64,000 nt of DNA from Salinisphaera hydrothermalis C41B8 (GTDB lineage Bacteria; Pseudomonadota; Gammaproteobacteria; Nevskiales; Salinisphaeraceae), in the NCBI RefSeq assembly GCF_000732535.1, contig NZ_APNK01000014.1, positions 1 through 64,000 of the forward strand, given 5' to 3'. The notes beneath the pieces were generated by a model. That model was given only the letters and a program-made list of their open reading frames with translations. It searched no databases and was not told the DNA's origin. This document shows, piece by piece, positions 1 to 64,000 of this stretch. How positions within the stretch are numbered: the first letter of the stretch is position 1; every line of letters starts with the position of its first letter. Made by a program: the position numbers and the translations under genes.

Positions 1-63
1 GTAGCAATCCAAGCTTAAGCCATGCGGTCACCGCCGCCTTTCACGCTTATCTGCGAAGAACCT

Positions 64-98
64 AAAAAAAGGGCGCATCCATCGTGACGGATGCGCCC
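64..98 (-). terminator. Rho-independent terminator of glnA
   Basis: A perfect 10-bp stem (GGGCGCATCC at 71-80 pairing with 89-98) has an 8-nt loop. On the minus strand it is followed by seven Ts (64-70). It sits about 45 bases after the glnA stop codon and points the same way, so it very likely ends the glnA transcript. Confidence 0.93.
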
Positions 99-144
99 TT
101 GAATGCTGCGGCGGCCGCCACGGGCCGCCTACAGTGCCTGCGGC

Positions 145-1554
145 CTAGCAGGAATAGTACATATCGAACTCGGCCGGGTGCGTGCTCATCTTCAGACGCA
201 GCACTTCTTCCATCTTGAGATCGATGTAGCCGTCGATCAGATCGTCGGTGAACACGTCGCCCTTCTTGAGGAAGTCGCGATCGGCCGACAGCGCCTGCAG
301 CGCTTCTTCCAGCGACTGAGCAACGGTCGGGATCTTCTTCTCTTCTTCCGGCGGCAGGTCGTACAGATCCTTGTCCATGGCTTCGCCCGGGTGGATCTTG
401 TTCTGGATGCCGTCGAGGCCGGCCATCATCATGGCCGAGAAGGCGAAGTACGGGTTCGCGGTCGGATCCGGGAAACGCACTTCGATACGACGCGCCTTCG
501 GCGAGGAGACCCACGGAATACGGATCGACGCCGAGCGGTTACGGGCCGAGTAAGCCAGCAGCACCGGCGCCTCGAAGCCCTTGACCAGACGCTTGTAGCT
601 GTTGGTCGAGGCATTGGCGAAGGCGTTGATGGCCTTGGCATGCTTGATGATGCCGCCGATGTAATACAGCGCTTCTTCGGACAGACCGCCGTATTCGTCG
701 CCGGAGAAGATGTTCTTGCCGTCCTTGGTCAACGACTGGTGCACATGCATGCCCGAGCCGTTGTCGCCGACGAGCGGCTTCGGCATGAAGGTCGCGGTCT
801 TGCCGAAGGCATGGGCGACGTTCTGCACGCAGTACTTGTAGATCAGCGTTTCGTCGGCCTTCTTGACCAGCGTGTTGAACAGCATGCCGATCTCGCCCTG
901 GCCCGCTGTGCCCACTTCGTGGTGGTGCACTTCGACGGTCAGGCCCATCTCTTCCATCGCCAGGCACATGGCCGAACGGATGTCGTGCTGGGAATCGACC
1001 GGCGGCACCGGCACATAGCCGCCCTTGATGCCCGGGCGATGGCCCATGTTGCCTTCGGGATAGCGGGTTTCGCTGTTCCAGTACGCTTCTTCGGAATCGA
1101 CGGAGAACCCGGCGCCGCGCATTTCGTTGTGCCAGTTCACCGAGTCGAAGATGAAGAACTCGGCTTCCGGGCCGAACAGCGCGGTATCGGCGATGCCGGT
1201 CGAGGCCAGATACGCCTCGGCCCGCTTGGCCACGGTCCGCGGATCGCGTTCGTAGCCCATCATGGTGTTGGGTTCGAGCACGTCGCAACGAATGTTGACG
1301 GTCGGCTCTTCGAAGAACGGATCCAGCACGGCCGAATCGTCGTCCGGCATCATCACCATGTCGGACTCGTTGATGCCTTTCCAGCCATCAATCGACGAGC
1401 CGTCGAACATCTTGCCTTCTTCCATGAACTCTTCGTCGACGACGTGCGCCGGCATGGTCATGTGCTGCTCTTTGCCACGCGCGTCGCAGAAACGAAAGTC
1501 CACGAATTTCGCTTCGGTCTTCTTGATTAGTTCGAGCGCCTTACTACTCGCCAT
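145..1554 (-). CDS. glnA: Type I glutamine synthetase
   Basis: Cytoplasmic dodecameric enzyme making glutamine from glutamate, ammonia and ATP; central to nitrogen assimilation. The 469-aa length matches the enterobacterial enzyme. Visible family motifs include the N-terminal FDGSSIDGW segment, the EAEFF metal-ligand segment, the [10 protein letters not shown] active-site region and, near the C terminus, DLYDLPPEE, whose tyrosine is the site adenylylated by GlnE in this family. The open frame runs upstream to 1611, but ATG at 1554 is chosen because AGAGGAG lies just before it and the product then starts like known GlnA proteins. It is transcribed alone, away from glyQ, behind a sigma-54-type promoter and an NtrC-like site, so nitrogen control at both transcription and protein level is likely. 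Confidence 0.98.
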
Positions 1555-1617
1555 GATGACTCCTCTTGGATGGAACTCAGCTGCCCGGTATCGCCCGTAC
1601 AACAGACGCACTATAAA

Positions 1618-1633
1618 GGCAGGTTCCGTGCCA
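1618..1633 (-). promoter_or_regulatory. Candidate sigma-54 (-24/-12) promoter of glnA
   Basis: Read on the minus strand the site is TGGCACGGAACCTGCC. It matches the family consensus TGGCACG-N4-TTGCW closely: the -24 GG and -12 GC are intact and correctly spaced, with mismatches only at the first T of the -12 element and the last position. The predicted start is near 1607, leaving a leader of about 50 nt before glnA. Confidence 0.8.
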
Positions 1634-1723
1634 CGTCATCTACAACGCATCCGCAAACTGGCGACCGGCGTCCGCACCAAAAAAGATCACAAACCGCACC
1701 AAAAAAGAGCCGCTCTATATTGG

Positions 1724-1740
1724 TGCATTAAAATGGTGCA
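1724..1740. promoter_or_regulatory. NtrC (GlnG) binding site upstream of glnA
   Basis: TGCATTAAAATGGTGCA is close to the dyad NtrC consensus TGCACYANNNTGGTGCA. It is about 120 bp upstream of the predicted glnA start, a typical enhancer distance. Two extra half-sites, GCACCAAAAAAGA at 1674 and 1696, are spaced 22 bp apart (two helical turns) between this site and the sigma-54 promoter, so a cooperative enhancer is plausible. Confidence 0.75.
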
Positions 1741-1806
1741 AAGCCCCGGCCCCAGCGGCGGCAAGCCTTCCGGTACAATCGCGGCCTGATCAAACGGTGC
1801 ACTGGC

Positions 1807-2703
1807 ATGGATTTCCAACAGCTCATTTTCACGCTGCAGCAGTACTGGGCCGAACGCGGCTGCGTCGTCGTGCAGCCGCTGGACATGCCCGTTGGCGCGG
1901 GCACGTTCCATTCGGCAACGTTTCTGCGCTCGATCGGCCCGGAACCCTGGCGGGCGGCCTATGTCCAGCCGTCGCGGCGTCCGACGGACGGTCGCTACGG
2001 CGACAATCCGAACCGGCTGCAGCACTACTACCAGTTTCAGGTGTTGCTCAAACCGTCGCCCAAGGACATCCAGGCCCAGTATCTCGGGTCGCTCGAGGCA
2101 CTCGGTCTGGATATGTCGATCCACGACGTGCGCTTCGTCGAGGACAACTGGGAATCACCGACGCTGGGCGCTTGGGGTCTGGGCTGGGAAATCTGGCTCA
2201 ACGGCATGGAAATCACCCAGTTCACTTATTTCCAGCAGGTCGGCGGCCTCGATTGTCGTCCGGTGTCCGGCGAAATCACCTACGGTCTGGAACGCATCGC
2301 GATGTACATCCAGAACGTCGAATCGGTGTACGACCTGGTGTGGTCGGATTCGTCTTACGGCACGGTCTACTACGGCGACGTGTTCCATCAGAACGAAGTC
2401 GAGCAGTCGACCTATAACTTCGAGCATGCCCCGGTCGAGGCGCTGTTCCGACGCTTCGACGAACTCGAGGCCGAATGCCTGACGCTGGTGGAATCGAACC
2501 TGCCGCTACCGGCCTACGAGCGCATGCTGGAGTGCTCGCACACCTTTAACCTGCTGGACGCACGCCATGCGATCTCGGTAACCGAACGCCAGCGTTTTAT
2601 TCTGCGGGTTCGTACGCTGGCCCGTGCGGTGGCCAAGGCTTACTACGACGCGCGTGAAGCGCTCGGTTTTCCCATGCTCAAGAAGGACGACGACGCGGCA
2701 TGA
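1807..2703 (+). CDS. glyQ: Glycine--tRNA ligase alpha subunit
   Basis: Catalytic subunit of the bacterial alpha2beta2 glycyl-tRNA synthetase, which charges tRNA-Gly in the cytoplasm. The 298-aa product shows class II motifs typical of Gly[13 protein letters not shown] near residue 22, then [13 protein letters not shown] and a motif-3-like region with GLERIAMY. The start at 1807 gives the canonical N terminus [11 protein letters not shown]. It is the first gene of glyQ-glyS-gmhB; its stop overlaps the glyS start (ATGA, 2700-2703), implying translational coupling of the two subunits. Confidence 0.98.
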
Positions 2704-4778
2704 GTGCAGACCTCCTGATCGAAATCGGCGTCGAGGAACTTCCGCCGAAGGCCATGCAGCCGCTTGCCCAGGCATTCGCCGACGGGCTGGCGGCCCAGTT
2801 CGACGAGGCTGGTCTCGCGCATGGCGCCGTCCGTTGTCTGGCGACGCCGCGACGGCTGGCGGTGTATATCGTCGATGCCGCCTCCGCCAGTGCGGCCGAA
2901 CGCGTGGAAAAATACGGGCCCACCGTCGACATCGCCTACGACAGCGACGGCAATCCGACCAAGGCTGGCGAAGGTTTCGCCCGCTCGGTCGGCACCACGA
3001 TCGACGCGCTGGAAATCGAGGATAGCGACAAGGGCCGACGGTTGGTCTATCGCGGCACGGCCGAAGGCCGGCCCTTGGCGGAGCTGTTGCAACCGGCGGT
3101 GGATGCCGCGCTGCGCGCACTGCCGATTCCGAAACGCATGCGCTGGGGCGATTCCGAGGCGGCGTTCGTACGCCCGGTGCACTGGGTAGTCGCCCTGCAC
3201 GGCGACGCCGTGCTGCCTCTATCGGTGTTCGGCGAACACGCGGATCGCCAGACTCTCGGGCATCGTTTTCATCATCCCGACACCATCGAGATCGCCAGCG
3301 CGGGCTCGTACGTCGAACAGTTGAGAAACCCCGGCCGTGTCGTCGTGGATATCGACGAACGGCGTCAGCTCGTGCTCGACGCCGTGGTCGCCGCCGCTCA
3401 GTCGCTGGGCGGACAGGCGTTGATCGACGATGAACTCGTGGCCGAAGTGACCGCGCTGGTCGAGTGGCCGGTCGGTATCGCGGGCCGCTTCGATACGCGC
3501 TATCTCGAGCTGCCGCGTGAAGTGCTTATCGCCACGCTCGAAGGACACCAGCGTTATTTCCCGGTCGAAGGTGAATCGGGTGCTCTGGTGGCGGGGTTCG
3601 TCACGGTCGCCAACATCGAAAGCCGGGATCCGGCGCAGGTGGTCGCCGGCAACGAACGCGTCATTCGCCCGCGCCTGGCGGATGCCTTCTTTTTCTGGGA
3701 ACAGGATCGTCGCCACGGCCTGGCCACGCGTATTCCGGATCTCGGCCGTGTGAGCTTCCAGCAATCGCTGGGTTCGCTGGGCGACAAGAGTGTGCGCCTG
3801 GGCCGTATCGCCGGCGAGCTGGCGGATGCCGTCGGCGCCGATCATACCGATGTTGCCCGCGCTGCCGAACTGGCAAAAACGGACCTCCTCACCGAGATGG
3901 TCGGCGAGTTCCCGGAGCTTCAGGGCGTGATGGGCGGCTATTACGCGCAGCTTGAAGGCGAAAACGCCGCGGTTTCAGAGGCCCTGCCGGAGCAATATGC
4001 GCCGTCGGGCGCCGGCGCCCCGATCGCGACCACCGCCGTCGGACGCTGTATTGCACTGGGCGATCGCCTCGACACCCTGGCCGGCATCTTCGCCATCGAT
4101 AAACGTCCGAGTGGCGACAAGGACCCGTTCGGGCTCCGCCGTGCGGCTCTGGGCGTTGTGCGCACCTTGATCGAAGGTGAAATCGCGATCGACCTGCGCC
4201 GGCTTCTGGACACCGCGCTGGACCTGCAACCGGTGGCGGCCCCGGAAGGGACAGCCGAAGCGCTATGGATGTTTCACATGGAACGTCTGCGCGGTTATTA
4301 CACCGAGCAAGGCGTGCCGGTGGCTCACTTCGAAGCGATCGCGTCGCTGCAAATTTCGGATATGCTGGATTTCGATCGCCGAGTACGTGCCGTCGGCGAA
4401 TTCGCGCAGCTGCCCGCCGCACCCGTCGTTTGTGGCGCGCACAAGCGAATTCGCAATATCCTCAAGCGCAACGCCGACGCCGAAGTGGCCGATGCAGCCG
4501 ACCCCAATAGCATGGTCGACGCCGCTGAAAGCGCCTTGTATCGCAGTCTATCGGACAGCTCGACTACAGTTGAGGATGCGGCCCGTACGGGCGATTATGC
4601 AACGGCGCTCTCGGCAATCGCGCCCCTCGCCGAGCCGCTCGACACGTTCTTCAACGAGGTCATGGTCATGAGCGACGACCCGGCCCTACAGCGCAACCGG
4701 CTGGCTCTGCTGGCTCAGATCGACCGGCTTTGTCGGCGTGTTGCCGACATCTCTTGTCTCTCGGTGGAGGCCGCCTGA
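2700..4778 (+). CDS. glyS: Glycine--tRNA ligase beta subunit
   Basis: Partner of GlyQ, contributing tRNA recognition to the alpha2beta2 enzyme. The 692-aa length is normal. The N terminus [14 protein letters not shown] and the EGHQRYFPV and [15 protein letters not shown] segments are characteristic. The C-terminal part (about residues 585-680) looks like a DALR-type anticodon-binding domain. The start overlaps the glyQ stop by four bases, and gmhB starts at the next base after its stop, so all three are probably co-transcribed and translationally coupled. Confidence 0.98.
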
Positions 4779-5327
4779 ATGACCGTCTCGACGGCGATTC
4801 TCGACCGCGACGGCGTCGTTAATCACGACAGCGAAGCGTTCATCAAATCGCCCTCGGAATGGCAGCCAATCCCCGGCAGCCTGGAAGCCATTGCCCGGCT
4901 GAAACATGCCGGGCTGCGTGTCGTCGTGGCCTCGAATCAGTCGGGGCTCGGCCGCGGCCTGTTCGACTACGACGACTTGTTCGCCATCCACGACAAGATG
5001 ACACGCCAGTTGTCAGAGCTAGGGGTCGCGCTGGACGGCATCTTCTTCTGCCCGCATACCGCCGATGATGCGTGCGCCTGCCGTAAACCGCGCCCCGGGT
5101 TGGTGGAAGACATTCTCCGCCGCTGGAACCTCAAACCACTCGACTGTGTGATGATCGGCGACAGTGCCACGGATATCGAGGCGGCGCGGGCCGCTGGCGT
5201 CACCGGGTTCGGCGTGCGTACCGGCAAGCCGATCGACCCGAGCGATCCCCGCTGGCGCGACACCCGGATCTTTGACGATCTGTCGTCGACGGTCGACCAC
5301 CTGCTTGCCGCACGCAGCCGAGCCTGA
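4779..5327 (+). CDS. gmhB: D-glycero-beta-D-manno-heptose 1,7-bisphosphate 7-phosphatase
   Basis: HAD-superfamily phosphatase that removes the 7-phosphate during ADP-heptose synthesis for the LPS inner core. The 182-aa protein has the HAD nucleophile motif DRDG at residues 9-12, the SNQSG motif, a zinc-binding set (CPH followed by CAC) near residues 88-106, and the acidic IGDSATD motif. The start directly follows the glyS stop, an arrangement seen in several gammaproteobacteria where gmhB follows glyQS. No plsC-type acyltransferase follows here. Confidence 0.95.
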   Translation: MTVSTAILDRDGVVNHDSEAFIKSPSEWQPIPGSLEAIARLKHAGLRVVVASNQSGLGRGLFDYDDLFAIHDKMTRQLSELGVALDGIFFCPHTADDACACRKPRPGLVEDILRRWNLKPLDCVMIGDSATDIEAARAAGVTGFGVRTGKPIDPSDPRWRDTRIFDDLSSTVDHLLAARSRA

Positions 5328-5712
5328 TCCTCCCTGAAGCCCCGGCCCGCACCGGGTTGTTGCGGCGTCGTGAAAGTCGAGGTCGCGTGCGGCTCACCCC
5401 ATCGTCTCGATTGCCTGTCCGCCATTCCTCGACGCGACGCTCGTATCCGACGTCGATCATCCGCGCGCCGAGACGACACTCCCCGCTTCGGACGCACGCC
5501 GTGTGCAGGCACCTCACACGAAATCGATAGGCGTCGGAGCGTGTCGCCCTGATCTACACCCCACTCGGTCGGATCCTGGATCTGGTCCGGTCGGCTCCGT
5601 AAAAAGACGCTTCGTCCGTTCACGAACGCCAAACGTCGACCCAACCGACGCGCCACAAGGCCGCTGAGCCAACGATCGAACACCATGCAGGGCACCGGCC
5701 GCGCCAAGCCAC
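5328..5712. other. Intergenic stretch without recognisable gene
   Basis: Between the convergent gmhB and gyrB genes. The open frames here are short or run antisense through gmhB and resemble nothing I know. No RNA gene or repeat was seen; the gyrB terminator lies at its right end. Confidence 0.6.
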
Positions 5713-5713
5713 T

Positions 5714-5744
5714 AAAAAGACCCTCAGCGAACGCTGAGGGTCTT
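5714..5744 (-). terminator. Rho-independent terminator of gyrB
   Basis: A 13-bp perfect inverted repeat (5717-5729 with 5732-5744) is followed on the minus strand by a short T run (5714-5718). It lies about 60 bases past the gyrB stop. On the plus strand there is no T tract, so it serves gyrB only. Confidence 0.88.
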
Positions 5745-5805
5745 GGTGCGAGGCGGTGCTTATCTTAGCGCTTGCCGGGACGCCAGGATACGCGGTCGGT
5801 CCGCG

Positions 5806-8262
<2,457 letters not shown>

Positions 8263-8475
8263 TTAGCACGACTGCCGTGCTTACGGCCCGATCATGTTGA
8301 TGTGAGCCGTGAATTCGAAATCATGGGACGGGACACACCGCCGGGTTCTGCGTTGTGCCAAGCACCGACCTAATAACCCGCCACCAGCCGACATGTCGCA
8401 AACAGCCTTTGCCCGGTGACAGTATTGGGAATCCACTCTCGGATCCGTGTCGGCCAGGAAACGGTTTTCCAGGGA

Positions 8476-9549
8476 TCAGGCCATTGCGATTCGCCCCTGT
8501 TTCACGTGGAACATTCGTGTCTCACTCAACTCTCGCGGGATGAGATCGGGGCTCAAAAATGTCAGAAAACATTGTACGCCGAGACGCTCGATTTCCGCGG
8601 CGAGAGCAGCACGATAAGTCTCGCCAAGCTCCGCGGCCATGTCGTCGAGTAGCAGAACGGGTTGAACGCCTCGCGTCGATTGGAGAATATCCGCTTGCGC
8701 CAACAGCAGCGCCGCAGTTAAAAGTTTTTGTTGTCCACGCGAAACCCAGTCCCGCGCGTTTGTCGAAGCAATGGAAACGCGGATATCCGCCCGGTGCGGT
8801 CCTTGTTGGGTAAAGCCAGCGCGTAAATCCTGTTTCAGGCTGCTGGCCATCGCATGGCCAAATCCCTCGTCACCACGCCAGCCCGGGTGATAAGTCAGAT
8901 CCAGCTCATCGTCGCCGACGAGCTGTCGCGCCGTCACCGGTAATCGGCGTTTTATATGTTCGAGGTATTGTCGGCGACACGCGTCGATAATTTCGCCTTG
9001 TTGCACTAACTCGGCGTCCCAGGCGATGACTTGATGTTTGGGGCGGTGAGCACGCAAGGCGCGGTTACGTTGTTTCAGAGCGCGGCGATAACGTCGCCAT
9101 GCCGGGAAAAAAGCGTGTTCCACGTGAAACACACCCCAGTCCAGAAAATGCCGTCGATATTTCGGGCCCTGTTCCAGCAGTCGATGAACATTGGGGTCGA
9201 TGTGCTGTAAAGGCAATACGCTGATCAGATCGTAGCGTCTTGTTTCAGCCTGATCGTCGAGCTTTAACTGATGCGTCTGACGGGTCACATGGCAGCCGAT
9301 GCGATGGCGACTGCCTTCATGATTATTCAGACGTGAACGAATCGTCAGCGCATCGCTGCCATGACAAATAGCTTGCCCCAATCGAGACTGGCGAAAAGAC
9401 TCACCCCGACCGAGGATATAGATCGCTTCGAGGAAACTGGTTTTGCCGGATGCGTTATCGCCGACAATGCAATTGACCCCGGGCGACAGCTCGATATCGC
9501 AGCGTTCAATACATCGAAAATTCTCGATATAAAGCGACTCGAGTCGCAT
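8476..9549 (-). CDS. recF: DNA replication and repair protein RecF
   Basis: SMC-like ATPase that with RecO and RecR loads RecA at gaps in DNA. The 357-aa product starts MRLESLYIENFRC and has the Walker A motif GDNASGKTS near residue 31 and a C-terminal signature/Walker B region (SRGQQKLL, LLLDDMAAEL). A TTG two codons upstream (9555) is a possible alternative start; ATG at 9549 is preferred. It lies 17 bases downstream of dnaN. Two ParB-type parS sites lie inside the gene and are translated as FHVEH- and FHVKQ-type tracts that are not part of the RecF family pattern. Confidence 0.97.
   Translation of the reverse strand: MRLESLYIENFRCIERCDIELSPGVNCIVGDNASGKTSFLEAIYILGRGESFRQSRLGQAICHGSDALTIRSRLNNHEGSRHRIGCHVTRQTHQLKLDDQAETRRYDLISVLPLQHIDPNVHRLLEQGPKYRRHFLDWGVFHVEHAFFPAWRRYRRALKQRNRALRAHRPKHQVIAWDAELVQQGEIIDACRRQYLEHIKRRLPVTARQLVGDDELDLTYHPGWRGDEGFGHAMASSLKQDLRAGFTQQGPHRADIRVSIASTNARDWVSRGQQKLLTAALLLAQADILQSTRGVQPVLLLDDMAAELGETYRAALAAEIERLGVQCFLTFLSPDLIPRELSETRMFHVKQGRIAMA
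8498..8513. promoter_or_regulatory. parS centromere site 1 (within recF 3' end)
   Basis: TGTTTCACGTGGAACA is the reverse complement of TGTTCCACGTGAAACA and fits the ParB consensus TGTTNCACGTGAAACA at every position. It lies at the 3' end of recF, about 2 kb from the putative origin, the expected location for chromosome-segregation sites. Confidence 0.9.
9116..9131. promoter_or_regulatory. parS centromere site 2 (within recF)
   Basis: TGTTCCACGTGAAACA is a full match to TGTTNCACGTGAAACA and is the exact sequence of site 1 in opposite orientation, 618 bp away. It lies in the middle of the recF coding region. Confidence 0.9.
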
Positions 9550-9566
9550 GCACAATCCTGAGTCGG

Positions 9567-10667
9567 CTACAACCGCATCGGCATGACGACATATCGGCTG
9601 TACTCGTCACCCACCGCCTGGAGCAACCCGCTGCTGTCCGGTCCCGACAGCGATAAGCGGAATTCTTCTGTATTCATGGCGCCGAGTGCATCGAGTAAAT
9701 AGCTGACATTGAAACCGATTTCCATCGGTTCGTGGTCGTAGCTGACCTCAATCTCGTCTTCGGCTTCTTCGCGTTCGACGTTCTGTGCCTGCAGCTTGAG
9801 CGTATGTTGGGACAGGGATAACCGCACGCCACCGAATTTTTCGTTCGACAGAATGGCGGTTCGTGATAGTGCCTGCCGGATCGTATCGCGATGCGCCTGC
9901 ATCTGGCGTTCCGGGTTGTCCGGAATAACGCGCTCGTAATCCGGGAAACGACCATCGATCAACTTGGTCGTGAAATTCAACCCGGCGAGCTGTAAACGAA
10001 GGTGTTTGTTCGACAACCAAAGCGTGATCTCGGCTTCGCTGTTACCGAGCAGGCGAACCAGTTCAGTAATCGCTTTACGGGGAACGATTGCCTGTTGCGC
10101 TTCTTCGATATCGAGATCGATTGGAGACTCACTCATAGCCAGGCGGTGGCCGTCGGTTGCTACACAACGCACGTGATCGTGCCGCAGGGATAGCAATAAC
10201 CCGTTGAGATAGTAACGAACATCCTGGTGTGCCATCGCGAAATGAGTCCGGTCGAGCAATTGCTTGAGCATGCTCTCGGGAATATTGATGGCTTGTCCCG
10301 ATTCGACTTCGTCCAGGTGAGGCCAGTCTTGTGCTGAGAGACTCGCTAACGTGAAGCGTGACCGGCCTGACTGAACACGGGTCTGGTTGGCGTCCTGTCG
10401 GCATGTGATCTCGGCGTCTTCCGGCAAACCTCGACAAATGTCGAGCAGCTTGCGAGCCGGTACCGCGATCTCACCGGGTGCCTCGATTACCGCCGGGCAT
10501 TGGGTCACCAGTTCGAGTTCCAGGTCGGTTGCCGTGATCGTGAGCTGGTTGTTGCCCCCCTGGATCAAAACGTTCGACAGGATGGGCATGGTCTGCCGTC
10601 GTTCCACCACACCGATCACGGTCTGTAGCGCGGACAGGATATCTCTGCGTTGGACTGAGAACTGCAT
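9567..10667 (-). CDS. dnaN: DNA polymerase III beta sliding clamp
   Basis: Ring-shaped processivity clamp of the replicative polymerase. The 366-aa length equals the enterobacterial protein. The N terminus MQFSVQRRDILSALQTVIGVVERR, the three repeated clamp folds and the C-terminal YVVMPMRL ending are typical. It lies between recF and the AT-rich dnaN-dnaA intergenic segment. ATG at 10667 is well placed, though no strong Shine-Dalgarno is obvious. Confidence 0.98.
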   Translation of the reverse strand: MQFSVQRRDILSALQTVIGVVERRQTMPILSNVLIQGGNNQLTITATDLELELVTQCPAVIEAPGEIAVPARKLLDICRGLPEDAEITCRQDANQTRVQSGRSRFTLASLSAQDWPHLDEVESGQAINIPESMLKQLLDRTHFAMAHQDVRYYLNGLLLSLRHDHVRCVATDGHRLAMSESPIDLDIEEAQQAIVPRKAITELVRLLGNSEAEITLWLSNKHLRLQLAGLNFTTKLIDGRFPDYERVIPDNPERQMQAHRDTIRQALSRTAILSNEKFGGVRLSLSQHTLKLQAQNVEREEAEDEIEVSYDHEPMEIGFNVSYLLDALGAMNTEEFRLSLSGPDSSGLLQAVGDEYSRYVVMPMRL

Positions 10668-10922
10668 GGCTTGGGGTCTCCGAACGGTCTCCGCCTTGTT
10701 GTCTTAAGCGCTTAAAGAAAAGTCAGTAGTAGTCACAACAGTTGTGACGAAAATCTGTGAATAACTCGTTTTTATTTTTATATTCAATTATTTACTTTGC
10801 TTCTTATGTTGTTGTGAGTGCGGTGTCGAAGCTGTTGTCTGCCTGTGGACTTTTTGTGTGCTGTTTTTCGTCCCGGGGCAGCCTTCGATAACGCACTCGA
10901 GTTATGCACGACTTACCCACAA
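10668..10922. other. dnaN-dnaA intergenic: candidate origin segment with AT-rich tract
   Basis: 255 bp with one exact DnaA box (TTATTCACA, complement of 10756-10764) and two single-mismatch boxes (10902-10910 TTATGCACG; 10913-10921 TTACCCACA). Next to the exact box is a very AT-rich run (about 10764-10810) that could be a DNA-unwinding element. Many origins lie beside dnaA. The alternative or second part is the dnaA-rpmH gap, which also has an exact box. Which segment is used cannot be told from sequence alone. Confidence 0.55.
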
Positions 10923-12236
10923 CTAGCTGGTGAGAATTCGACTGAGATTGACGTAATCCTCGTCCATGCGGGTATCGGTCTCGCGTAGTTCCTTGACCTT
11001 GCGGCAGGCGTGCAGAACCGTCGTATGGTCGCGTCCCCCGAAACCCTGGCCGATCTCCGGCAGGCTGTGGTTGGTCAGTTCCTTGGCCAGTGCCATGGCC
11101 AGCTGACGCGGCCGTGCGATCGACCGGGTCCGTTTCTTACCGAGCAGATCGGCGAGCCGGATCTTGAAATACTCCGCGACGGTCTTCTGGATGTTCTCCA
11201 GCGTGACCAGCCGGTCGTAGACCGCGAGCATGTCGTAGAGCGCCTGTTTGGCGAAGTCGACGGTGATCGGGGCACCGGTGATCTGGGCCGAGGCCTTCAG
11301 GCGATGCAGGGCCCCTTCGAGATCGCGCACATTCGAGCGCACCCGCTTGGCGATGAAGAACGCCACTTCCTGCGGCAGATCGACGTTGTGGGCTTCGGCC
11401 TTGGACAACAGGATGGCGACCCGGGTCTCGAGCTCGGGTGGCTCGACGGCCACCGACAGGCCCCACGAGAAACGGGATTTCAAGCGATCCTCGAGGCCTT
11501 CGACTTCTTTCGGGAAGCGATCGCAGGTAATCACGATGCGCTGGTTCGCTTCGAGCAGAGAGTTGAACGTGTGGAAAAACTCTTCCTGCGAGCGGTCTTT
11601 GTTGGCGAAGAACTGGATGTCGTCGATCAACAGCGCTTCGAGGGTGCGGTAATGCTCCTTGAACTGATCCATCCGGTTATGACGGATAGCCGTGATCATT
11701 TCATTGACGAAATGCTCGGAGCGCACATAGGCGATGCGTGCCCGCGGATTATTGGCCAGTAGGCGGTGGCCGACACTCTGCATCAGATGCGTCTTGCCCA
11801 GCCCCACGCCGCCATAGATCAGCAGGGGGTTGTAGGCCATATTCTCGGGGTCGGCGGCTTGTTCCGCCGCGGCCCGGGCGATCTGGTTCGACTTGCCCTG
11901 AACGAACGATTCGAAGGTATAACGCGAATCGAGATTGTGGCGTTTGGTATCGGTGAGAGCCGGGCCCTCGTCGATTTCGGCTGCCTCGCTGCGCCGGCCA
12001 CCGCCGACCAGCACACGAATACGCCGGGGTTGCTCGCCGAGTTCGCTCAGAGCATTGGCGATGGGCGCCCGCAGCTCGCGCTCGACCTGATCGCGCACCA
12101 CCTCGTTGGGGGCCATCAGATCCAGTCCATCTTCGCCGAAGTGGGCCTCGAGCGGGCGCAGCCAGAGATTGACGTCTTTTTCCGGAAGTCGCGTCTCGAT
12201 GTGGCTCAGACAGCGCTGCCAAAGGGTATTCGCCAA
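10923..12236 (-). CDS. dnaA: Chromosomal replication initiator DnaA
   Basis: AAA+ initiator that binds DnaA boxes and melts the origin. It has the four-domain layout: an N-terminal DnaB-interaction domain ([18 protein letters not shown]), a linker, the AAA+ core with Walker [10 protein letters not shown], and the domain IV helix-turn-helix with [11 protein letters not shown]. The frame continues upstream to 12308, but the extra residues do not resemble DnaA. TTG at 12236 is chosen because GGAG stands 8 nt before it and the product then begins at the family's usual point (437 aa). GTG near 12263 is an alternative. Confidence 0.97.
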
Positions 12237-12418
12237 CTCGATCGCTCCATTGCGGCAAAACACGGCGTGCCCCGCCGAGCACGACGGCCCGACAAGATAA
12301 CCCAGCAATCACAACTTATCCACAGTGTTATTCCAGCTTGCAAGCGGGCTCGGACGAGACTAGAATCCCGCGCTCTTTTCCTTGCAATGCGCCGACGCAG
12401 GCGCGAGTCGAGAACGTT
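12237..12418. other. dnaA-rpmH divergent intergenic, candidate origin/promoter region
   Basis: 182 bp separating divergent dnaA and rpmH, the position of oriC in Pseudomonas. It contains an exact DnaA box TTATCCACA at 12316-12324, which may serve replication or dnaA autoregulation. It is less AT-rich than the dnaN-dnaA gap. Confidence 0.5.
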
Positions 12419-12553
12419 ATGAAACGCACTTTTCAGCCCAGCAATCTGCGTCGTAAGCGTACGCACGGTTTCCGCGCACGCATGGCGACGAAAAACGGCC
12501 GTCGTGTCCTGGCCGCCCGTCGTGCCAAGGGCCGCAAGCGCCTGACGCCGTAA
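12419..12553 (+). CDS. rpmH: 50S ribosomal protein L34
   Basis: 44-aa, very basic ribosomal protein of the large subunit. [19 protein letters not shown] and the ending KGRKRLTP are canonical for L34. The frame is open further upstream, but only this ATG gives the family start. It begins the rpmH-rnpA-yidC-mnmE series that runs away from the origin, divergent from dnaA. rnpA starts five bases after its stop. Confidence 0.98.
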
Positions 12554-12557
12554 AACC

Positions 12558-12917
12558 GTGAGGCAGCGGCAGGCGACGTTTCCACGCGCGGCGCGCCTGC
12601 TTCGACCGTCGCAGTACACCGCCGTTTTTGCCGGCGGTGAAAAATTCGTCTGCGATGGGTTTGTGGTCATTGCCGCCGCTAACGGCAACGATCACGCGCG
12701 ACTCGGGCTGGCGCTGGCCAAGCGGCGAATCCGCCGTGCCGTGGATCGCAGCCGCGTCAAACGCGTCGTCCGCGAATCCTTCCGGCATGTGCGGGCCGAT
12801 CTGCCGGCGACTGATATCGTCGTGCTGGCTCGTAGCCGAACGGCCACCATGGACAACGCAACGCTGACCGCGCAGCTCGCCCGCATCTGGCGACGGCTGG
12901 CGCGGACCGCGGACTAG
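12558..12917 (+). CDS. rnpA: Ribonuclease P protein component
   Basis: Protein cofactor of RNase P, which matures tRNA 5' ends. The 119-aa basic protein carries the diagnostic RNR-type motif ALAKRRIRRAVDRSRVKR at about residues 53-70, followed by RESFR. It starts with GTG at 12558, directly after rpmH, as in most bacteria. The usual next gene, yidD, is absent: yidC begins 28 bases after the rnpA stop. Confidence 0.97.
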   Translation: MRQRQATFPRAARLLRPSQYTAVFAGGEKFVCDGFVVIAAANGNDHARLGLALAKRRIRRAVDRSRVKRVVRESFRHVRADLPATDIVVLARSRTATMDNATLTAQLARIWRRLARTAD

Positions 12918-12945
12918 CGCCCAACGTCAGGGATACACGCCTCGC

Positions 12946-14697
12946 ATGGACAATATTCGTTTCGCACTGCTTTGTGCGGCCGCCGTCATCTGCTTCTTCC
13001 TCTACCAGGCATGGCAGACGGACTACGCGCCGAAGAATTCGCCCGGCAGCGCGCAGCAGACGAGTCAGCAGGCCCAGTCCGACAACGGTTCCGACGTGCC
13101 CGATATCGGCACGCCATCGAGCCAGGGCTCCAGCACGGCCAGCAGTGGCAGTGGCGGGAGTGGCACGCCAAGCGCGACGGCCGCTGCACCCGGCGCCGAG
13201 CCGACCCCGGTATCCGATGCCGGCCAGAAGGTGCATATCGTCACCGACAAGCTGGACGTCACGATCAATACCCATGGCGGCGATCTGCGTGAGGTCGCGC
13301 TGCGGGGCGTACCGCTGTCCGACAAGCATCCCGACACCAATCTGCGCCTGATCAACGATTCGCTGCCCGATTTCTTCATCGAGCAGAGTGGTCTGATCTC
13401 GCAGGGCGGGGATGCGCCCAACCACAACACGACTTATCAGTCGGCGAAGACCGAATATCGCATGGCCAAAGGCCAGGACACGCTCCGCGTGCCGCTGACC
13501 TGGACCGATAACAAGGGCCACAAGGTCACCAAGATCTACGTCTTCCACCGTGGCAGCTACAAGATCGGGCTCGACTACAACATCCAGAACCAGTCGTCGC
13601 AGCCGTGGCCGCTATCGCAATACGTGCGCTACTGGCGTGCCCCGCACGAGAACACCGGCGACGTGCCCTTCTCGCACGCCTTCTTCGGCGTGGGCTGGTA
13701 TCAGCACAAGAACGGCAGCGACTACTCCTATCAGCAGCGCGGCCGCGACGATCTGGCCTCCGACAAGCTGTCGCTGAACCAGCAGGGCGGCTGGATCGCG
13801 ATGGTCCAGCACTACTTCATTGGCGCGGTCATCCCGCCATCCGATGCCAAGGTGCGCCTGTTTGCCCAGCCCAAGTCCATCAAGGGCGCCTCGGGCGGTT
13901 ACGCCGCAGGCTTTGTCGGCCAGCAACACAGCGTTGCGCCGGGCAGCACGAGCGAGCTCAAGTCCACACTGTTCATCGGCCCGAAATACCAGGACCAGCT
14001 CGACGCGGTCGCGCCCGGCCTTGGCCTGACGGTCGACTATGGCTGGTTCTCGGTGCTGGCCCGCCCGATTTTCTGGGTGCTGGATCATTTGCACTCGATC
14101 GTCGGCAACTGGGGCCTGTCGATCATCCTGTTGACCTTCCTGATCAAGGCGCTGTTCTACAAGCTCTCCGAGATTCAGTTCCGCGGCATGGCGCGCATGC
14201 GCAAGTTCCAGCCGCGCATGCAGAAACTCAAGGAGCAGTACGGCGACGACAAGCAGGAACTGCAAAAGCGGATGATGGAGCTCTACAAGAAAGAGGGCTT
14301 CAATCCGATGGCCGGCTGCTGGCCGTTGCTGGTCCAAATGCCGGTGTTCATCTCGCTGTACTGGGTGCTGCGTGAATCGGTGGAACTGCGCCATGCGCCG
14401 TTCGTGCTGTGGATCCAGGATCTGTCGGCGCCAGACCCGTACTTCATCCTGCCGATCATCTTCGGTCTGGTGATGTTCGCCCAGCAGAAGCTGAACGCGA
14501 ACGTCGCGATGGACCCGATGCAGCAGCGGATCATGCAGATCATGCCGATCGGCATGGCGGTGTTCTTCTGCTTCTTCCCGGCCGGCCTGGTGCTCTACTG
14601 GTGCACCAACAGCCTGCTGACCATCGCCCAGCAGTGGTACATCTACCGCAAGCTGGATGCCGAGGGCCTGCATCGGGACGCGCCCAGCAAGAGCTGA
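12946..14697 (+). CDS. yidC: Membrane protein insertase YidC
   Basis: Inserts and folds inner-membrane proteins, alone or with SecYEG. The 583-aa product has an N-terminal membrane segment (residues about 4-21), a Ser/Gly/Thr-rich linker (about 27-85), a large periplasmic beta domain, and the conserved C-terminal five-helix insertase core from about residue 360 (NWGLSIILLTFLIKALF, GGCWPLL-type AGCWPLLVQMPVF, YWCTNSLLTIAQQW). The groove charge is lysine in LIKALF where E. coli has arginine, a substitution I associate with Pseudomonas YidC. mnmE starts 5 bases after the stop. Confidence 0.97.
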   Translation: MDNIRFALLCAAAVICFFLYQAWQTDYAPKNSPGSAQQTSQQAQSDNGSDVPDIGTPSSQGSSTASSGSGGSGTPSATAAAPGAEPTPVSDAGQKVHIVTDKLDVTINTHGGDLREVALRGVPLSDKHPDTNLRLINDSLPDFFIEQSGLISQGGDAPNHNTTYQSAKTEYRMAKGQDTLRVPLTWTDNKGHKVTKIYVFHRGSYKIGLDYNIQNQSSQPWPLSQYVRYWRAPHENTGDVPFSHAFFGVGWYQHKNGSDYSYQQRGRDDLASDKLSLNQQGGWIAMVQHYFIGAVIPPSDAKVRLFAQPKSIKGASGGYAAGFVGQQHSVAPGSTSELKSTLFIGPKYQDQLDAVAPGLGLTVDYGWFSVLARPIFWVLDHLHSIVGNWGLSIILLTFLIKALFYKLSEIQFRGMARMRKFQPRMQKLKEQYGDDKQELQKRMMELYKKEGFNPMAGCWPLLVQMPVFISLYWVLRESVELRHAPFVLWIQDLSAPDPYFILPIIFGLVMFAQQKLNANVAMDPMQQRIMQIMPIGMAVFFCFFPAGLVLYWCTNSLLTIAQQWYIYRKLDAEGLHRDAPSKS

Positions 14698-14701
14698 TCG
14701 C

Positions 14702-16063
14702 ATGAGCGGCGCGGCCGCCAACGACACCATCGCCGCGCTGGCGAGCGCCGCCGGCCAGGCCGGCGTGGCGGTGGTACGGGTCTCCGGGCCCGCGGTGCCC
14801 GAAATCGCAAAGCGCCTGATCGGGCGCCTGCCGGTACCGCGCCGGGCCGAGTTGGCGCGATTCACGGACGCCGACGGCGCCACCATCGATCAGGGCGTGG
14901 TGCTGTATTTCGCGGCCCCGGCCTCGTTCACCGGTGAGCATGTGCTCGAGCTGCAGGGCCACGGCAGCCCGGTTCTGGTGGATGAACTGCTCGCTCGGCT
15001 GGTCGAACTCGGCGCCCGGCTGGCCGGCCCTGGTGAGTTCTCCCAGCGCGCATTCCTGAACGACAAGCTCAGCCTCGATCAGGCCGAAGCGATCGCCGAT
15101 GCCATCGCTGCCGGCAGCCGGGTATCGGCCCGTGCCGCCATTCGATCGCTCGAAGGCGCCTTCGCCCGCGAAGTGGAAGCGCTGGTCGAGGCCCTGACCC
15201 GCCTGCGCGTCTATACCGAGGCGGCCATCGATTTCCCGGACGAGGACGATGTCGATTTCCTCGCCGACGGCGAGATCGAGGGTCGTCTCGCGGCCATCAC
15301 TCGGGATCTGCAAGCACTGCGTGCCCGCGCGGCCCAGGGCGCGGGTTTTCGCGACGGCCTGCGGCTGGTCATTCTCGGCCGGCCGAACGTGGGCAAGTCC
15401 AGCCTGCTCAACCGGCTGGCTCGCCGCGAAACCGCCATCGTCACCGAGATCGCCGGTACCACGCGCGACGTGCTCCACGAGCAGTTGTCGATCGACGGCC
15501 TGCCGCTCACCCTGGTCGACACGGCCGGGCTGCGGGAGACCGACGATCCGGTCGAAGCCGAAGGCGTACGCAGGGCCCGGGCCGAAGTCGCCGCGGCCGA
15601 TCGTGTCCTGCTGGTGATCGACGATCAAGCCGGACTGACCGATGCCGATCGCGCGCTGCTCGACGAGATTCCGCCCGATATGGGCGTGACGATCGTGGCC
15701 AACAAGATCGATCTGTCCGGCCACGCGCCCGGACCGGAGACGCTCGGCGGCCGCACAGCCGTCCGAGTGGCGGCGATTGACGGGCGCGGCTTCGAAGAGC
15801 TGACGGCGCATCTCAAGTCGCTGGTGGGCGTCGAGGGCGATGCCGAACCGGCCTTCGTGGCGCGGCGTCGCCATCTGGCTGCGCTCGATCGGGCAGCGGA
15901 GGCGCTGGCCACCGGGCACGAGCGGCTGGTGGTCGATGCCGCCGGCGAGTTGTTGGCCGAAGAGCTGCGGCTGGCCCAAAACGCGCTGGCCGAAATCACC
16001 GGCCGGGTCAGCAGCGACGATCTGCTCGGCGAAATCTTCTCCAGCTTTTGCATCGGTAAATAA
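14702..16063 (+). CDS. mnmE: tRNA uridine-5-carboxymethylaminomethyl GTPase MnmE
   Basis: With MnmG it modifies the wobble uridine of several tRNAs. The 453-aa product has an N-terminal tetrahydrofolate-binding domain, a helical domain, an inserted Ras-like G domain with GRPNVGKSS (G1), DTAGL (G3) and NKID (G4), and the invariant C-terminal CIGK. The frame extends to 14657 inside yidC, but MSGAAANDTIAALA at 14702 gives the usual start. MnmG, RsmG and ParAB, which often follow in related genomes, are not next to it here. Confidence 0.97.
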   Translation: MSGAAANDTIAALASAAGQAGVAVVRVSGPAVPEIAKRLIGRLPVPRRAELARFTDADGATIDQGVVLYFAAPASFTGEHVLELQGHGSPVLVDELLARLVELGARLAGPGEFSQRAFLNDKLSLDQAEAIADAIAAGSRVSARAAIRSLEGAFAREVEALVEALTRLRVYTEAAIDFPDEDDVDFLADGEIEGRLAAITRDLQALRARAAQGAGFRDGLRLVILGRPNVGKSSLLNRLARRETAIVTEIAGTTRDVLHEQLSIDGLPLTLVDTAGLRETDDPVEAEGVRRARAEVAAADRVLLVIDDQAGLTDADRALLDEIPPDMGVTIVANKIDLSGHAPGPETLGGRTAVRVAAIDGRGFEELTAHLKSLVGVEGDAEPAFVARRRHLAALDRAAEALATGHERLVVDAAGELLAEELRLAQNALAEITGRVSSDDLLGEIFSSFCIGK

Positions 16064-16132
16064 ACGGTTGGAGCCGCCGCCGGGGCGGGTGCATGATGCT
16101 CCGATCAATTTCGATGCCCGGGAGCACGCGGT

Positions 16133-17716
16133 ATGTTCGGCTATCCCCGCCTCATCTACGCCATTTATTTATTGTTCACATTGGCGGTGGGGGCCGTACT
16201 CGCGATATTCGCACCGGTCTGGCTCTGGGCCTGGGGCGTTCTGTTGTTGCTGGCGGTGCTCGGCGCGTTCGATCTGCGCTCGCACCACAACGTGTTGCGC
16301 AATTTCCCGGTCATCGGACACCTGCGCTACATGATGGAATTCCTGCGCCCGGAGCTGCGCCAGTACTTCTTCGAGTCCGAGACCAGCGGGCGGCCATTCA
16401 ATCGCGAGCAACGCGAAGTTATCTACAAGCGCGCCCGCGGCGAGCCCGATACCTCGCCGTTCGGCACCATGCGCGACTTTGAGGACGCCGGCTTTTCGTT
16501 CTCGCAGCATTCGATGGCGCCCAAGACGCTGGACGACAAGCACGCGCGCATCACCATCGGCAACAGCCAGTGCTCCCAGCCCTATAGTTCGTCGCGCCTG
16601 AATATCTCCGCGATGAGCTTCGGTTCGTTGTCGGGCAATGCCGTGGCGGCCATGAACCGCGGCGCCAAGCTCGGCAATTTCGCCCAGGACACGGGCGAGG
16701 GCGCGATCAGCGACTACCATCGCGAACATGGCGGCGACCTCATCTGGGAGATCGCCTCGGCCTATTTCGGCTGCCGGCACAAGGACGGCTCGTTCAACGC
16801 CGACGAGTTTGCCGAGAAGGCGAACACCGAACAGGTAAAGATGATCGAGATCAAGATCTCGCAGGGCGCCAAGCCGGCCCACGGCGGCTTGCTGCCCGGC
16901 AAGAAGGTGACCGCCGAGATTGCCCGCGTACGTGATATCGAGCAGGGCCAGGATTGTCAGTCGCCGGCCACTCATCCCGAGTTCGATACGCCCCGGGGCC
17001 TGCTCGAGTTCATGCAGAAGCTGCGCGAACTCACCCACGGCAAACCGGTGGGCTTCAAGCTCTGCCTCGGTCATCAGTACGAGTTCATGGGCATCTGCAA
17101 GGCCATGCTCGAAACCGGCATCACGCCCGACTTCATTACCATCGACGGGGCCGAAGGCGGCACGGGCGCGGCGCCGACCGAGTTCGAGGACTTCATCGGC
17201 ACCTATATCAACGAAGCCCTGCCGTTCGTGCACAACTGCCTGACCGGCATCGGCCTGCGTGACGATATCGTCGTTATTGCCAGTGGCAAGGTGGCGATGG
17301 GCTACGACATGGTGGTCAAGATCGCGCTCGGCGCCGACATGTGCAATTCGGCGCGCGGTTTCATGTTCTCCACCGGTTGTATCCAGTCGCGGCGCTGCCA
17401 TACCGATACCTGCCCGACCGGCGTCGCCACCCAGGATCCGCGCCGGGCCAAGGCGCTGGAAGTGATGAGCAAATCGTTGCAGGTACGCAACTTCCACGAC
17501 GCGACCATCAAGTCGTTCATGGACATCACGGGAGCGTTGGGGGTGGCCTCGCCGGAAGAGCTGTCGCCGGTGCACGTCTACCACCGGCCCGAACACGGCC
17601 CGGCCGCGACCTACGAGAGCATGCATCCGAAAGTGGGCTCGGGCGATTTCCTCAACGACCGGGTCCCCGAGGCTTATCAGCGCGACTGGCAGCGGGCGTC
17701 GGCCGACGCTTTCTGA
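16133..17716 (+). CDS. Membrane-anchored FMN-binding glutamate synthase-family protein
   Basis: A stand-alone relative of the glutamate synthase (GltB) FMN/synthase domain, 527 aa, without the N-terminal amidotransferase or C-terminal GXGXG domain. Two hydrophobic segments at residues about 6-46 suggest a membrane anchor. The catalytic region has KPAHGGLLPGKKV, a flavin/substrate motif GAEGGTGAAP and the iron-sulfur cysteine region CIQSRRCHTDTCPTGVATQD. The family (YerD-like and archaeal-type GltB) is real, but the physiological reaction and electron donor are uncertain. It overlaps the 3' end of the convergent cyclotransferase gene by 40 bp. Confidence 0.9.
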   Translation: MFGYPRLIYAIYLLFTLAVGAVLAIFAPVWLWAWGVLLLLAVLGAFDLRSHHNVLRNFPVIGHLRYMMEFLRPELRQYFFESETSGRPFNREQREVIYKRARGEPDTSPFGTMRDFEDAGFSFSQHSMAPKTLDDKHARITIGNSQCSQPYSSSRLNISAMSFGSLSGNAVAAMNRGAKLGNFAQDTGEGAISDYHREHGGDLIWEIASAYFGCRHKDGSFNADEFAEKANTEQVKMIEIKISQGAKPAHGGLLPGKKVTAEIARVRDIEQGQDCQSPATHPEFDTPRGLLEFMQKLRELTHGKPVGFKLCLGHQYEFMGICKAMLETGITPDFITIDGAEGGTGAAPTEFEDFIGTYINEALPFVHNCLTGIGLRDDIVVIASGKVAMGYDMVVKIALGADMCNSARGFMFSTGCIQSRRCHTDTCPTGVATQDPRRAKALEVMSKSLQVRNFHDATIKSFMDITGALGVASPEELSPVHVYHRPEHGPAATYESMHPKVGSGDFLNDRVPEAYQRDWQRASADAF

Positions 17717-18534
17717 AGGCCGGACGGAGCGGGCGGCGGGGCGATGCGGAACAGCGTCGGCCAGTACTTGCCGGTGATATAGACGCGATCGCGCCGGGCG
17801 TCGTAGGCGATGCCGTTGAGCACGTCGGCCGACGCCGGCATCGAATCGGCCAGCGCTGATACATCGAGGCGATCGACCACGTGCCCGTCGGCCGGGTCGA
17901 TCCGCACAATGTCGTCCGTGAGCCAGACGTTGGCCCAGATCAGCCCGTCGATCGTTTCCAGTTCATTGAGATGGGTCACCGGTGAGCCGTTCTCGGTAAC
18001 ACGGAGGCGGCGCTGGACCGTGAAATCGGCCGGATCGACAAATTGCAGCGTCGCCGAGCCGTTGCTCATCACCAGCTGTGCCCCGCAGCGCGTCAGCCCC
18101 CAGCCCTCGCCGGCATAGTGAAACCGCCCGACCGGGCGCAGCGTGTCGGCGTCATAGATGAAACCGGTGCCGGATTTCCAGGTCAGCTGATACAAGCGTC
18201 CGCCGAAAAGAGCCAGACCTTCGCCGAAGTAACGATCGGCCAGCGCGTGCCGGGCCAGGACGCGGCCGCTGGCGAGGTCCACGCGTCGGATGTCCGAGTG
18301 GCCGTAGTTGCCCGTGCTCTCGTAGAGCATGCCCTGACTGATTAGCAGGCCTTCGGTGAACGCGGCCGGGTCGTGCGCGACGCGCGCGAGCGCGCGTACA
18401 GGCTCGACCGTGGGCGGAGCCGCGCAGCCCGTGCCACACAGCAACAGCCAGAATGCAACGGCCGCCGTCACCGCACTGCGCCAGCGCGCTCGAAAGCCCG
18501 TCGCGGCGCGGTTTTTCGGCGTAACATGATGCAT
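17677..18534 (-). CDS. Glutaminyl-peptide cyclotransferase (bacterial type)
   Basis: Beta-propeller enzyme of the plant/bacterial glutamine cyclotransferase family, converting N-terminal glutamine to pyroglutamate. The 285-aa product has a hydrophobic export segment (about residues 17-29) ending in a cysteine (GTGC), so it is probably secreted or loosely lipoprotein-like; the lipobox is weak. Family motifs are FTEGLL, YESTGNYG, FGEGLAL, LTWKSGTGF, HLNELE, WANVW and NGIAYD. The frame runs upstream to 18813; the ATG at 18534 is preferred because GGAAGG precedes it by 9 nt. Divergent from the FNT gene. Confidence 0.9.
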   Translation of the reverse strand: MHHVTPKNRAATGFRARWRSAVTAAVAFWLLLCGTGCAAPPTVEPVRALARVAHDPAAFTEGLLISQGMLYESTGNYGHSDIRRVDLASGRVLARHALADRYFGEGLALFGGRLYQLTWKSGTGFIYDADTLRPVGRFHYAGEGWGLTRCGAQLVMSNGSATLQFVDPADFTVQRRLRVTENGSPVTHLNELETIDGLIWANVWLTDDIVRIDPADGHVVDRLDVSALADSMPASADVLNGIAYDARRDRVYITGKYWPTLFRIAPPPAPSGLQKASADARCQSR

Positions 18535-18556
18535 CTCTTCGACCCTTCCCATACCC

Positions 18557-19441
18557 ATGACTGAACAATCCCGGGCCGATGTCGAGCACGACCATAAACC
18601 GACGCCCGAGCCCGACGAACGCGACCACGATCTCGATTCACGCCAGCGCCGCGATGCCCGTCGTCGCGAGGCGCCCAGTGCGGCCGTGGTGTACGAGGCG
18701 ATCCGCGCCGAGGCCGAATCCGAGCTGACGCGGCCGCTGCCGGGCCTGGCGTGGTCGGCGCTGGGCGCTGGCCTGTCGATGGGCTTTTCGTTCGTCGCCC
18801 AGGCGTTGCTCATGGCCTATACGCCCGACAGCGCGTGGCAGTCGATCATCTCCAGCTTCGGCTATTCCATGGGCTTTCTGTTCGTCATTCTAGGGCGCCA
18901 GCAACTGTTTACCGAGAATACGCTGACGCCAATCCTGGAAGTGCTGCGCGTGCGCCGGATGGACACGGTCAATCGCACACTCAACCTCTGGGCGGTGGTG
19001 TTGGTCGCCAATATCGTCGGGACCGCCATATTCGCGGCCGTGCTCGCCTACGGCCATGTACTGAGCGCGGATATCAACGGCGCGCTGGCCCGTATCGCCG
19101 GTACCGAATACGAAGCCTCGTTCGTCACCACCATGATCCGCGCGGTGTTCGCCGGTTGGCTGGTCGCGCTCATGCTGTGGCTGATGCCGTTCGCCGAGAC
19201 GGCGCGCGTCGGCGTAATCATCATCGTGACGTTCCTGATCGGGCTGGCGCACTTCCCGCACATCATCGCCGGCTCGGTGGCCGCGCTCTACGGTGTCTTT
19301 CACGGTAGCCACTCCGTATTCGAATACCTGCTGCATTTCTTCCTGCCGACGCTGATCGGCAATATCGTCGGCGGTATTCTGATGGTGGCGGTCATCAACT
19401 ACGCCCAGGTCGCCTATAGCGATTCCAGCCGGGAAAGTTGA
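18557..19441 (+). CDS. yfdC: Formate/nitrite transporter family protein, YfdC-like
   Basis: Inner-membrane FNT-family channel, 294 aa. A charged N-terminal tail of about 60 residues precedes six hydrophobic segments. The sequence resembles E. coli YfdC: SALGAGLSMGFSF, RQQLFTENTLTP, and FPHIIAGSVAALYGVFHG in the later half. FNT proteins move small monovalent anions such as formate or nitrite, but YfdC-type substrates are not established. It starts 23 bp from the divergent cyclotransferase start. Confidence 0.9.
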   Translation: MTEQSRADVEHDHKPTPEPDERDHDLDSRQRRDARRREAPSAAVVYEAIRAEAESELTRPLPGLAWSALGAGLSMGFSFVAQALLMAYTPDSAWQSIISSFGYSMGFLFVILGRQQLFTENTLTPILEVLRVRRMDTVNRTLNLWAVVLVANIVGTAIFAAVLAYGHVLSADINGALARIAGTEYEASFVTTMIRAVFAGWLVALMLWLMPFAETARVGVIIIVTFLIGLAHFPHIIAGSVAALYGVFHGSHSVFEYLLHFFLPTLIGNIVGGILMVAVINYAQVAYSDSSRES

Positions 19442-19519
19442 GGCCGTGCGTCATTCATATGGGGTACGGCTGGCCCGGTTACGATCGAGCTTCGTTCTTC
19501 AGCAATAAGGACAACTGCC

Positions 19520-19726
19520 ATGGCGCAATCCAGTGATAAATGGGAAGGTCGTTGGGACCGAGTCAAAGGCAAGGCCCGCGAGCATTTCGGACGTCTCACT
19601 GACGACGATGTCGAAGAGGCGCGCGGCAAGCGCGAGAACCTGCTCGGCAAGATCCAGGAAAAATACGGCGAGACCAAGGAAAAAGCCGAGGAAATGCTCA
19701 AGGACTTCGAGCGCCGCCACTTCTAG
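19520..19726 (+). CDS. CsbD-like stress protein
   Basis: 68-aa highly charged helical protein of the CsbD family (DUF883-like size, CsbD pattern WDRVKGKAREHFG and GKRENLLGKIQEKYG). Members are abundant under stress and often sigma-factor controlled; molecular function is unknown. It has its own terminator just downstream and follows the FNT gene by about 80 bp. Confidence 0.88.
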   Translation: MAQSSDKWEGRWDRVKGKAREHFGRLTDDDVEEARGKRENLLGKIQEKYGETKEKAEEMLKDFERRHF

Positions 19727-19751
19727 CGGTATTGCACGGTTCCAAACAAAG

Positions 19752-19782
19752 CCGGCGGGGGGCGACCCTCGCCGGTTTTTTT
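19752..19782 (+). terminator. Rho-independent terminator of csbD-like gene
   Basis: A 10-bp stem (19752-19761 with 19766-19775, one G-U pair) closes on a GCGA tetraloop and is followed by seven Ts (19776-19782). The first copy of the long dispersed repeat begins immediately after it. Confidence 0.92.
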
Positions 19783-19784
19783 GG

Positions 19785-20280
19785 TTCTTCGCGGATCACC
19801 GAGCCATGGCGCTCTGCGACTTCCGAGGGTTAAAGCATCGGTAGATACCAATAAGCAGTTCAATGGGGCGGCAACAGTCCCTGGAAAGGCCTACCCGCGC
19901 GTTTTCGCCGACCTTTGGTTTCGCGCTGCAGCGCGAGTCACTTCTCTTGCTTGCTCGGCAGATGTAACCAAGAGAAGAGCACCCGGCGCGGCGCCGGCTT
20001 CGCCGGTTCACGTCGAGGCGTAGTGCCGGCGGGATGCGCCCAACTAGTTAATAGCGATGGCGCGCCGCTTTGGCGGCGCTCAGACAGGCTGGCCGCACCG
20101 GCGCCGTGCGCCGGACACCCGCCGACACCGCGCCTCGCCGTCGCCGCACAACGGGCCTGGAATACAGACACGGCACATCAGGGATTAGCGTATTCCGTAG
20201 ACAATGGCATCGCGGTCCATCTAACCATCCAGCCGAGGCCATGATCCGGCTCGCCTTGGCCCTGGTAATTCGCGAAGCAC
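19785..20280. repeat. Dispersed structured repeat, copy 1 (R1)
   Basis: About 490 bp homologous to 29045-29540, placed directly after a terminator in both cases. The best conserved core (19906-20160) has GGTTTCGCGCTGCAGCGCGA, a CTTCTCTTG / CAAGAGAAG inverted repeat, a GC-rich CGCCGG hairpin cluster and a small hairpin GCGCCGC-TTTG-GCGGCGC at 20062-20079. That hairpin differs from copy 2 by two compensatory base-pair changes. Open frames within it have no family resemblance I trust. Function unknown: it could be a structured RNA, a mobile REP-like element or both. Confidence 0.8.
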
Positions 20281-20285
20281 CTTTT

Positions 20286-20957
20286 TCATGAACCCCGTTG
20301 GCGCGCCACTGTAACGAGGGCGGTGAACAGCCGCCGCGAAGCGCGTCGATAGATCAGATATTCGGGGTGCCACTGAACACCCAGAACGGGAGCGCCGGCA
20401 CGATCCTCGATGGCTTGCACGAAGCCGTCGGCGTCGCGCGCGGCGATTATCAGCCCTTGGCCGAGCCGGTCCACGGCCTGATGATGCAGGCCGTTTACAC
20501 GCAGGCGTGAGACGCCCAGCACCCGGGCCAGGCCCGTGGCCGAGCGGATTACGATCGTCTTGCAGGGCAATGGGTTCGCGCGCGCCGAGGTGGACCGGCG
20601 CCGGGGCGTGATGTCAGCGTGCAGGCTACCGCCGGCGGCCACGTTGAGTAGCTGGGCCCCGCGGCAGATGCCGAGAATCGGCTGGCGGCCGGCCCTGGCC
20701 ACGCGGATGGCCTCGAGCTCAAAGGCATCGCGGGCGCGATCGGCACCCTGATCGGTCTCGACGCTGGCGGCATACCAGTCGCTGGCGATGTCGTCACCGC
20801 CCCCGATCACCACCCCGGCGACGTCACGTGGCCAGGGTCTCGTCGGTGTGGCACGTACCGGCCAGCCGCCGGCCAGCACGATCGCCAGCCCGGCACACCA
20901 CCAGCCCGGTGCCCAGCGACTGGCCTTGCCGGTAACGGCGATCCGCGGTCGGCTCAT
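20286..20957 (-). CDS. Gamma-glutamyl-gamma-aminobutyrate hydrolase family (peptidase C26)
   Basis: Class I glutamine amidotransferase-fold hydrolase, 223 aa. It has the nucleophile elbow GICRGAQLLNVA (Cys near residue 99) and the catalytic His-Glu pair in VQWHPEYL, as in PuuD-type enzymes cleaving gamma-glutamyl amide bonds. The N-terminal part is short and divergent compared with PuuD. ATG at 20957 overlaps the amidoligase stop (ATGA), so the two are translationally coupled and likely act on the same gamma-glutamyl or peptide-like product. The substrate is unknown. Confidence 0.85.
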   Translation of the reverse strand: MSRPRIAVTGKASRWAPGWWCAGLAIVLAGGWPVRATPTRPWPRDVAGVVIGGGDDIASDWYAASVETDQGADRARDAFELEAIRVARAGRQPILGICRGAQLLNVAAGGSLHADITPRRRSTSARANPLPCKTIVIRSATGLARVLGVSRLRVNGLHHQAVDRLGQGLIIAARDADGFVQAIEDRAGAPVLGVQWHPEYLIYRRASRRLFTALVTVARQRGS

Positions 20958-22015
20958 CGCAGATACTGCTCGAAGCGTTCGCCCCAGCGGCCGAACGGGT
21001 CGCCCAGGGGCGCATCCAGCACGTCGCAGTAGTCGGCACAGATCATGTCGAGCCGATCGCGATCGGCGGCCAGTTCCTCGATCACGCACCAGTGCTCCCA
21101 GGCCGGGTGCAAGTCCCAGCCCGGCTGCTCGATTTCGCAGTTCGGCAAACGGTAGTGCAGCGTGGGGCGGGCCTTCACCAGGGCATCGTCGACCACCGCG
21201 CCGACGCGCTCGGCGTCCAGCCAGGCGAACAGCGGCAACATGTCCAGCGCGCGGTTGCGGCTGGCATTGGCGGCCAGATAATCCTCGATCAGCGTAGTCT
21301 GGTCGGGCTTGTAGGCGGTGTCGCAGATGCGGCGCACATAGGGCGTGGTATAGGGCTGGATATAAGGGAAAACGCGGCGGCTGATATCGATCGCGCTCAC
21401 TCGCTTGAGCCAGTCAAAGGCCACGGCAAAGGCGCGCATATAGTCCAGCAACGTTTCGGGCGCGGTGTCGGGCACCTCGATATTGAAATGCAGACCGAAG
21501 GCATAGATCGCGGACACATTCGTGCCACGTGCCCCGGCCGCGCGCAGATCGGCAATCAGCGGATGCAGTTCGTGCACCCGGTCCAGCACGATCGGCGGGG
21601 CCACGATCTCCAGTGGCACGATATGCTTGGCGACTGCCCCCAGCAAGTCGTCCGACAGCTGCGCGATCTCGTCCCAGAAGCCGGAGCCGCCTTCTTCGCG
21701 GCCGCGCGCCTTGAGATAGGCGTAGTCCAGTTCGACCGCGAAATCGCCGAATGTGGTGTCGGCCACCGTGTATTCATATGCGCTATGCGGTACGATCCGT
21801 CCGCCGAGCACGGCTTGTATGCGCGTTGCCATGCGCTCGATCGATAGGCCGGTTAATTCAAGTTCCACGCCGAGCCGACGCTGAACATGCGCTTGCGTAT
21901 GGCGGCGCGAAGGCTGTCGCAGCGGTCGATTCGCCGTATCGGCGGCAGTGTGGCTCATCAGATCGTGCAGTGCAGCATATTCAACCCAAGCCTGAATATG
22001 CCAAGCCCGGCGCAT
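20954..22015 (-). CDS. Putative amidoligase (Amidoligase_2-type)
   Basis: 353-aa (from 22015) protein of the glutamine-synthetase-fold amidoligase group: GVELELTG, DFAVELDYAYLK, EIVAPPI and GLHFNIEV are the expected metal/ATP-binding strands. Such enzymes form amide bonds on small molecules or peptides. ATG at 21958 (334 aa) is an alternative start; neither has a clear ribosome site. It couples by ATGA to a C26 hydrolase, a pairing described for this family (Iyer and co-workers' survey of amidoligases), which suggests synthesis and trimming of an unidentified amide conjugate. Confidence 0.82.
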   Translation of the reverse strand: MRRAWHIQAWVEYAALHDLMSHTAADTANRPLRQPSRRHTQAHVQRRLGVELELTGLSIERMATRIQAVLGGRIVPHSAYEYTVADTTFGDFAVELDYAYLKARGREEGGSGFWDEIAQLSDDLLGAVAKHIVPLEIVAPPIVLDRVHELHPLIADLRAAGARGTNVSAIYAFGLHFNIEVPDTAPETLLDYMRAFAVAFDWLKRVSAIDISRRVFPYIQPYTTPYVRRICDTAYKPDQTTLIEDYLAANASRNRALDMLPLFAWLDAERVGAVVDDALVKARPTLHYRLPNCEIEQPGWDLHPAWEHWCVIEELAADRDRLDMICADYCDVLDAPLGDPFGRWGERFEQYLR

Positions 22016-22101
22016 ATCGGCTAGTTGTCGCTGTTCCGAGTGCGGGCGTAATATTTGCCCGCAATAGACCCACGAAAAATGCTTTGTCGAAGGAGCATGG
22101 T

Positions 22102-24792
22102 ATGGCTCAAGCGAGCGCCCACCCCGAGCATGTGGATGACGCCAACGACGTCGATCCCCAGGAATCTGCGGAATGGCGCGATGCGCTTGACGCGGTTATC
22201 GAATACGAAGGCCCCGAGCGCGCCCACTTTCTGCTGGAGATGCTCATCGAGCGCTCCCGTCGCTCCGGTGCCCAGATCCCCTATTCGCCGAACACGGCGT
22301 ATGTGAACACCATCCCGCCGCATATGGAGGCCAAGTCGCCCGGCGACCCGGCCATCGAGTGGCGGATCCGGTCGTACATCCGCTGGAACGCTATGGCCAT
22401 GGTGGTACAGGCCAACCGGCACCACGCCGGCGTAGGCGGCCACATCGCCAGCTTCGCCTCGGCAGCCACGCTGTATGAAGTCGGCTTCAACCACTTCTTC
22501 CATGCGCCCAGCGAAGAGCACGGCGGCGACCTGGTGTTCTTCCAGGGCCATTCGGCGCCGGGCTTCTATGCCCGCTCGTATCTGGAAGGCCGGCTGACCG
22601 AAGATCAGCTGTACAACTTCCGCGCCGAGTCCACCGGCAAGGGTCTGTCGAGCTACCCGCACGCCTGGCTCATGCCCGACTACTGGCAGTTCGCCACCGT
22701 TTCGATGGGTATCGGTCCCATCAATGCCATCTACCAGGCGCGCTTCATGCGCTACATGGAGAACCGCGGCATCGAGAAGACCGAGGGCCGTAACGTCTGG
22801 TGCTTCTGCGGCGACGGCGAGATGGACGAGCCCGAGTCCAAGGGCGCCATCGGCATGGCCGCTCGCGAGAACCTCGACAACCTGATCTTCGTGGTCAACT
22901 GCAACCTGCAGCGCCTCGATGGTCCGGTGCGCGGCGACTCCAAGATCGTCGACGAGCTGGAAGGTTTCTTCCGCGGCGCCGGCTGGAACGTCATCAAGGT
23001 CCTCTGGGGCGCTCTCTGGGACGGCCTGTTCGCTCAGGATCACGACGGCAAGCTCGTCCAGCTGATGAACGAGACGGTCGACGGCGAATACCAGGCCTAC
23101 AAGGCCCGCGGCGGCAAGTACACGCGCGAGAAGTTCTTCGGCAAGTATCCCGAGCTGGAGAAAATGGTCGCCTCGATGTCCGACGAAGACATCGGTCGGC
23201 TCAACCGCGGCGGCCACGATCCGCACAAGGTCTATGCCGCCTACCACCAGGCGGTCAACCAGAAGAACGGCAAGCCGACGGTCATCCTGGCCAAGACGGT
23301 CAAGGGCTACGGCATGGGCGAGGCTGGCGAAGGCCAGAACATCACCCATCAGCAGAAGAAGATGGCCGAGGACGCGCTCAAGGAATTCCGCGATCGCTTC
23401 GAGATCCCGATCTCGGACGACAAGATCGCCGATGCGCCGTTCTACAAGCCCGATGACGACTCCGAGGAGATCAAGTATCTCCACGAGCGCCGCAAGGAAC
23501 TCGGCGGCTACCTGCCGCAGCGTCGCACCGAAGGCGACAAGCTCAAGATTCCCGAGCTGAAAGCCTTCGACAAGCTGCTGCAGGGCTCCGGCGATCGTGA
23601 GATGGCCACCACCATGGTCTTCACGCGCATTCTGCAGATCCTCACGCGCGACAAGAACATCAAGGACCGCGTCGTCCCGATCATTCCGGACGAAGCGCGC
23701 ACCTTCGGCATGGAAGGCATGTTCCGCTCGCTCGGTATCTACTCGCCGGTCGGCCAGCTGTTCACGCCGGAAGACTCCGACCAGCTCGCCTTCTACAAGG
23801 AAGCCAAGGACGGCCAGATCCTGGAAGAAGGCATCACCGAGGCGGGGGCGATCTCGTCCTGGATGGCGGCGGCCACGTCGTACTCGAATCACGGCAAGAC
23901 GATGATCCCGTTCTATGCCTTCTATTCGATGTTCGGCTTCCAGCGCGTCGGCGACTTCTGCTGGGCCGCCGGCGACATGCGCGCCCGCGGCTTCATGATG
24001 GCCGGCACCGCCGGACGCACCACCATCAACGGCGAAGGCCTGCAGCATCAGGACGGCCATTCGCACGTCATGTTCGAGTGCGTACCCAACGCCAAATCGT
24101 ACGACCCGACCTTCTCCTACGAGATGGCGGTGATCATCCACCGCGGTCTGGTGGAGATGTACGAAGAAGGCCGCGACGTCTACTACTACCTCACGATGAT
24201 GAACGAGAACTACAGCCACCCGGCGATGCCGGAAGGCGTGGAAGACGACATCATCGCCGGCATGTACAAGTTCTCCGAGTCGGGCACCGACAAGAAGAAC
24301 CAGGTCAACCTGCTGGGCTGCGGCACCATCCTCCGCGAAGTGATCGCCGCCGCCGAGATGCTGGAAGAGGAATACGACGTCGGGGCCACCGTGTGGAGCG
24401 CGCCGAGCTTCCCCGAGCTCAAGCGTGAAGGCGCCTCGGTCGAGCGCTGGAACATGCTGCACCCGGAACAGGATCCGAAGCAGAGCTTCGTCGCGCAGAA
24501 GTTCGCCGATGCCAAGGGTCCGGCGATCGCGGCCACCGACTATGTCCGCGCCCTGCCCGAGATGATCCGGCCTTATATGCCGGTCGCCTATCACACGCTG
24601 GGCACCGACGGCTTCGGCCGTTCGGATACCCGCGAGGCGCTGCGCGAATTCTTCGAGGTGGATCGTCGCTGGATCACGGTCTGTGCGCTCAAGGCACTGG
24701 CCGATGAAGGCAAGGTCGAACGCAAGGTCGTGGCGGATGCCATCAACAAATACGGCATCGACCCGGAAAAGCCCGAACCGCTGACCCATTGA
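22102..24792 (+). CDS. aceE: Pyruvate dehydrogenase E1 component (homodimeric)
   Basis: Thiamine-diphosphate enzyme that decarboxylates pyruvate and acetylates the lipoyl group of E2. The 896-aa product is the gammaproteobacterial homodimeric form; motifs include the ThDP-binding GDGEMDEPES stretch and FYAFYSMFGFQRVGD. The frame extends to 21751, but ATG at 22102 has AGGAG 7 nt upstream and the expected N terminus. First gene of aceE-aceF-lpdA. The upstream sequence does not show an obvious PdhR gene. Confidence 0.97.
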   Translation: MAQASAHPEHVDDANDVDPQESAEWRDALDAVIEYEGPERAHFLLEMLIERSRRSGAQIPYSPNTAYVNTIPPHMEAKSPGDPAIEWRIRSYIRWNAMAMVVQANRHHAGVGGHIASFASAATLYEVGFNHFFHAPSEEHGGDLVFFQGHSAPGFYARSYLEGRLTEDQLYNFRAESTGKGLSSYPHAWLMPDYWQFATVSMGIGPINAIYQARFMRYMENRGIEKTEGRNVWCFCGDGEMDEPESKGAIGMAARENLDNLIFVVNCNLQRLDGPVRGDSKIVDELEGFFRGAGWNVIKVLWGALWDGLFAQDHDGKLVQLMNETVDGEYQAYKARGGKYTREKFFGKYPELEKMVASMSDEDIGRLNRGGHDPHKVYAAYHQAVNQKNGKPTVILAKTVKGYGMGEAGEGQNITHQQKKMAEDALKEFRDRFEIPISDDKIADAPFYKPDDDSEEIKYLHERRKELGGYLPQRRTEGDKLKIPELKAFDKLLQGSGDREMATTMVFTRILQILTRDKNIKDRVVPIIPDEARTFGMEGMFRSLGIYSPVGQLFTPEDSDQLAFYKEAKDGQILEEGITEAGAISSWMAAATSYSNHGKTMIPFYAFYSMFGFQRVGDFCWAAGDMRARGFMMAGTAGRTTINGEGLQHQDGHSHVMFECVPNAKSYDPTFSYEMAVIIHRGLVEMYEEGRDVYYYLTMMNENYSHPAMPEGVEDDIIAGMYKFSESGTDKKNQVNLLGCGTILREVIAAAEMLEEEYDVGATVWSAPSFPELKREGASVERWNMLHPEQDPKQSFVAQKFADAKGPAIAATDYVRALPEMIRPYMPVAYHTLGTDGFGRSDTREALREFFEVDRRWITVCALKALADEGKVERKVVADAINKYGIDPEKPEPLTH

Positions 24793-24844
24793 TCCGCGCG
24801 TATCGCAAAGGGTAGAACGAACCAACCGAGACAAGACGGTCGGA

Positions 24845-24860
24845 TGTTTCACATGAAACA
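24845..24860. promoter_or_regulatory. Near-consensus parS-like site between aceE and aceF
   Basis: TGTTTCACATGAAACA differs from the ParB consensus TGTTTCACGTGAAACA by one base in the central CACGTG. It lies in the 97-bp aceE-aceF gap, about 13 kb from the putative origin. The mismatch is in the most sensitive part of parS, so ParB binding is uncertain. Confidence 0.5.
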
Positions 24861-24889
24861 TTCGGCCCGTCCAGCCAAGGAAACGCTTT

Positions 24890-26671
24890 ATGGCGGCGCA
24901 GGAAATCAAGGTCCCGGATATCGGCGATTTCGACTCGGTCGAAGTGATCGAAGTGCTGGTCTCCGAGGGCGACACGGTTGAACAAGAACAACCACTGATC
25001 ACGCTCGAGTCGGACAAGGCGACGCTGGAAGTGCCGTCGACGGCCGCCGGCAAGATCACCGAACTCAAGGTCAAGGAAGGCAGCACCGTTTCCGAGGGCG
25101 ACGTCATCGCCCTGGTCGAGGCCGCCGAAGACGACGGCGACTCGGATGGCGACGAGCCGGAGTCCGACGACTCGGACGACGCCCAGGCCGAACAGAAGGC
25201 CGACGAATCGGACGAGCAGCCGTCTGATGACCAAGCCGAAGGCGACGCCTCCGGCGGCGGCGAGACCGTCGAGGTGAAGGTCCCCGACATCGGCGACTTC
25301 GACTCGGTGGAAGTCATCGAAGTGCTGGTGGCCGAAGGCGATACGGTCGAGAAGGAACAGCCGCTCATCACGCTGGAATCCGACAAGGCCACGCTGGAAG
25401 TCCCCTCTTCCGCTGCCGGCACCATCAGCGAGCTGAAGGTCAAGGAAGGCAGCACCGTCTCCGAAGGCGATGTGATCGCCCTGGTGCAATCCAGCGGCGG
25501 CGGCCAATCCTCGGGCGGCCAGAGCCAGAAGAAATCCGGCGGCGACCAGCAGTCTGCCAGCCAGTCGCAGGCCCCATCGGGCAGCGGCAAGGCCGCCAAG
25601 AAGGACGACGACAAAGACAGCGAAGAGCCGTCGAAGTCGCGTTCGGGCACTGCCTCCAAGGACGACAAGCCGCTCGACCGCAGCGCCCAGGCCGCGAGCG
25701 GCGGCGATCCGTCCAAGCTCAAATCGGTGGATGAAGAGCGCTTCGGCAAGGCCCATGCCTCCCCCAGCGTTCGCAAATACGCCCGTGAGCTCGGCGCCGA
25801 TCTGGGCAAGGTCCAGGGCTCCGGCCACAAGGGCCGTATCACCTTCGAGGACGTCCAGTCCTATGTGAAAGGCGCGCTCGATCAGGTCCAGAGCGGCAAG
25901 GGCGCCGGAACGGCCGCGCCGGCCGGTGGTGGTGGCGGCGTGCCCGCGCAGCCGGATATCGACTTCAGCCAGTTCGGCGAAGTCGAGATCACCGAGCTGC
26001 CGCGTATCCGCAAGATCTCGGCCAAGGCCGTACACAAGAACTGGCTGCTCATCCCGCATGTCACCCAGTTCGATACCGCCGACATCACCGAGATGGAGCA
26101 ATTCCGTCAGGCGAACAAGGAAAAAGCCAAGGCGGACGGCGTCAAGCTGACCCCGCTGGCCTTCCTGCTGAAAGCCGCGGCGGCCGCGCTCAAGCAGTTC
26201 CCCGATCTCAACAGTTCGCTCACGGCCGACGGCGAATCGCTGGTGCACAAGAAGTACGTGAACATCGCCGTGGCGGTGGACACCCCGGGCGGCCTGCTCA
26301 TGCCGGTGATCAAGGATGTCGACAAGAAAGGCATCTACGAGATCGCACGCGACCTGGACGACGTCTCGTCCCGCGCCCGCGACGGCAAGATCAAGGGCGA
26401 CGACATGAAGGGCGCCTGCTTCTCGATCTCCAGCCTCGGCGGTGTCGGCGGCACGGCGTTCACGCCGATCGTCAACTCGCCCGAGGTCGGCATCCTGGGT
26501 GTGTCCAAGCACAGCTGGCAGCCGGTCTGGAACGGGTCCGAGTTCGAACCCCGCCTGATCCTGCCGTTGTCGTTCTCCTACGATCACCGCGTGATCGACG
26601 GGGCCAAGGCGGCACGGATTACCGGGTTTATCAGCGAGAAGCTGTCGGATCTGAGAACGTTGTTGTTATAG
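24890..26671 (+). CDS. aceF: Dihydrolipoamide acetyltransferase (PDH E2), two lipoyl domains
   Basis: Core of the pyruvate dehydrogenase complex, transferring acetyl from lipoyl arms to CoA. The 593-aa product has lipoyl domain 1 (residues about 3-77, lysine in LESDKATLEVP), an acidic linker, lipoyl domain 2 (about 125-198), a Ser/Lys/Gln-rich linker, the E1/E3-binding domain (ASPSVRKYARELG, about 288-323) and the catalytic domain with the DHRVIDGA motif near the C terminus. Its lipoyl domains are nearly identical to those fused to LpdA downstream. Confidence 0.97.
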   Translation: MAAQEIKVPDIGDFDSVEVIEVLVSEGDTVEQEQPLITLESDKATLEVPSTAAGKITELKVKEGSTVSEGDVIALVEAAEDDGDSDGDEPESDDSDDAQAEQKADESDEQPSDDQAEGDASGGGETVEVKVPDIGDFDSVEVIEVLVAEGDTVEKEQPLITLESDKATLEVPSSAAGTISELKVKEGSTVSEGDVIALVQSSGGGQSSGGQSQKKSGGDQQSASQSQAPSGSGKAAKKDDDKDSEEPSKSRSGTASKDDKPLDRSAQAASGGDPSKLKSVDEERFGKAHASPSVRKYARELGADLGKVQGSGHKGRITFEDVQSYVKGALDQVQSGKGAGTAAPAGGGGGVPAQPDIDFSQFGEVEITELPRIRKISAKAVHKNWLLIPHVTQFDTADITEMEQFRQANKEKAKADGVKLTPLAFLLKAAAAALKQFPDLNSSLTADGESLVHKKYVNIAVAVDTPGGLLMPVIKDVDKKGIYEIARDLDDVSSRARDGKIKGDDMKGACFSISSLGGVGGTAFTPIVNSPEVGILGVSKHSWQPVWNGSEFEPRLILPLSFSYDHRVIDGAKAARITGFISEKLSDLRTLLL

Positions 26672-26859
26672 GGCCGCGGCCGGTTCGTCGCAATCCGGCG
26701 TTGCGGCTCACTCGTGTAGCGTGGCTACACCGCGATCGCCGCGCCTTGGCTTGCAACGAACTGACTCGCGCCGGGTCGACCGGATTGTCGTACGAATTCC
26801 GGTCGGCCCGATTACCAGAACGCAAGGATCGGCACGTAGTCGGTCGAAGGTGCTAAACC
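26672..26859. other. aceF-lpdA intergenic with hairpin
   Basis: 188 bp, unusually long inside a PDH operon. It holds a perfect 7-bp hairpin GTGTAGC-gtg-GCTACAC (26714-26730) with no T tract. It may be an RNA processing or stability element, or a promoter region for lpdA; nothing more specific is visible. Confidence 0.4.
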
Positions 26860-28992
26860 ATGGCGCAGGAAATCAAGGTCCCGGACATTGGTGATTTCGA
26901 CGAGGTCGAGATCATCGAAGTGCTTGTCGCCGAAGGCGACACGGTCGAGAAGGAACAGCCGCTCATCACGCTGGAGTCTGACAAGGCCACGCTGGAAGTG
27001 CCGTCGACGGCCGCCGGCAAGATCACCAGCCTGAAAGTCTCCGAGGGCGACAAGGTCTCCGAAGGCGACGTGATCGCCACCGTCGAGGCCGAGGACGAAT
27101 CCGGCGATGACGATGGCGACGAAGAGCCGGCCGGCGACACCGCCGAAGCCGACAAGCAGTCCGACGAGCCCCGCGGCGCCGACGAGCCTTCCGGAGAAGC
27201 CGACGACAGCGGCAGCGGAGAAACCGTCGAGGTGAAGGTGCCCGACATCGGCGACTTCGACTCGGTGGAAGTCATTGAAGTGCTGGTGGCCGAAGGCGAT
27301 TCGGTCGAGAAGGAACAGGCGCTCATCACCCTGGAATCCGACAAGGCCACGCTGGAAGTGCCCTCCACGGCCGCCGGTACCATCAGCGAACTGAAGGTCA
27401 AGGAAGGCAGCACCGTCTCCGAAGGCGACCTGATCGCCCTGGTGGCCTCGAGCGGCGGCAGCAAGCAAACCCAGAGCGAATCCAAATCCGGTGGCAACAA
27501 GCCGGCCAGCGGCGACAGCGCCAAGGCCTCGTCCGGCAGCGGCTCGAAGTCCGAGCCCAAGGCCACCACGTCCGCCAGCGACGACCATAACTACGATTGC
27601 GATGTGCTCGTGCTGGGCTCCGGCCCGGGCGGCTACACCGCTGCCTTCCGCGCCGCGGACATGGGCCTGAACGTCACGCTGGTCGAGCGCCACAGCGTGC
27701 TCGGCGGTGTCTGCCTCAACGTCGGCTGTATCCCGTCCAAGGCCCTGCTCCACTCGGCCAAGGTCATCGAGGACGCCGCCAACATGGCCAGCCACGGCGT
27801 GACCTTCGGCAAGCCGGAGATCGATCTCGCCAAGCTGCTGGACTACAAGCAGTCGGTCATCGACCAGCTCACCGGCGGCCTGAAATCCATGGCCTCCAAG
27901 CGCAAGGTCAACGTCGTCAACGGCACCGGCACCTTCGCCGACGATCACACGCTCAAGATCGACGGCAACGACGACGTCAGCCAGCTCACCTTCAACAAGG
28001 CCATCATCGCGGTCGGCTCCGAGCCGGTCATGCTGCCCGGCTGGCCCGAAGACGAGCGCATCTGGACCTCCGAAGACGCCCTCTCGCCCGACGAAATCCC
28101 CGGCTCCCTGCTGGTCGTCGGCGGCGGCATCATCGGCTGCGAAATCGCCAACGTCTATGCCGCCCACGGCACCGAGGTCGACATCGTCGAGATGACCGAC
28201 TCGCTCATCCCCGGCGCCGACAAGGACCTCATCAAGCCGCTCACCAAACGCATGAACAAGCGCTGCGGCAACATCTGGGTGTCCACCAAGGTCACGGGCC
28301 TGGAAGCCGGCGACAAGCTCACCGCCAGCTTCGAAGGCAAGGACGCGCCCGAGTCCAAGGACTACGACCGCGTGCTCGTCGCCGTCGGCCGCAAGCCCAA
28401 CGGCAAGAAGATCGGCGCCGAAAACGCCGGCCTCGAAGTCAACGACCGCGGCTTCATCCCGGTCGACAAACAGTGCCGCACCAACGTCGATCATATCTTT
28501 GCCATCGGCGACGTCTCCGGCGAACCCCAGCTCGCCCACCGCGCGACGCACCAGGGCAAGGTTGCGGCGGAATGTTGCGCCGGCGAAAAATCCGCCTTCG
28601 ACGCCAAGGTCATTCCGTCAGTGGTCTATACCGACCCGGAAGTTGCCTGGACGGGCGTCACCGAAACCCAGGCCAAGAAAGAAGGCATCGAATACACCAA
28701 GGGCGCCTTCCCCTGGGCCGCCAACGGGCGTGCCATCGGCCTGGACGCCACTGACGGCAACACCAAGCTCCTGTTCGGCAAGGACGGCCGCATCATCGGC
28801 GCGGGTGCCGTGGGTAGCGGTGCCGGCGACCTGATCGCCGAAACCTGCCTGGCGATCGAAATGGGCGCCGACGCCCACGACATCGGCCTCACGATCCATC
28901 CGCACCCGACGCTGGCGGAAACGGTCGGCATGGCCGCCGAGGCCGAGGCCGGGACGCTGACGGATCTGTATATTCCGAAGAAGAAAAAGTAG
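26860..28992 (+). CDS. lpdA: Dihydrolipoamide dehydrogenase (E3) with two N-terminal lipoyl domains
   Basis: Flavoenzyme that reoxidises dihydrolipoamide with NAD+. At 710 aa it is about 235 residues longer than a plain E3 because two lipoyl domains precede it: residues about 3-77 and 125-198, each with the lipoylated lysine in ESDKATLEVP. The E3 part then starts with the FAD motif LGSGPGGYTAAFRAA (about 249), has the redox disulfide CLNVGC, a second GGGIIGCE nucleotide motif, and the C-terminal His-Glu motif HPHPTLAE. It starts MAQEIKVPDIGDF at 26860. Its transcript ends at a strong terminator right after the stop. Confidence 0.96.
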   Translation: MAQEIKVPDIGDFDEVEIIEVLVAEGDTVEKEQPLITLESDKATLEVPSTAAGKITSLKVSEGDKVSEGDVIATVEAEDESGDDDGDEEPAGDTAEADKQSDEPRGADEPSGEADDSGSGETVEVKVPDIGDFDSVEVIEVLVAEGDSVEKEQALITLESDKATLEVPSTAAGTISELKVKEGSTVSEGDLIALVASSGGSKQTQSESKSGGNKPASGDSAKASSGSGSKSEPKATTSASDDHNYDCDVLVLGSGPGGYTAAFRAADMGLNVTLVERHSVLGGVCLNVGCIPSKALLHSAKVIEDAANMASHGVTFGKPEIDLAKLLDYKQSVIDQLTGGLKSMASKRKVNVVNGTGTFADDHTLKIDGNDDVSQLTFNKAIIAVGSEPVMLPGWPEDERIWTSEDALSPDEIPGSLLVVGGGIIGCEIANVYAAHGTEVDIVEMTDSLIPGADKDLIKPLTKRMNKRCGNIWVSTKVTGLEAGDKLTASFEGKDAPESKDYDRVLVAVGRKPNGKKIGAENAGLEVNDRGFIPVDKQCRTNVDHIFAIGDVSGEPQLAHRATHQGKVAAECCAGEKSAFDAKVIPSVVYTDPEVAWTGVTETQAKKEGIEYTKGAFPWAANGRAIGLDATDGNTKLLFGKDGRIIGAGAVGSGAGDLIAETCLAIEMGADAHDIGLTIHPHPTLAETVGMAAEAEAGTLTDLYIPKKKK

Positions 28993-29042
28993 CGGCGTTA
29001 CCGGTTGCTACGACTAAAGGCCGGCTTTTTGCCGGCCTTTTT
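28920..29042 (+). repeat. lpdA 3' end plus terminator, direct repeat copy A
   Basis: This stretch (the last 24 codons or so of lpdA, its stop, and the terminator) recurs at 30216-30333. The coding part differs by one in-frame 6-bp deletion and one substitution; the spacer before the terminator has diverged; the terminator is almost identical. Copy A belongs to the intact gene. Confidence 0.88.
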
Positions 29043-29043
29043 A
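29016..29043 (+). terminator. Rho-independent terminator of lpdA
   Basis: Stem AAGGCCGGC (29017-29025) with GCCGGCCTT (29031-29039) closes on a T5 loop and is followed by Ts. The same terminator recurs at 30306-30333 downstream of a duplicated lpdA tail. Confidence 0.92.
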
Positions 29044-29044
29044 T

Positions 29045-29540
29045 TGGTGCTTCGCGAATTATCGGGGCTATTGCGCCCTGCGGGTCCCGAGCGTTCAAGC
29101 AGGGGAGTAGATCGGAGTCAGCAGTGCATTGGGCTGGCAACGCCGAACAGGCGTTCGGGAAGTCCCACCCCGGGCGTTTTCGCCCACCTTTGGTTTCGCG
29201 CTGCAGCGCGAGTCACTTCTCTTGCTTGCTCAAGAGAAGTAACCAAGAGAAGAGCACCCGGCGCGGCGCCGGCTTCGCCGGTTCACAGCGAGGCATGGTG
29301 CCGGCGGGATGCGCCCAGAACTCGCATCGCTTTGGCGATGCTCAAACAGGCTGGCCGCACCGGCGCCGTGCGCCGGACACCCGCCGGCACCACGCCTCGC
29401 CGTCGCCGCACAACGGGACGGGAATACAGACGCAGCGCATTAGGGCTTGGCGTATTCCATGCACCGTGGCACCGCAGCCCATCTAGCCATCCAGCTGTGG
29501 CCATGGTCCGGTTTGCATCGTCCCCGCAATACGCGATGCA
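29045..29540. repeat. Dispersed structured repeat, copy 2 (R2)
   Basis: Second copy of the ~490-bp repeat at 19785-20280, again directly after a Rho-independent terminator and in the same orientation. Here CTTCTCTTG-CTTGCT-CAAGAGAAG forms a perfect hairpin, and the small hairpin at 29324-29341 is GCATCGC-TTTG-GCGATGC. Pairing is kept relative to copy 1 although four bases differ. The open frames (for example 29283-29504 on the minus strand) look non-coding. Confidence 0.8.
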
Positions 29541-29650
29541 TCTTTTATTTCGGCACTTGCCAAGGGCATGGTTCGAAGTCGGCCCGTTAATTTACTCATG
29601 CAGCTGATGGCTCTATGCTTTTTAGAACCGCATCGAGCTAATTGAACGCC

Positions 29651-29866
29651 ATGGCTACGAACACCGACAAGGTACTGGAAGACGCGCTAAGCCTATCGGC
29701 GAATGAGCGCGCTGCGTTGGTAGAAGAGCTGATCGCCAGTCTCGATCAACCCGACCGGGACGTAGACTCCCTATGGGCTAAAGAAGCGGAGGCACGTATC
29801 GACGCCGTCGACCGAGGCGAAATGAAGTCGACTCCGGCGTCGCAGGTATTCGCTAAATACGATTAG
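29651..29866 (+). CDS. Addiction-module antitoxin component (TIGR02574-type)
   Basis: 71-aa protein of the putative addiction module component family: LEDALSLSANERAALVEELIASLDQP is the typical helical start, followed by a short acidic tail. It is expected to bind and neutralise the ParE/RelE-type toxin encoded two bases downstream. ATG at 29651 is preferred to TTG at 29642. The pair lies between the long repeat R2 and the duplicated lpdA tail, so it may be a small mobile or stabilising cassette. Confidence 0.85.
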   Translation: MATNTDKVLEDALSLSANERAALVEELIASLDQPDRDVDSLWAKEAEARIDAVDRGEMKSTPASQVFAKYD

Positions 29867-29868
29867 CC

Positions 29869-30159
29869 TTGGATATCCGCTTTTACGAGGCCGCAGAAGC
29901 CGAGCTCGACGAAGCGATTGCATACTACGAGCATCAGCTTCCGGGTCTCGGCGTTCGCTATCGACTCGCTATCCAGGCAGCCCTGCAACGAATTGCACAG
30001 TTCCCCGAGGCTTACCCGCCACTCAGCCGACGAACGCGGCGCTGTCTCGTCAACGGTTTTCCGTACGGTGTGATCTATCGAATAGAGGAGCGTACGATCA
30101 GCATTGTGGCGATTGCTCACTTGCATCGGCGCCCGAACTACTGGACTAGTCGGAGTTAG
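29869..30159 (+). CDS. RelE/ParE-family toxin
   Basis: 96-aa toxin-like protein. It shows the ParE pattern: an N-terminal beta strand (DIRFYEAAEAELDEAIAYYE), a helix hairpin with LGVRYRLAIQAALQRIAQFPEAYP, then RRCLVNGFPYGVIYRIEERTISIVAIAHLHRRPNYW, which is highly characteristic. Family members inhibit gyrase or cleave mRNA on ribosomes; the target here is not predictable. It begins with TTG, two bases after the antitoxin stop, so translation is probably coupled. Confidence 0.88.
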   Translation: MDIRFYEAAEAELDEAIAYYEHQLPGLGVRYRLAIQAALQRIAQFPEAYPPLSRRTRRCLVNGFPYGVIYRIEERTISIVAIAHLHRRPNYWTSRS

Positions 30160-30207
30160 CTGTCGATGCACCGTAAGATCTGCGCCGGCGATTGTTCTCA
30201 ATCGACG

Positions 30208-30282
30208 ATGGCAGCAACGGTCGGCATGGCCGCCGAGGCCGGGACGCTGATGGATCTGTATATTCCGAAGAAGAAAAAGTAG
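30208..30282 (+). pseudogene. Duplicated 3' fragment of lpdA
   Basis: A 24-codon open stretch starting ATG at 30208 reproduces the LpdA C-terminal residues, including the DLYIPKKKK end and stop. It differs from lpdA by one in-frame two-codon deletion and a T-to-M change. There is no upstream E3 sequence, so it is a displaced gene tail. Confidence 0.85.
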
Positions 30283-30333
30283 CGGCGCTGCTTTTCGCGT
30301 AAGACTAAAGGCCGGCTTTTTGCCGGCCTTTTT
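30216..30333 (+). repeat. lpdA 3' end plus terminator, direct repeat copy B
   Basis: Second copy of 28920-29042, ending in the same hairpin terminator (AAAGGCCGGC-TTTTT-GCCGGCC then Ts, 30306-30333). With copy A it brackets 29043-30215, which carries repeat R2 and the toxin-antitoxin pair. Confidence 0.88.
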
Positions 30334-30417
30334 TGTGGGCGGCGTTATTTACAGCCGTGGCGGGATTGCCTAACGTCTGTATGAGGCAACGAGTGATCGT
30401 GCGCCGAGGGGGGAATC

Positions 30418-30735
30418 TTGACCGAGCTTGCCAACATTCATCCAGGTGACGTGTTGCTTGAGGAATTTCTCAAGCCGATGGGGATTGGTGTGTCTCTATT
30501 TGCTGACGAGATCGATTTGTCGCTGGATAGCGTCAATCAGCTTATTGCTGGTCGGAGAAGCGTGGCGCCGGCTGATGCTCACAACTTTGCGAATTACTTC
30601 GGGATCGCGGTTTCGTTTTAGGTAGGGCTTCAGCGTAACTTCGAGGAAGAGATTGATGCACAACGCAAGATCTGCCTCGAACCTGAATCAGCATTGGCGG
30701 CTCTGCGTCATCTGGAACTACGGCCAGATCGATGA
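30418..30735 (+). pseudogene. HigA-family antitoxin, interrupted by an in-frame TAG
   Basis: The reading frame starts TTG (30418) after a GAGGGGGG ribosome site and gives MTELANIHPGDVLLEEFLKP, a HigA-type helix-turn-helix start. At 30619-30621 a TAG stands where the family has the tryptophan of FWVGLQ; reading continues in frame as VGLQRNFEEEID to a stop at 30733-30735. This looks like a TGG-to-TAG nonsense mutation in a full-length gene. No HigB toxin precedes it. Confidence 0.8.
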
Positions 30736-30769
30736 TGTGGAAATCGTCGATTTCCACTGAGGTATTGTC

Positions 30770-31036
30770 ATGACGGAATTAGCGAACCTTCATCCCGGAG
30801 AAGTCCTGCTGGAAGAATTTCTGAAACCGATGAAGCTCAGCCAGACAAGCCTTGCCAATGAGATTGGCGCGCCGCCTCGTCGTATCAACGAGATAGTGCG
30901 GGGTAAGCGGGCTGTTAGTGCCGATACCGCGGTCAGGCTGGCGAGGTACTTCGGTACGAGTGAGAAGCTCTGGATGGGATTGCAGGCTAATTACGACTTG
31001 GAAGAAGTGCATCGGCATGACGCGGATGACTGTTAG
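30770..31036 (+). CDS. higA: HigA-family antitoxin-like HTH protein (orphan)
   Basis: 88-aa Xre-type DNA-binding protein of the HigA/VapI group: N terminus MTELANLHPGEVLLEEFLKP, the helix-turn-helix around SQTSLANEIGAPPRRINEIVRGKR, and ARYFGTSEKLWMGLQANYDLE at the end. It is closely related to the preceding pseudogene, so a tandem duplication is likely. The HigB toxin gene that normally precedes higA is absent, so it may be an orphan antitoxin or a regulator of its neighbours. Confidence 0.88.
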   Translation: MTELANLHPGEVLLEEFLKPMKLSQTSLANEIGAPPRRINEIVRGKRAVSADTAVRLARYFGTSEKLWMGLQANYDLEEVHRHDADDC

Positions 31037-31130
31037 CCGTGGTCTGTCTCCTATTATTCCCCGATGCGGCTTGAAGTGGATTACGGTTCGCCGTGGCCTG
31101 AGCTTTAATCTTTAAATACTCAAACTCGAT

Positions 31131-32597
31131 ATGACGATCGATAGAACGCAGGAATTTCTCCGTAGCTTGCTAAACGAACTCAGGCGCCTGCCTGCAGAAA
31201 CTGAGTGGCTCGAATTTAAGCAAAAAAACAAAGACCCTGAAATAATCGGAGAATATTTGTCAGCCTTGGCCAACTCAGCTGCTCTGGTTGGAAAAGCTCA
31301 CGGATATCTAGTTTGGGGCATTGAGGATAAAACCCACGAAATCGTGGGATCAAATTTTTTTCCAAAGAAAAAAAAGGTTGGTCAAGAAGAGCTTGAAAAT
31401 TGGCTTTTGCGATTGCTTGCTCCTAAAGTTAATTTCCATTTTCACGAGTTCGAAGTAGAGGATAAAAACGTAGTTGTCCTTGAAATAGGAGCAGCTTTTA
31501 GACACCCAGTTCAATTCAAGAATATTGAATATATTAGAGTCGGTTCTTACAAGAAAAAGCTCAAAGATTTTCCTGAAAAAGAGCGAGAGTTATGGCGAAT
31601 ATTTGATCAGGTTCCATTCGAACGTGAAATCGCGGCAGAAAATGTTAGCGCTGAAGATGTAGTTAAGTTACTTGATTATCCTTCTTACTTTGATCTTATC
31701 GGGACACCCTTGCCGGAAGGTCGTGCCGGTATAATTGAAGCGTTCGAGTCCGAAGAAATGATATTGCCAAGCACAGACGGAAAGTGGAATATAACAAATC
31801 TAGGGGCAGTGCTTTTTGCTAAAAAACTTGCAGATTTTAGGTCGTTAAAGCGGAAAGCAATTCGAGTAATCCTCTATAAAGATGAGAGTAAAGTGCATAC
31901 CGTTCGGGAGCAGGTGGGGAACAAAGGGTACGCATCTGGTTTTGAAGGCTTAATAGATTTTGTAAGTGGACTATTGCCGAGTAATGAAATTATCGGTCAG
32001 GCAATTCGGAAAGATGTCCCCATGTTTCCTGAGCTTGCTATCCGAGAATTAGTGGCGAATGCTTTAATACATCAAGACTTCCATGCCACCGGCACTGCTC
32101 CAATGATAGAAATATTTTCGAACAGGATGGAGATAACTAATCCCGGATTGCCTCTAGTCAAAACCGATCGGTTTCTTGATAGTCCACCGAAATCTCGGAA
32201 TGAAGCGCTTGCTTCTTTTATGAGAAGAATAGGCGTATGTGAAGAGCGCGGAAGTGGCGTAGATAAAGTTGTGTTCGAAACTGAATTCTATCAATTGCCA
32301 GCTCCTCTCTTCGAAACTACACCAGAGCATACTTGTGCTGTACTCTTCAGCCATCGCGAGTTTCGTAATATGGATAAAGAAGATCGGGTTAGAGCTTGCT
32401 ACTTGCACGCATGCTTGCGTTATGTTCAGCGCGACTCGATGACTAACGGTACCTTGCGTGAACGTTTTGGAATCGAGGAACGTAATAGTTCGATGGCATC
32501 GAGGATCATAAAAGACACGATGGTGGCTGGATTGATTCGCTGTTACGACGATACCGTTGGCAGTAAGGCGAGGAAGTATTTACCTTGGTGGGCATAG
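31131..32597 (+). CDS. AlbA_2 (Schlafen-like) / HATPase_c_4 domain protein
   Basis: 488-aa protein of the COG2865 type. The N-terminal third (about 18-120) matches the AlbA_2 fold (TEWLEFKQKNKD, EYLSALANSAAL, GYLVWGIEDKTHEIVGSNF). The middle to C-terminal part has the HATPase_c_4 pattern (IRELVANALIHQDF, EIFSNRMEITNPG, CEERGSGVDKVVF), then a winged-helix-like tail. Such proteins are often regulators or parts of mobile defence islands; function here is unknown. Base composition is clearly AT-richer than all neighbours (A-rich codons such as AAA and ATA), a strong sign of horizontal transfer. It follows orphan higA by 94 bp. Confidence 0.85.
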   Translation: MTIDRTQEFLRSLLNELRRLPAETEWLEFKQKNKDPEIIGEYLSALANSAALVGKAHGYLVWGIEDKTHEIVGSNFFPKKKKVGQEELENWLLRLLAPKVNFHFHEFEVEDKNVVVLEIGAAFRHPVQFKNIEYIRVGSYKKKLKDFPEKERELWRIFDQVPFEREIAAENVSAEDVVKLLDYPSYFDLIGTPLPEGRAGIIEAFESEEMILPSTDGKWNITNLGAVLFAKKLADFRSLKRKAIRVILYKDESKVHTVREQVGNKGYASGFEGLIDFVSGLLPSNEIIGQAIRKDVPMFPELAIRELVANALIHQDFHATGTAPMIEIFSNRMEITNPGLPLVKTDRFLDSPPKSRNEALASFMRRIGVCEERGSGVDKVVFETEFYQLPAPLFETTPEHTCAVLFSHREFRNMDKEDRVRACYLHACLRYVQRDSMTNGTLRERFGIEERNSSMASRIIKDTMVAGLIRCYDDTVGSKARKYLPWWA

Positions 32598-33033
32598 GTG
32601 AGCGTGGTTTTGCTTGACCGTTGCTTGACTGACGGCTGGTTCGACAGGCCAGTTTTCATGATAAACATTGTAAAACAATAACTTGTGGGTTTTATTTGGC
32701 TGACCGGAGGTTGCTTTCCTCAGTTGCAAGCCTTCCAAATCCGGAGAACAGTATTGAGCTGGTTCAGTGGTAATCCTCCCAAGAATTAACGCAGGTCAAG
32801 GAGCTTTTGGGGTCACGTCTTGCGTTTTGCCTAAAGCTGGGTAGATCCAACGCCCAACTGCAGCACGAAGACCCTTTCTTAGCGCCATTCGGGACAGGCC
32901 ACGGTTTCGACTGCGCCGTAAATGATCGTCCTTCGTCCGGTTTAGTTCGCTGGGTAAGCGTTATAGATCGGGCTCGTTTTTTGCATTGGGTTGCTTAAAG
33001 TCTTTTGGCTAGGTGCGCTGCATCGGCGTAATA
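32598..33033. other. Noncoding stretch in variable region
   Basis: About 435 bp of intermediate base composition. A 63-codon open frame (32807-32998) resembles no family I know. The last ~16 bases before 33034 match those in front of the intact chaC gene, so part of this stretch is probably the decayed chaC upstream region. Confidence 0.5.
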
Positions 33034-33330
33034 ATGACGCCGCAACCAGCGCCATCCGCCGTTGCGAAAGGGATTACCCGCGAGGTGTTTGAACCGGACG
33101 AATTACGTGAGGCGCCCGCCACGGTGCGTCCGGACGTCGAGATGGTCAGTGCCACGCAGATGCAGCGCCGGTCCACCGCCGATATCGACGCTTGGGTATA
33201 GGTCTTCGGCTAGGGATTGTTGCTTGGAAGCTCGTGTGTGCCGGTCGCTGAGTGGCTCCATGCGCTGCTTTACCGCTTTTATCTCCGTTTCCGCATATGG
33301 CTGACGTCGGATCGCGGCTCGGTTCAAGCG
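33034..33330 (+). pseudogene. Decayed duplicate of chaC (5' part)
   Basis: Reads MTPQPAPSAVAKGITREVFEPDELREAPATV and so on, clearly parallel to the N terminus of the ChaC-like protein at 34137 (GITREV, DELR, VEMVS, AQMQR, CVPVAEWL, RFRI-L). It has lost about 10 residues around the ADIDAWV site, carries an in-frame TAG after DAWV and another stop in place of the YGS tyrosine, and fades out after about 100 codons. It is a degenerate tandem copy, separated from chaC by the CBS gene. Confidence 0.82.
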
Positions 33331-33405
33331 CTACGATCCCGAGTCGCGCCGATCGCCTTAACCGAGTGGCGGTCGTCAGACCCGCGTTTCCGCTTTAGCG
33401 GCCAA

Positions 33406-33849
33406 TCAGCCCGCCTGATCGTCTTCGAGCAAGTCGATCGCCATTCGGACGTAGTCCACCACGGACAGTATGCCGACCAGCGCGTCGTGGTCGACCACGG
33501 GCAGACTGGCCTGACGATGCTCGAGCAAAAGGCGCCCGGCGTCCGCCAGCGATGTATCGCCGGACAAGGTCTTGAAGTCTGCGTCGAGAACCTCGAAGAC
33601 CGGGATTTCGGCCATTCGATCATCGAGTTGCTCGTAACCATGTGCGTCGGTAAGCCGCAGGGCTTCTCGCAGTATGATCTTCTGATTCACTAGGCCAACG
33701 AGGCGCCGATTTTCATCGAGCACCGGGACATTGCGAATCTGGTGTTCGCCCATCAGGCGACGGGCATCACAGAGCGTGTCGTGGCGGCCGAGCGTAATGA
33801 CCTCTCGGGTCATGATGTCTGCCACACGGGCGTAGGTCGGGGCGCTCAT
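33406..33849 (-). CDS. Two-CBS-domain protein
   Basis: 147-aa soluble protein made of two CBS motifs (ADIMTREVITLGRHDTLCDARRLM; then FKTLSGDTSLADAGRLLLEHRQASLPVVD). CBS pairs bind adenosine nucleotides and act as regulatory modules; a stand-alone pair has no fixed role. It lies on the opposite strand between the chaC pseudogene and the intact chaC gene, so the duplication may have involved or captured it. Confidence 0.88.
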   Translation of the reverse strand: MSAPTYARVADIMTREVITLGRHDTLCDARRLMGEHQIRNVPVLDENRRLVGLVNQKIILREALRLTDAHGYEQLDDRMAEIPVFEVLDADFKTLSGDTSLADAGRLLLEHRQASLPVVDHDALVGILSVVDYVRMAIDLLEDDQAG

Positions 33850-34136
33850 GGGTGGCGGTCATCCTTTATCTATTGCGAAAAATTCGGGCAGCTCAACACA
33901 ACCAGTAGTCTATGATTACCGGGTTTCGGCAAACGGGCGGAACACGGTGATCATTCAATAGTGGTCCGTATAGAAATCGATCACGGGTCGCGTGTTGGCG
34001 GTTCCGGGGTACGGGGTGCTGGCCACCATGCCTAGACAGTCACGATCTATCGGCCGAATCGGCGCGAGCGTGAGCCTTGCGCCGCCGGTTCCGGGTTTTT
34101 TTGGCCGCGACGACGGGGCAGCGTAATAATGACGGT

Positions 34137-34865
34137 ATGACACCATCCGATTCTCGCCATCGTCCGTTGCCCAGCGGGATTACTCGCGAGGTGCTTGAAC
34201 GGGACGAATTACGGCAGGCGCTGGCCACCGCGCATCCGGGCGTCGAGATGGTGAGTGATGCGCAGATGCAGCGTTCGATTCACACGATGCTGGCGCAGCG
34301 CCCGGCGAACGCCGATCTCGATGCGGGCGCCTGGGTGTTCGGCTATGGCTCGCTGCTTTGGAACCCATGCGTGCCGGTCGCCGAATGGCTGGATGTTTTG
34401 CTTTATGGCTTCCATCGCGATTTCCGCATCCGGCTGACGCACGGTCGCGGTTCGGCAGAAGCGCCGGGGTTGATGCTGGGCCTGGTGCCGGGCGGTTCCT
34501 GCCGGGGCATGGCGCTGCGGTTGCCGCCGGATGATGTGGAACACGAGCTGCTGATGATCTGGCGGCGCGAAATGCTCACCGGCGTCTATACGCCGCGTTG
34601 GGTCACGTTGTATGACCGCGCTGGCGCGTCGCTGCCGGCCATGACCTTCGTCGCCAATGCCGAACACGACAGTTTCTGCCGACGTCTGGAAGACGCGACG
34701 GTGATCGAGATGCTGGCCACCGGCCACGGCATGATCGGTTCGGCCGCGGAATATCTCAACAGCACCGTGGCCCATCTCGACGAGCAGGGCATTCACGACC
34801 GACGGTTGCGCACGTTGCGTGCCCGGGTGAATGCGGCGGTGGCCGAGCGTCGAGCCGCCGACTGA
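34137..34865 (+). CDS. chaC: ChaC-like gamma-glutamylcyclotransferase
   Basis: Predicted to split glutathione or gamma-glutamyl peptides into 5-oxoproline and the remaining peptide. The 242-aa protein has the family's substrate loop YGSLLWNP preceded by GAWVF, then the LGLVPGG-type strand and the long C-terminal helices (NAEHDSF, GHGMIGSAAEYLNSTV). ATG at 34137 is chosen; the open frame upstream to 34077 is not conserved. A decayed copy lies 1.1 kb upstream, and bases just before both starts are alike (CGTAATAATGAC). Confidence 0.92.
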   Translation: MTPSDSRHRPLPSGITREVLERDELRQALATAHPGVEMVSDAQMQRSIHTMLAQRPANADLDAGAWVFGYGSLLWNPCVPVAEWLDVLLYGFHRDFRIRLTHGRGSAEAPGLMLGLVPGGSCRGMALRLPPDDVEHELLMIWRREMLTGVYTPRWVTLYDRAGASLPAMTFVANAEHDSFCRRLEDATVIEMLATGHGMIGSAAEYLNSTVAHLDEQGIHDRRLRTLRARVNAAVAERRAAD

Positions 34866-34967
34866 GGCGGGCCGTGTTCGGCGGCCCGGCGCTGCCGGCA
34901 TACGGGCTCGCCGATCCGGGCTAAGTTAGTGCGCTGCGGTGCTGTTTACTGATCGCGAAGGATGGTT

Positions 34968-35438
34968 ATGTCACGACCTGCCCGGTTTGTCGCCGCGCTG
35001 TCGGTTCTATGGATCTGTGGATTGTCCGGCTGTGCCCAAACCTCGGCGGGCGGCACAACCGTCGACACTTCGCCCGCCTCGCCCAGGGTGGCAACGTTGC
35101 CGTTGCACGAGGGCACTTTCGTTACCGAAGACTCATCCTGCGGCGATCCGCCGTTGGCGGCGTTGCTGGTATATAACGGCCAGGGTTTTGACGGCGCGCA
35201 TTCGCATGCCTGCCGAGCGCACGTGGTGAAACGCCGCGGAAATCTCGTGACGCTTGCCAATAGTTGTATCGACGCCGGGGTCGGTGAGGCGCCACGTACG
35301 ACCATGCCCCTGACGATCAAGCTGATCGATGCCGATCATTTCGCCGTGGATTCGAAGGCAGGCGACGTAACCTATCGACGTTGTCCGGCGGATCAGCTGC
35401 CGCCCAGCCTCCGGCAGCGTGCATCGGCCGAGAACTGA
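34968..35438 (+). CDS. Hypothetical lipoprotein
   Basis: 156-aa protein with a standard lipoprotein signal: basic start MSRPAR, hydrophobic core, lipobox LSGC with the cysteine near residue 23. The mature part has three further cysteines and no recognisable family. It is predicted to be membrane-anchored in the periplasm. ATG at 34968 is preferred over GTG/ATG just upstream. Its 3' end overlaps, on the opposite strand, the open fragment at 35393-35615. Confidence 0.7.
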   Translation: MSRPARFVAALSVLWICGLSGCAQTSAGGTTVDTSPASPRVATLPLHEGTFVTEDSSCGDPPLAALLVYNGQGFDGAHSHACRAHVVKRRGNLVTLANSCIDAGVGEAPRTTMPLTIKLIDADHFAVDSKAGDVTYRRCPADQLPPSLRQRASAEN

Positions 35439-35615
35439 CGCCCGGCCGTCATATATCCTGAGACGAAGCGCTGATCGAATACGCCGCGATCATTGAATAC
35501 CCGCCGCGGATTCAATTCCGAGCCTGTAACCGAGGTGAACGTGGGTTCTCGGCGCGCTGCGGTCACGACCGCGAGGCGGATGGCTTCCTCTTTATCGCTG
35601 CATGGCCCGTAGCCT
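35393..35615 (-). pseudogene. Open fragment cut by inverted-repeat element copy 1
   Basis: On the minus strand this open stretch reads GYGPCSDKEEAIRLAVVTAA and on to a stop at 35393, with two cysteines and no start codon before the element. It resembles the C-terminal half of a secreted protein. The Gln-rich gene lies on the same strand on the other side of the element, so both may once have been one gene. No family was recognised. Confidence 0.35.
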
Positions 35616-35900
35616 AGGGTCTGTTGAGGTTTCGTGCGGGTCCGCGCCAAGCGCTGTTTTGCGGCAAGACGAGGCGTAGCGAACGTGGCGTAGTTGTTCT
35701 ACGCGAGAGAGCTATAGCGCTGGATTGCCGCAAAACAGCGCTTGTCCCTTCGGGTTGGGCCGCCCATAAAAAATTAACTAGGGGCGCCCGGCGGCGTTGC
35801 GAGTCTGGGTCGTGGCACGCCACGACGCGGCGACTCACGCCTTGCCGGTCACGATTTGCGGACGCCAACGCGGCGCTCGCACGAAACCTCAACAGACCCT
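35616..35900. mobile_element. MITE-like inverted-repeat element, copy 1
   Basis: 285 bp with perfect terminal inverted repeats of at least 23 bp (outer bases AGGGTCTGTTGAGG). Inside lies a 19-bp subterminal inverted repeat (35649-35667 with 35725-35743) and a further hairpin around GTCGTGGC / GCCACGAC. It has no transposase. A second copy at 44129-44398 is similar throughout, but its terminal repeats differ at three positions, each mirrored on both ends. Its right end supplies the stop codon of the Gln-rich gene. Confidence 0.85.
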
Positions 35901-36321
35901 AAGGCGTTCGGCTTCGCTGTTGTTCCCGTAACTGTTGCTGCTGTAGCCGTTGTTGCTCGCCGCGCTGCTGGAGTTGCAATTGCGAGCGCTGTAGCTGTTG
36001 CTGGTTCTGCAGCGTGTTTTGGCGCGCTTGCTGTTCAAGGCTCGGCGGGCCCGAGAACGAATGCTGTTGCAGCTGCAGCTGTTGGCGTTCGTGGGCTTGC
36101 TGGCGTTCCAGGCTTTGGGATTGCATCTGCTGGCGGCGGTTCAGTTGCTGTTGTTGCCGCGTCTGCTGTTGTGTAAGTACTTGATGGGGTGCCGTGTCGC
36201 GCTGAGGCGGCGTGGTATCACCCGATAAGCCTGCCGCTGATGCAACCGATGCAATGGCGGGGAAGATAAGACCGATTGCGGCTATCGCCAGTCCGTGACG
36301 ACGTTTCCGATAAAGCTTCAT
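35899..36321 (-). CDS. Gln-rich secreted protein, probably truncated
   Basis: 140-aa product starting MKLYRKRRHGLAIAAIG with a clear signal peptide (cleavage near ASAAG). The mature part is almost entirely Q/R/L/S, helical and low-complexity (for example QQQTRQQQQLNRRQQ). The stop codon TAG is formed at the junction with the inverted-repeat element (TTAGGG), so the original C terminus has been lost or replaced. The frame extends upstream of 36321, but that ATG starts a normal signal peptide. Function unknown. Confidence 0.65.
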   Translation of the reverse strand: MKLYRKRRHGLAIAAIGLIFPAIASVASAAGLSGDTTPPQRDTAPHQVLTQQQTRQQQQLNRRQQMQSQSLERQQAHERQQLQLQQHSFSGPPSLEQQARQNTLQNQQQLQRSQLQLQQRGEQQRLQQQQLREQQRSRTP

Positions 36322-36629
36322 TGCATCCACCTCTCGACGGTTCCAGTCATCGCTCGCTGGCATTGTTTTTCGGAATAAGTATTTCTACTTAAATTTGGAG
36401 CCGGACTCTTCAAGCACAATAGGGCCTGGCTCGGGGGCAAACAGACAAGCACGAAGTCATGTGCATGGGTACGGAGTCGACGATCCTGCTGATGCGCCGT
36501 ATGACGTGTCGGCGTCTTACGGATTCAAGCGGTTGAGACACGTACTGTCGTCGCTTATGGGAGGAGAAAAGAGCCACAAGCTCGAACCTCGAATGCTCCG
36601 TTGGCCTTGGCATCTTGTCTGTAGTTCGC
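36322..36629. other. Intergenic between Gln-rich gene and glycosyltransferase
   Basis: 308 bp with no recognisable gene. The AT-rich part at 36365-36400 probably holds the promoter of the minus-strand Gln-rich gene. Nothing else stands out. Confidence 0.5.
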
Positions 36630-37943
36630 ATGAAGATAGAACAGTCAAACATCAAGGCTCGACCTCACCTCGCGCTGCTCCTGGATAACCTGACAACGGG
36701 CGGGGTTCAGCGCGTCATACTTTCGCTGGCCGAAAAGCTTGCGAATATGGGGTATCGCATCGACCTACTGGTGTGCGACACCCCGGTCGCGACCGACATG
36801 GCGGTTCCGGCCAATATCGCGGTTATTGAGCTTACGAAATCCCGCAAGATCGCCCGCATGGGCCAGATTGCATGTGGCCAAGGATGGCAGACTTCACGTT
36901 ATACGTTGCTGCCCGTTCCGGCGTTGCGTCGCGCGTTGCGGTTTCTGGGCTCGCTTGAGCGATATCTGCGGCAGGCCCGGCCGGCGGCGTTGCTTTCACC
37001 CAAACCCGCTCTGAATGTGCTGGCGATTCTGGCGCGCGAGCGCGCCGATTGGTCGGGCCGGGTGGTCGTCTCGGAGCACACCCAGTTTACCGGCGGTCAG
37101 GCCTGGGAAGCATTGGCGACGGTCGCGGCCGCGACGTATCGACGTGCCGACGCCGTTACCGCTGTATCCGAAGGGGTCGCGTCGAATCTCGCCGCGACGA
37201 TCGGGCTCAGCCCCGATCGCATCACCACGATTTACAATCCCGTGGATATTGCGTCTATTCGGGCCTCGAGCGGCGCCGAGATCGATCGGCCCTGGCCGAC
37301 GGATGCGCACGCATGCGAGATGATTCTGGGCGTCGGCGAGCTGACCGAGAGAAAAGACTTCGCCACGCTGGTCCGGGCATTTGCCCGAGTACGCGCGCAA
37401 CGCCCCTGTCGCCTCGTTCTTCTGGGCGATGGGCCCGAGCGTGACCGGCTCACGGAATTGAGTCGCGATTTGCGGATCGAATCCGACGTCTATATGCCGG
37501 GCGCGCAAAAGAATGTGTATGCCTGGATGGCATGCGCCAACGTTCTGGTGTCGTCGTCGCGGCGTGAAGGCTTCGGCATGGTTCTCGCCGAGGCACTCGC
37601 GGTAGGCTGCCCGGTCGTGAGCACGGCGTGTCCGAGCGGGCCGGCGGAAGTGCTGCGCGACGGGCGCGATGGCCGGCTTGTTCCGGTGGGCGACGATCAC
37701 GCGCTCGCCGCTGCTATCGTGGCTACGCTGGAGCGGCCGCCGGATCCGGCAGATCTTCGAAAACGGGCCGCCGATTTTTCCATGGACACGGCAGCTCGCG
37801 CTTATCTCAATCTCTTGTTGCCGAGTTACGACGAACTCCCACGACCAGACACGGGCGAACGTTTGGCTCGATCAACGCTCACTTTTCCCGATCAAGGATG
37901 CCCGCGGCACGCAGACCATGTCGACCCTTCGCCTACTGAATAA
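36630..37943 (+). CDS. GT4-family glycosyltransferase
   Basis: 437-aa GT-B fold enzyme, probably adding a sugar to a lipid-linked or surface glycan. The N-terminal domain begins LALLLDNLTTGGVQRVILSLAEKLANMGY, typical of GT4 acceptor domains; the C-terminal domain has VGELTERKDF, LLGDGPERDRL, the EGFGMVLAEALAVGCPVVST donor-site stretch and the conserved E-x7-E acid pair. ATG at 36630 is preferred to TTG at 36615. The last 26 bases overlap the next gene, suggesting co-transcription. Confidence 0.9.
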   Translation: MKIEQSNIKARPHLALLLDNLTTGGVQRVILSLAEKLANMGYRIDLLVCDTPVATDMAVPANIAVIELTKSRKIARMGQIACGQGWQTSRYTLLPVPALRRALRFLGSLERYLRQARPAALLSPKPALNVLAILARERADWSGRVVVSEHTQFTGGQAWEALATVAAATYRRADAVTAVSEGVASNLAATIGLSPDRITTIYNPVDIASIRASSGAEIDRPWPTDAHACEMILGVGELTERKDFATLVRAFARVRAQRPCRLVLLGDGPERDRLTELSRDLRIESDVYMPGAQKNVYAWMACANVLVSSSRREGFGMVLAEALAVGCPVVSTACPSGPAEVLRDGRDGRLVPVGDDHALAAAIVATLERPPDPADLRKRAADFSMDTAARAYLNLLLPSYDELPRPDTGERLARSTLTFPDQGCPRHADHVDPSPTE

Positions 37944-38607
37944 GCTGATCAAACCCTTCCGCTATGAAATTTCACGCATCGACGAGTTCGAGAAAGCTAT
38001 ACGGAAGACGCTGAGAAAACAGGAACAGTTCTACTTCGTGCAGGTCGGCGCCAACGACGGCGTTCATTTCGATAATCTGTTCGCGCTGGTATCCAACGAC
38101 AAATGCCGCGGGCTCGTGGTCGAGCCTCTTGAATATTATTTCGAGAAACTGGAACGGCATTACGCCGGTTTTCCCAACATTCAGCCGATTCGTTGCGCCA
38201 TACATGAATCGGAGTCCACGGCGGTGGTCTACCATATCGACCCGGATAGCCTGGACTCGTTCCCGCCCTGGTTCGCGGGGCTAGGTTCGTTCGACCGCGA
38301 GCACTTGATTCGAGCCGGCGTTGCGCCGGAACAGATCGCTGCCGAGCAGGTCGATTGCATGCCGCTGACGCGGCTGATCGAGGACTATCGGCTGCCCCGT
38401 GTGGATCTGCTGCAGATCGATACCGAGGGTTACGACGCCGAAATCGTAAAATCCATCGACTTCCAGCAATATCCGCCCCGGATCATCAAATACGAACAGA
38501 CCCATCTGTCGCCGGCGGACGTACAAGACACGCGACGTCTTCTGCGCGACAACGGCTATCGCGTCCTAACACAAGGCAACGATTGCGTCGCGCTGAGACT
38601 TGAGTGA
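37918..38607 (+). CDS. FkbM-family methyltransferase
   Basis: 229-aa SAM-dependent methyltransferase of the FkbM type. The SAM loop is FVQVGANDGVHFDN (about residues 36-49), followed by VVEPLEYYFEKLERHY and, further on, LLQIDTEGYDAEIVKSIDF, the family's hallmark. Such enzymes often O-methylate sugars. Its start overlaps the GT4 gene, so both probably modify the same glycan. The frame is open far upstream but only inside the GT4 gene. Confidence 0.9.
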   Translation: MSTLRLLNKLIKPFRYEISRIDEFEKAIRKTLRKQEQFYFVQVGANDGVHFDNLFALVSNDKCRGLVVEPLEYYFEKLERHYAGFPNIQPIRCAIHESESTAVVYHIDPDSLDSFPPWFAGLGSFDREHLIRAGVAPEQIAAEQVDCMPLTRLIEDYRLPRVDLLQIDTEGYDAEIVKSIDFQQYPPRIIKYEQTHLSPADVQDTRRLLRDNGYRVLTQGNDCVALRLE

Positions 38608-38658
38608 CCGCGCCAGGCCGGCCGCGATGCGCTGGGATGGATCGAGAGGCCGTGCTGT

Positions 38659-39345
38659 TCAACGATCGACCGCGAACGCAAACGCGGCGTCGCACTGCAG
38701 GGTCAGAGGATCGAGCAATGGCAAGGGACTGGTTTCGGCATTCGTTGCCGCGGGCAACTCGGTGCAGGCGAGTACCGCTGCGTCACAGTTGGCATGACGC
38801 GACAGAAGATGCTGGAAGTAAGCCTCGGCGTCATTGGGCGTGTGGCCTGCCGAGATGGCCGACTGGATGTGCTGAATGCGGGCGCGCTCCTCGGCTGCGG
38901 GTATATCGACCGTCAGGCCTGCCGCCTCGAGGCGCCCAGCGTAGTAGCCGTTTTCCATCGTGAACTGTGTCCCGAGCAGCAGGACACGATCGTAACCGCG
39001 GTCGATGGCGACACGCGCTGTTTCGTCGACGATATGGATGATCGGAACATCGGTTGGCCAGCGGTCCGCCAACTCGTCGATCGCTCGATGCAGCGTATTA
39101 CAGCAGACCACCACGCAGTCGGGGCGCATCGCGAACAGTTCGGCGAGTTCCGGTTCGAACAGCCGGAGCACGCCGGGCCAATCGGTCCCGTAGCAATCGA
39201 TGAAAGGCGCGTAGTCGATGCTTTTGAGCAGCAACCGAGCGGAATGCCGCGGGCCGAATTCGCGCTGCGCGAGCTGGTTGAGATACCGGTAATACTCGAG
39301 GGTCGACGGCCAGGCCGTGCCGCCCGGAAGACCGATGGTTTTCAT
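38659..39345 (-). CDS. Aspartate/glutamate racemase family protein
   Basis: 228-aa PLP-independent racemase. It has the two catalytic cysteines expected for the family: VVCCNTLH (about residue 83) and LACTELP (about 193). The N-terminal motif is GLPGGTAWPSTLEYY where GGMSWEST-like sequences are usual. It could interconvert D- and L-aspartate or glutamate, or a related substrate; specificity is not readable. It converges with the FkbM gene. Confidence 0.88.
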   Translation of the reverse strand: MKTIGLPGGTAWPSTLEYYRYLNQLAQREFGPRHSARLLLKSIDYAPFIDCYGTDWPGVLRLFEPELAELFAMRPDCVVVCCNTLHRAIDELADRWPTDVPIIHIVDETARVAIDRGYDRVLLLGTQFTMENGYYAGRLEAAGLTVDIPAAEERARIQHIQSAISAGHTPNDAEAYFQHLLSRHANCDAAVLACTELPAATNAETSPLPLLDPLTLQCDAAFAFAVDR

Positions 39346-39456
39346 GAGGATAATCGGGTTTTCACGGGTTGCGGCTCGGCAGCCGGCGTCGAACGAGCGA
39401 TGGTGGCTCGCCAGCCCTTAACCGTACAACAACGCACGCAAACCGAGCATGAGACG

Positions 39457-39483
39457 AAAAAAAGGCCGCATTAACTGCGGCCT
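39457..39483 (-). terminator. Rho-independent terminator of yjfB-like gene
   Basis: Stem AGGCCGCA (39463-39470) with TGCGGCCT (39476-39483) is followed on the minus strand by a run of seven Ts. It lies 30-60 bases past the stop of the 68-aa gene at 39517. Confidence 0.9.
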
Positions 39484-39516
39484 CTATCGTTTCAAAAACA
39501 TACGGCCGAATCGCCG

Positions 39517-39723
39517 TCAGGCGTAGGTATTGATCTGCGTACCGATCGATCCGGTGGTGGCCAGTGCCGGCTGCGTTTCCAGCGACGACATGAGCTGGCT
39601 CATCTGCGAGGCCTGACTGTTAAGCGATTTGCGCAGCAGGTTGGCCTGCACATCCTGGTTCTGGTTGTGTTGTTGCAACGCCATGGCGGTGCTGACGGTC
39701 GAGTTCACACTTCCTGCGTCCAT
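39517..39723 (-). CDS. YjfB-like putative motility protein
   Basis: 68-aa protein of the YjfB family (Pfam family annotated as putative motility protein). It is Gln/Ser-rich, helical in the middle (NLLRKSLNSQASQMSQLMSSL) and ends in a flagellin-like IGTQINTYA. Members occur near flagellar genes in some bacteria; there are none here. Own terminator downstream. Function is not established. Confidence 0.75.
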   Translation of the reverse strand: MDAGSVNSTVSTAMALQQHNQNQDVQANLLRKSLNSQASQMSQLMSSLETQPALATTGSIGTQINTYA

Positions 39724-39930
39724 GCGAGATTCTCCAAGTCCGGAAAATAAGAACCGGATTCGCTATATCGGCCGGCGGTCGGCGGACTTTAGGCACCGGT
39801 TGATGCGTTTACCGTGAGCGTTCTCCCCGCCGCGTCGTCGAGTCGACCCCGCGGCCGGGGCGCCCCGCGTTATCCTGACTACCCACGCCTCGCAATACGA
39901 GGCCTATCAATTTTCGTAAAGGAGCGCCCA

Positions 39931-41955
39931 ATGCGCTGGAACATCCCCGCTGACAGGATGCCCATGGCGGCGAGTGGTGACGCCGCCGCCGGTGGTGTCC
40001 GTGATGTGCCTTTGATCGAACGCGAGCGGTTGTTCGGCAACCCGAGCCGTATTCAGGGGCGGCTGAGCCCGGACGGCCGCTGGTTGTCGTGGATCGCGCC
40101 GTCCAACGATGTGCTGAACCTCTGGGTTGCGCCGGCCGACCGTCCCGATGAAGCCCGCGCGTTGACGGACGAGCGCGTTCGTCCGATCCGCAGCTATTTC
40201 TGGTCGCCGGACAGCCGTCAGCTGTTGTTCGTGAACGATCAGGGCGGCGACGAGAACTTCCGCCTGTTCGGCGTGGACGTGGAAAGCGCCACCCAGCGCA
40301 CGCTCACGCCACAGGAAGGCGTGCGGGTCCAGATGTTCGGCGTCAGCCGGCACGTGCGCGACCATATCGTCGTCGGCATCAACGATCGCGATCCGCGCTG
40401 GCACGATGTCTATCGTCTGGATCTGGACAGCGGCGCGCTGACGCTGGCGATGCAGAACGACGGGTACGGCGGTTTTCTGGTGGATGAGAGCCTCGAGATC
40501 CGGCTGGCGCAGCGCCCGCGCGAGGACGGCGGCGAGGATTTCTTCCGCGTGCAGGACGGCATGGTGGAAGACGAGCCGTTCGCCCGCATCAGCTTCGAGG
40601 ACAGCGCCAACACCGGCCCGGCCGGTTTCACTCGCGACGGCAACACGCTGTACTGGATCGACAGTCGCGGCCGCGATACCGCCGCCCTCGTGGCCCAGAA
40701 TCTCGACACCGGCGAAATGCACGAGATCGCCGCGTCGCCGAAGGCCGACGTGACTGGCGTGATGGCCGATCCGGACACCCACGAAATCCAGGCCTGGGCG
40801 GTGGATTATCTGCGCACCGAATGGCACGTGATCGACCCGGCCATCGGCGACGATCTGGCGTTTCTGGACGGCGAGCTCGAAGGCGACGTACACGTCACCT
40901 CGCGCACCGACGACGATCGGCGCTGGGTGGTGGTCAACGACCCGGTCACGGCGCCGCCGATCACGCATCTCTACGATCGCGATCGCCGCACGCTCACGAC
41001 GTTGTTCGTTAGCCGTCCGGAGCTGGTCGGCGCGCCGCTGGCCGGCATGACGCCGCTGGAAATCACCGCGCGCGACGGGCTCACGCTCACCGCGTATCTC
41101 ACCTTGCCGCATGGCAGCGGCGCCGACGGCTTTACCACGCCGGATCGGCCGCTGCCGATGGTGCTGCTGGTCCACGGCGGCCCCTGGGCACGCGACGACT
41201 ACGGCAGCAACCCATACCACCAGTGGCTGGCCAATCGCGGCTATGCCGTGTTGTCGGTCAACTATCGCGGCTCGACCGGTTTCGGCAAATCCTTCACCGC
41301 CGCCGGCGACGGCGAGTGGGGCGCGGCCATGCACGACGACCTGATCGACGCCGTCAACTGGGCGGTCGAGCAGCGCGTGGCCGATGCCAAGCGTGTGGCG
41401 ATCATGGGCGGCTCCTACGGCGGCTATGCCGCGCTGGCCGGGCTGACGCTCACGCCGGAGACCTTTGCCTGCGGTGTGGATATCGTCGGCCCGTCGAACC
41501 TCAAAACGCTGCTGGACAGTATCCCGCCCTATTGGGAAGCCGGCCGCCGCCAGATGTACCGCCGCATGGCCGATCCCGAGACCGAGGCCGGTCAGGCCTG
41601 GCTCAGCGAGCGCTCGCCGCTGACCTATGCCGATCGCATCGTGCGGCCGTTGCTGATCGGTCAGGGCGCCAACGACCCGCGGGTGAAACAGGCCGAGAGC
41701 GACCAGATCGTGAATGCGATGGCCGAGAAATCGATCCCGGTCACCTACGTGCTGTTCCCCGACGAAGGCCACGGCTTCGCCCGCCCAGCCAACAATATCG
41801 CCTTCAATGCGATTATCGAGGCGTTCCTGGCGGAGTATCTCGGCGGCCGCGCCGAGCCGATCGACGACGCGCTCAAGCCGTCGACGGCCACCGTGCCCCA
41901 CGGCGCCGACTACGCGCCCGGGCTGGCCGCGGCCTTGCAGACCGCTATCGTCTGA
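39931..41955 (+). CDS. S9-family prolyl oligopeptidase / acyl-aminoacyl peptidase
   Basis: 674-aa serine peptidase. The N-terminal beta-propeller (about 20-390) contains RIQGRLSPDGRWLSW-type repeats; the C-terminal alpha/beta-hydrolase domain has HGGPW, the nucleophile elbow GGSYGGYA (Ser near residue 495), the acid in GANDPRV and the His in DEGHGF. No signal peptide is seen, so it is probably cytoplasmic and cleaves short peptides. ATG at 39931 follows AAAGGAG; the frame upstream to 39814 is not conserved. Confidence 0.93.
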   Translation: MRWNIPADRMPMAASGDAAAGGVRDVPLIERERLFGNPSRIQGRLSPDGRWLSWIAPSNDVLNLWVAPADRPDEARALTDERVRPIRSYFWSPDSRQLLFVNDQGGDENFRLFGVDVESATQRTLTPQEGVRVQMFGVSRHVRDHIVVGINDRDPRWHDVYRLDLDSGALTLAMQNDGYGGFLVDESLEIRLAQRPREDGGEDFFRVQDGMVEDEPFARISFEDSANTGPAGFTRDGNTLYWIDSRGRDTAALVAQNLDTGEMHEIAASPKADVTGVMADPDTHEIQAWAVDYLRTEWHVIDPAIGDDLAFLDGELEGDVHVTSRTDDDRRWVVVNDPVTAPPITHLYDRDRRTLTTLFVSRPELVGAPLAGMTPLEITARDGLTLTAYLTLPHGSGADGFTTPDRPLPMVLLVHGGPWARDDYGSNPYHQWLANRGYAVLSVNYRGSTGFGKSFTAAGDGEWGAAMHDDLIDAVNWAVEQRVADAKRVAIMGGSYGGYAALAGLTLTPETFACGVDIVGPSNLKTLLDSIPPYWEAGRRQMYRRMADPETEAGQAWLSERSPLTYADRIVRPLLIGQGANDPRVKQAESDQIVNAMAEKSIPVTYVLFPDEGHGFARPANNIAFNAIIEAFLAEYLGGRAEPIDDALKPSTATVPHGADYAPGLAAALQTAIV

Positions 41956-42083
41956 GCGGTGTCTGCGGGTGGTGCGGCGCCCGCAGCGCCCGGGATGTTG
42001 CCGCGGGCCCGGTTTTCAGGCGAGCGGGCCCAGCGAGGCGGCGTATCGTCGAATCGCGGGGGCGTCGTGCGTGCCGACGCCCC

Positions 42084-43262
42084 TCAGGCTCGCTGGCGTC
42101 GGCGATGATGGAGGAATGCGGGCAGCGTCAGGGTCAGCACACAGGCCAGGGTATACACGACGTGCAGCGCCGGGCTGCCCAGCGCCTCGACCCGGAAGCC
42201 GATACCCATGTCGAGATAGACGAGGAGCACCTGGAACGTGAATACCTGGATCGACGAGCGGCCGAGATAATCCAGCCACGGCACCCGGGCCGTGCGCGGC
42301 ACGAACCGCAACAGCCCGGCGGTGAGCACCAGCAGACCAAGCGTATCGAACAGTCGCAGCCAGCCCATCTTTGTGCTGTCGAGCGCCGAGTCCTGTGCAG
42401 AGAGCCCGATCGACAGCAGATCGTGGCGGGCCAGGCACAGGGCGCCGAGAAAAACGAGCAGCGCCAACCACGCCGAGGCGGGCATCCGGCCGAGTGCACG
42501 CCGCACGGTGTCGCGATAACAGCCCAGTAGAAGCCCGAGCGTCCATAGCAGCTGCCAGCACAGCAGATTGAAATGGCCGGCCCGGTAGTCGCCGGCCAAC
42601 AACGCGGTGAGTGGCCCGGCCGGATGCAGCAGGCTGCCGATTGCCCAGATACCCACACTCGCTGCCGCCACGAGCCCCGCATAGCCGCGCCGAATGCCCA
42701 ACACGGCAAACGGCGTGACCAGTACGAACACCACGTACATGGGCAGAATGTCGAAATAAGCGGGCTGGTTGACCATCGCGAACGACAGCAGATTCCAAAC
42801 CCAAGGGTGATGGATGGTCCCGCCCAGATGCCAGTACACGCCGAGCCGCGGCAATAACCAGGTCAACCCGACGAGCAGCGCCAGCGCGGCAATGTAGTAG
42901 CGATAAATCAGGGCCGCGCGGCGGATCGAGGTACGGCGCAGCGTACGCAGGTCGGGTGCCCGCAGAACATACGCCAGCGCAAACATATAGCCGGACAGAA
43001 AGACGAAGCCTTCGGCCGCGGTCACGAATCCGAGCGGCGAATAGCTGATGGCATACAGCGGCCCGCCGAGATGGTCGATCGTCATGATCACCAGCAACAA
43101 GCCGCGCAACGTGTCGATGCGATTGTCGCGCCCGGGGCGCCGATGCTCGCCGGGAACCTCGGGCTCACGAGCAGGGCGGTGTGCGCGACGCGGGTCCGTA
43201 TTGCGCTCGTCGGGGGATCGCCACAATGCGTGGCCCACGGTCTGCAAGGACGGCTTCAACAC
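42084..43262 (-). CDS. OpgC-domain membrane protein
   Basis: 392-aa integral membrane protein of the OpgC/acyltransferase-3-like group. After a polar N terminus of about 45 residues it begins RIDTLRGLLLVIMTIDHLGGPLY and continues through about ten hydrophobic segments (GFVFLSGYMFALAY, LLSFAMVNQPAYFDILPMYVVFVL). OpgC adds succinyl groups to osmoregulated periplasmic glucans in enterobacteria. The acyl donor and target here are unknown; OpgGH are not adjacent. Confidence 0.85.
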   Translation of the reverse strand: MLKPSLQTVGHALWRSPDERNTDPRRAHRPAREPEVPGEHRRPGRDNRIDTLRGLLLVIMTIDHLGGPLYAISYSPLGFVTAAEGFVFLSGYMFALAYVLRAPDLRTLRRTSIRRAALIYRYYIAALALLVGLTWLLPRLGVYWHLGGTIHHPWVWNLLSFAMVNQPAYFDILPMYVVFVLVTPFAVLGIRRGYAGLVAAASVGIWAIGSLLHPAGPLTALLAGDYRAGHFNLLCWQLLWTLGLLLGCYRDTVRRALGRMPASAWLALLVFLGALCLARHDLLSIGLSAQDSALDSTKMGWLRLFDTLGLLVLTAGLLRFVPRTARVPWLDYLGRSSIQVFTFQVLLVYLDMGIGFRVEALGSPALHVVYTLACVLTLTLPAFLHHRRRQRA

Positions 43263-43748
43263 AAGTGCTCCCCAAATATCCGCCGGGCAGTTCGCAACGG
43301 TTGTGCCACGCCCGGCGATGTCACGGCTTGGCGGCGACGCGACGGCTGTAAGTGCCTGTTGTCTCCAAGCGGCGCGAGCCGAGCCTGACCCGACGCCCCG
43401 CTCAAACCGGATCTGCGTCGCGAAAAGGGTTCTGGGCCGCCATGGCGATTGGCTTGCGACGTCATGAAGACCGACGGCCCTGGGACGGATCGATTATTTA
43501 AAATCAATCGAATCAAGACGTTGAAAAATCACAGCTGGAATATACGGCGTCGATCCTGATGACAGCCGGAGGCCATTCTATGATCGCGGGAGGCGAGATG
43601 CTCGATTGCTATACCCCTGTATAAGATGCTGAAAATAATAATTATTAGCAGCATATTAGTAAGCCGACACGCGGATCGTCACGCACGTCGAAATGGCTTA
43701 CAGAAGCGGCCTGCGCCCATGTCCGGTCGCTAAAACCAGCGATCCATG
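43263..43748. other. Intergenic region with Fur-box-like palindrome
   Basis: About 485 bp without a recognisable gene. It includes an AT-rich stretch 43625-43665; GAAAATAATAATTATTAGC at 43631-43649 matches the 19-bp Fur consensus at 15 positions by eye. No iron gene is next to it. Confidence 0.4.
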
Positions 43749-43783
43749 AAAAAAGCCTCCGCTGTCGAATCAACAGCGGAGGC
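43749..43783 (-). terminator. Rho-independent terminator of csp-like gene
   Basis: Perfect 11-bp stem (43755-43765 with 43773-43783), 7-nt loop, and a run of six Ts on the minus strand (43749-43754). It follows the copper-storage gene remnant by 35 bases. Confidence 0.92.
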
Positions 43784-43817
43784 TTGCGATCGGACGTGTA
43801 TCCGAAGTCGAATCCGC

Positions 43818-44480
43818 CTAGCCGTCGAGGTGGCCGAGCAACTCGTCGCAAGCGGTGGCGCAACGATTGCAGGAATCGGCACATTCGGCGCAATGCTGGT
43901 GTTGATCGCGATGCGATTCGCAGTCGCGGGCACAGGTCTGGCAGGCATCACGGCAGGCTTTGACCAGCGTGGCGGCCGCCGATTTGTCGATATGCGTCTG
44001 TCGCGACAGCACGCGCACGGTGGTGCTGCAAATGTCGGCGCAATCGAGATCCGTTCGAACGCATTGCGCCATGCCGTCATGGCCGAGGCAGGCGTCGGCG
44101 CATACCGAGCAGCATTGGCTGCATTCTGAGGGCCTGTTGCCGTTTCGTGCGAGTCCGCGCCAAGCGCTGTTTTGCGGCAAGACGAGGCGTAGCGAACGTG
44201 GCGTAGTTGTTCTACGCGAGAGAGCGACAACGCTGTATTGCCGCAAAACAGCGCTTGTCCCTTCGGGTTGGGCCGCAAATCGCGCCCGGCGGCGTTGCGA
44301 GTCTGGGTCGTGGCACGCCACGACGCGGCGACTCGCGCCTTGCCGGACACGATTTGCGGGCTCCAACGCGGCGCTCGCACGAAACGGCAACAGGCCCTAG
44401 CACGCGGCGATGCAGTCGGCCAGTTCCTTGTTGAAGTCGACGGGATTCGAATGCGTGTTGAGTCGTTCCTGAATCTGCAT
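43818..44480 (-). pseudogene. Copper-storage (Csp-like) four-helix protein gene split by inverted-repeat element
   Basis: Outside the element the two parts join into a typical Cys-rich four-helix-bundle copper protein. The N-terminal part, with a good ribosome site (AAAGGAC) before ATG at 44480, reads MQIQERLNTHSNPVDFNKEL then ADCIAAC. The C-terminal part starts ECSQCCSVCADACL and ends CAECADSCNRCATACDELL, with about 13 cysteines. The 270-bp element (44129-44398) sits between CIAAC and ECSQ and immediately creates a TAG stop. The family stores Cu(I) in the cytosol. It is probably inactive unless the element is removed or the second part is expressed separately. Confidence 0.88.
44129..44398. 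mobile_element. MITE-like inverted-repeat element, copy 2
   Basis: 270 bp, same family as 35616-35900. Terminal inverted repeats of at least 23 bp are perfect within this copy but read AGGGCCTGTTGCCG instead of AGGGTCTGTTGAGG. The internal 19-bp inverted repeat (AAGCGCTGTTTTGCGGCAA and complement) is unchanged. There is no transposase and no clear target duplication at the ends. It interrupts the csp-like gene. Confidence 0.87.
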
Positions 44481-44735
44481 GGCAGAGTCCTTTATCGAGT
44501 CGATGAAGCCGTGTCATGCAAACGCGGCCGGTAAGCTCGGGTCGATAGGTGCAACTCCATAGTCGATCGGTGCGATTCGACTATCTTCGGACCGGCCGCG
44601 TCCGCGAGCGGTGACTCGGCGGCTAGCGGCACATCACGACTGCGGCGGGAATAGTAAGATGCGCCGGTCATTCGAAAATCCGGCGCGGACAGTACATGGG
44701 TACGGCCGCCGTCGGGCCTCAACGCGGAGCCGGTT

Positions 44736-45185
44736 GTGCAGATATGGGTCGATGCCGATGCGTGCCCGGTGGTGATCAAGCAGATTCTGTTTCGGGCCTC
44801 GAAGCGGACCGGCATGCCGGTAACGCTGGTGGCGAATCAGCCCTTGCAGGTGCCGCGCCAGCCGCAGATCCAGGCGGTGCAGGTCGCGAGCGGGTTCGAC
44901 GTCGCGGACAACGAGATCGTCCGGCGCATGACGGCCGGTGATCTGGTGATCACCGCCGATATCCCGTTGGCCGCCGAGGTGATCGACAACGGCGGCCAGG
45001 CGCTGAGCCCACGCGGCGAGATGTATTCGCCTGATGACATCGCGGCCAAACGCACGATGCGCGATTTCATGGACACGCTGCGCGCCAGCGGCATCCACGG
45101 CACCGGGCCGTCGGCGCTCGGCGAGAAGGAACGCCAGGCTTTTGCCAATGCACTCGACCGCTGGCTCGCGAAAGCACGTGGCTGA
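44736..45185 (+). CDS. yaiI: YaiI/YqxD family protein (UPF0178)
   Basis: 149-aa protein of the DUF188 family, which has a PIN-like fold. It opens with [20 protein letters not shown] and has the [11 protein letters not shown] and [11 protein letters not shown] segments, typical throughout. Biochemical role is not established; a nuclease is suggested by fold only. It starts with GTG at 44736 after GGAG. Single-gene unit. Confidence 0.92.
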
Positions 45186-45558
45186 ATTCCATCCGGGAAC
45201 GGCGATCGGGCCGCCTCTTCAAGGCGCTCGTGTCGCTCCGGCCGGAGAGGCGCTCTGCGGGTCAATGCGCGCCTGGAACGCAGAAATCGCGCAATTTCGG
45301 CCTGCGGGCGAAAAATCTCGGCCCCGGCGAGATGACATTTTTCGGTGCCGAGTCTTTTCCTTTGAGATGGCCGTAAGATTATGTTTATAAAATAATTGTT
45401 TGGGTATATAAACGCTCTCGATACGGCCCGTGAGCGGTCGATCAAGCGGCGCGGCTGGCAAATTCACCACATCAATGCTCGTGTGTTGGAGCCGTGGTGC
45501 GTATGCTTGATCGGGCAGGCAACTGCACTTATCAAAATCGTAGTACCAAGAGTAAATT
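45186..45558. other. Long leader region upstream of cold-shock gene
   Basis: 373 bp without a gene. An AT-rich part around 45365-45415 probably contains the promoter, leaving a leader of roughly 150 nt before the cold-shock gene, comparable to the long thermosensing leaders of cspA-type genes. The leader structure was not computed. Confidence 0.45.
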
Positions 45559-45762
45559 ATGGCCAAAGGCACAGTGAAGTGGTTTAGTTCGGAGAAAGGC
45601 TTCGGCTTTATCGCTCCTGAAGATGGCAGCAAAGATCTGTTCGTCCATCATTCGGAAATCAAAATGCAGGGTTTCGCCTCGCTCGAGGACGGACAGGCAG
45701 TGGAATTCGAAGTCGGTGAGGGCAAGAAGGGCCCTTGCGCGACGAGCGTCGTCCCGCTTTAA
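45559..45762 (+). CDS. Cold-shock domain protein (CspA family)
   Basis: 67-aa single cold-shock domain. It has [16 protein letters not shown] (RNP1 inside) and LFVHHSEI (RNP2), the two single-strand RNA/DNA-binding motifs. Likely an RNA chaperone; whether it is cold-induced cannot be seen, though the long AT-rich leader fits. Strong terminator at 45785-45815. Confidence 0.95.
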
Positions 45763-45784
45763 GGCGCGGATAACGTTTAAGCAA

Positions 45785-45815
45785 AAGCGGGCTGCGTAAG
45801 CAGCCCGCTTTTTTT
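45785..45815 (+). terminator. Rho-independent terminator of cold-shock gene
   Basis: Perfect 11-bp stem (45785-45795 with 45800-45810), GTAA tetraloop, then a T run to 45815. Confidence 0.94.
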
Positions 45816-45960
45816 ATGTCCGGCGTATGGCATTGAACGGCGCCCCGCACCAAGCCACGCCGCCGGTCGGATCGGCTTGGGCCGTCGCGCTCCACCCGAC
45901 CACAGCCCGGAATTGCCGTAATATGCGCGGTCCGTGATTTCTCGAAGCAGGAGCTTTCCC

Positions 45961-46239
45961 ATGGCTAAAGCCAGTGCCCGTCATATCCTCGTCGACAGCG
46001 AGGACAAATGCCTCGAACTCAAGCAGCAGATCGAAAACGGCAGCGATTTCGCCGATGTCGCCCGCGAGCATTCAACCTGCCCGTCGGGCAAGCAGGGCGG
46101 CGAGCTGGGGACGTTCGGCCGCGGTCAGATGGTGCCGGCGTTTGACGAAGTGGTCTTCAGCGCCCCGTTGAACGAAGTGCAGGGTCCGGTGAAGACGCAG
46201 TTTGGCTATCACCTGCTGGAAGTGACCGCACGCGGCTAA
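45961..46239 (+). CDS. ppiC: Parvulin-type peptidyl-prolyl isomerase PpiC
   Basis: 92-aa single-domain parvulin, catalysing cis-trans isomerisation of proline peptide bonds in the cytoplasm. [41 protein letters not shown] and [10 protein letters not shown] are family hallmarks; the length equals E. coli PpiC. ATG at 45961 follows AGGAGC. Single-gene unit. Confidence 0.95.
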
Positions 46240-46272
46240 GCGTTTGTTGTCTCGATCGACGGCGGCGGAGGC

Positions 46273-46896
46273 TCAGACCTCGCCGCTGTCGATGGTCAGG
46301 CGGCCGTTGAGCCGGGCGTCCAGTTCCGCCAGATCGGCCGCGGCATCCAACGGCCAGTCTACCGCCAGCGTGACGCCCTCGGCATGGTATGCCGCGTCAG
46401 CGATGACGCCTTCATGTCGCGCCAGCCAGTCGCGGGCGGGTTGCTCGTCGGCAAAGGCCAGGTCGAGCGCGACGCGCCGGCGCGGGATGTATTCGCGCGT
46501 GGGAAGATCCGCGAGCAGTTCGCTCACGGTCTGGCCGTAGGCTCGTGCCAGGCCGCCGGTGCCGAGTTTGATACCGCCAAAATAACGGATGACCACGCAG
46601 GCGATTCGGCCGAGCCCGCTGCCCTCCAGCACCTGATACATCGGTCGGCCGGCGGTACCCCCGGGTTCGCCATCGTCGGAAAAGCCGATCGCCTGATCCT
46701 CGCCGGGTGGCCCAGCGATGAAGGCGGAGCAGTGATGGGAAGCATCCGGATAGTGCGCGCGGGCCCGCGCGATCAGTTGTTCCGCGTCGTCGCCGTGCTC
46801 GATGTGGGCGCACCAGCCGATGAAGCGGCTTTTCTGGATCTCGAGCGTGGCGGTGTGAGGCACATCGACGCTCGTTGCCGGTATGGAATAGCGCAT
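46273..46896 (-). CDS. yigZ: IMPACT/YigZ family protein
   Basis: 207-aa two-domain protein of the YigZ/UPF0029 type. The N-terminal domain has the KSRFIGW opening, the HHCSAFI motif and FSDDGEPGGTAGRPM, with VIRYFGGIKLGTGGLARAYG at its end; a short ferredoxin-like C-terminal domain follows. Relatives of eukaryotic IMPACT; bacterial role unclear. ATG at 46896 has GGAG upstream; GTG at 46902 is possible. Converges with ppiC. Confidence 0.93.
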   Translation of the reverse strand: MRYSIPATSVDVPHTATLEIQKSRFIGWCAHIEHGDDAEQLIARARAHYPDASHHCSAFIAGPPGEDQAIGFSDDGEPGGTAGRPMYQVLEGSGLGRIACVVIRYFGGIKLGTGGLARAYGQTVSELLADLPTREYIPRRRVALDLAFADEQPARDWLARHEGVIADAAYHAEGVTLAVDWPLDAAADLAELDARLNGRLTIDSGEV

Positions 46897-46994
46897 CGGC
46901 ACTCCGCGGAATGAAGTCGGCGGCTGTTTGCACGCCGATTAACATGAACAGTCGCTTGAGCCGGCATGCTAGCGGTTTTCCGTGCCGCCAGGGT

Positions 46995-47726
46995 ATGCCG
47001 CTGTCATACGTGGACCCGGGCGGCACAGGGGATGGCTTTTTTCGTATAGTGAGGCGCCTTTTCTTCGCGCCATTGGACTCCGCCTTGATCACGCATCGTC
47101 GACGCGAGCGAGCGATTGCGGTCGCCCTGACTGGGCTGGCCGGTTATGTCGATGCCCTGGGCTTCATGACGCTCGGGGGCTATTTCATTGCCTTCATGAG
47201 CGGCAATACCACCCGACTGGGCGTAGGCGCCGTGCGCAGCGTATCAACGGCGGTCGTACCGGCCGCGGTCATTATTCTGTTCGTGCTGGGCGTGGTGGGC
47301 GGATCGCTGGTCAACCATCGGGTCGGCGCGCACCGGCGGGCGGTGGTCATGGGCCTGGTGACGTTGTTGCTGGCGCTGTCGGGCGTTTGTCAGCGGGTTG
47401 ATTTTTTCTGGGGCGCCATCGTGTGCATGGCGCTGGCCATGGGGGCCGAGAACACGGTATTCGAGCGCAATGGCGAGGTCAGCCTGGGGGTGACCTATAT
47501 GACGGGCACGCTGGTCAAGCTCGGCCAGCGCCTGACCAGTGTGCTGCTGGGCGGCGATCGCTGGGCCTGGGCCTGGTATTTCCTGCTGTGGGTGGGGCTG
47601 CTCGCCGGTACGGTGCTCGGCAGTCTGGCCTATCTGCACTTTGCCCTGGATAGCCTCTGGTTCGCCGTAGCGCTCGGCGTGGGATTGACCGGTCTGCTGT
47701 TGTGGTGGGCTCCGGCCAGCGATTGA
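46995..47726 (+). CDS. DUF1275 (YoaK-like) membrane protein
   Basis: About 243-aa inner-membrane protein with six hydrophobic segments. GYVDALGFMTLGGYFIAFMSGNTTRLGV near the N terminus and GAENTVFERNGEVSLGVTYMTGTLVKLGQ in the middle are the DUF1275 signature. Function unknown. The start is uncertain: ATG 46995 is used; TTG codons near 47070-47085 would remove a poorly conserved leader. Its end is four bases from the convergent GGDEF gene. Confidence 0.85.
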   Translation: MPLSYVDPGGTGDGFFRIVRRLFFAPLDSALITHRRRERAIAVALTGLAGYVDALGFMTLGGYFIAFMSGNTTRLGVGAVRSVSTAVVPAAVIILFVLGVVGGSLVNHRVGAHRRAVVMGLVTLLLALSGVCQRVDFFWGAIVCMALAMGAENTVFERNGEVSLGVTYMTGTLVKLGQRLTSVLLGGDRWAWAWYFLLWVGLLAGTVLGSLAYLHFALDSLWFAVALGVGLTGLLLWWAPASD

Positions 47727-47730
47727 GCGA

Positions 47731-48708
47731 TCAGTCGGCGCGGCGGAGCCGGCGTGGGGCGCGTTGATCGATGGTCTCGTCGCCGGACAGCGCGACGCGG
47801 TTGCGCCCGCTGCGCTTGGCGCGATAGAGCGCCGCATCGGCATCGGATAATAGCTCGTGGGCCCGGCGACGCTGGGCGGTCGCCGCGCTGACCCCGATGC
47901 TCACGGTGGTGCTGATCGTGGCGCCGCATTCCAGCCGGATGCGTTGCTCGGCGACGGTACGACATAACCGTTCGGCCACCATGAGCGCCTGGGACGGGGT
48001 GGTGTCGTAGAGCAGCATGGCGAATTCCTCGCCGCCGAGGCGGGCCAGCAGGTCGCGCCGTTTGATGCGCTCGCCGCAGACCCGGGTCACGGTCTGGATG
48101 ACGCGATCCCCTTCGAAGTGGCCATGGCGATCGTTGATCGTTTTGAAGCGGTCGATATCGAGTATCAGCAGCGCGATGTTCGACCGCTCCGGGTCGTAGT
48201 CGCACAGCATTTCGTCGAGCCGGGCCAGGAATAGCCGGCGGTTCGGTAGACCGGTCAGCGCATCGGTCTCGCTGAGTTGTCGTAGACGCACTTCGAGATC
48301 GTGGCGGGCGGTGATGTTGCTGGCGAGCCATGCCACGGCGCGTTCGCCATCCACCTGATAACGCATCGGCTGGATGCGGCCTTCGAACCAGAGCTCGCCC
48401 TCGGGCCCCTCCGCGCCGCTCAAACCTGTGACGTCGGCCGCGGCCAGCGTGTATTCGACCACGCGTAGACGATCCTCGGCGAGCGTGCGGCGAATTTCGC
48501 CGAGAAACCAGTCGGCCTTGGCTTCGGGCAGCACGTCGTAGAGCGTGAAATCCACCAGGCAGGAACCATCATGGTACAGCCCCCGGTCGTTGCCGCCGAT
48601 GATGGCGGCATACCGGCCGCTTTCGGTAAGCACGAAGATGGGATCGGGTAACGCCCGGAGTGCTTCGAGCTTGAGACGTGTCTCGCCGTCGTAGTCGTGG
48701 ATCGCCAT
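47731..48708 (-). CDS. PAS-GGDEF diguanylate cyclase
   Basis: 325-aa signalling protein: an N-terminal PAS-like sensor (about residues 15-140, ALPDPIFVLTESGRYAAIIGG) and a C-terminal GGDEF domain (from about 150) with an intact GGEEF active site, so synthesis of c-di-GMP is likely. The usual inhibitory RxxD is KRRD here, so product feedback may be weak. No membrane segment, so it is probably cytoplasmic. ATG at 48708 begins MAIHDYDGETRLKLEALRAL; the longer frame to 48876 is less likely. Confidence 0.9.
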   Translation of the reverse strand: MAIHDYDGETRLKLEALRALPDPIFVLTESGRYAAIIGGNDRGLYHDGSCLVDFTLYDVLPEAKADWFLGEIRRTLAEDRLRVVEYTLAAADVTGLSGAEGPEGELWFEGRIQPMRYQVDGERAVAWLASNITARHDLEVRLRQLSETDALTGLPNRRLFLARLDEMLCDYDPERSNIALLILDIDRFKTINDRHGHFEGDRVIQTVTRVCGERIKRRDLLARLGGEEFAMLLYDTTPSQALMVAERLCRTVAEQRIRLECGATISTTVSIGVSAATAQRRRAHELLSDADAALYRAKRSGRNRVALSGDETIDQRAPRRLRRAD

Positions 48709-48922
48709 CGTTGTGCTGTCGCCCCCCGTTTGCGGCCTAAATGTCGCTGCTTGCAGCGCACGGCGCAACTGTGGCGGGGTGCCGCCAGCAATCACATGGG
48801 CTTGCGTCGGTCGCCGCCGAACATCAGGGCACGATACGAATACGGGTTGCGCAAATAAGCACGGCCCGGAGCGCATCGCAGGGCTGGGCGCGCCTGTCTG
48901 ACGCGAGTCTTTGGCTCGTCTT

Positions 48923-48952
48923 GCATGATCGAGGCCGGGGCCTCGATCATGC
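48923..48952. repeat. Perfect 14-bp inverted repeat
   Basis: GCATGATCGAGGCC (48923-48936) pairs perfectly with 48939-48952 across a 2-nt spacer. It starts 9 bp past the FucU stop, on the downstream side, but no T tract follows. It may be a terminator-like or mRNA-stabilising hairpin. Confidence 0.6.
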
Positions 48953-48960
48953 CCGCGATG

Positions 48961-49383
48961 TCACGCGCGCAGTACGCCTTTCTTGAGGATGATATTGCCG
49001 TACAGCCGGCGTTCGCCGGTGGCGACGACGGCATAGGCCTGTTTCGTGCGGTCGTAGAAATCGAAGCGATCGATGAGTTCGATCGGGATCTCGCGGCCTT
49101 CGGCATCCGCCAGCATGCGATCGAATTCGGTATACATCGCCGGGCGCCCGTCGGGCGCGTCCATTGCCGCTGTCGGCGTATCGACGAAGTCGTCCAACGG
49201 TAGCAGGTCGAGCACCGCTTCCAGCGTCGCCGTGGCCGTGATGCCGGGCAGCTGGACCAGGCGCTGCGCGAGCGCGTCGGCGGGGAAATTGGCATCGACA
49301 ATAACCAACTCGTCGCCGTGTCCCATGTCGGCGAGGATAGCGAGAAGCTCGCCTGTCAGCAGCGGGTTGATGTGTTTGAGCAT
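48961..49383 (-). CDS. fucU: RbsD/FucU-family mutarotase
   Basis: 140-aa sugar mutarotase very like E. coli FucU in length and ends: MLKHINPLLTGELLAILADMGHGDE at the start with the catalytic His of MGHGDE, and ITGERxxYGNIxLKKGV-type ending (TGERRLYGNIILKKGVL). It interconverts alpha and beta anomers of fucose or a similar sugar. AAGGAA precedes ATG at 49383. No fucose genes are adjacent, so the physiological sugar is unknown. Confidence 0.9.
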   Translation of the reverse strand: MLKHINPLLTGELLAILADMGHGDELVIVDANFPADALAQRLVQLPGITATATLEAVLDLLPLDDFVDTPTAAMDAPDGRPAMYTEFDRMLADAEGREIPIELIDRFDFYDRTKQAYAVVATGERRLYGNIILKKGVLRA

Positions 49384-49546
49384 GGTTTCGTTCCTTGATC
49401 GCGTCGCCGCCACCGACAGGGGTCGCGGCCTCGGGCGCCGGAGCGGCGCATCATTTCGGGTGCGGCAAAACTGGCGGTTTGCGGCCCGTCCGTCCATTGC
49501 ACCATCGACGCATTTTTCTGGCGCACACTCTGAGCCGTCGGCGGCT

Positions 49547-49560
49547 TTGATCTAGCTCAA
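49547..49560. promoter_or_regulatory. FNR/ANR-like palindrome upstream of cecR
   Basis: TTGATCTAGCTCAA matches the FNR/ANR consensus TTGAT-N4-ATCAA with one mismatch (A to C in the second half). It lies about 90 bp upstream of the cecR start and 165 bp from fucU. Confidence 0.5.
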
Positions 49561-49645
49561 TCGACGGCGCGGTCGAGCCGCATAGGATGAGTCGGGTCCC
49601 GTATTTACTCGATTGACCGATGCAACGGTCGACGGCTCGCGAACC

Positions 49646-50320
49646 ATGACCATGCCGGTATCCGATCGTTCGACGCGGGGTGATCTCACCCGCGACACAT
49701 TGCTGCAAGCCGCGATGCAGGCATTTGCCGCCGAGGGCTACGACAAGGTGAGTCTGCGCGCGCTCGCGGCGCGGGCGGGGGTGAATCAGTCGTTGATCGG
49801 GTACCACTTCGGCCACAAGCAAGGGCTGTATCGCGCCGTGTTCGTGGAGATCGCCGCGCGCATTCGGGCCCGTCTGGATCCGGAAATGGCCGCCGTGGAG
49901 GCGGCGTTGTCCGAAGGCGAGGGGGCTCGCGACCGGGCCGCCGATTTCGACGCCCTGTTCCGTCTCACCGATGGCGTACTGGCTTTGATGACCGGCCCGG
50001 GCTCGGATGCCTGGGCCCGGTTGATCATGCGCGAACAACAACGCCCGACCGAGGCTTTCGATATTCTCTACGACGGCTTCATGGGCCGTTTTCTGGACCT
50101 GGTCGAACGGTTGGTGGCGCGCTTGGCCGGGCCGATCGAACCCGAGGCGGCCCGCGTGCTGGCGCTGACCGTTCTCGGTCAGATTCTGGTGTTTCGCTCC
50201 GCACGCGCCAGCGTGCTGCGCGCGATGTCCTGGCGCGATATTGACGCGGCGGCGATGGCCACGATCCGCACTGCCCTGCATCGCAACCTGCAGGCGCTGC
50301 TTGCTGCGGCCCCGCCATGA
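49646..50320 (+). CDS. cecR: TetR-family regulator, CecR/YbiH type
   Basis: 224-aa TetR-like repressor. The N-terminal helix-turn-helix is TRDTLLQAAMQAFAAEGYDKVSLRALAARAGVNQSLIGYHFGHK; the C-terminal ligand domain is the DUF1956 type seen in E. coli CecR, which controls the ybhGFSR genes. The same genes follow here with an ATGA overlap to ybhG, strongly supporting local autoregulation. The frame opens with TTG at 49613, but ATG 49646 (or 49652) is preferred. Confidence 0.9.
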   Translation: MTMPVSDRSTRGDLTRDTLLQAAMQAFAAEGYDKVSLRALAARAGVNQSLIGYHFGHKQGLYRAVFVEIAARIRARLDPEMAAVEAALSEGEGARDRAADFDALFRLTDGVLALMTGPGSDAWARLIMREQQRPTEAFDILYDGFMGRFLDLVERLVARLAGPIEPEAARVLALTVLGQILVFRSARASVLRAMSWRDIDAAAMATIRTALHRNLQALLAAAPP

Positions 50321-51309
50321 ACCACCGACGCAGTGCCATCGCGGCGGCCGTGCTGCTTGCGACCGCGGTCGTGGCGGGGCTGGCGTCGTGGTGGGACCGC
50401 GATCGTGGCCCCACCGGGCTGCGCCTCTACGGCAACGTAGATATCCGCCAGGTAGAACTCGCTTTCCGGCAGCCCGGGCGTTTGACGTCGGTGGCGGTCG
50501 AGGAGGGCGATCGGGTCCATGCGGGCCAGTGGGTGGCCGCGATCGATGCCGCGCCCTATCGCCAGGCATTGGCCCAGGCCGCCGCCCAAGTCCGGGCGGA
50601 TGCCGCCGTACTGACCAAACTGGAGGCCGGCAATCGCCCGCAGGAGATCGCCGAGGCGAAGGCGGCGGTGGAACGTGCGCAGGCGACTTATCGCAACGCC
50701 GAGCGCGATTATCGACGTGAACGTCTGATGCGGGCCTCGAACGCCGCGGCACAACGTAGCCTGGATGCCGCGCGCGCGGCCCGCGATCAGGCGGCCGCCG
50801 AGCTGGCCTCGGCCGAACAGGCGTTATCGCTCCAGCGGGCCGGGGCGCGCAGCGAGGACATCGCGACCGCCCGGGCGACGCTAGCCGCGGCCCGGGCCCA
50901 GCGCGATCAGGCGCGCATCGCCCTCGGCGATACCCGGCTTTATGCCCCGGCGGCCGCCACCGTACTGTCGCGGGTGCGCGAGCCGGGCAGCATGGTGGGC
51001 CCGAGCGAGCCGGTGCTCACCCTCAACCTGCGTAATCCGGTATACGTCCGCGCCTATGTCGACGAGCCGGATCTGGGCCGTATCGTGCCCGGGGCAACGG
51101 TGACGCTGCACACCGATTCGTCGAAACGCGTCTACCACGGCCGTATCGGTTTTATCGCGTCGCAGGCGGAATTCACGCCGAAATCGGTCGAAACGCCCCA
51201 GTTGCGGACCGATCTGGTTTACCGGCTGCGGATCGTGGTGTCCGATGCCGACGAAGGGCTGCGCCAGGGCATGCCGGTAACGGTCGATGTGGCCGAACCG
51301 AGGTCGTGA
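50317..51309 (+). CDS. ybhG: HlyD-family membrane fusion protein YbhG
   Basis: 330-aa periplasmic adaptor with an N-terminal membrane anchor (residues about 8-26), a biotinyl-lipoyl-like hairpin (GNVDIRQVELAFRQPGRLTSVAVEEGD), a long alanine-rich coiled coil (about 75-210, with YRNAERDYRRERLM) and beta-barrel domains. It links the ABC transporter to an outer-membrane channel such as TolC. Start overlaps the cecR stop (ATGA); the stop is one base before the ybhF GTG. Confidence 0.93.
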   Translation: MNHRRSAIAAAVLLATAVVAGLASWWDRDRGPTGLRLYGNVDIRQVELAFRQPGRLTSVAVEEGDRVHAGQWVAAIDAAPYRQALAQAAAQVRADAAVLTKLEAGNRPQEIAEAKAAVERAQATYRNAERDYRRERLMRASNAAAQRSLDAARAARDQAAAELASAEQALSLQRAGARSEDIATARATLAAARAQRDQARIALGDTRLYAPAAATVLSRVREPGSMVGPSEPVLTLNLRNPVYVRAYVDEPDLGRIVPGATVTLHTDSSKRVYHGRIGFIASQAEFTPKSVETPQLRTDLVYRLRIVVSDADEGLRQGMPVTVDVAEPRS

Positions 51310-51310
51310 C

Positions 51311-53086
51311 GTGGCCACGTTGCCGGAACCGGGCGCGGCCCCCGTCGACGCGCCGGGCATCGAGATCACGGGGCTGACCAAGCGCTTCGGCGAGACCGTG
51401 GCCCTGGCCGGCATCGATGCCGAAATCCGGCCGGGTCGACTCACCGGGCTGGTGGGCCCGGACGGCGCCGGCAAGACAACGCTGATGCGAATCCTCACCG
51501 GGCTGATGACGCCGGACGGTGGCCGTGCGCTCGTGGCCGGGCGGGACGTCGCCGCCGGGGGCGACATCCACTCGATCACCGGTTACATGCCGCAGCGTTT
51601 CGGTCTGTACGAAGACTTGTCGGTGCTACAGAACATGCGTCTGTATGCCGAACTGCGCGGCGTGGCGGCGGCCAGCCACGATGCGGTTTTCGCCCGGCTG
51701 CTGGCATTCACCCGGCTGGCCCCGTTCACGAGCCGGCTGGCCGGCCGGCTCTCCGGCGGCATGAAGCAGAAGCTCGGCTTGGCCTGTGCGCTCATGGGCC
51801 AACCGCAGGTGCTGCTGCTCGACGAGCCGGGCGTCGGCGTGGATCCGCTCAGCCGGCAGGATCTGTGGCGCATGGTCAACGAGCTTACCGGTGCCGGCAT
51901 GACCGTGGTCTGGTCTACCGCCTATCTGGACGAGGCCGAGCGCTGCGGTCATGTGTTGTTGCTCGACCGGGGGCGGCTGGCCTTCGACGGCCCGCCGGAA
52001 AAACTCACAGCGCGCCTGGCCGGGCGCAGTTTCCGGCTGGAGGCCGTGAGCGGCGAACGACGCGCCGTGCTTGCCGAGGCGCTCGAGCTGCCCAGTGTTT
52101 GCGACGGCGTGATCGAAGGCAGCGGCGTACGCGTGGTGCTGCGCCGTCAGGCCCGGCGCGACGAGATCGAGGCTCTGGCCAGCCGGTCCGGCGCCACCGT
52201 CGTGCCGGTGGCCGCGCGCTTCGAGGATGCCTTCGTCGATTTGCTGGGCGGCGGTCCCGGCGGCACGTCGGCCCTGGCGGCACGCATGGAACCGGTGACG
52301 CTGGCCGATTCGAGCCCGGTGGTCTGTCGCGATCTCAGCAAACGCTTTGGCGATTTCACCGCCACCGACCGGGTGAGTTTCGAGGTCGGGCGTGGCGAGA
52401 TCTTCGGTCTGATCGGCCCCAACGGCGCCGGCAAGTCCACCACCTTCAAGATGCTCTGCGGCCTGCTCAAGCCAACCGCGGGCGAGGCCCGTGTAGCGGG
52501 CCACGATCTACGTCGGGCGGCGGGGGCGGCCAAGAGCCGCCTCGGCTACATGGCACAGAAATTCTCGCTCTATGGCCTGTTGTCCGTGCGCCAGAATCTC
52601 GACTTCTTTGCCGGCGTCTATGGCCTCGACGGCGCGCTCCGGCGCGAGCGCGTGGCCGAGATGATCGAGATCTTCCAGCTGGCGCCGTATCTGGATGCGG
52701 CACCGGAATCGCTGCCGCTGGGTTTTCGGCAGCGCCTGGCAATGGCCTGTGCATTGATGCATCGCCCGCCGGTGCTGTTTCTCGACGAGCCGACCTCCGG
52801 CGTGGATCCGCTCACCCGACGCGAATTCTGGACCCATATCAACGGGCTGGTGCGACGCGGCGTGACCGTGATGGTGACCACGCATTTCATGGACGAAGCG
52901 GAATACTGCGACCGCGTGGCGCTCATGTATCGGGCGCGGCTGATTGCGCTGGATACGCCCGATGCCCTCAAGCACGCGGCGGCGACGGCCGAATGCCCGG
53001 AGCCGAGCATGGAACAGGCGTTCATCCATCACATCCAGGCCGCCGACCGCGAAGACGAGGCCACGACGCGGTCGGCGTCACCATGA
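51311..53086 (+). CDS. ybhF: ABC exporter ATP-binding protein YbhF (two ATPase domains)
   Basis: 591-aa tandem ATPase. Domain 1 has Walker A GPDGAGKTT, signature LSGGMKQKL and Walker B LLLDEPGVGVDP. Domain 2 has GPNGAGKST, a degenerate signature LPLGFRQRL and LFLDEPTSGVDP. Drives the YbhS/YbhR permease. GTG at 51311 is chosen, just after ybhG; an ATG at 51287 would overlap ybhG. Ends in an ATGA overlap with ybhS. In E. coli the complex affects export of cefoperazone and chloramphenicol-like drugs. Confidence 0.94.
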   Translation: MATLPEPGAAPVDAPGIEITGLTKRFGETVALAGIDAEIRPGRLTGLVGPDGAGKTTLMRILTGLMTPDGGRALVAGRDVAAGGDIHSITGYMPQRFGLYEDLSVLQNMRLYAELRGVAAASHDAVFARLLAFTRLAPFTSRLAGRLSGGMKQKLGLACALMGQPQVLLLDEPGVGVDPLSRQDLWRMVNELTGAGMTVVWSTAYLDEAERCGHVLLLDRGRLAFDGPPEKLTARLAGRSFRLEAVSGERRAVLAEALELPSVCDGVIEGSGVRVVLRRQARRDEIEALASRSGATVVPVAARFEDAFVDLLGGGPGGTSALAARMEPVTLADSSPVVCRDLSKRFGDFTATDRVSFEVGRGEIFGLIGPNGAGKSTTFKMLCGLLKPTAGEARVAGHDLRRAAGAAKSRLGYMAQKFSLYGLLSVRQNLDFFAGVYGLDGALRRERVAEMIEIFQLAPYLDAAPESLPLGFRQRLAMACALMHRPPVLFLDEPTSGVDPLTRREFWTHINGLVRRGVTVMVTTHFMDEAEYCDRVALMYRARLIALDTPDALKHAAATAECPEPSMEQAFIHHIQAADREDEATTRSASP

Positions 53087-54231
53087 GCACGCCGCTCGTG
53101 CGCCGACACGACGGGTTCAGCCTGCGGCGTCTGGTGGCGTTGATCCGCAAGGAAAGCCGGCAATTGATCCGCGATCCGTCGACGCTGCTGATCGCCGTCG
53201 TGCTGCCGGTGGTGCTGTTGTTTCTGTTCGCGTACGCGGTATCGCTGGATATTCGCAGCGTCCGCCTCGGCGTGGTGCTGGAATCCGACAGCGCGCCGGC
53301 CCAGTCGCTGGCGGCGGCCTTCGCCGGTACGCGTTATTTCCGCGTCACGACTGTCCACGATCGCCAGGCCGTGGGCGACGCGTTGGTCTCGGGCGCGCTG
53401 CGCGGCATGGTGGTGATCCCACAGGATTTCGATCAGCGCCTGGCCGCGCGCGGCGACCGGCCGCTGGTGCAGATCATCACCGACGGGTCGCAGCCGAATA
53501 CCGCCAATTTCGTGGCGAACTATGCCCGTGGCGTGGTGAGCGGCTGGCTGGCACTACAGGCACGGCCGCCGGCCGGCGCGGCGCCGCCGATCGCACTCGC
53601 GGCTCGGTTCTGGTTCAACCCCGAGATCGACAGCCGGCGCGCGCTGATTCCCGGCGCCATCGCCATCGTCATGACCATCATCGGCACCATGCTGACCGCG
53701 CTGGTGGTGGCTCGCGAATGGGAACGCGGGACGATGGAGGCGATCATGTCCACGCCGGCCTCGGTAGCCGAGATCCTGCTTGGCAAGCTGTTGCCGTACT
53801 TCGCGCTCGGTCTGGCCGCCACCGGGGTGGCCGCCTCGCTGGCCGTTTTCATGTTCGACGTACCGCTGCGCGGCTCCTGGGCCGTGCTGCTGTTGTTGTC
53901 GTCGGTGTTTCTGGTGCCGGCGCTGGGGCAGGGCTTGTTGATCTCGGCCCTGGCGCGTAATCAGTTCGTGGCCGCACAGATCGCGTTGATGACGGGCTTT
54001 CTGCCGGCGTTTCTGTTGTCGGGCTTCATCTACGAGATCGCGGGCATGCCGTGGCCGATTCGCTGGCTGACCTGCGTGGTGCCGGCGCGTTATTTCGTGG
54101 CGTCGTTGCAGACGGTGTTTCTGGCCGGCGACGTGTGGCCGCTGCTGCTGCGCGATCTGGCGGCCATGCTGGCGATCGGCGCATTGTCCTTTGCGGTCGC
54201 GCTGTGGCGTACGCGCAAGAGTCTGGATTGA
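53083..54231 (+). CDS. ybhS: ABC-2 type permease YbhS
   Basis: 382-aa permease with one N-terminal membrane helix (LLIAVVLPVVLLFLFAYAVSLD), a large external domain (about 50-170) and five C-terminal helices, the typical ABC-2 layout. LDIRSVRLGVV, FDQRLAARG and EWERGTMEAIMSTP are family motifs. ATG at 53083 overlaps the ybhF stop, and the last A of its own stop begins the ybhR ATG, so all are translationally linked. Confidence 0.93.
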   Translation: MSTPLVRRHDGFSLRRLVALIRKESRQLIRDPSTLLIAVVLPVVLLFLFAYAVSLDIRSVRLGVVLESDSAPAQSLAAAFAGTRYFRVTTVHDRQAVGDALVSGALRGMVVIPQDFDQRLAARGDRPLVQIITDGSQPNTANFVANYARGVVSGWLALQARPPAGAAPPIALAARFWFNPEIDSRRALIPGAIAIVMTIIGTMLTALVVAREWERGTMEAIMSTPASVAEILLGKLLPYFALGLAATGVAASLAVFMFDVPLRGSWAVLLLLSSVFLVPALGQGLLISALARNQFVAAQIALMTGFLPAFLLSGFIYEIAGMPWPIRWLTCVVPARYFVASLQTVFLAGDVWPLLLRDLAAMLAIGALSFAVALWRTRKSLD

Positions 54232-55349
54232 TGTTCCGGCGCCTGTTCAACGTCCGGCTTCGGGCTCAGATCGTCAAGGAGCTGCTCAGCATCCTGCGCG
54301 ATCCGCGCAGCCGCCTCGTGCTGATCGGCCCGCCGCTGATCCAGCTGCTGGTGTTTTCCTTTGCCGCGACGCTCGAGGTGAACCACGTCGATCTGGCGGT
54401 CTATAACCGCGATACCGGGCGTGCGTCGTATGAACTGCTGGCCGAGATCGGCGCGGCCGGCTTCGTGAATCGGGTCTACGCCGTCCATAGCCCGGCCCAG
54501 CGCCGAGCCCTGATCGATCGCGAACAGGTGATCGCGGCGCTCGATATTCCGCCGGATTTCTCGCGCAACGTCGCCGCCGGGCATACCGCCACCGCGCAAG
54601 TGATTCTGGACGGCCGACGGGCCAACGCGGCCCAGATCACGCTCGGCTATCTCGACCGGATCGCGGCGCGAACGGGCGCCGAACTCGTGCCCGACAGCCC
54701 GGGCGCGCGCGATCCGACCGTGGTGCGCCACTGGTTCAATCCGAACCTGATCTATCGCTGGTATATCGTGCCGAGCCTGTCCGGCATTCTGAGCACCATC
54801 ATCGCGCTGATCGTCACGGCGTTGTCGATCGCGCGCGAACGCGAACTCGGCACCTTCGACCAGCTCATGGTGTCGCCGACGACCCCGTTCGAGATCATCG
54901 TCGCCAAGACCGTGCCCGCGGTACTGATCGGCACCGTGCTCGGTCTGGTGATGATCGGTGCGGCGGTGTTCGTTTTCGGCGTGCCGTTCCGCGGCTCGTT
55001 CGGGTTGCTGTTGCCGAGTCTGGTCCTGTTGATCCTGTCGATGGTGGGGATCGGCCTGATGATCTCGGCAATCTCCTCGACCCAGCAACAAGCGATTCTC
55101 GGCGCCTTTGCGGTCGCGGTGCCGATGGTGGTGATGTCGGGCTTCGCCACGCCGGTGGACAACATGCCGCGCGTGTTGCAGTGGGTGGCCGAATGCCTGC
55201 CGCTGACGCATTTCCTGGTGATCGTGCAGGGCTGCTTCGTCAAGGCGTTGCCGCCCGGCGTGGTGTGGGGCCAGGCCTGGCCAATGGCGGCCGTGGCGGT
55301 CGTCACACTCGGCATCGCCCATGTCGTGGTACGAAGCCGGCTGGGCTGA
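54231..55349 (+). CDS. ybhR: ABC-2 type permease YbhR
   Basis: 372-aa partner permease, same architecture: one N-terminal helix (LVLIGPPLIQLLVFSFAAT), an external domain and five C-terminal helices, with ERELGTFDQLMVSP and the helix-rich SMVGIGLMISAISSTQQQA segment. It forms the membrane channel with YbhS. The start shares one base with the ybhS stop (TGATG). Last gene of the cecR-ybhGFSR operon. Confidence 0.93.
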   Translation: MFRRLFNVRLRAQIVKELLSILRDPRSRLVLIGPPLIQLLVFSFAATLEVNHVDLAVYNRDTGRASYELLAEIGAAGFVNRVYAVHSPAQRRALIDREQVIAALDIPPDFSRNVAAGHTATAQVILDGRRANAAQITLGYLDRIAARTGAELVPDSPGARDPTVVRHWFNPNLIYRWYIVPSLSGILSTIIALIVTALSIARERELGTFDQLMVSPTTPFEIIVAKTVPAVLIGTVLGLVMIGAAVFVFGVPFRGSFGLLLPSLVLLILSMVGIGLMISAISSTQQQAILGAFAVAVPMVVMSGFATPVDNMPRVLQWVAECLPLTHFLVIVQGCFVKALPPGVVWGQAWPMAAVAVVTLGIAHVVVRSRLG

Positions 55350-55365
55350 AGCCGGCTTCGGGCGG

Positions 55366-55980
55366 TCACGCTTGCGGCTGCTGCATGAAGCGCTGCAGCG
55401 CGTCGATCTCCGGCTGCGAGACCTGGTGTCCGCCGTCGGTGATCAAGGGCTCTACCGCCGCACCCTGCGCCCGCAGCCAGTCGATCAGTGCGTCGGTGAG
55501 TGCGGGCGGGCAGATCGGGTCGCGAAGGCCGGCGCTGACGAACACCGGCAGGCCGTCGAGCGCCGGCTGGGGCTTGGGCGTCCAGGGAATCAGCGGGTGC
55601 AACAGCGCCACGCGCTCGAATAACCGCGGCTGCTCGAACATCACGGCGGCCAGAATATTGGCGCCGTTGGAATAACCGAGCGCCTGGATCGGCCGGCCGG
55701 GATGCGCCTCGCGCGTGGCCCCGATGAAAGCCGCCATGCGCTGGGTGCGTGTGGCCAGATCGGCCATGTCGTAGACGCCTTCGCCGGTGCGCCGGAAAAA
55801 ACGCAGCGCGCCGCCTTCGGAGACATCGCCGCGTGGGGCCACGATGCCGGCACGCGGCCACATCTGCTGGATCAGGCCGACGAACTGGTGTTCATCGGCC
55901 CCGGTGCCGTGAAAGGCCATGACCACCGGCGCATCGGGATCGCCGGCCCGGCGGTAGGCTGTATAGAAGGATTCGGACAT
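55366..55980 (-). CDS. Alpha/beta hydrolase, MhqD-like carboxylesterase
   Basis: 204-aa esterase of the phospholipase/carboxylesterase group: oxyanion motif FHGTGADEHQF, nucleophile elbow LGYSNGAN (Ser near residue 106), Asp in LRDPICP and His in DGGHQVS. It is the size of B. subtilis MhqD. It lies 53 bp downstream of a MhqO-like dioxygenase on the same strand, so both probably form a unit for quinone or aromatic stress. Confidence 0.9.
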   Translation of the reverse strand: MSESFYTAYRRAGDPDAPVVMAFHGTGADEHQFVGLIQQMWPRAGIVAPRGDVSEGGALRFFRRTGEGVYDMADLATRTQRMAAFIGATREAHPGRPIQALGYSNGANILAAVMFEQPRLFERVALLHPLIPWTPKPQPALDGLPVFVSAGLRDPICPPALTDALIDWLRAQGAAVEPLITDGGHQVSQPEIDALQRFMQQPQA

Positions 55981-56033
55981 GACGGGCTCCGGGGCAACCG
56001 AGCCCCACGGCTCGGCTGCGTTGTGGCGATCGA

Positions 56034-56966
56034 TCAGTCGGCGATCGGTTCGAGACGGGACTCGATCCGGTCGCGATACGGCTCGTAGCGCTCGGGCAGC
56101 TTGAGCGCCTCGCCGAGATGGGCCGTGTCTTCGTCGCGATCGAAACCCGGTTCGTTGGTGGCGATCTCGAACAGCACGCCGCCCGGCGTACGAAAATAGA
56201 TCGCCCAGAAATAGTCACGATCGATCACCGGCGTGACCTGATAACCGGTATCCAGCAGCGCCTGGCGCACCTCGGCCTGGGCCGCACGATCCGGCACGGC
56301 GAAGGCGATGTGATGCACCGACCCGGCGCCTTGGCGCGAGGCGTCGACGCTGGGCAGCACTTCCACGTCGATGGTGTCCGCGCCGTTGCCGTCGGGCATG
56401 ACGAAGCGGGTGACCTGATCCTCGCGCTCGGCGCGCTCGTAGCCCATGAATGCCAGCAGCTCGGTGGTGGCGCCGTCATCCTTGAGCCGCAGCCGTGCGC
56501 CGGCAAAGCCGTGCACCGCCGACTCGGCCGGAACACCGCCGCCGGTCCAGACCGGGCGCGCGTCGTTGGGCCGCTCGATCAGCGCGAGCGCATCGCCATC
56601 CGGGCCGATGAAGCGCAGCCGACGCTGGCCGAACGTGGTGTCGAGCGTCGGTTCCGTTGCGCCCATCGCTGCGAGCCGGTCGGCCCAGAACTCGAGTGCG
56701 CCGGGCGCTACGGCGAACTGGATTTCTCCTACTTCGCCGGTGCCCGCCGTGCCGCGGGCGGCATGCGGGAACGGGAAATAGGTCATCACCGAGCCGGGCG
56801 TCCCGATCTCGTCGCCGTAGTAGAGATGGTAGACGCTGGGCTCGTCGAAGTTGACCGTTTTCTTGACCCGCCGCAGGCCGAGCGCGTCGGTGAAGAACCG
56901 ATTGTTGCGATTGGCATCGGCGGCCAGCGAGGTGATGTGATGCAGGCCCTGAATCTGCGTGATCAT
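56034..56966 (-). CDS. MhqO-like ring-cleaving dioxygenase (glyoxalase fold)
   Basis: 310-aa protein of two paired glyoxalase/extradiol-type domains. It starts GLHHITSLAADANRNNRFFT, with metal-ligand histidine in the first HH pair; the second domain has VHHIAFAVPD (His) and VLFEIATNEPGFD (Glu). Like B. subtilis MhqO/MhqA, it is expected to open hydroquinone-type rings. First gene of a unit with the downstream esterase, divergent from a LysR gene that probably controls it. Confidence 0.9.
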   Translation of the reverse strand: MITQIQGLHHITSLAADANRNNRFFTDALGLRRVKKTVNFDEPSVYHLYYGDEIGTPGSVMTYFPFPHAARGTAGTGEVGEIQFAVAPGALEFWADRLAAMGATEPTLDTTFGQRRLRFIGPDGDALALIERPNDARPVWTGGGVPAESAVHGFAGARLRLKDDGATTELLAFMGYERAEREDQVTRFVMPDGNGADTIDVEVLPSVDASRQGAGSVHHIAFAVPDRAAQAEVRQALLDTGYQVTPVIDRDYFWAIYFRTPGGVLFEIATNEPGFDRDEDTAHLGEALKLPERYEPYRDRIESRLEPIAD

Positions 56967-57050
56967 GCGAGTCGTCCTGCCAGCATGGCGCTGACGTTGT
57001 AAGAATCTTCATGATCAATCTAGCAACGCGCCGCCCGACAGAGAATTGGC

Positions 57051-57069
57051 ATAATCCTTTTTATATTAT
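57051..57069. promoter_or_regulatory. Candidate LysR-type operator between mhqO-like gene and LysR gene
   Basis: ATAAT (57051-57055) and ATTAT (57065-57069) form a dyad of T-N11-A type in the 125-bp divergent gap, in a short AT-rich run. The geometry fits a LysR-family site, but the sequence is too AT-rich to be specific. Confidence 0.4.
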
Positions 57070-57091
57070 TTCGTGCAGCGCAATAAACGGC

Positions 57092-58000
57092 ATGGACGAC
57101 TTCAAGGCGTTACGGACCTTTCTGTTGGCGGCGGAGCGCCATAATTTCACTGCGGTGGCCCGTGAACTCGGGGTCACGCCGGCGTCGATCACGCGCACGA
57201 TCGCGGCGCTGGAACAGGATCTGGGCGTGCAGTTGTTCGTACGCACGACGCGCCGGGTCAGTCTGACCAGCGCCGGCGCGGCCTATGCCGCCCGCCTGCG
57301 GCCGGCGATGCAGGCGGTGGAAGACGCCCGCAGCGAATTGATCGATGCCCATCGCGCCGATGCCGGCACGCTGCGTATCAACGCGCCCATGTCGTTCGGC
57401 ATGCGCGTGCTGCCGGCGGTTCTGGCCGATTTCCGGGCCGCGCATCCGAACATTCGGGCGGAAGTGTCGTTGTCGGACGAAATGGTCGATATCGTCGACG
57501 CCGACTTCGACCTGGCCGTGCGGATTTCCGGGCCGCCGTCGGACAAATTCACGATCTGGCGCAAGATCTGCCCGATCGCACGCTATCTGGTCGCCGCGCC
57601 GGATACACCGTTCGCTGCCGTGTCCCATCCCAACGAACTGCCGCGCGACGCTTGTCTGGCCTTCAGCCCGGACAGCCGCGGCGAGACCTGGCCGTTGTCG
57701 CACGGCACCACCCACGTCGAGATCACGGCCGGGCGGCCGATCTGTGCCAACAACGGCGAGTTTCTGGCGAGCATGGCCGCCGCCGGGCAGGGCGTGGCGC
57801 TGTTGCCGGATTTCATCGTGGCCGAGGCGCTGGCGGCCGGCCGGCTGGTGCGGGTGCTGCCCGACTGGGCCCCGCCGCCGATATGGCTGACGCTCTATTA
57901 CCCGCCATATCATCGACTGCCGCCGCGCGTGGCGGCATTCTCGGATTTCTTCGAATCGCGGATGCAGGCGGGCGAGCGCTCGACGCCCGGTGCGGCGTAG
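57092..58000 (+). CDS. LysR-family transcriptional regulator
   Basis: 302-aa regulator. The N-terminal winged helix is typical: FKALRTFLLAAERHNFTAVARELGVTPASITRTIAALEQDLGVQLFVRTTRRVSLTSAG; the remainder is the periplasmic-binding-like effector domain. It is divergent from the MhqO-like dioxygenase gene, the standard arrangement for a LysR protein and its target. ATG at 57092 is chosen; the frame opens at 57011. The effector is probably a quinone or phenolic compound, by context only. Confidence 0.92.
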   Translation: MDDFKALRTFLLAAERHNFTAVARELGVTPASITRTIAALEQDLGVQLFVRTTRRVSLTSAGAAYAARLRPAMQAVEDARSELIDAHRADAGTLRINAPMSFGMRVLPAVLADFRAAHPNIRAEVSLSDEMVDIVDADFDLAVRISGPPSDKFTIWRKICPIARYLVAAPDTPFAAVSHPNELPRDACLAFSPDSRGETWPLSHGTTHVEITAGRPICANNGEFLASMAAAGQGVALLPDFIVAEALAAGRLVRVLPDWAPPPIWLTLYYPPYHRLPPRVAAFSDFFESRMQAGERSTPGAA

Positions 58001-58060
58001 CGAGAACGACTCGCACCGCGGCGCTATCCTGAGCGGCCTGTTTAACCATTGGAGCACGAC

Positions 58061-58606
58061 ATGGCGATACGCAAGATCGCGCGCATGGGCCACCCCGTGC
58101 TGCGCCAGCCCACTACACCGATCGCCGATCCAACCGACGGCGAGATCCAGCGCCTGATTGCGGACATGAAGGAAACCCTGGCCGACGCCGAGGGCGTCGG
58201 ACTGGCGGCGCCGCAGGTGTATGCGACGTGGTCGGTGATGATGTTCTTCGTGCCCCCGTCGCGAGCGGCCGAAGACGCGAACGACGACGGCGTGCCGCTG
58301 ACGGTGCTTGTTAACCCCGAGATCGAACCGATCGGCGACGAGCGCGTCGGCGGCTGGGAAGGCTGCCTGTCGATCCCCGGATTACAGGGCTATGTGCCGC
58401 GCTGGCGCCGGATCCGCTACCGCGGGCTCGATGAGCGCGGCGCCCCGATCGAACGCGAGGCGGCCGATTTCCATGCCCGAGTGGTGCAGCACGAATACGA
58501 TCATCTGCAGGGCGTGCTCTATCCCGAACGCATGACCGACATGACGCAATTCGGTTTCGTCGAGGAGCTGATGCGCCATCCGGCAGGCGCTCCGGACGAC
58601 GTCTGA
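58061..58606 (+). CDS. def: Peptide deformylase
   Basis: 181-aa metalloenzyme that removes the formyl group from nascent proteins. All three signatures are present: GVGLAAPQ (motif 1), EGCLSIPG (motif 2, metal-binding Cys) and QHEYDHLQG (motif 3, both metal His). A short insert (SRAAEDANDDG) lies between motifs 1 and 2. TTGGAGC precedes ATG 58061. It is not next to fmt, so it is probably a second deformylase copy. Own terminator. Confidence 0.93.
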   Translation: MAIRKIARMGHPVLRQPTTPIADPTDGEIQRLIADMKETLADAEGVGLAAPQVYATWSVMMFFVPPSRAAEDANDDGVPLTVLVNPEIEPIGDERVGGWEGCLSIPGLQGYVPRWRRIRYRGLDERGAPIEREAADFHARVVQHEYDHLQGVLYPERMTDMTQFGFVEELMRHPAGAPDDV

Positions 58607-58638
58607 GCCGGAGCCCTGTCGACCGCCCGCCGGGCCGC

Positions 58639-58672
58639 CCGGCCCCATCCAGCGCTGGATGGGGCCGGTTTT
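58639..58672 (+). terminator. Rho-independent terminator of def
   Basis: A perfect 15+15-bp palindrome (58639-58668) is followed by four Ts. It also reads symmetrically, so on the minus strand it could block readthrough from gnd, but the T run favours the plus strand. Confidence 0.8.
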
Positions 58673-58694
58673 CATGGGCGCACTACAGCAGGCC

Positions 58695-60104
<1,410 letters not shown>

Positions 60105-60319
60105 GACAACATCCAGTAGGGGTAAACAGAAAGAAAATACCGAAAAATACCCAGGCTTGTCTGGCTCGGGGGAGCCGTCGAGCCGGGAATACGACGACGA
60201 TGGCCGCTCCGCGTCGCATGATCGGGGCGGTTTTTCAGCCGGAGCACCATGATTTTGCGCGCCGCGCTTCAGGCCACGTCCTGGCGCTTGTGGCCGCAAA
60301 ACCGGCGGTCTCGGATCCC
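60105..60319. other. Upstream region of gnd
   Basis: About 215 bp with no gene; probably the gnd promoter (AT-rich part 60118-60150). Confidence 0.4.
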
Positions 60320-61117
60320 GTCCGCCAATGAACGCAAAACAGCGCAAACGGCGGACCGGGATTTCTACCCCGCTGATGCGGCGCACCGTTGCGTGTTTCG
60401 GGCTTCGTTCGGCGAAGAAAACAGTCCGCAGATCAACGCAGATTCACGCCGATGCAGTCGTGCGTTCGCGGCGTAGTAGATTCGAGGCGCTAACCCGCGG
60501 CGGAATCGGTTAGAACATCTCACTCGAAGACTCTCATCGAGAACGAAGCGCACGCTGGTGTTCGCGCCAACGGCTCATAGCGCCGCCGACACCTAACCGC
60601 CATCTGCGTGAATCTGCGTCGATCTGCGGATCAATGTCTTAAGGAACGAAGAGACAGGCCAGACACGGCGCCCCGAGCCCGTGGAGATCAAAAAAACCGG
60701 TCCGCGAATGAACGCAAATGAAGCAAATAGCGGGCCCGTATTCCGACTCGGCTGATGCTGGGCGCCGTTGCGCATTCGGGCTTCGTTCGGCGAAGAAAAC
60801 GATCCGCAGATTGCGCAGATGACACAGATGCGGTTTTGCTTTCGCGGTGTAGCGGATCCGAGGCGCGCTAATCGGCGGCCGCGGAGTCGGCGAGAACATC
60901 CAAATCCAAAACTCTCGTTGAGGACGAAGCGCATACAGCCGTTCGCGCCACGAGCCACTCGTTGCCCGAACGCTTAACCGCCATCTGCGTCATCTGCGAA
61001 ATCTGTGGATAAGTGCTTTAAAGGAACGAAGAGACAGGTCAAGCGGCGCCCAGAGTCCGTGGCGGTCGCAAAACTCAGTCCGCCATTCGCGCTGTTTGCG
61101 TTCATTGGCGGACTGAG
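60320..61117. repeat. Tandem ~380-bp noncoding repeat (two units plus start of a third)
   Basis: The phrase TCCGC-AATGAACGCAAA recurs at 60320 and 60700, and the start of a third unit at 61078 opens GTCCGCCA. Other shared anchors repeat at the same spacing: GGCTTCGTTCGGCGAAGAAAAC (60401, 60779), CGCCATCTGCGT with a run of ATCTGCG words (about 60600, 60980), and AAGGAACGAAGAGACAGG (60641, 61021). The units are clearly diverged. The third start forms a 12-bp hairpin (61074-61085 with 61106-61117). No coding sequence is recognisable; it may be a recombination-prone intergenic repeat. Confidence 0.75.
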
Positions 61118-61229
61118 AATCTGAAATCCCGGCGGATCATCGCCCCGAACGATGGAATGCCATCGGCGTTGACTTGTGGATAAATGAATTCGGTAGCGAA
61201 GAAAGCAGTGGCGCGTTATGCCCCTCCGG

Positions 61230-62372
61230 CTATGTGCTGGACGCGTTCTTCAGCTGATCGATGAAGGCCTGTGCATTCAGCGAGCCCCAGCCGGTGCAGG
61301 CATCCCAGCCGGGAACGGCCTGAAAGCCCTCGACTCCGGCAAAACTGTTGTTGCCGGCGGTGATGTCGTTGAACGGCAGGCTCGATGCGTGCTGGTACAG
61401 ATACTGTGTCAGCCCGGTCAGCGGCTTGCCGCCCTCGTTGGCGCGGGCCTGATTGGCCAGGGCGACGATGGCGGCGAATACCGGGCAGGCGACCGACGTA
61501 CCGCCGACCACCGTGTTCTTCTGTTGAAACACGATCTGATAGCCGGTGGCCGGATCGGCGTTGAACGCGACATCCGGTAACCCGCGTCCGGACGGGCCGT
61601 CCAGCGCGCTCTGGAAATCCGGGCGCGGGAAGACGTTGCTGAAGCCGCCGCCCGTGGCCCCGCCGTTGCGACGGTCCTTGTAGGTCCAGGCGCTTTCGCT
61701 GCCGTCGGCCGCCAGCGAGGTGCCGCCCACGGCGACACAGCTCGGGATACTGGCAGGCGCGTCGGCATTACGGCCGGCACTTTCGCCCGGGCCCGGCTGG
61801 GTGTGCCGGCCGTAGGCGCCCTGGTCGCCGGAGGCCACGCATACGGTTACCCCAGCGGCATCCAGCTGATCGATCAGATCGCTCCATTCCTTGATCGCCG
61901 CGTCGCCGAAGCTGGCTTCGGCATCGCCGTAGGAGATCGACAGCACCGAGGGGGCGTGCTCGCTGTCGTTCAGAACATAGCGCAGGGTTTTCGACATGGC
62001 GTCGGAAAAACTCTGGTAATCGCGCCCGCCCGCGGCCTCGTAGACGAGCAGCTTGGCGCCCGGCGCCAGCGCGCCAGCCCATTGTAGATCCAGCGAGGCT
62101 TCCTGGTCGGCGCGGCTCTGGCCGTGATCGTTGCGCGTGCCGTCGACGGAAATGAATTCCACGTCCGGGGGCGTGATGTTGTGCATCTGCCAGAACGACT
62201 GTGCGTCCGGCAGGCTGAAGCCGTTGGAGAACTCGAGAATGCCGATCGATTGGCCACTACCGTCGAGATGCTCCGGTATGCCATAGGCCTGGCGGATATC
62301 ACTCGGGTAATAACCCTGGCCGCCGTGCGCGGCGTCCTCGCCGCTGCCAAAAATCGCGTATTTACGCCACAT
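61230..62372 (-). CDS. S53-family (sedolisin) serine-carboxyl peptidase without prodomain
   Basis: 380-aa acid-type peptidase with only the catalytic domain. The acid pair lies in DQEASLDLQW (Glu and Asp about residues 89-93), the oxyanion Asp in VCVASGDQGA, and the nucleophile Ser in GGTSVACPVFAA; a calcium loop (DVAFNADPATGY and the later DACTGWG) follows. S53 enzymes are normally secreted with a ~180-residue prodomain; neither prodomain nor signal peptide is present. AGAGGTGC before ATG 62372 and an in-frame TAG eight codons upstream support this short start. Cellular location is therefore unclear. Confidence 0.88.
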   Translation of the reverse strand: MWRKYAIFGSGEDAAHGGQGYYPSDIRQAYGIPEHLDGSGQSIGILEFSNGFSLPDAQSFWQMHNITPPDVEFISVDGTRNDHGQSRADQEASLDLQWAGALAPGAKLLVYEAAGGRDYQSFSDAMSKTLRYVLNDSEHAPSVLSISYGDAEASFGDAAIKEWSDLIDQLDAAGVTVCVASGDQGAYGRHTQPGPGESAGRNADAPASIPSCVAVGGTSLAADGSESAWTYKDRRNGGATGGGFSNVFPRPDFQSALDGPSGRGLPDVAFNADPATGYQIVFQQKNTVVGGTSVACPVFAAIVALANQARANEGGKPLTGLTQYLYQHASSLPFNDITAGNNSFAGVEGFQAVPGWDACTGWGSLNAQAFIDQLKNASST

Positions 62373-62647
62373 GCTGCACCTCTGCTGTTTGCACTATGCA
62401 TCGACCCTACAGCAGATGATGCACTGGACCGCATACGGTGATTTACGTAGATTTTCGAGGCCAAATGTTTGATCGAAAGGCTATTTTCTCCGGTGTCATG
62501 GTCGAGGTGCCGGCGCTGGATCGAGACGATCGGACCTGATCGGCGCCGTGCCAGTCGTCGTCTCCGGCTGGGCATTGCGTCTTATCAATACGTGCGTGCA
62601 GACCAGTGCTAAAGTCCGGGCTGATTCCCGTTGGCGCAGGCCTGCTT
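62373..62647. other. Divergent promoter region, sedolisin / RsiV-like gene
   Basis: 275 bp between divergent genes. No gene is recognised; the middle is moderately AT-rich. Confidence 0.4.
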
Positions 62648-63469
62648 ATGTCCAATCGACGGCTATGGCTTCGGATTCTGGTGGCGGTGATCGCGGCTGC
62701 CCTGGTCGCGGGCTGGTGGTTCGTGCACGGCGATCCCGGCGCTGGCCCGCGCACCCCGTCGACGGCCGCCTCGGCAGGCGGACATTCGCCGCTGGGCGAA
62801 GAGACGGTCATGCAGCGCTTCTCGCCAAAGGGCTGCAAGGATCAGTGCCCGACGGTGAAGGTCAGTACCCTGCGATTCGATAATGCGCCCAAGCTGACGG
62901 CGACGCTGCGTCGTCAGCTGCTGGGGATGGCCCAGCTCGGGGGCGACAAGCCGCACAAGACGCCATCCGATTTCAAAGCCTATGCCGCCCAGCTGTTCGC
63001 CGACAGCGAGGCCATGCGCCGGCAGAATCCGGAGATCGCGCCTTATAGCGCCGACTTCAAGGCAAGGGTGGTGGCCCGGCGAGATGGCGTGCTGGTCGTA
63101 CGTCTGGATACTTACACGTTTCTCGGCGGGGCCCACGGCATGCCGGTGACCTATTACCGGGTCATCGACGAAGGCCAGCAACGGATTCTGTCGCTGGGCG
63201 ACATGCTGGAACCGGGCCAACACAAGGCGTTCGAGGCCAAGCTGCGCGCGGCCCATACGCGGTGGGCAAAGCAGCAGCCTTTGGATATGTCGAATTGGCC
63301 GTTCACGCCGAGCGACAACGCCGCGCCCGTGGCGGACGGCATGGCGGTGACCTATCAGGCCTACGATATCGGCCCGTATGCCATGGGCCAGCCGACGCTC
63401 ACGATTCCGTACGACCAGCTCCACGGCATTCTCAAACCGCGTTTCATCCCGGGTAGCAACGCGGACTGA
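62648..63469 (+). CDS. DUF3298/RsiV-like protein
   Basis: 273-aa protein with an N-terminal membrane anchor (about residues 7-25) and an exported domain of the DUF4163/DUF3298 (RsiV, PdaC C-terminal) type: YSADFKARVVARRDGVLVVRLDTYTFLGGAHG at about 145-177, then LSLGDMLEPGQ and a tail ending TLTIPYDQLHGILKP. RsiV binds lysozyme in Bacillus; here a role as envelope sensor or inhibitor is only inferred. ATG at 62648 is chosen over the frame start at 62606. Confidence 0.82.
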   Translation: MSNRRLWLRILVAVIAAALVAGWWFVHGDPGAGPRTPSTAASAGGHSPLGEETVMQRFSPKGCKDQCPTVKVSTLRFDNAPKLTATLRRQLLGMAQLGGDKPHKTPSDFKAYAAQLFADSEAMRRQNPEIAPYSADFKARVVARRDGVLVVRLDTYTFLGGAHGMPVTYYRVIDEGQQRILSLGDMLEPGQHKAFEAKLRAAHTRWAKQQPLDMSNWPFTPSDNAAPVADGMAVTYQAYDIGPYAMGQPTLTIPYDQLHGILKPRFIPGSNAD

Positions 63470-63481
63470 GCCGGATTTCGC

Positions 63482-63688
63482 TCAGATCCGTATGAACCAG
63501 GCCAGGCCGATCAACAAGAGGTCGGCCGCGACAAGGAGGTAGGCGTTGGTGATGAACCACGGGTCGATCATCAGCCCGGTGCCGACCATCCAGGGCACGA
63601 TAGCTTTCTGACGCGAGCCGTAGGCGAAAAAGCCCATCCCGATCGCGCCGAACAGCACGCTCCAGATCATCAACGCCGAATTATTCAT
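63482..63688 (-). CDS. Small membrane protein, two helices
   Basis: 68-aa protein with two hydrophobic segments (ALMIWSVLFGAIGMGFFAYG and NAYLLVAADLLLIGLAWFI) separated by a short basic loop (SRQKAIVP). No family was recognised. Converges with the RsiV-like gene at 12-bp distance. ATG at 63688. Confidence 0.65.
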   Translation of the reverse strand: MNNSALMIWSVLFGAIGMGFFAYGSRQKAIVPWMVGTGLMIDPWFITNAYLLVAADLLLIGLAWFIRI

Positions 63689-63831
63689 GGTGTGGGCAGC
63701 CTGTGGATAAGATGCGCGTCATGGTACGGCAGGCGGGGTTACAGGACGTCTCGACAAGCTATGGCGCGGCGCCGCGCTTTGCGGCAATATCTCGCGGTTA
63801 TCCTTGCCGCGCCGCGGCTTTTCGATTGCCC

Positions 63832-64000
63832 ATGCACCCCTGTATGACCTGTGGCGCGTGCTGCGCCACCTATCGTGTTGCCTTTCATTGGCTGGAAGCC
63901 GAAGCCTCGCCCGCGGGCGCCGGCGTGCCCGTCGAACTGACCGAGCGGCTCGATCCGCATCGGCTGGTGATGCGCGGCACACGCCAGGCGCCGACTCGTT
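63832..64000 (+). CDS. YkgJ-type cysteine-cluster protein (5' part only)
   Basis: Starts ATG at 63832 with MHPCMTCGACCATYRVAFHW, the YkgJ/zinc-iron chelating Cys-cluster family pattern (C-x2-C-x2-CC), then continues open to the window end. Members are small metal-binding proteins of unknown role. The 3' end lies outside the window. Confidence 0.85.
   Translation, partial: MHPCMTCGACCATYRVAFHWLEAEASPAGAGVPVELTERLDPHRLVMRGTRQAPTR

Follow-up and report, generated by a model that had tools for sequence, protein, structure and literature searches.

MITEs that derive from IS5 elements, and inverted-repeat hairpins that change on both sides at once, are both already known. MITEPsy1 of Pseudomonas syringae is an IS5-derived MITE, 100 bp long, that occurs in few copies and has a 4-nt duplication (PMC3189936), and in REPINs changes on one side of the hairpin are reported to be commonly compensated on the other (PMC3116915). 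Template switching at quasipalindromes and the correction of RNA stems explain two-sided changes in inverted repeats, transversions included (PMC8794818; PMC8604942), although this is a mutational mechanism and not an element. The element of Salinisphaera described here is like MITEPsy1 in being short, apparently non-coding and multi-copy, with IS5-like ends and a CTAG-type target, but it measures ~270 bp, reaches ~100 copies, has TA at CTAG and covaries along its entire fold. It is a mobile inverted-repeat hairpin, as are the REPINs (REP doublets), which, however, are far shorter and linked to RAYT tyrosine transposases, whereas the Salinisphaera element has IS5-type ends and CTAG/TA sites. 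In a limited literature search we found neither an element that unites a 270-bp multibranch covarying fold with IS5-type ends coupled across a shuffled interior, nor any work on mobile elements of Salinisphaera.

Two copies of this element, recovered by a repeat search as blocks of 95% and 94% identity, lie in the window, by which we mean the whole stretch of 64,000 nucleotides of Salinisphaera hydrothermalis C41B8 that was analysed. Copy 1 occupies 35615..35901 of the plus strand together with its flanking TA (35615-35616 and 35900-35901); the element proper (35617-35899) begins with GGGTCTGTTGAGG and finishes with CCTCAACAGACCC, and the left TIR (AGGGTCTGTTGAGGTTTCGTGCGG, 35616..35639, plus strand) and the right TIR (AGGGTCTGTTGAGGTTTCGTGCGA on the minus strand, 35877..35900) are both of end type TC-AG. 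It carries a 15-bp inner insertion that is also seen in other copies. Copy 2 (44128..44399, plus strand, with flanking GA and TA) has its element proper at 44130-44397, running from GGGCCTGTTGCCG after the GA to CGGCAACAGGCCC before the TA, and both of its ends are of type CC-CC, the same AGGGCCTGTTGCCGTTTCGTGCGA being read in the left TIR (44129..44152, plus strand) and in the right TIR (44375..44398, minus strand). Counting the A of AGGG as position 1, the TIRs of copies 1 and 2 differ at positions 5 (T/C), 12 (A/C) and 13 (G/C), and every difference is mirrored exactly, so that the end sequences bear out what a previous sequence-only reading had stated about these three changes. The same reading had described an inner 19-bp inverted repeat within the outer arms, giving a nested fold-back structure; this repeat (19-20 bp) was confirmed, its arms in copy 2 being CAAGCGCTGTTTTGCGGCAA (44162..44181, plus strand) and TTGCCGCAAAACAGCGCTTG (44239..44258, plus strand), and the fold scored z = -12.9 for copy 2 as DNA and z = -12.5 for copy 1 as RNA against shuffles. 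Copy 2 splits a gene for a cysteine-rich DUF326 protein (43818..44480, minus strand), which matches PF03860 above cut-off in the part after the element and has its start codon (44480-44478) and first residues upstream of the insertion. Open reading frames cross the copies, while conservation follows base pairs.

The window also holds other repeats. A group built on 'ATCAACGCAGATTCACGC' lies at 60397-60811 and includes an inverted pair (60425-60454 and 60601-60630); a similar phrase adjoins the MITE in locus L139. A near-identical 56-bp duplication and a repeated terminator-like 'GACTAAAGGCCGGCTTTTTGCCGGCCTTTTT', ~1290 bp apart, were seen at 28907-30338, and blocks of 160 and 202 bp (91% and 84% identity) are repeated ~9.27 kb apart, at 19883-20262 and 29158-29524, where they are probably duplicated genes.

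Within the window's genome the TIR pattern was found at 193 ends, against none for a reversed control pattern, and the ~100 copies are dispersed and roughly 250-314 bp long (typically ~270). The family was present in all 14 Salinisphaera genomes, and in other genomes of the taxonomic family the matches were sparse and weak, in two of three. A phage search gave nothing useful, and a plasmid search with copy 1 gave partial or chance matches, except for an Azotobacter stretch that led to a wider family. The preferred target is CTAG: TA adjoins the GGG at 203 of 262 ends and a C precedes at 203 of 262 ends; TA stands on both sides, within CTAG, in 84 of 131 copies, as a target-site duplication, and neighbouring copies are sometimes joined at common CTAG sites. 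One empty site was found in a related genome (G009), opposite the second copy of locus L024 (2193-2460), whose ends bear three rare variants in mirrored form (C1, A13 and G16); this insertion came without a clean TA duplication. In locus L066 (652-1800; C6:8651-9800 of the own genome), a broken IS5-like element of a second type, with ends AGGCTGTGTCGTCACGAGAT and AGGGCGTGTCGTCACGAGAT, has a MITE copy on one side and a single MITE end on the other, with CTAG at each junction.

Complete ISs with the same ends are present in the window's genome. Two of them, of ~860 bp (C8 and C57), have the first 18 bp of the MITE at both ends, in the form CG-AG, and C8 encodes an intact 267-aa IS5-family transposase (NF033580, 257.7 bits, cut-off 110); the transposase of ISs with these ends scored above cut-off for PF13340 and PF01609, and is thus a DDE transposase of the IS5 type. 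A third IS of this genome (C9) has unlike ends, TC-AG and CG-AG. In the relatives, diverged ISs carry CG-CC ends (G006 and G008, at both ends, G004 and G012) or CC-AG/CC-AT ends (G010); since the IS ends of the window's genome and of the relatives differ in type, IS ends vary at the variable positions of the MITE. Intact IS copies are few, with none found in G009, a genome that has many MITE copies. TA duplication and a preference for CTAG are features of IS630/Tc1-mariner elements and their MITEs. However, none of the four candidates scored in the window's genome passed as a DDE_3 transposase (PF13358), so that this group was rejected as the transposase source, and the matching IS belongs to the IS5 family. 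The MITE-like nature of the two copies, as first proposed, is upheld by copy number, TIRs, TA/CTAG sites and IS5 elements with the same ends. The further proposal of a structural parasite not moved by a standard transposase is not supported, because both the own genome and its relatives contain IS5-family elements that share its 18-bp ends and its CTAG/TA sites; we therefore read the element as the MITE of an IS5-type IS and not as transposase-independent. From the common ends and target, an IS5-family transposase is most likely what moves it.

The coupling of the two ends extends well beyond the window. Among 138 copies, parsed from the sequence stretches that surround them, left and right agreed at positions 5, 6, 12 and 13 in 114, compared with a mean of 31 and a maximum of 47 when end states were permuted; copies asymmetric at these positions numbered 13, 4, 6 and 9, respectively, versus 47-83 expected, and mirrored positions were linked with r2 of 0.77-0.93 in the window's genome. 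Concerted change of the TIRs recurs family-wide at these four positions, but at the remaining TIR positions between 1 and 18 most changes were single-ended (63, versus eight two-ended). We read the end types TC-AG, CG-AG, CC-CC, CG-CC and CC-AT as families of matched ends; several of them also occur on ISs of the same genus, and G009 contains intermediate end states (CC-CC, TC-CC/CC-CC and TC-CC). The sequence-only reading had named two findings that would count against it, namely transposase-encoding elements with these ends, which were found, and copies whose ends differ freely, which were found only in part: 24 of the 138 copies were mismatched at the four variable positions, some asymmetric types recurring, and one resident orthologous copy (L077/L138, below) stayed asymmetric and acquired single-ended changes. 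Because of these copies, and of one IS with unlike ends (L191), the matching of ends is not absolute.

Elements of 268-269 bp from Azotobacter, a Pseudomonas aeruginosa plasmid and a Halomonas plasmid have the ends, CTAG-like sites and nested fold in common with the Salinisphaera family, with largely different arm sequences. RNAalifold on an alignment of 31 elements gave 81 pairs, of which 39 change on both sides with pairing kept. The covariation score was 0.214, versus 0.093 (sd 0.005) in shuffles and 0.02-0.05 with partners slid, values to be read with caution, since the same alignment supplied the structure and related sequences inflate the shuffle control; a same-alignment artefact is nevertheless unlikely, because the slid controls are low and the covarying pairs are spread over six helices of at least three pairs. 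Linkage between partners was also seen within the window's genome, in the arm 1 terminal hairpin (r2 0.58-0.74), and was weak for other inner partners. The mirrored end changes are the outermost part of a base-pair covariation that runs throughout the folded ~270-base element. Selection on a single large stem, one of the mechanisms first suggested, has substance in that the concerted change is real, family-wide and part of a nested fold-back with covariation along its entire length; the selective step is our inference.

Two-sided changes may also arise in single events and without selection, through arm-to-arm conversion, either by template switching (quasipalindrome correction) or by mismatch repair of a folded intermediate. 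Conversion of this kind has been described (PMC8794818; PMC8604942), and several observations are in its favour: in copy L110, GT became CA at both ends, a change absent from every other copy in the 14 genomes; 22 of 41 types of two-sided replacement are transversions unable to pass through G-U; and mirrored changes in the inner arms numbered 16 versus 1.6 expected, many of them shared by descent. Nonetheless, the two ends disagree in 49 of the 138 copies at position 21, which lies inside the same 24-bp repeat, and the predominance of single-ended changes at the other outer positions also speaks against it. Further evidence comes from one insertion common to the window's genome and G009 (L077/L138), with both flanks orthologous. 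Its asymmetry at position 12 was kept in both species and so survived their divergence, and its ends gained six single-ended changes and no mirrored one; its inner stem shows one replacement of T-A by G-C on both sides, as conversion would produce. This was the sole true paired replacement among its 15 changed pairs, compared with 46% two-sided in other similarly diverged copy pairs. This locus, a single one, points to pairing being upheld in the moving lineage rather than in place. A second candidate, L024/L139, which resembled a single orthologous copy that had mirrored all three changes in situ, was rejected and is read as two independent insertions at one CTAG, because each interior has its nearest relative within its own genome (2.3% and 1.8%), against a difference of 11% between the flanks. 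End-to-end conversion, which the sequence-only reading had also put forward, is thus disfavoured as a general process by the position 21 asymmetry and by the resident copy; we regard it as unlikely, yet a serious contender, and less likely than a filter imposed by mobilisation.

The resident copy bears likewise on the idea of a structured host RNA or terminator that spread as a repeat, its fold being selected for host benefit. Such an origin would fit the strong, conserved and covarying fold, and some copies do sit directly against the TAG stop of a gene and re-create it. Gene 3' ends coincide with the element boundary in modest excess, however (64 versus 43 in frame controls), which lends little weight to the notion that elements are placed at TAG stop codons. 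Moreover, the fold decays in the resident orthologue, copy 2 disrupts the DUF326 gene, TA-flanked ends and a matching IS indicate transposition, and Rfam gave no match in 35000-45000. We consider a host function very improbable.

The interior of the element behaves as shuffled among copies. End type and interior are unlinked in the window's genome (mean r2 ~0.012; null 0.016), and interior distance is 0.084 between copies of the same end type and 0.086 between those of different types; copy 2, for instance, has its closest interior relative at 1.8% difference, yet that relative has TC-AG ends. LD in the interior decays over ~60 bp, of 666 pairs of interior sites 567 do not pass the four-gamete test, and own and G009 copies segregate the same polymorphisms, with no fixed differences. 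Longer copies (e.g., L089, L102 and L087) were seen to contain three interior insertions of 12-15 bp with a TTAA core, in the left arm, the right arm and the centre; they occur in several combinations, and two have AAAATTAACTAGGGG in common. The left- and right-arm insertions were rejected as a mirrored pair, as the two arms do not complement each other exactly and many copies have the right-arm form only.

These data agree with a history of ordinary subfamilies, in which every end type arose by a single fixation in a master copy and was then inherited, gene conversion between copies later shuffling the interior, the ends being protected by their position beside unlike flanks. In a simple simulation, illustrative and not fitted to the data, exchange sufficient to unlink the interior uncoupled the ends (match ~0.4; observed 0.89) unless they were exempt or re-matched, and with protected ends both matched ends and low LD between TIR and interior were obtained at about 10 or more exchanges per copy. 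However, no linkage to end type is left at an insertion that sits only ~30 bp inward of the variable end positions, and this history gives no account of how new end types became symmetric and leaves the covariation of the inner stem and across genera unexplained. Inherited end types with edge-protected interior exchange may contribute, but as the full explanation they appear quite unlikely.

We therefore favour, as somewhat more probable than otherwise, an IS5-mobilised MITE of which only those copies keep moving that have recognised and mutually matching ends and pairing arms. Mutation and exchange between copies would supply variants, and mobilisation would filter them, since amplification would need both ends to be recognised, of the same type, and the arms to be paired; resident copies would then decay one side at a time. 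Under such a filter the TIRs, as the outer stem, would be the most visible case of pairing-constrained evolution. The scarcity of paired change in the resident copy, observed in one orthologous pair, suggests a filter of this kind. IS5 transposition is not known to require a folded single strand, which leaves the role of the interior arms in movement unexplained. It is conceivable, though unlikely, that the element moves or is copied as a folded single strand, so that arm pairing, ends included, is required or imposed at each transposition. If this were true, an IS5-type system would carry a structure-selected replicon across several gammaproteobacterial genera.

Covariation is usually taken as evidence for a functional RNA, and here it is found throughout a DNA transposon with matching IS5 elements, being present in the moving lineage and largely absent from the single resident orthologue that was studied. 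Because a genome holds ~100 copies and there is an intact candidate transposase, the family offers a direct test between selection during transposition and template-switch correction of the MITE arms, a question that is usually debated on RNA genes.
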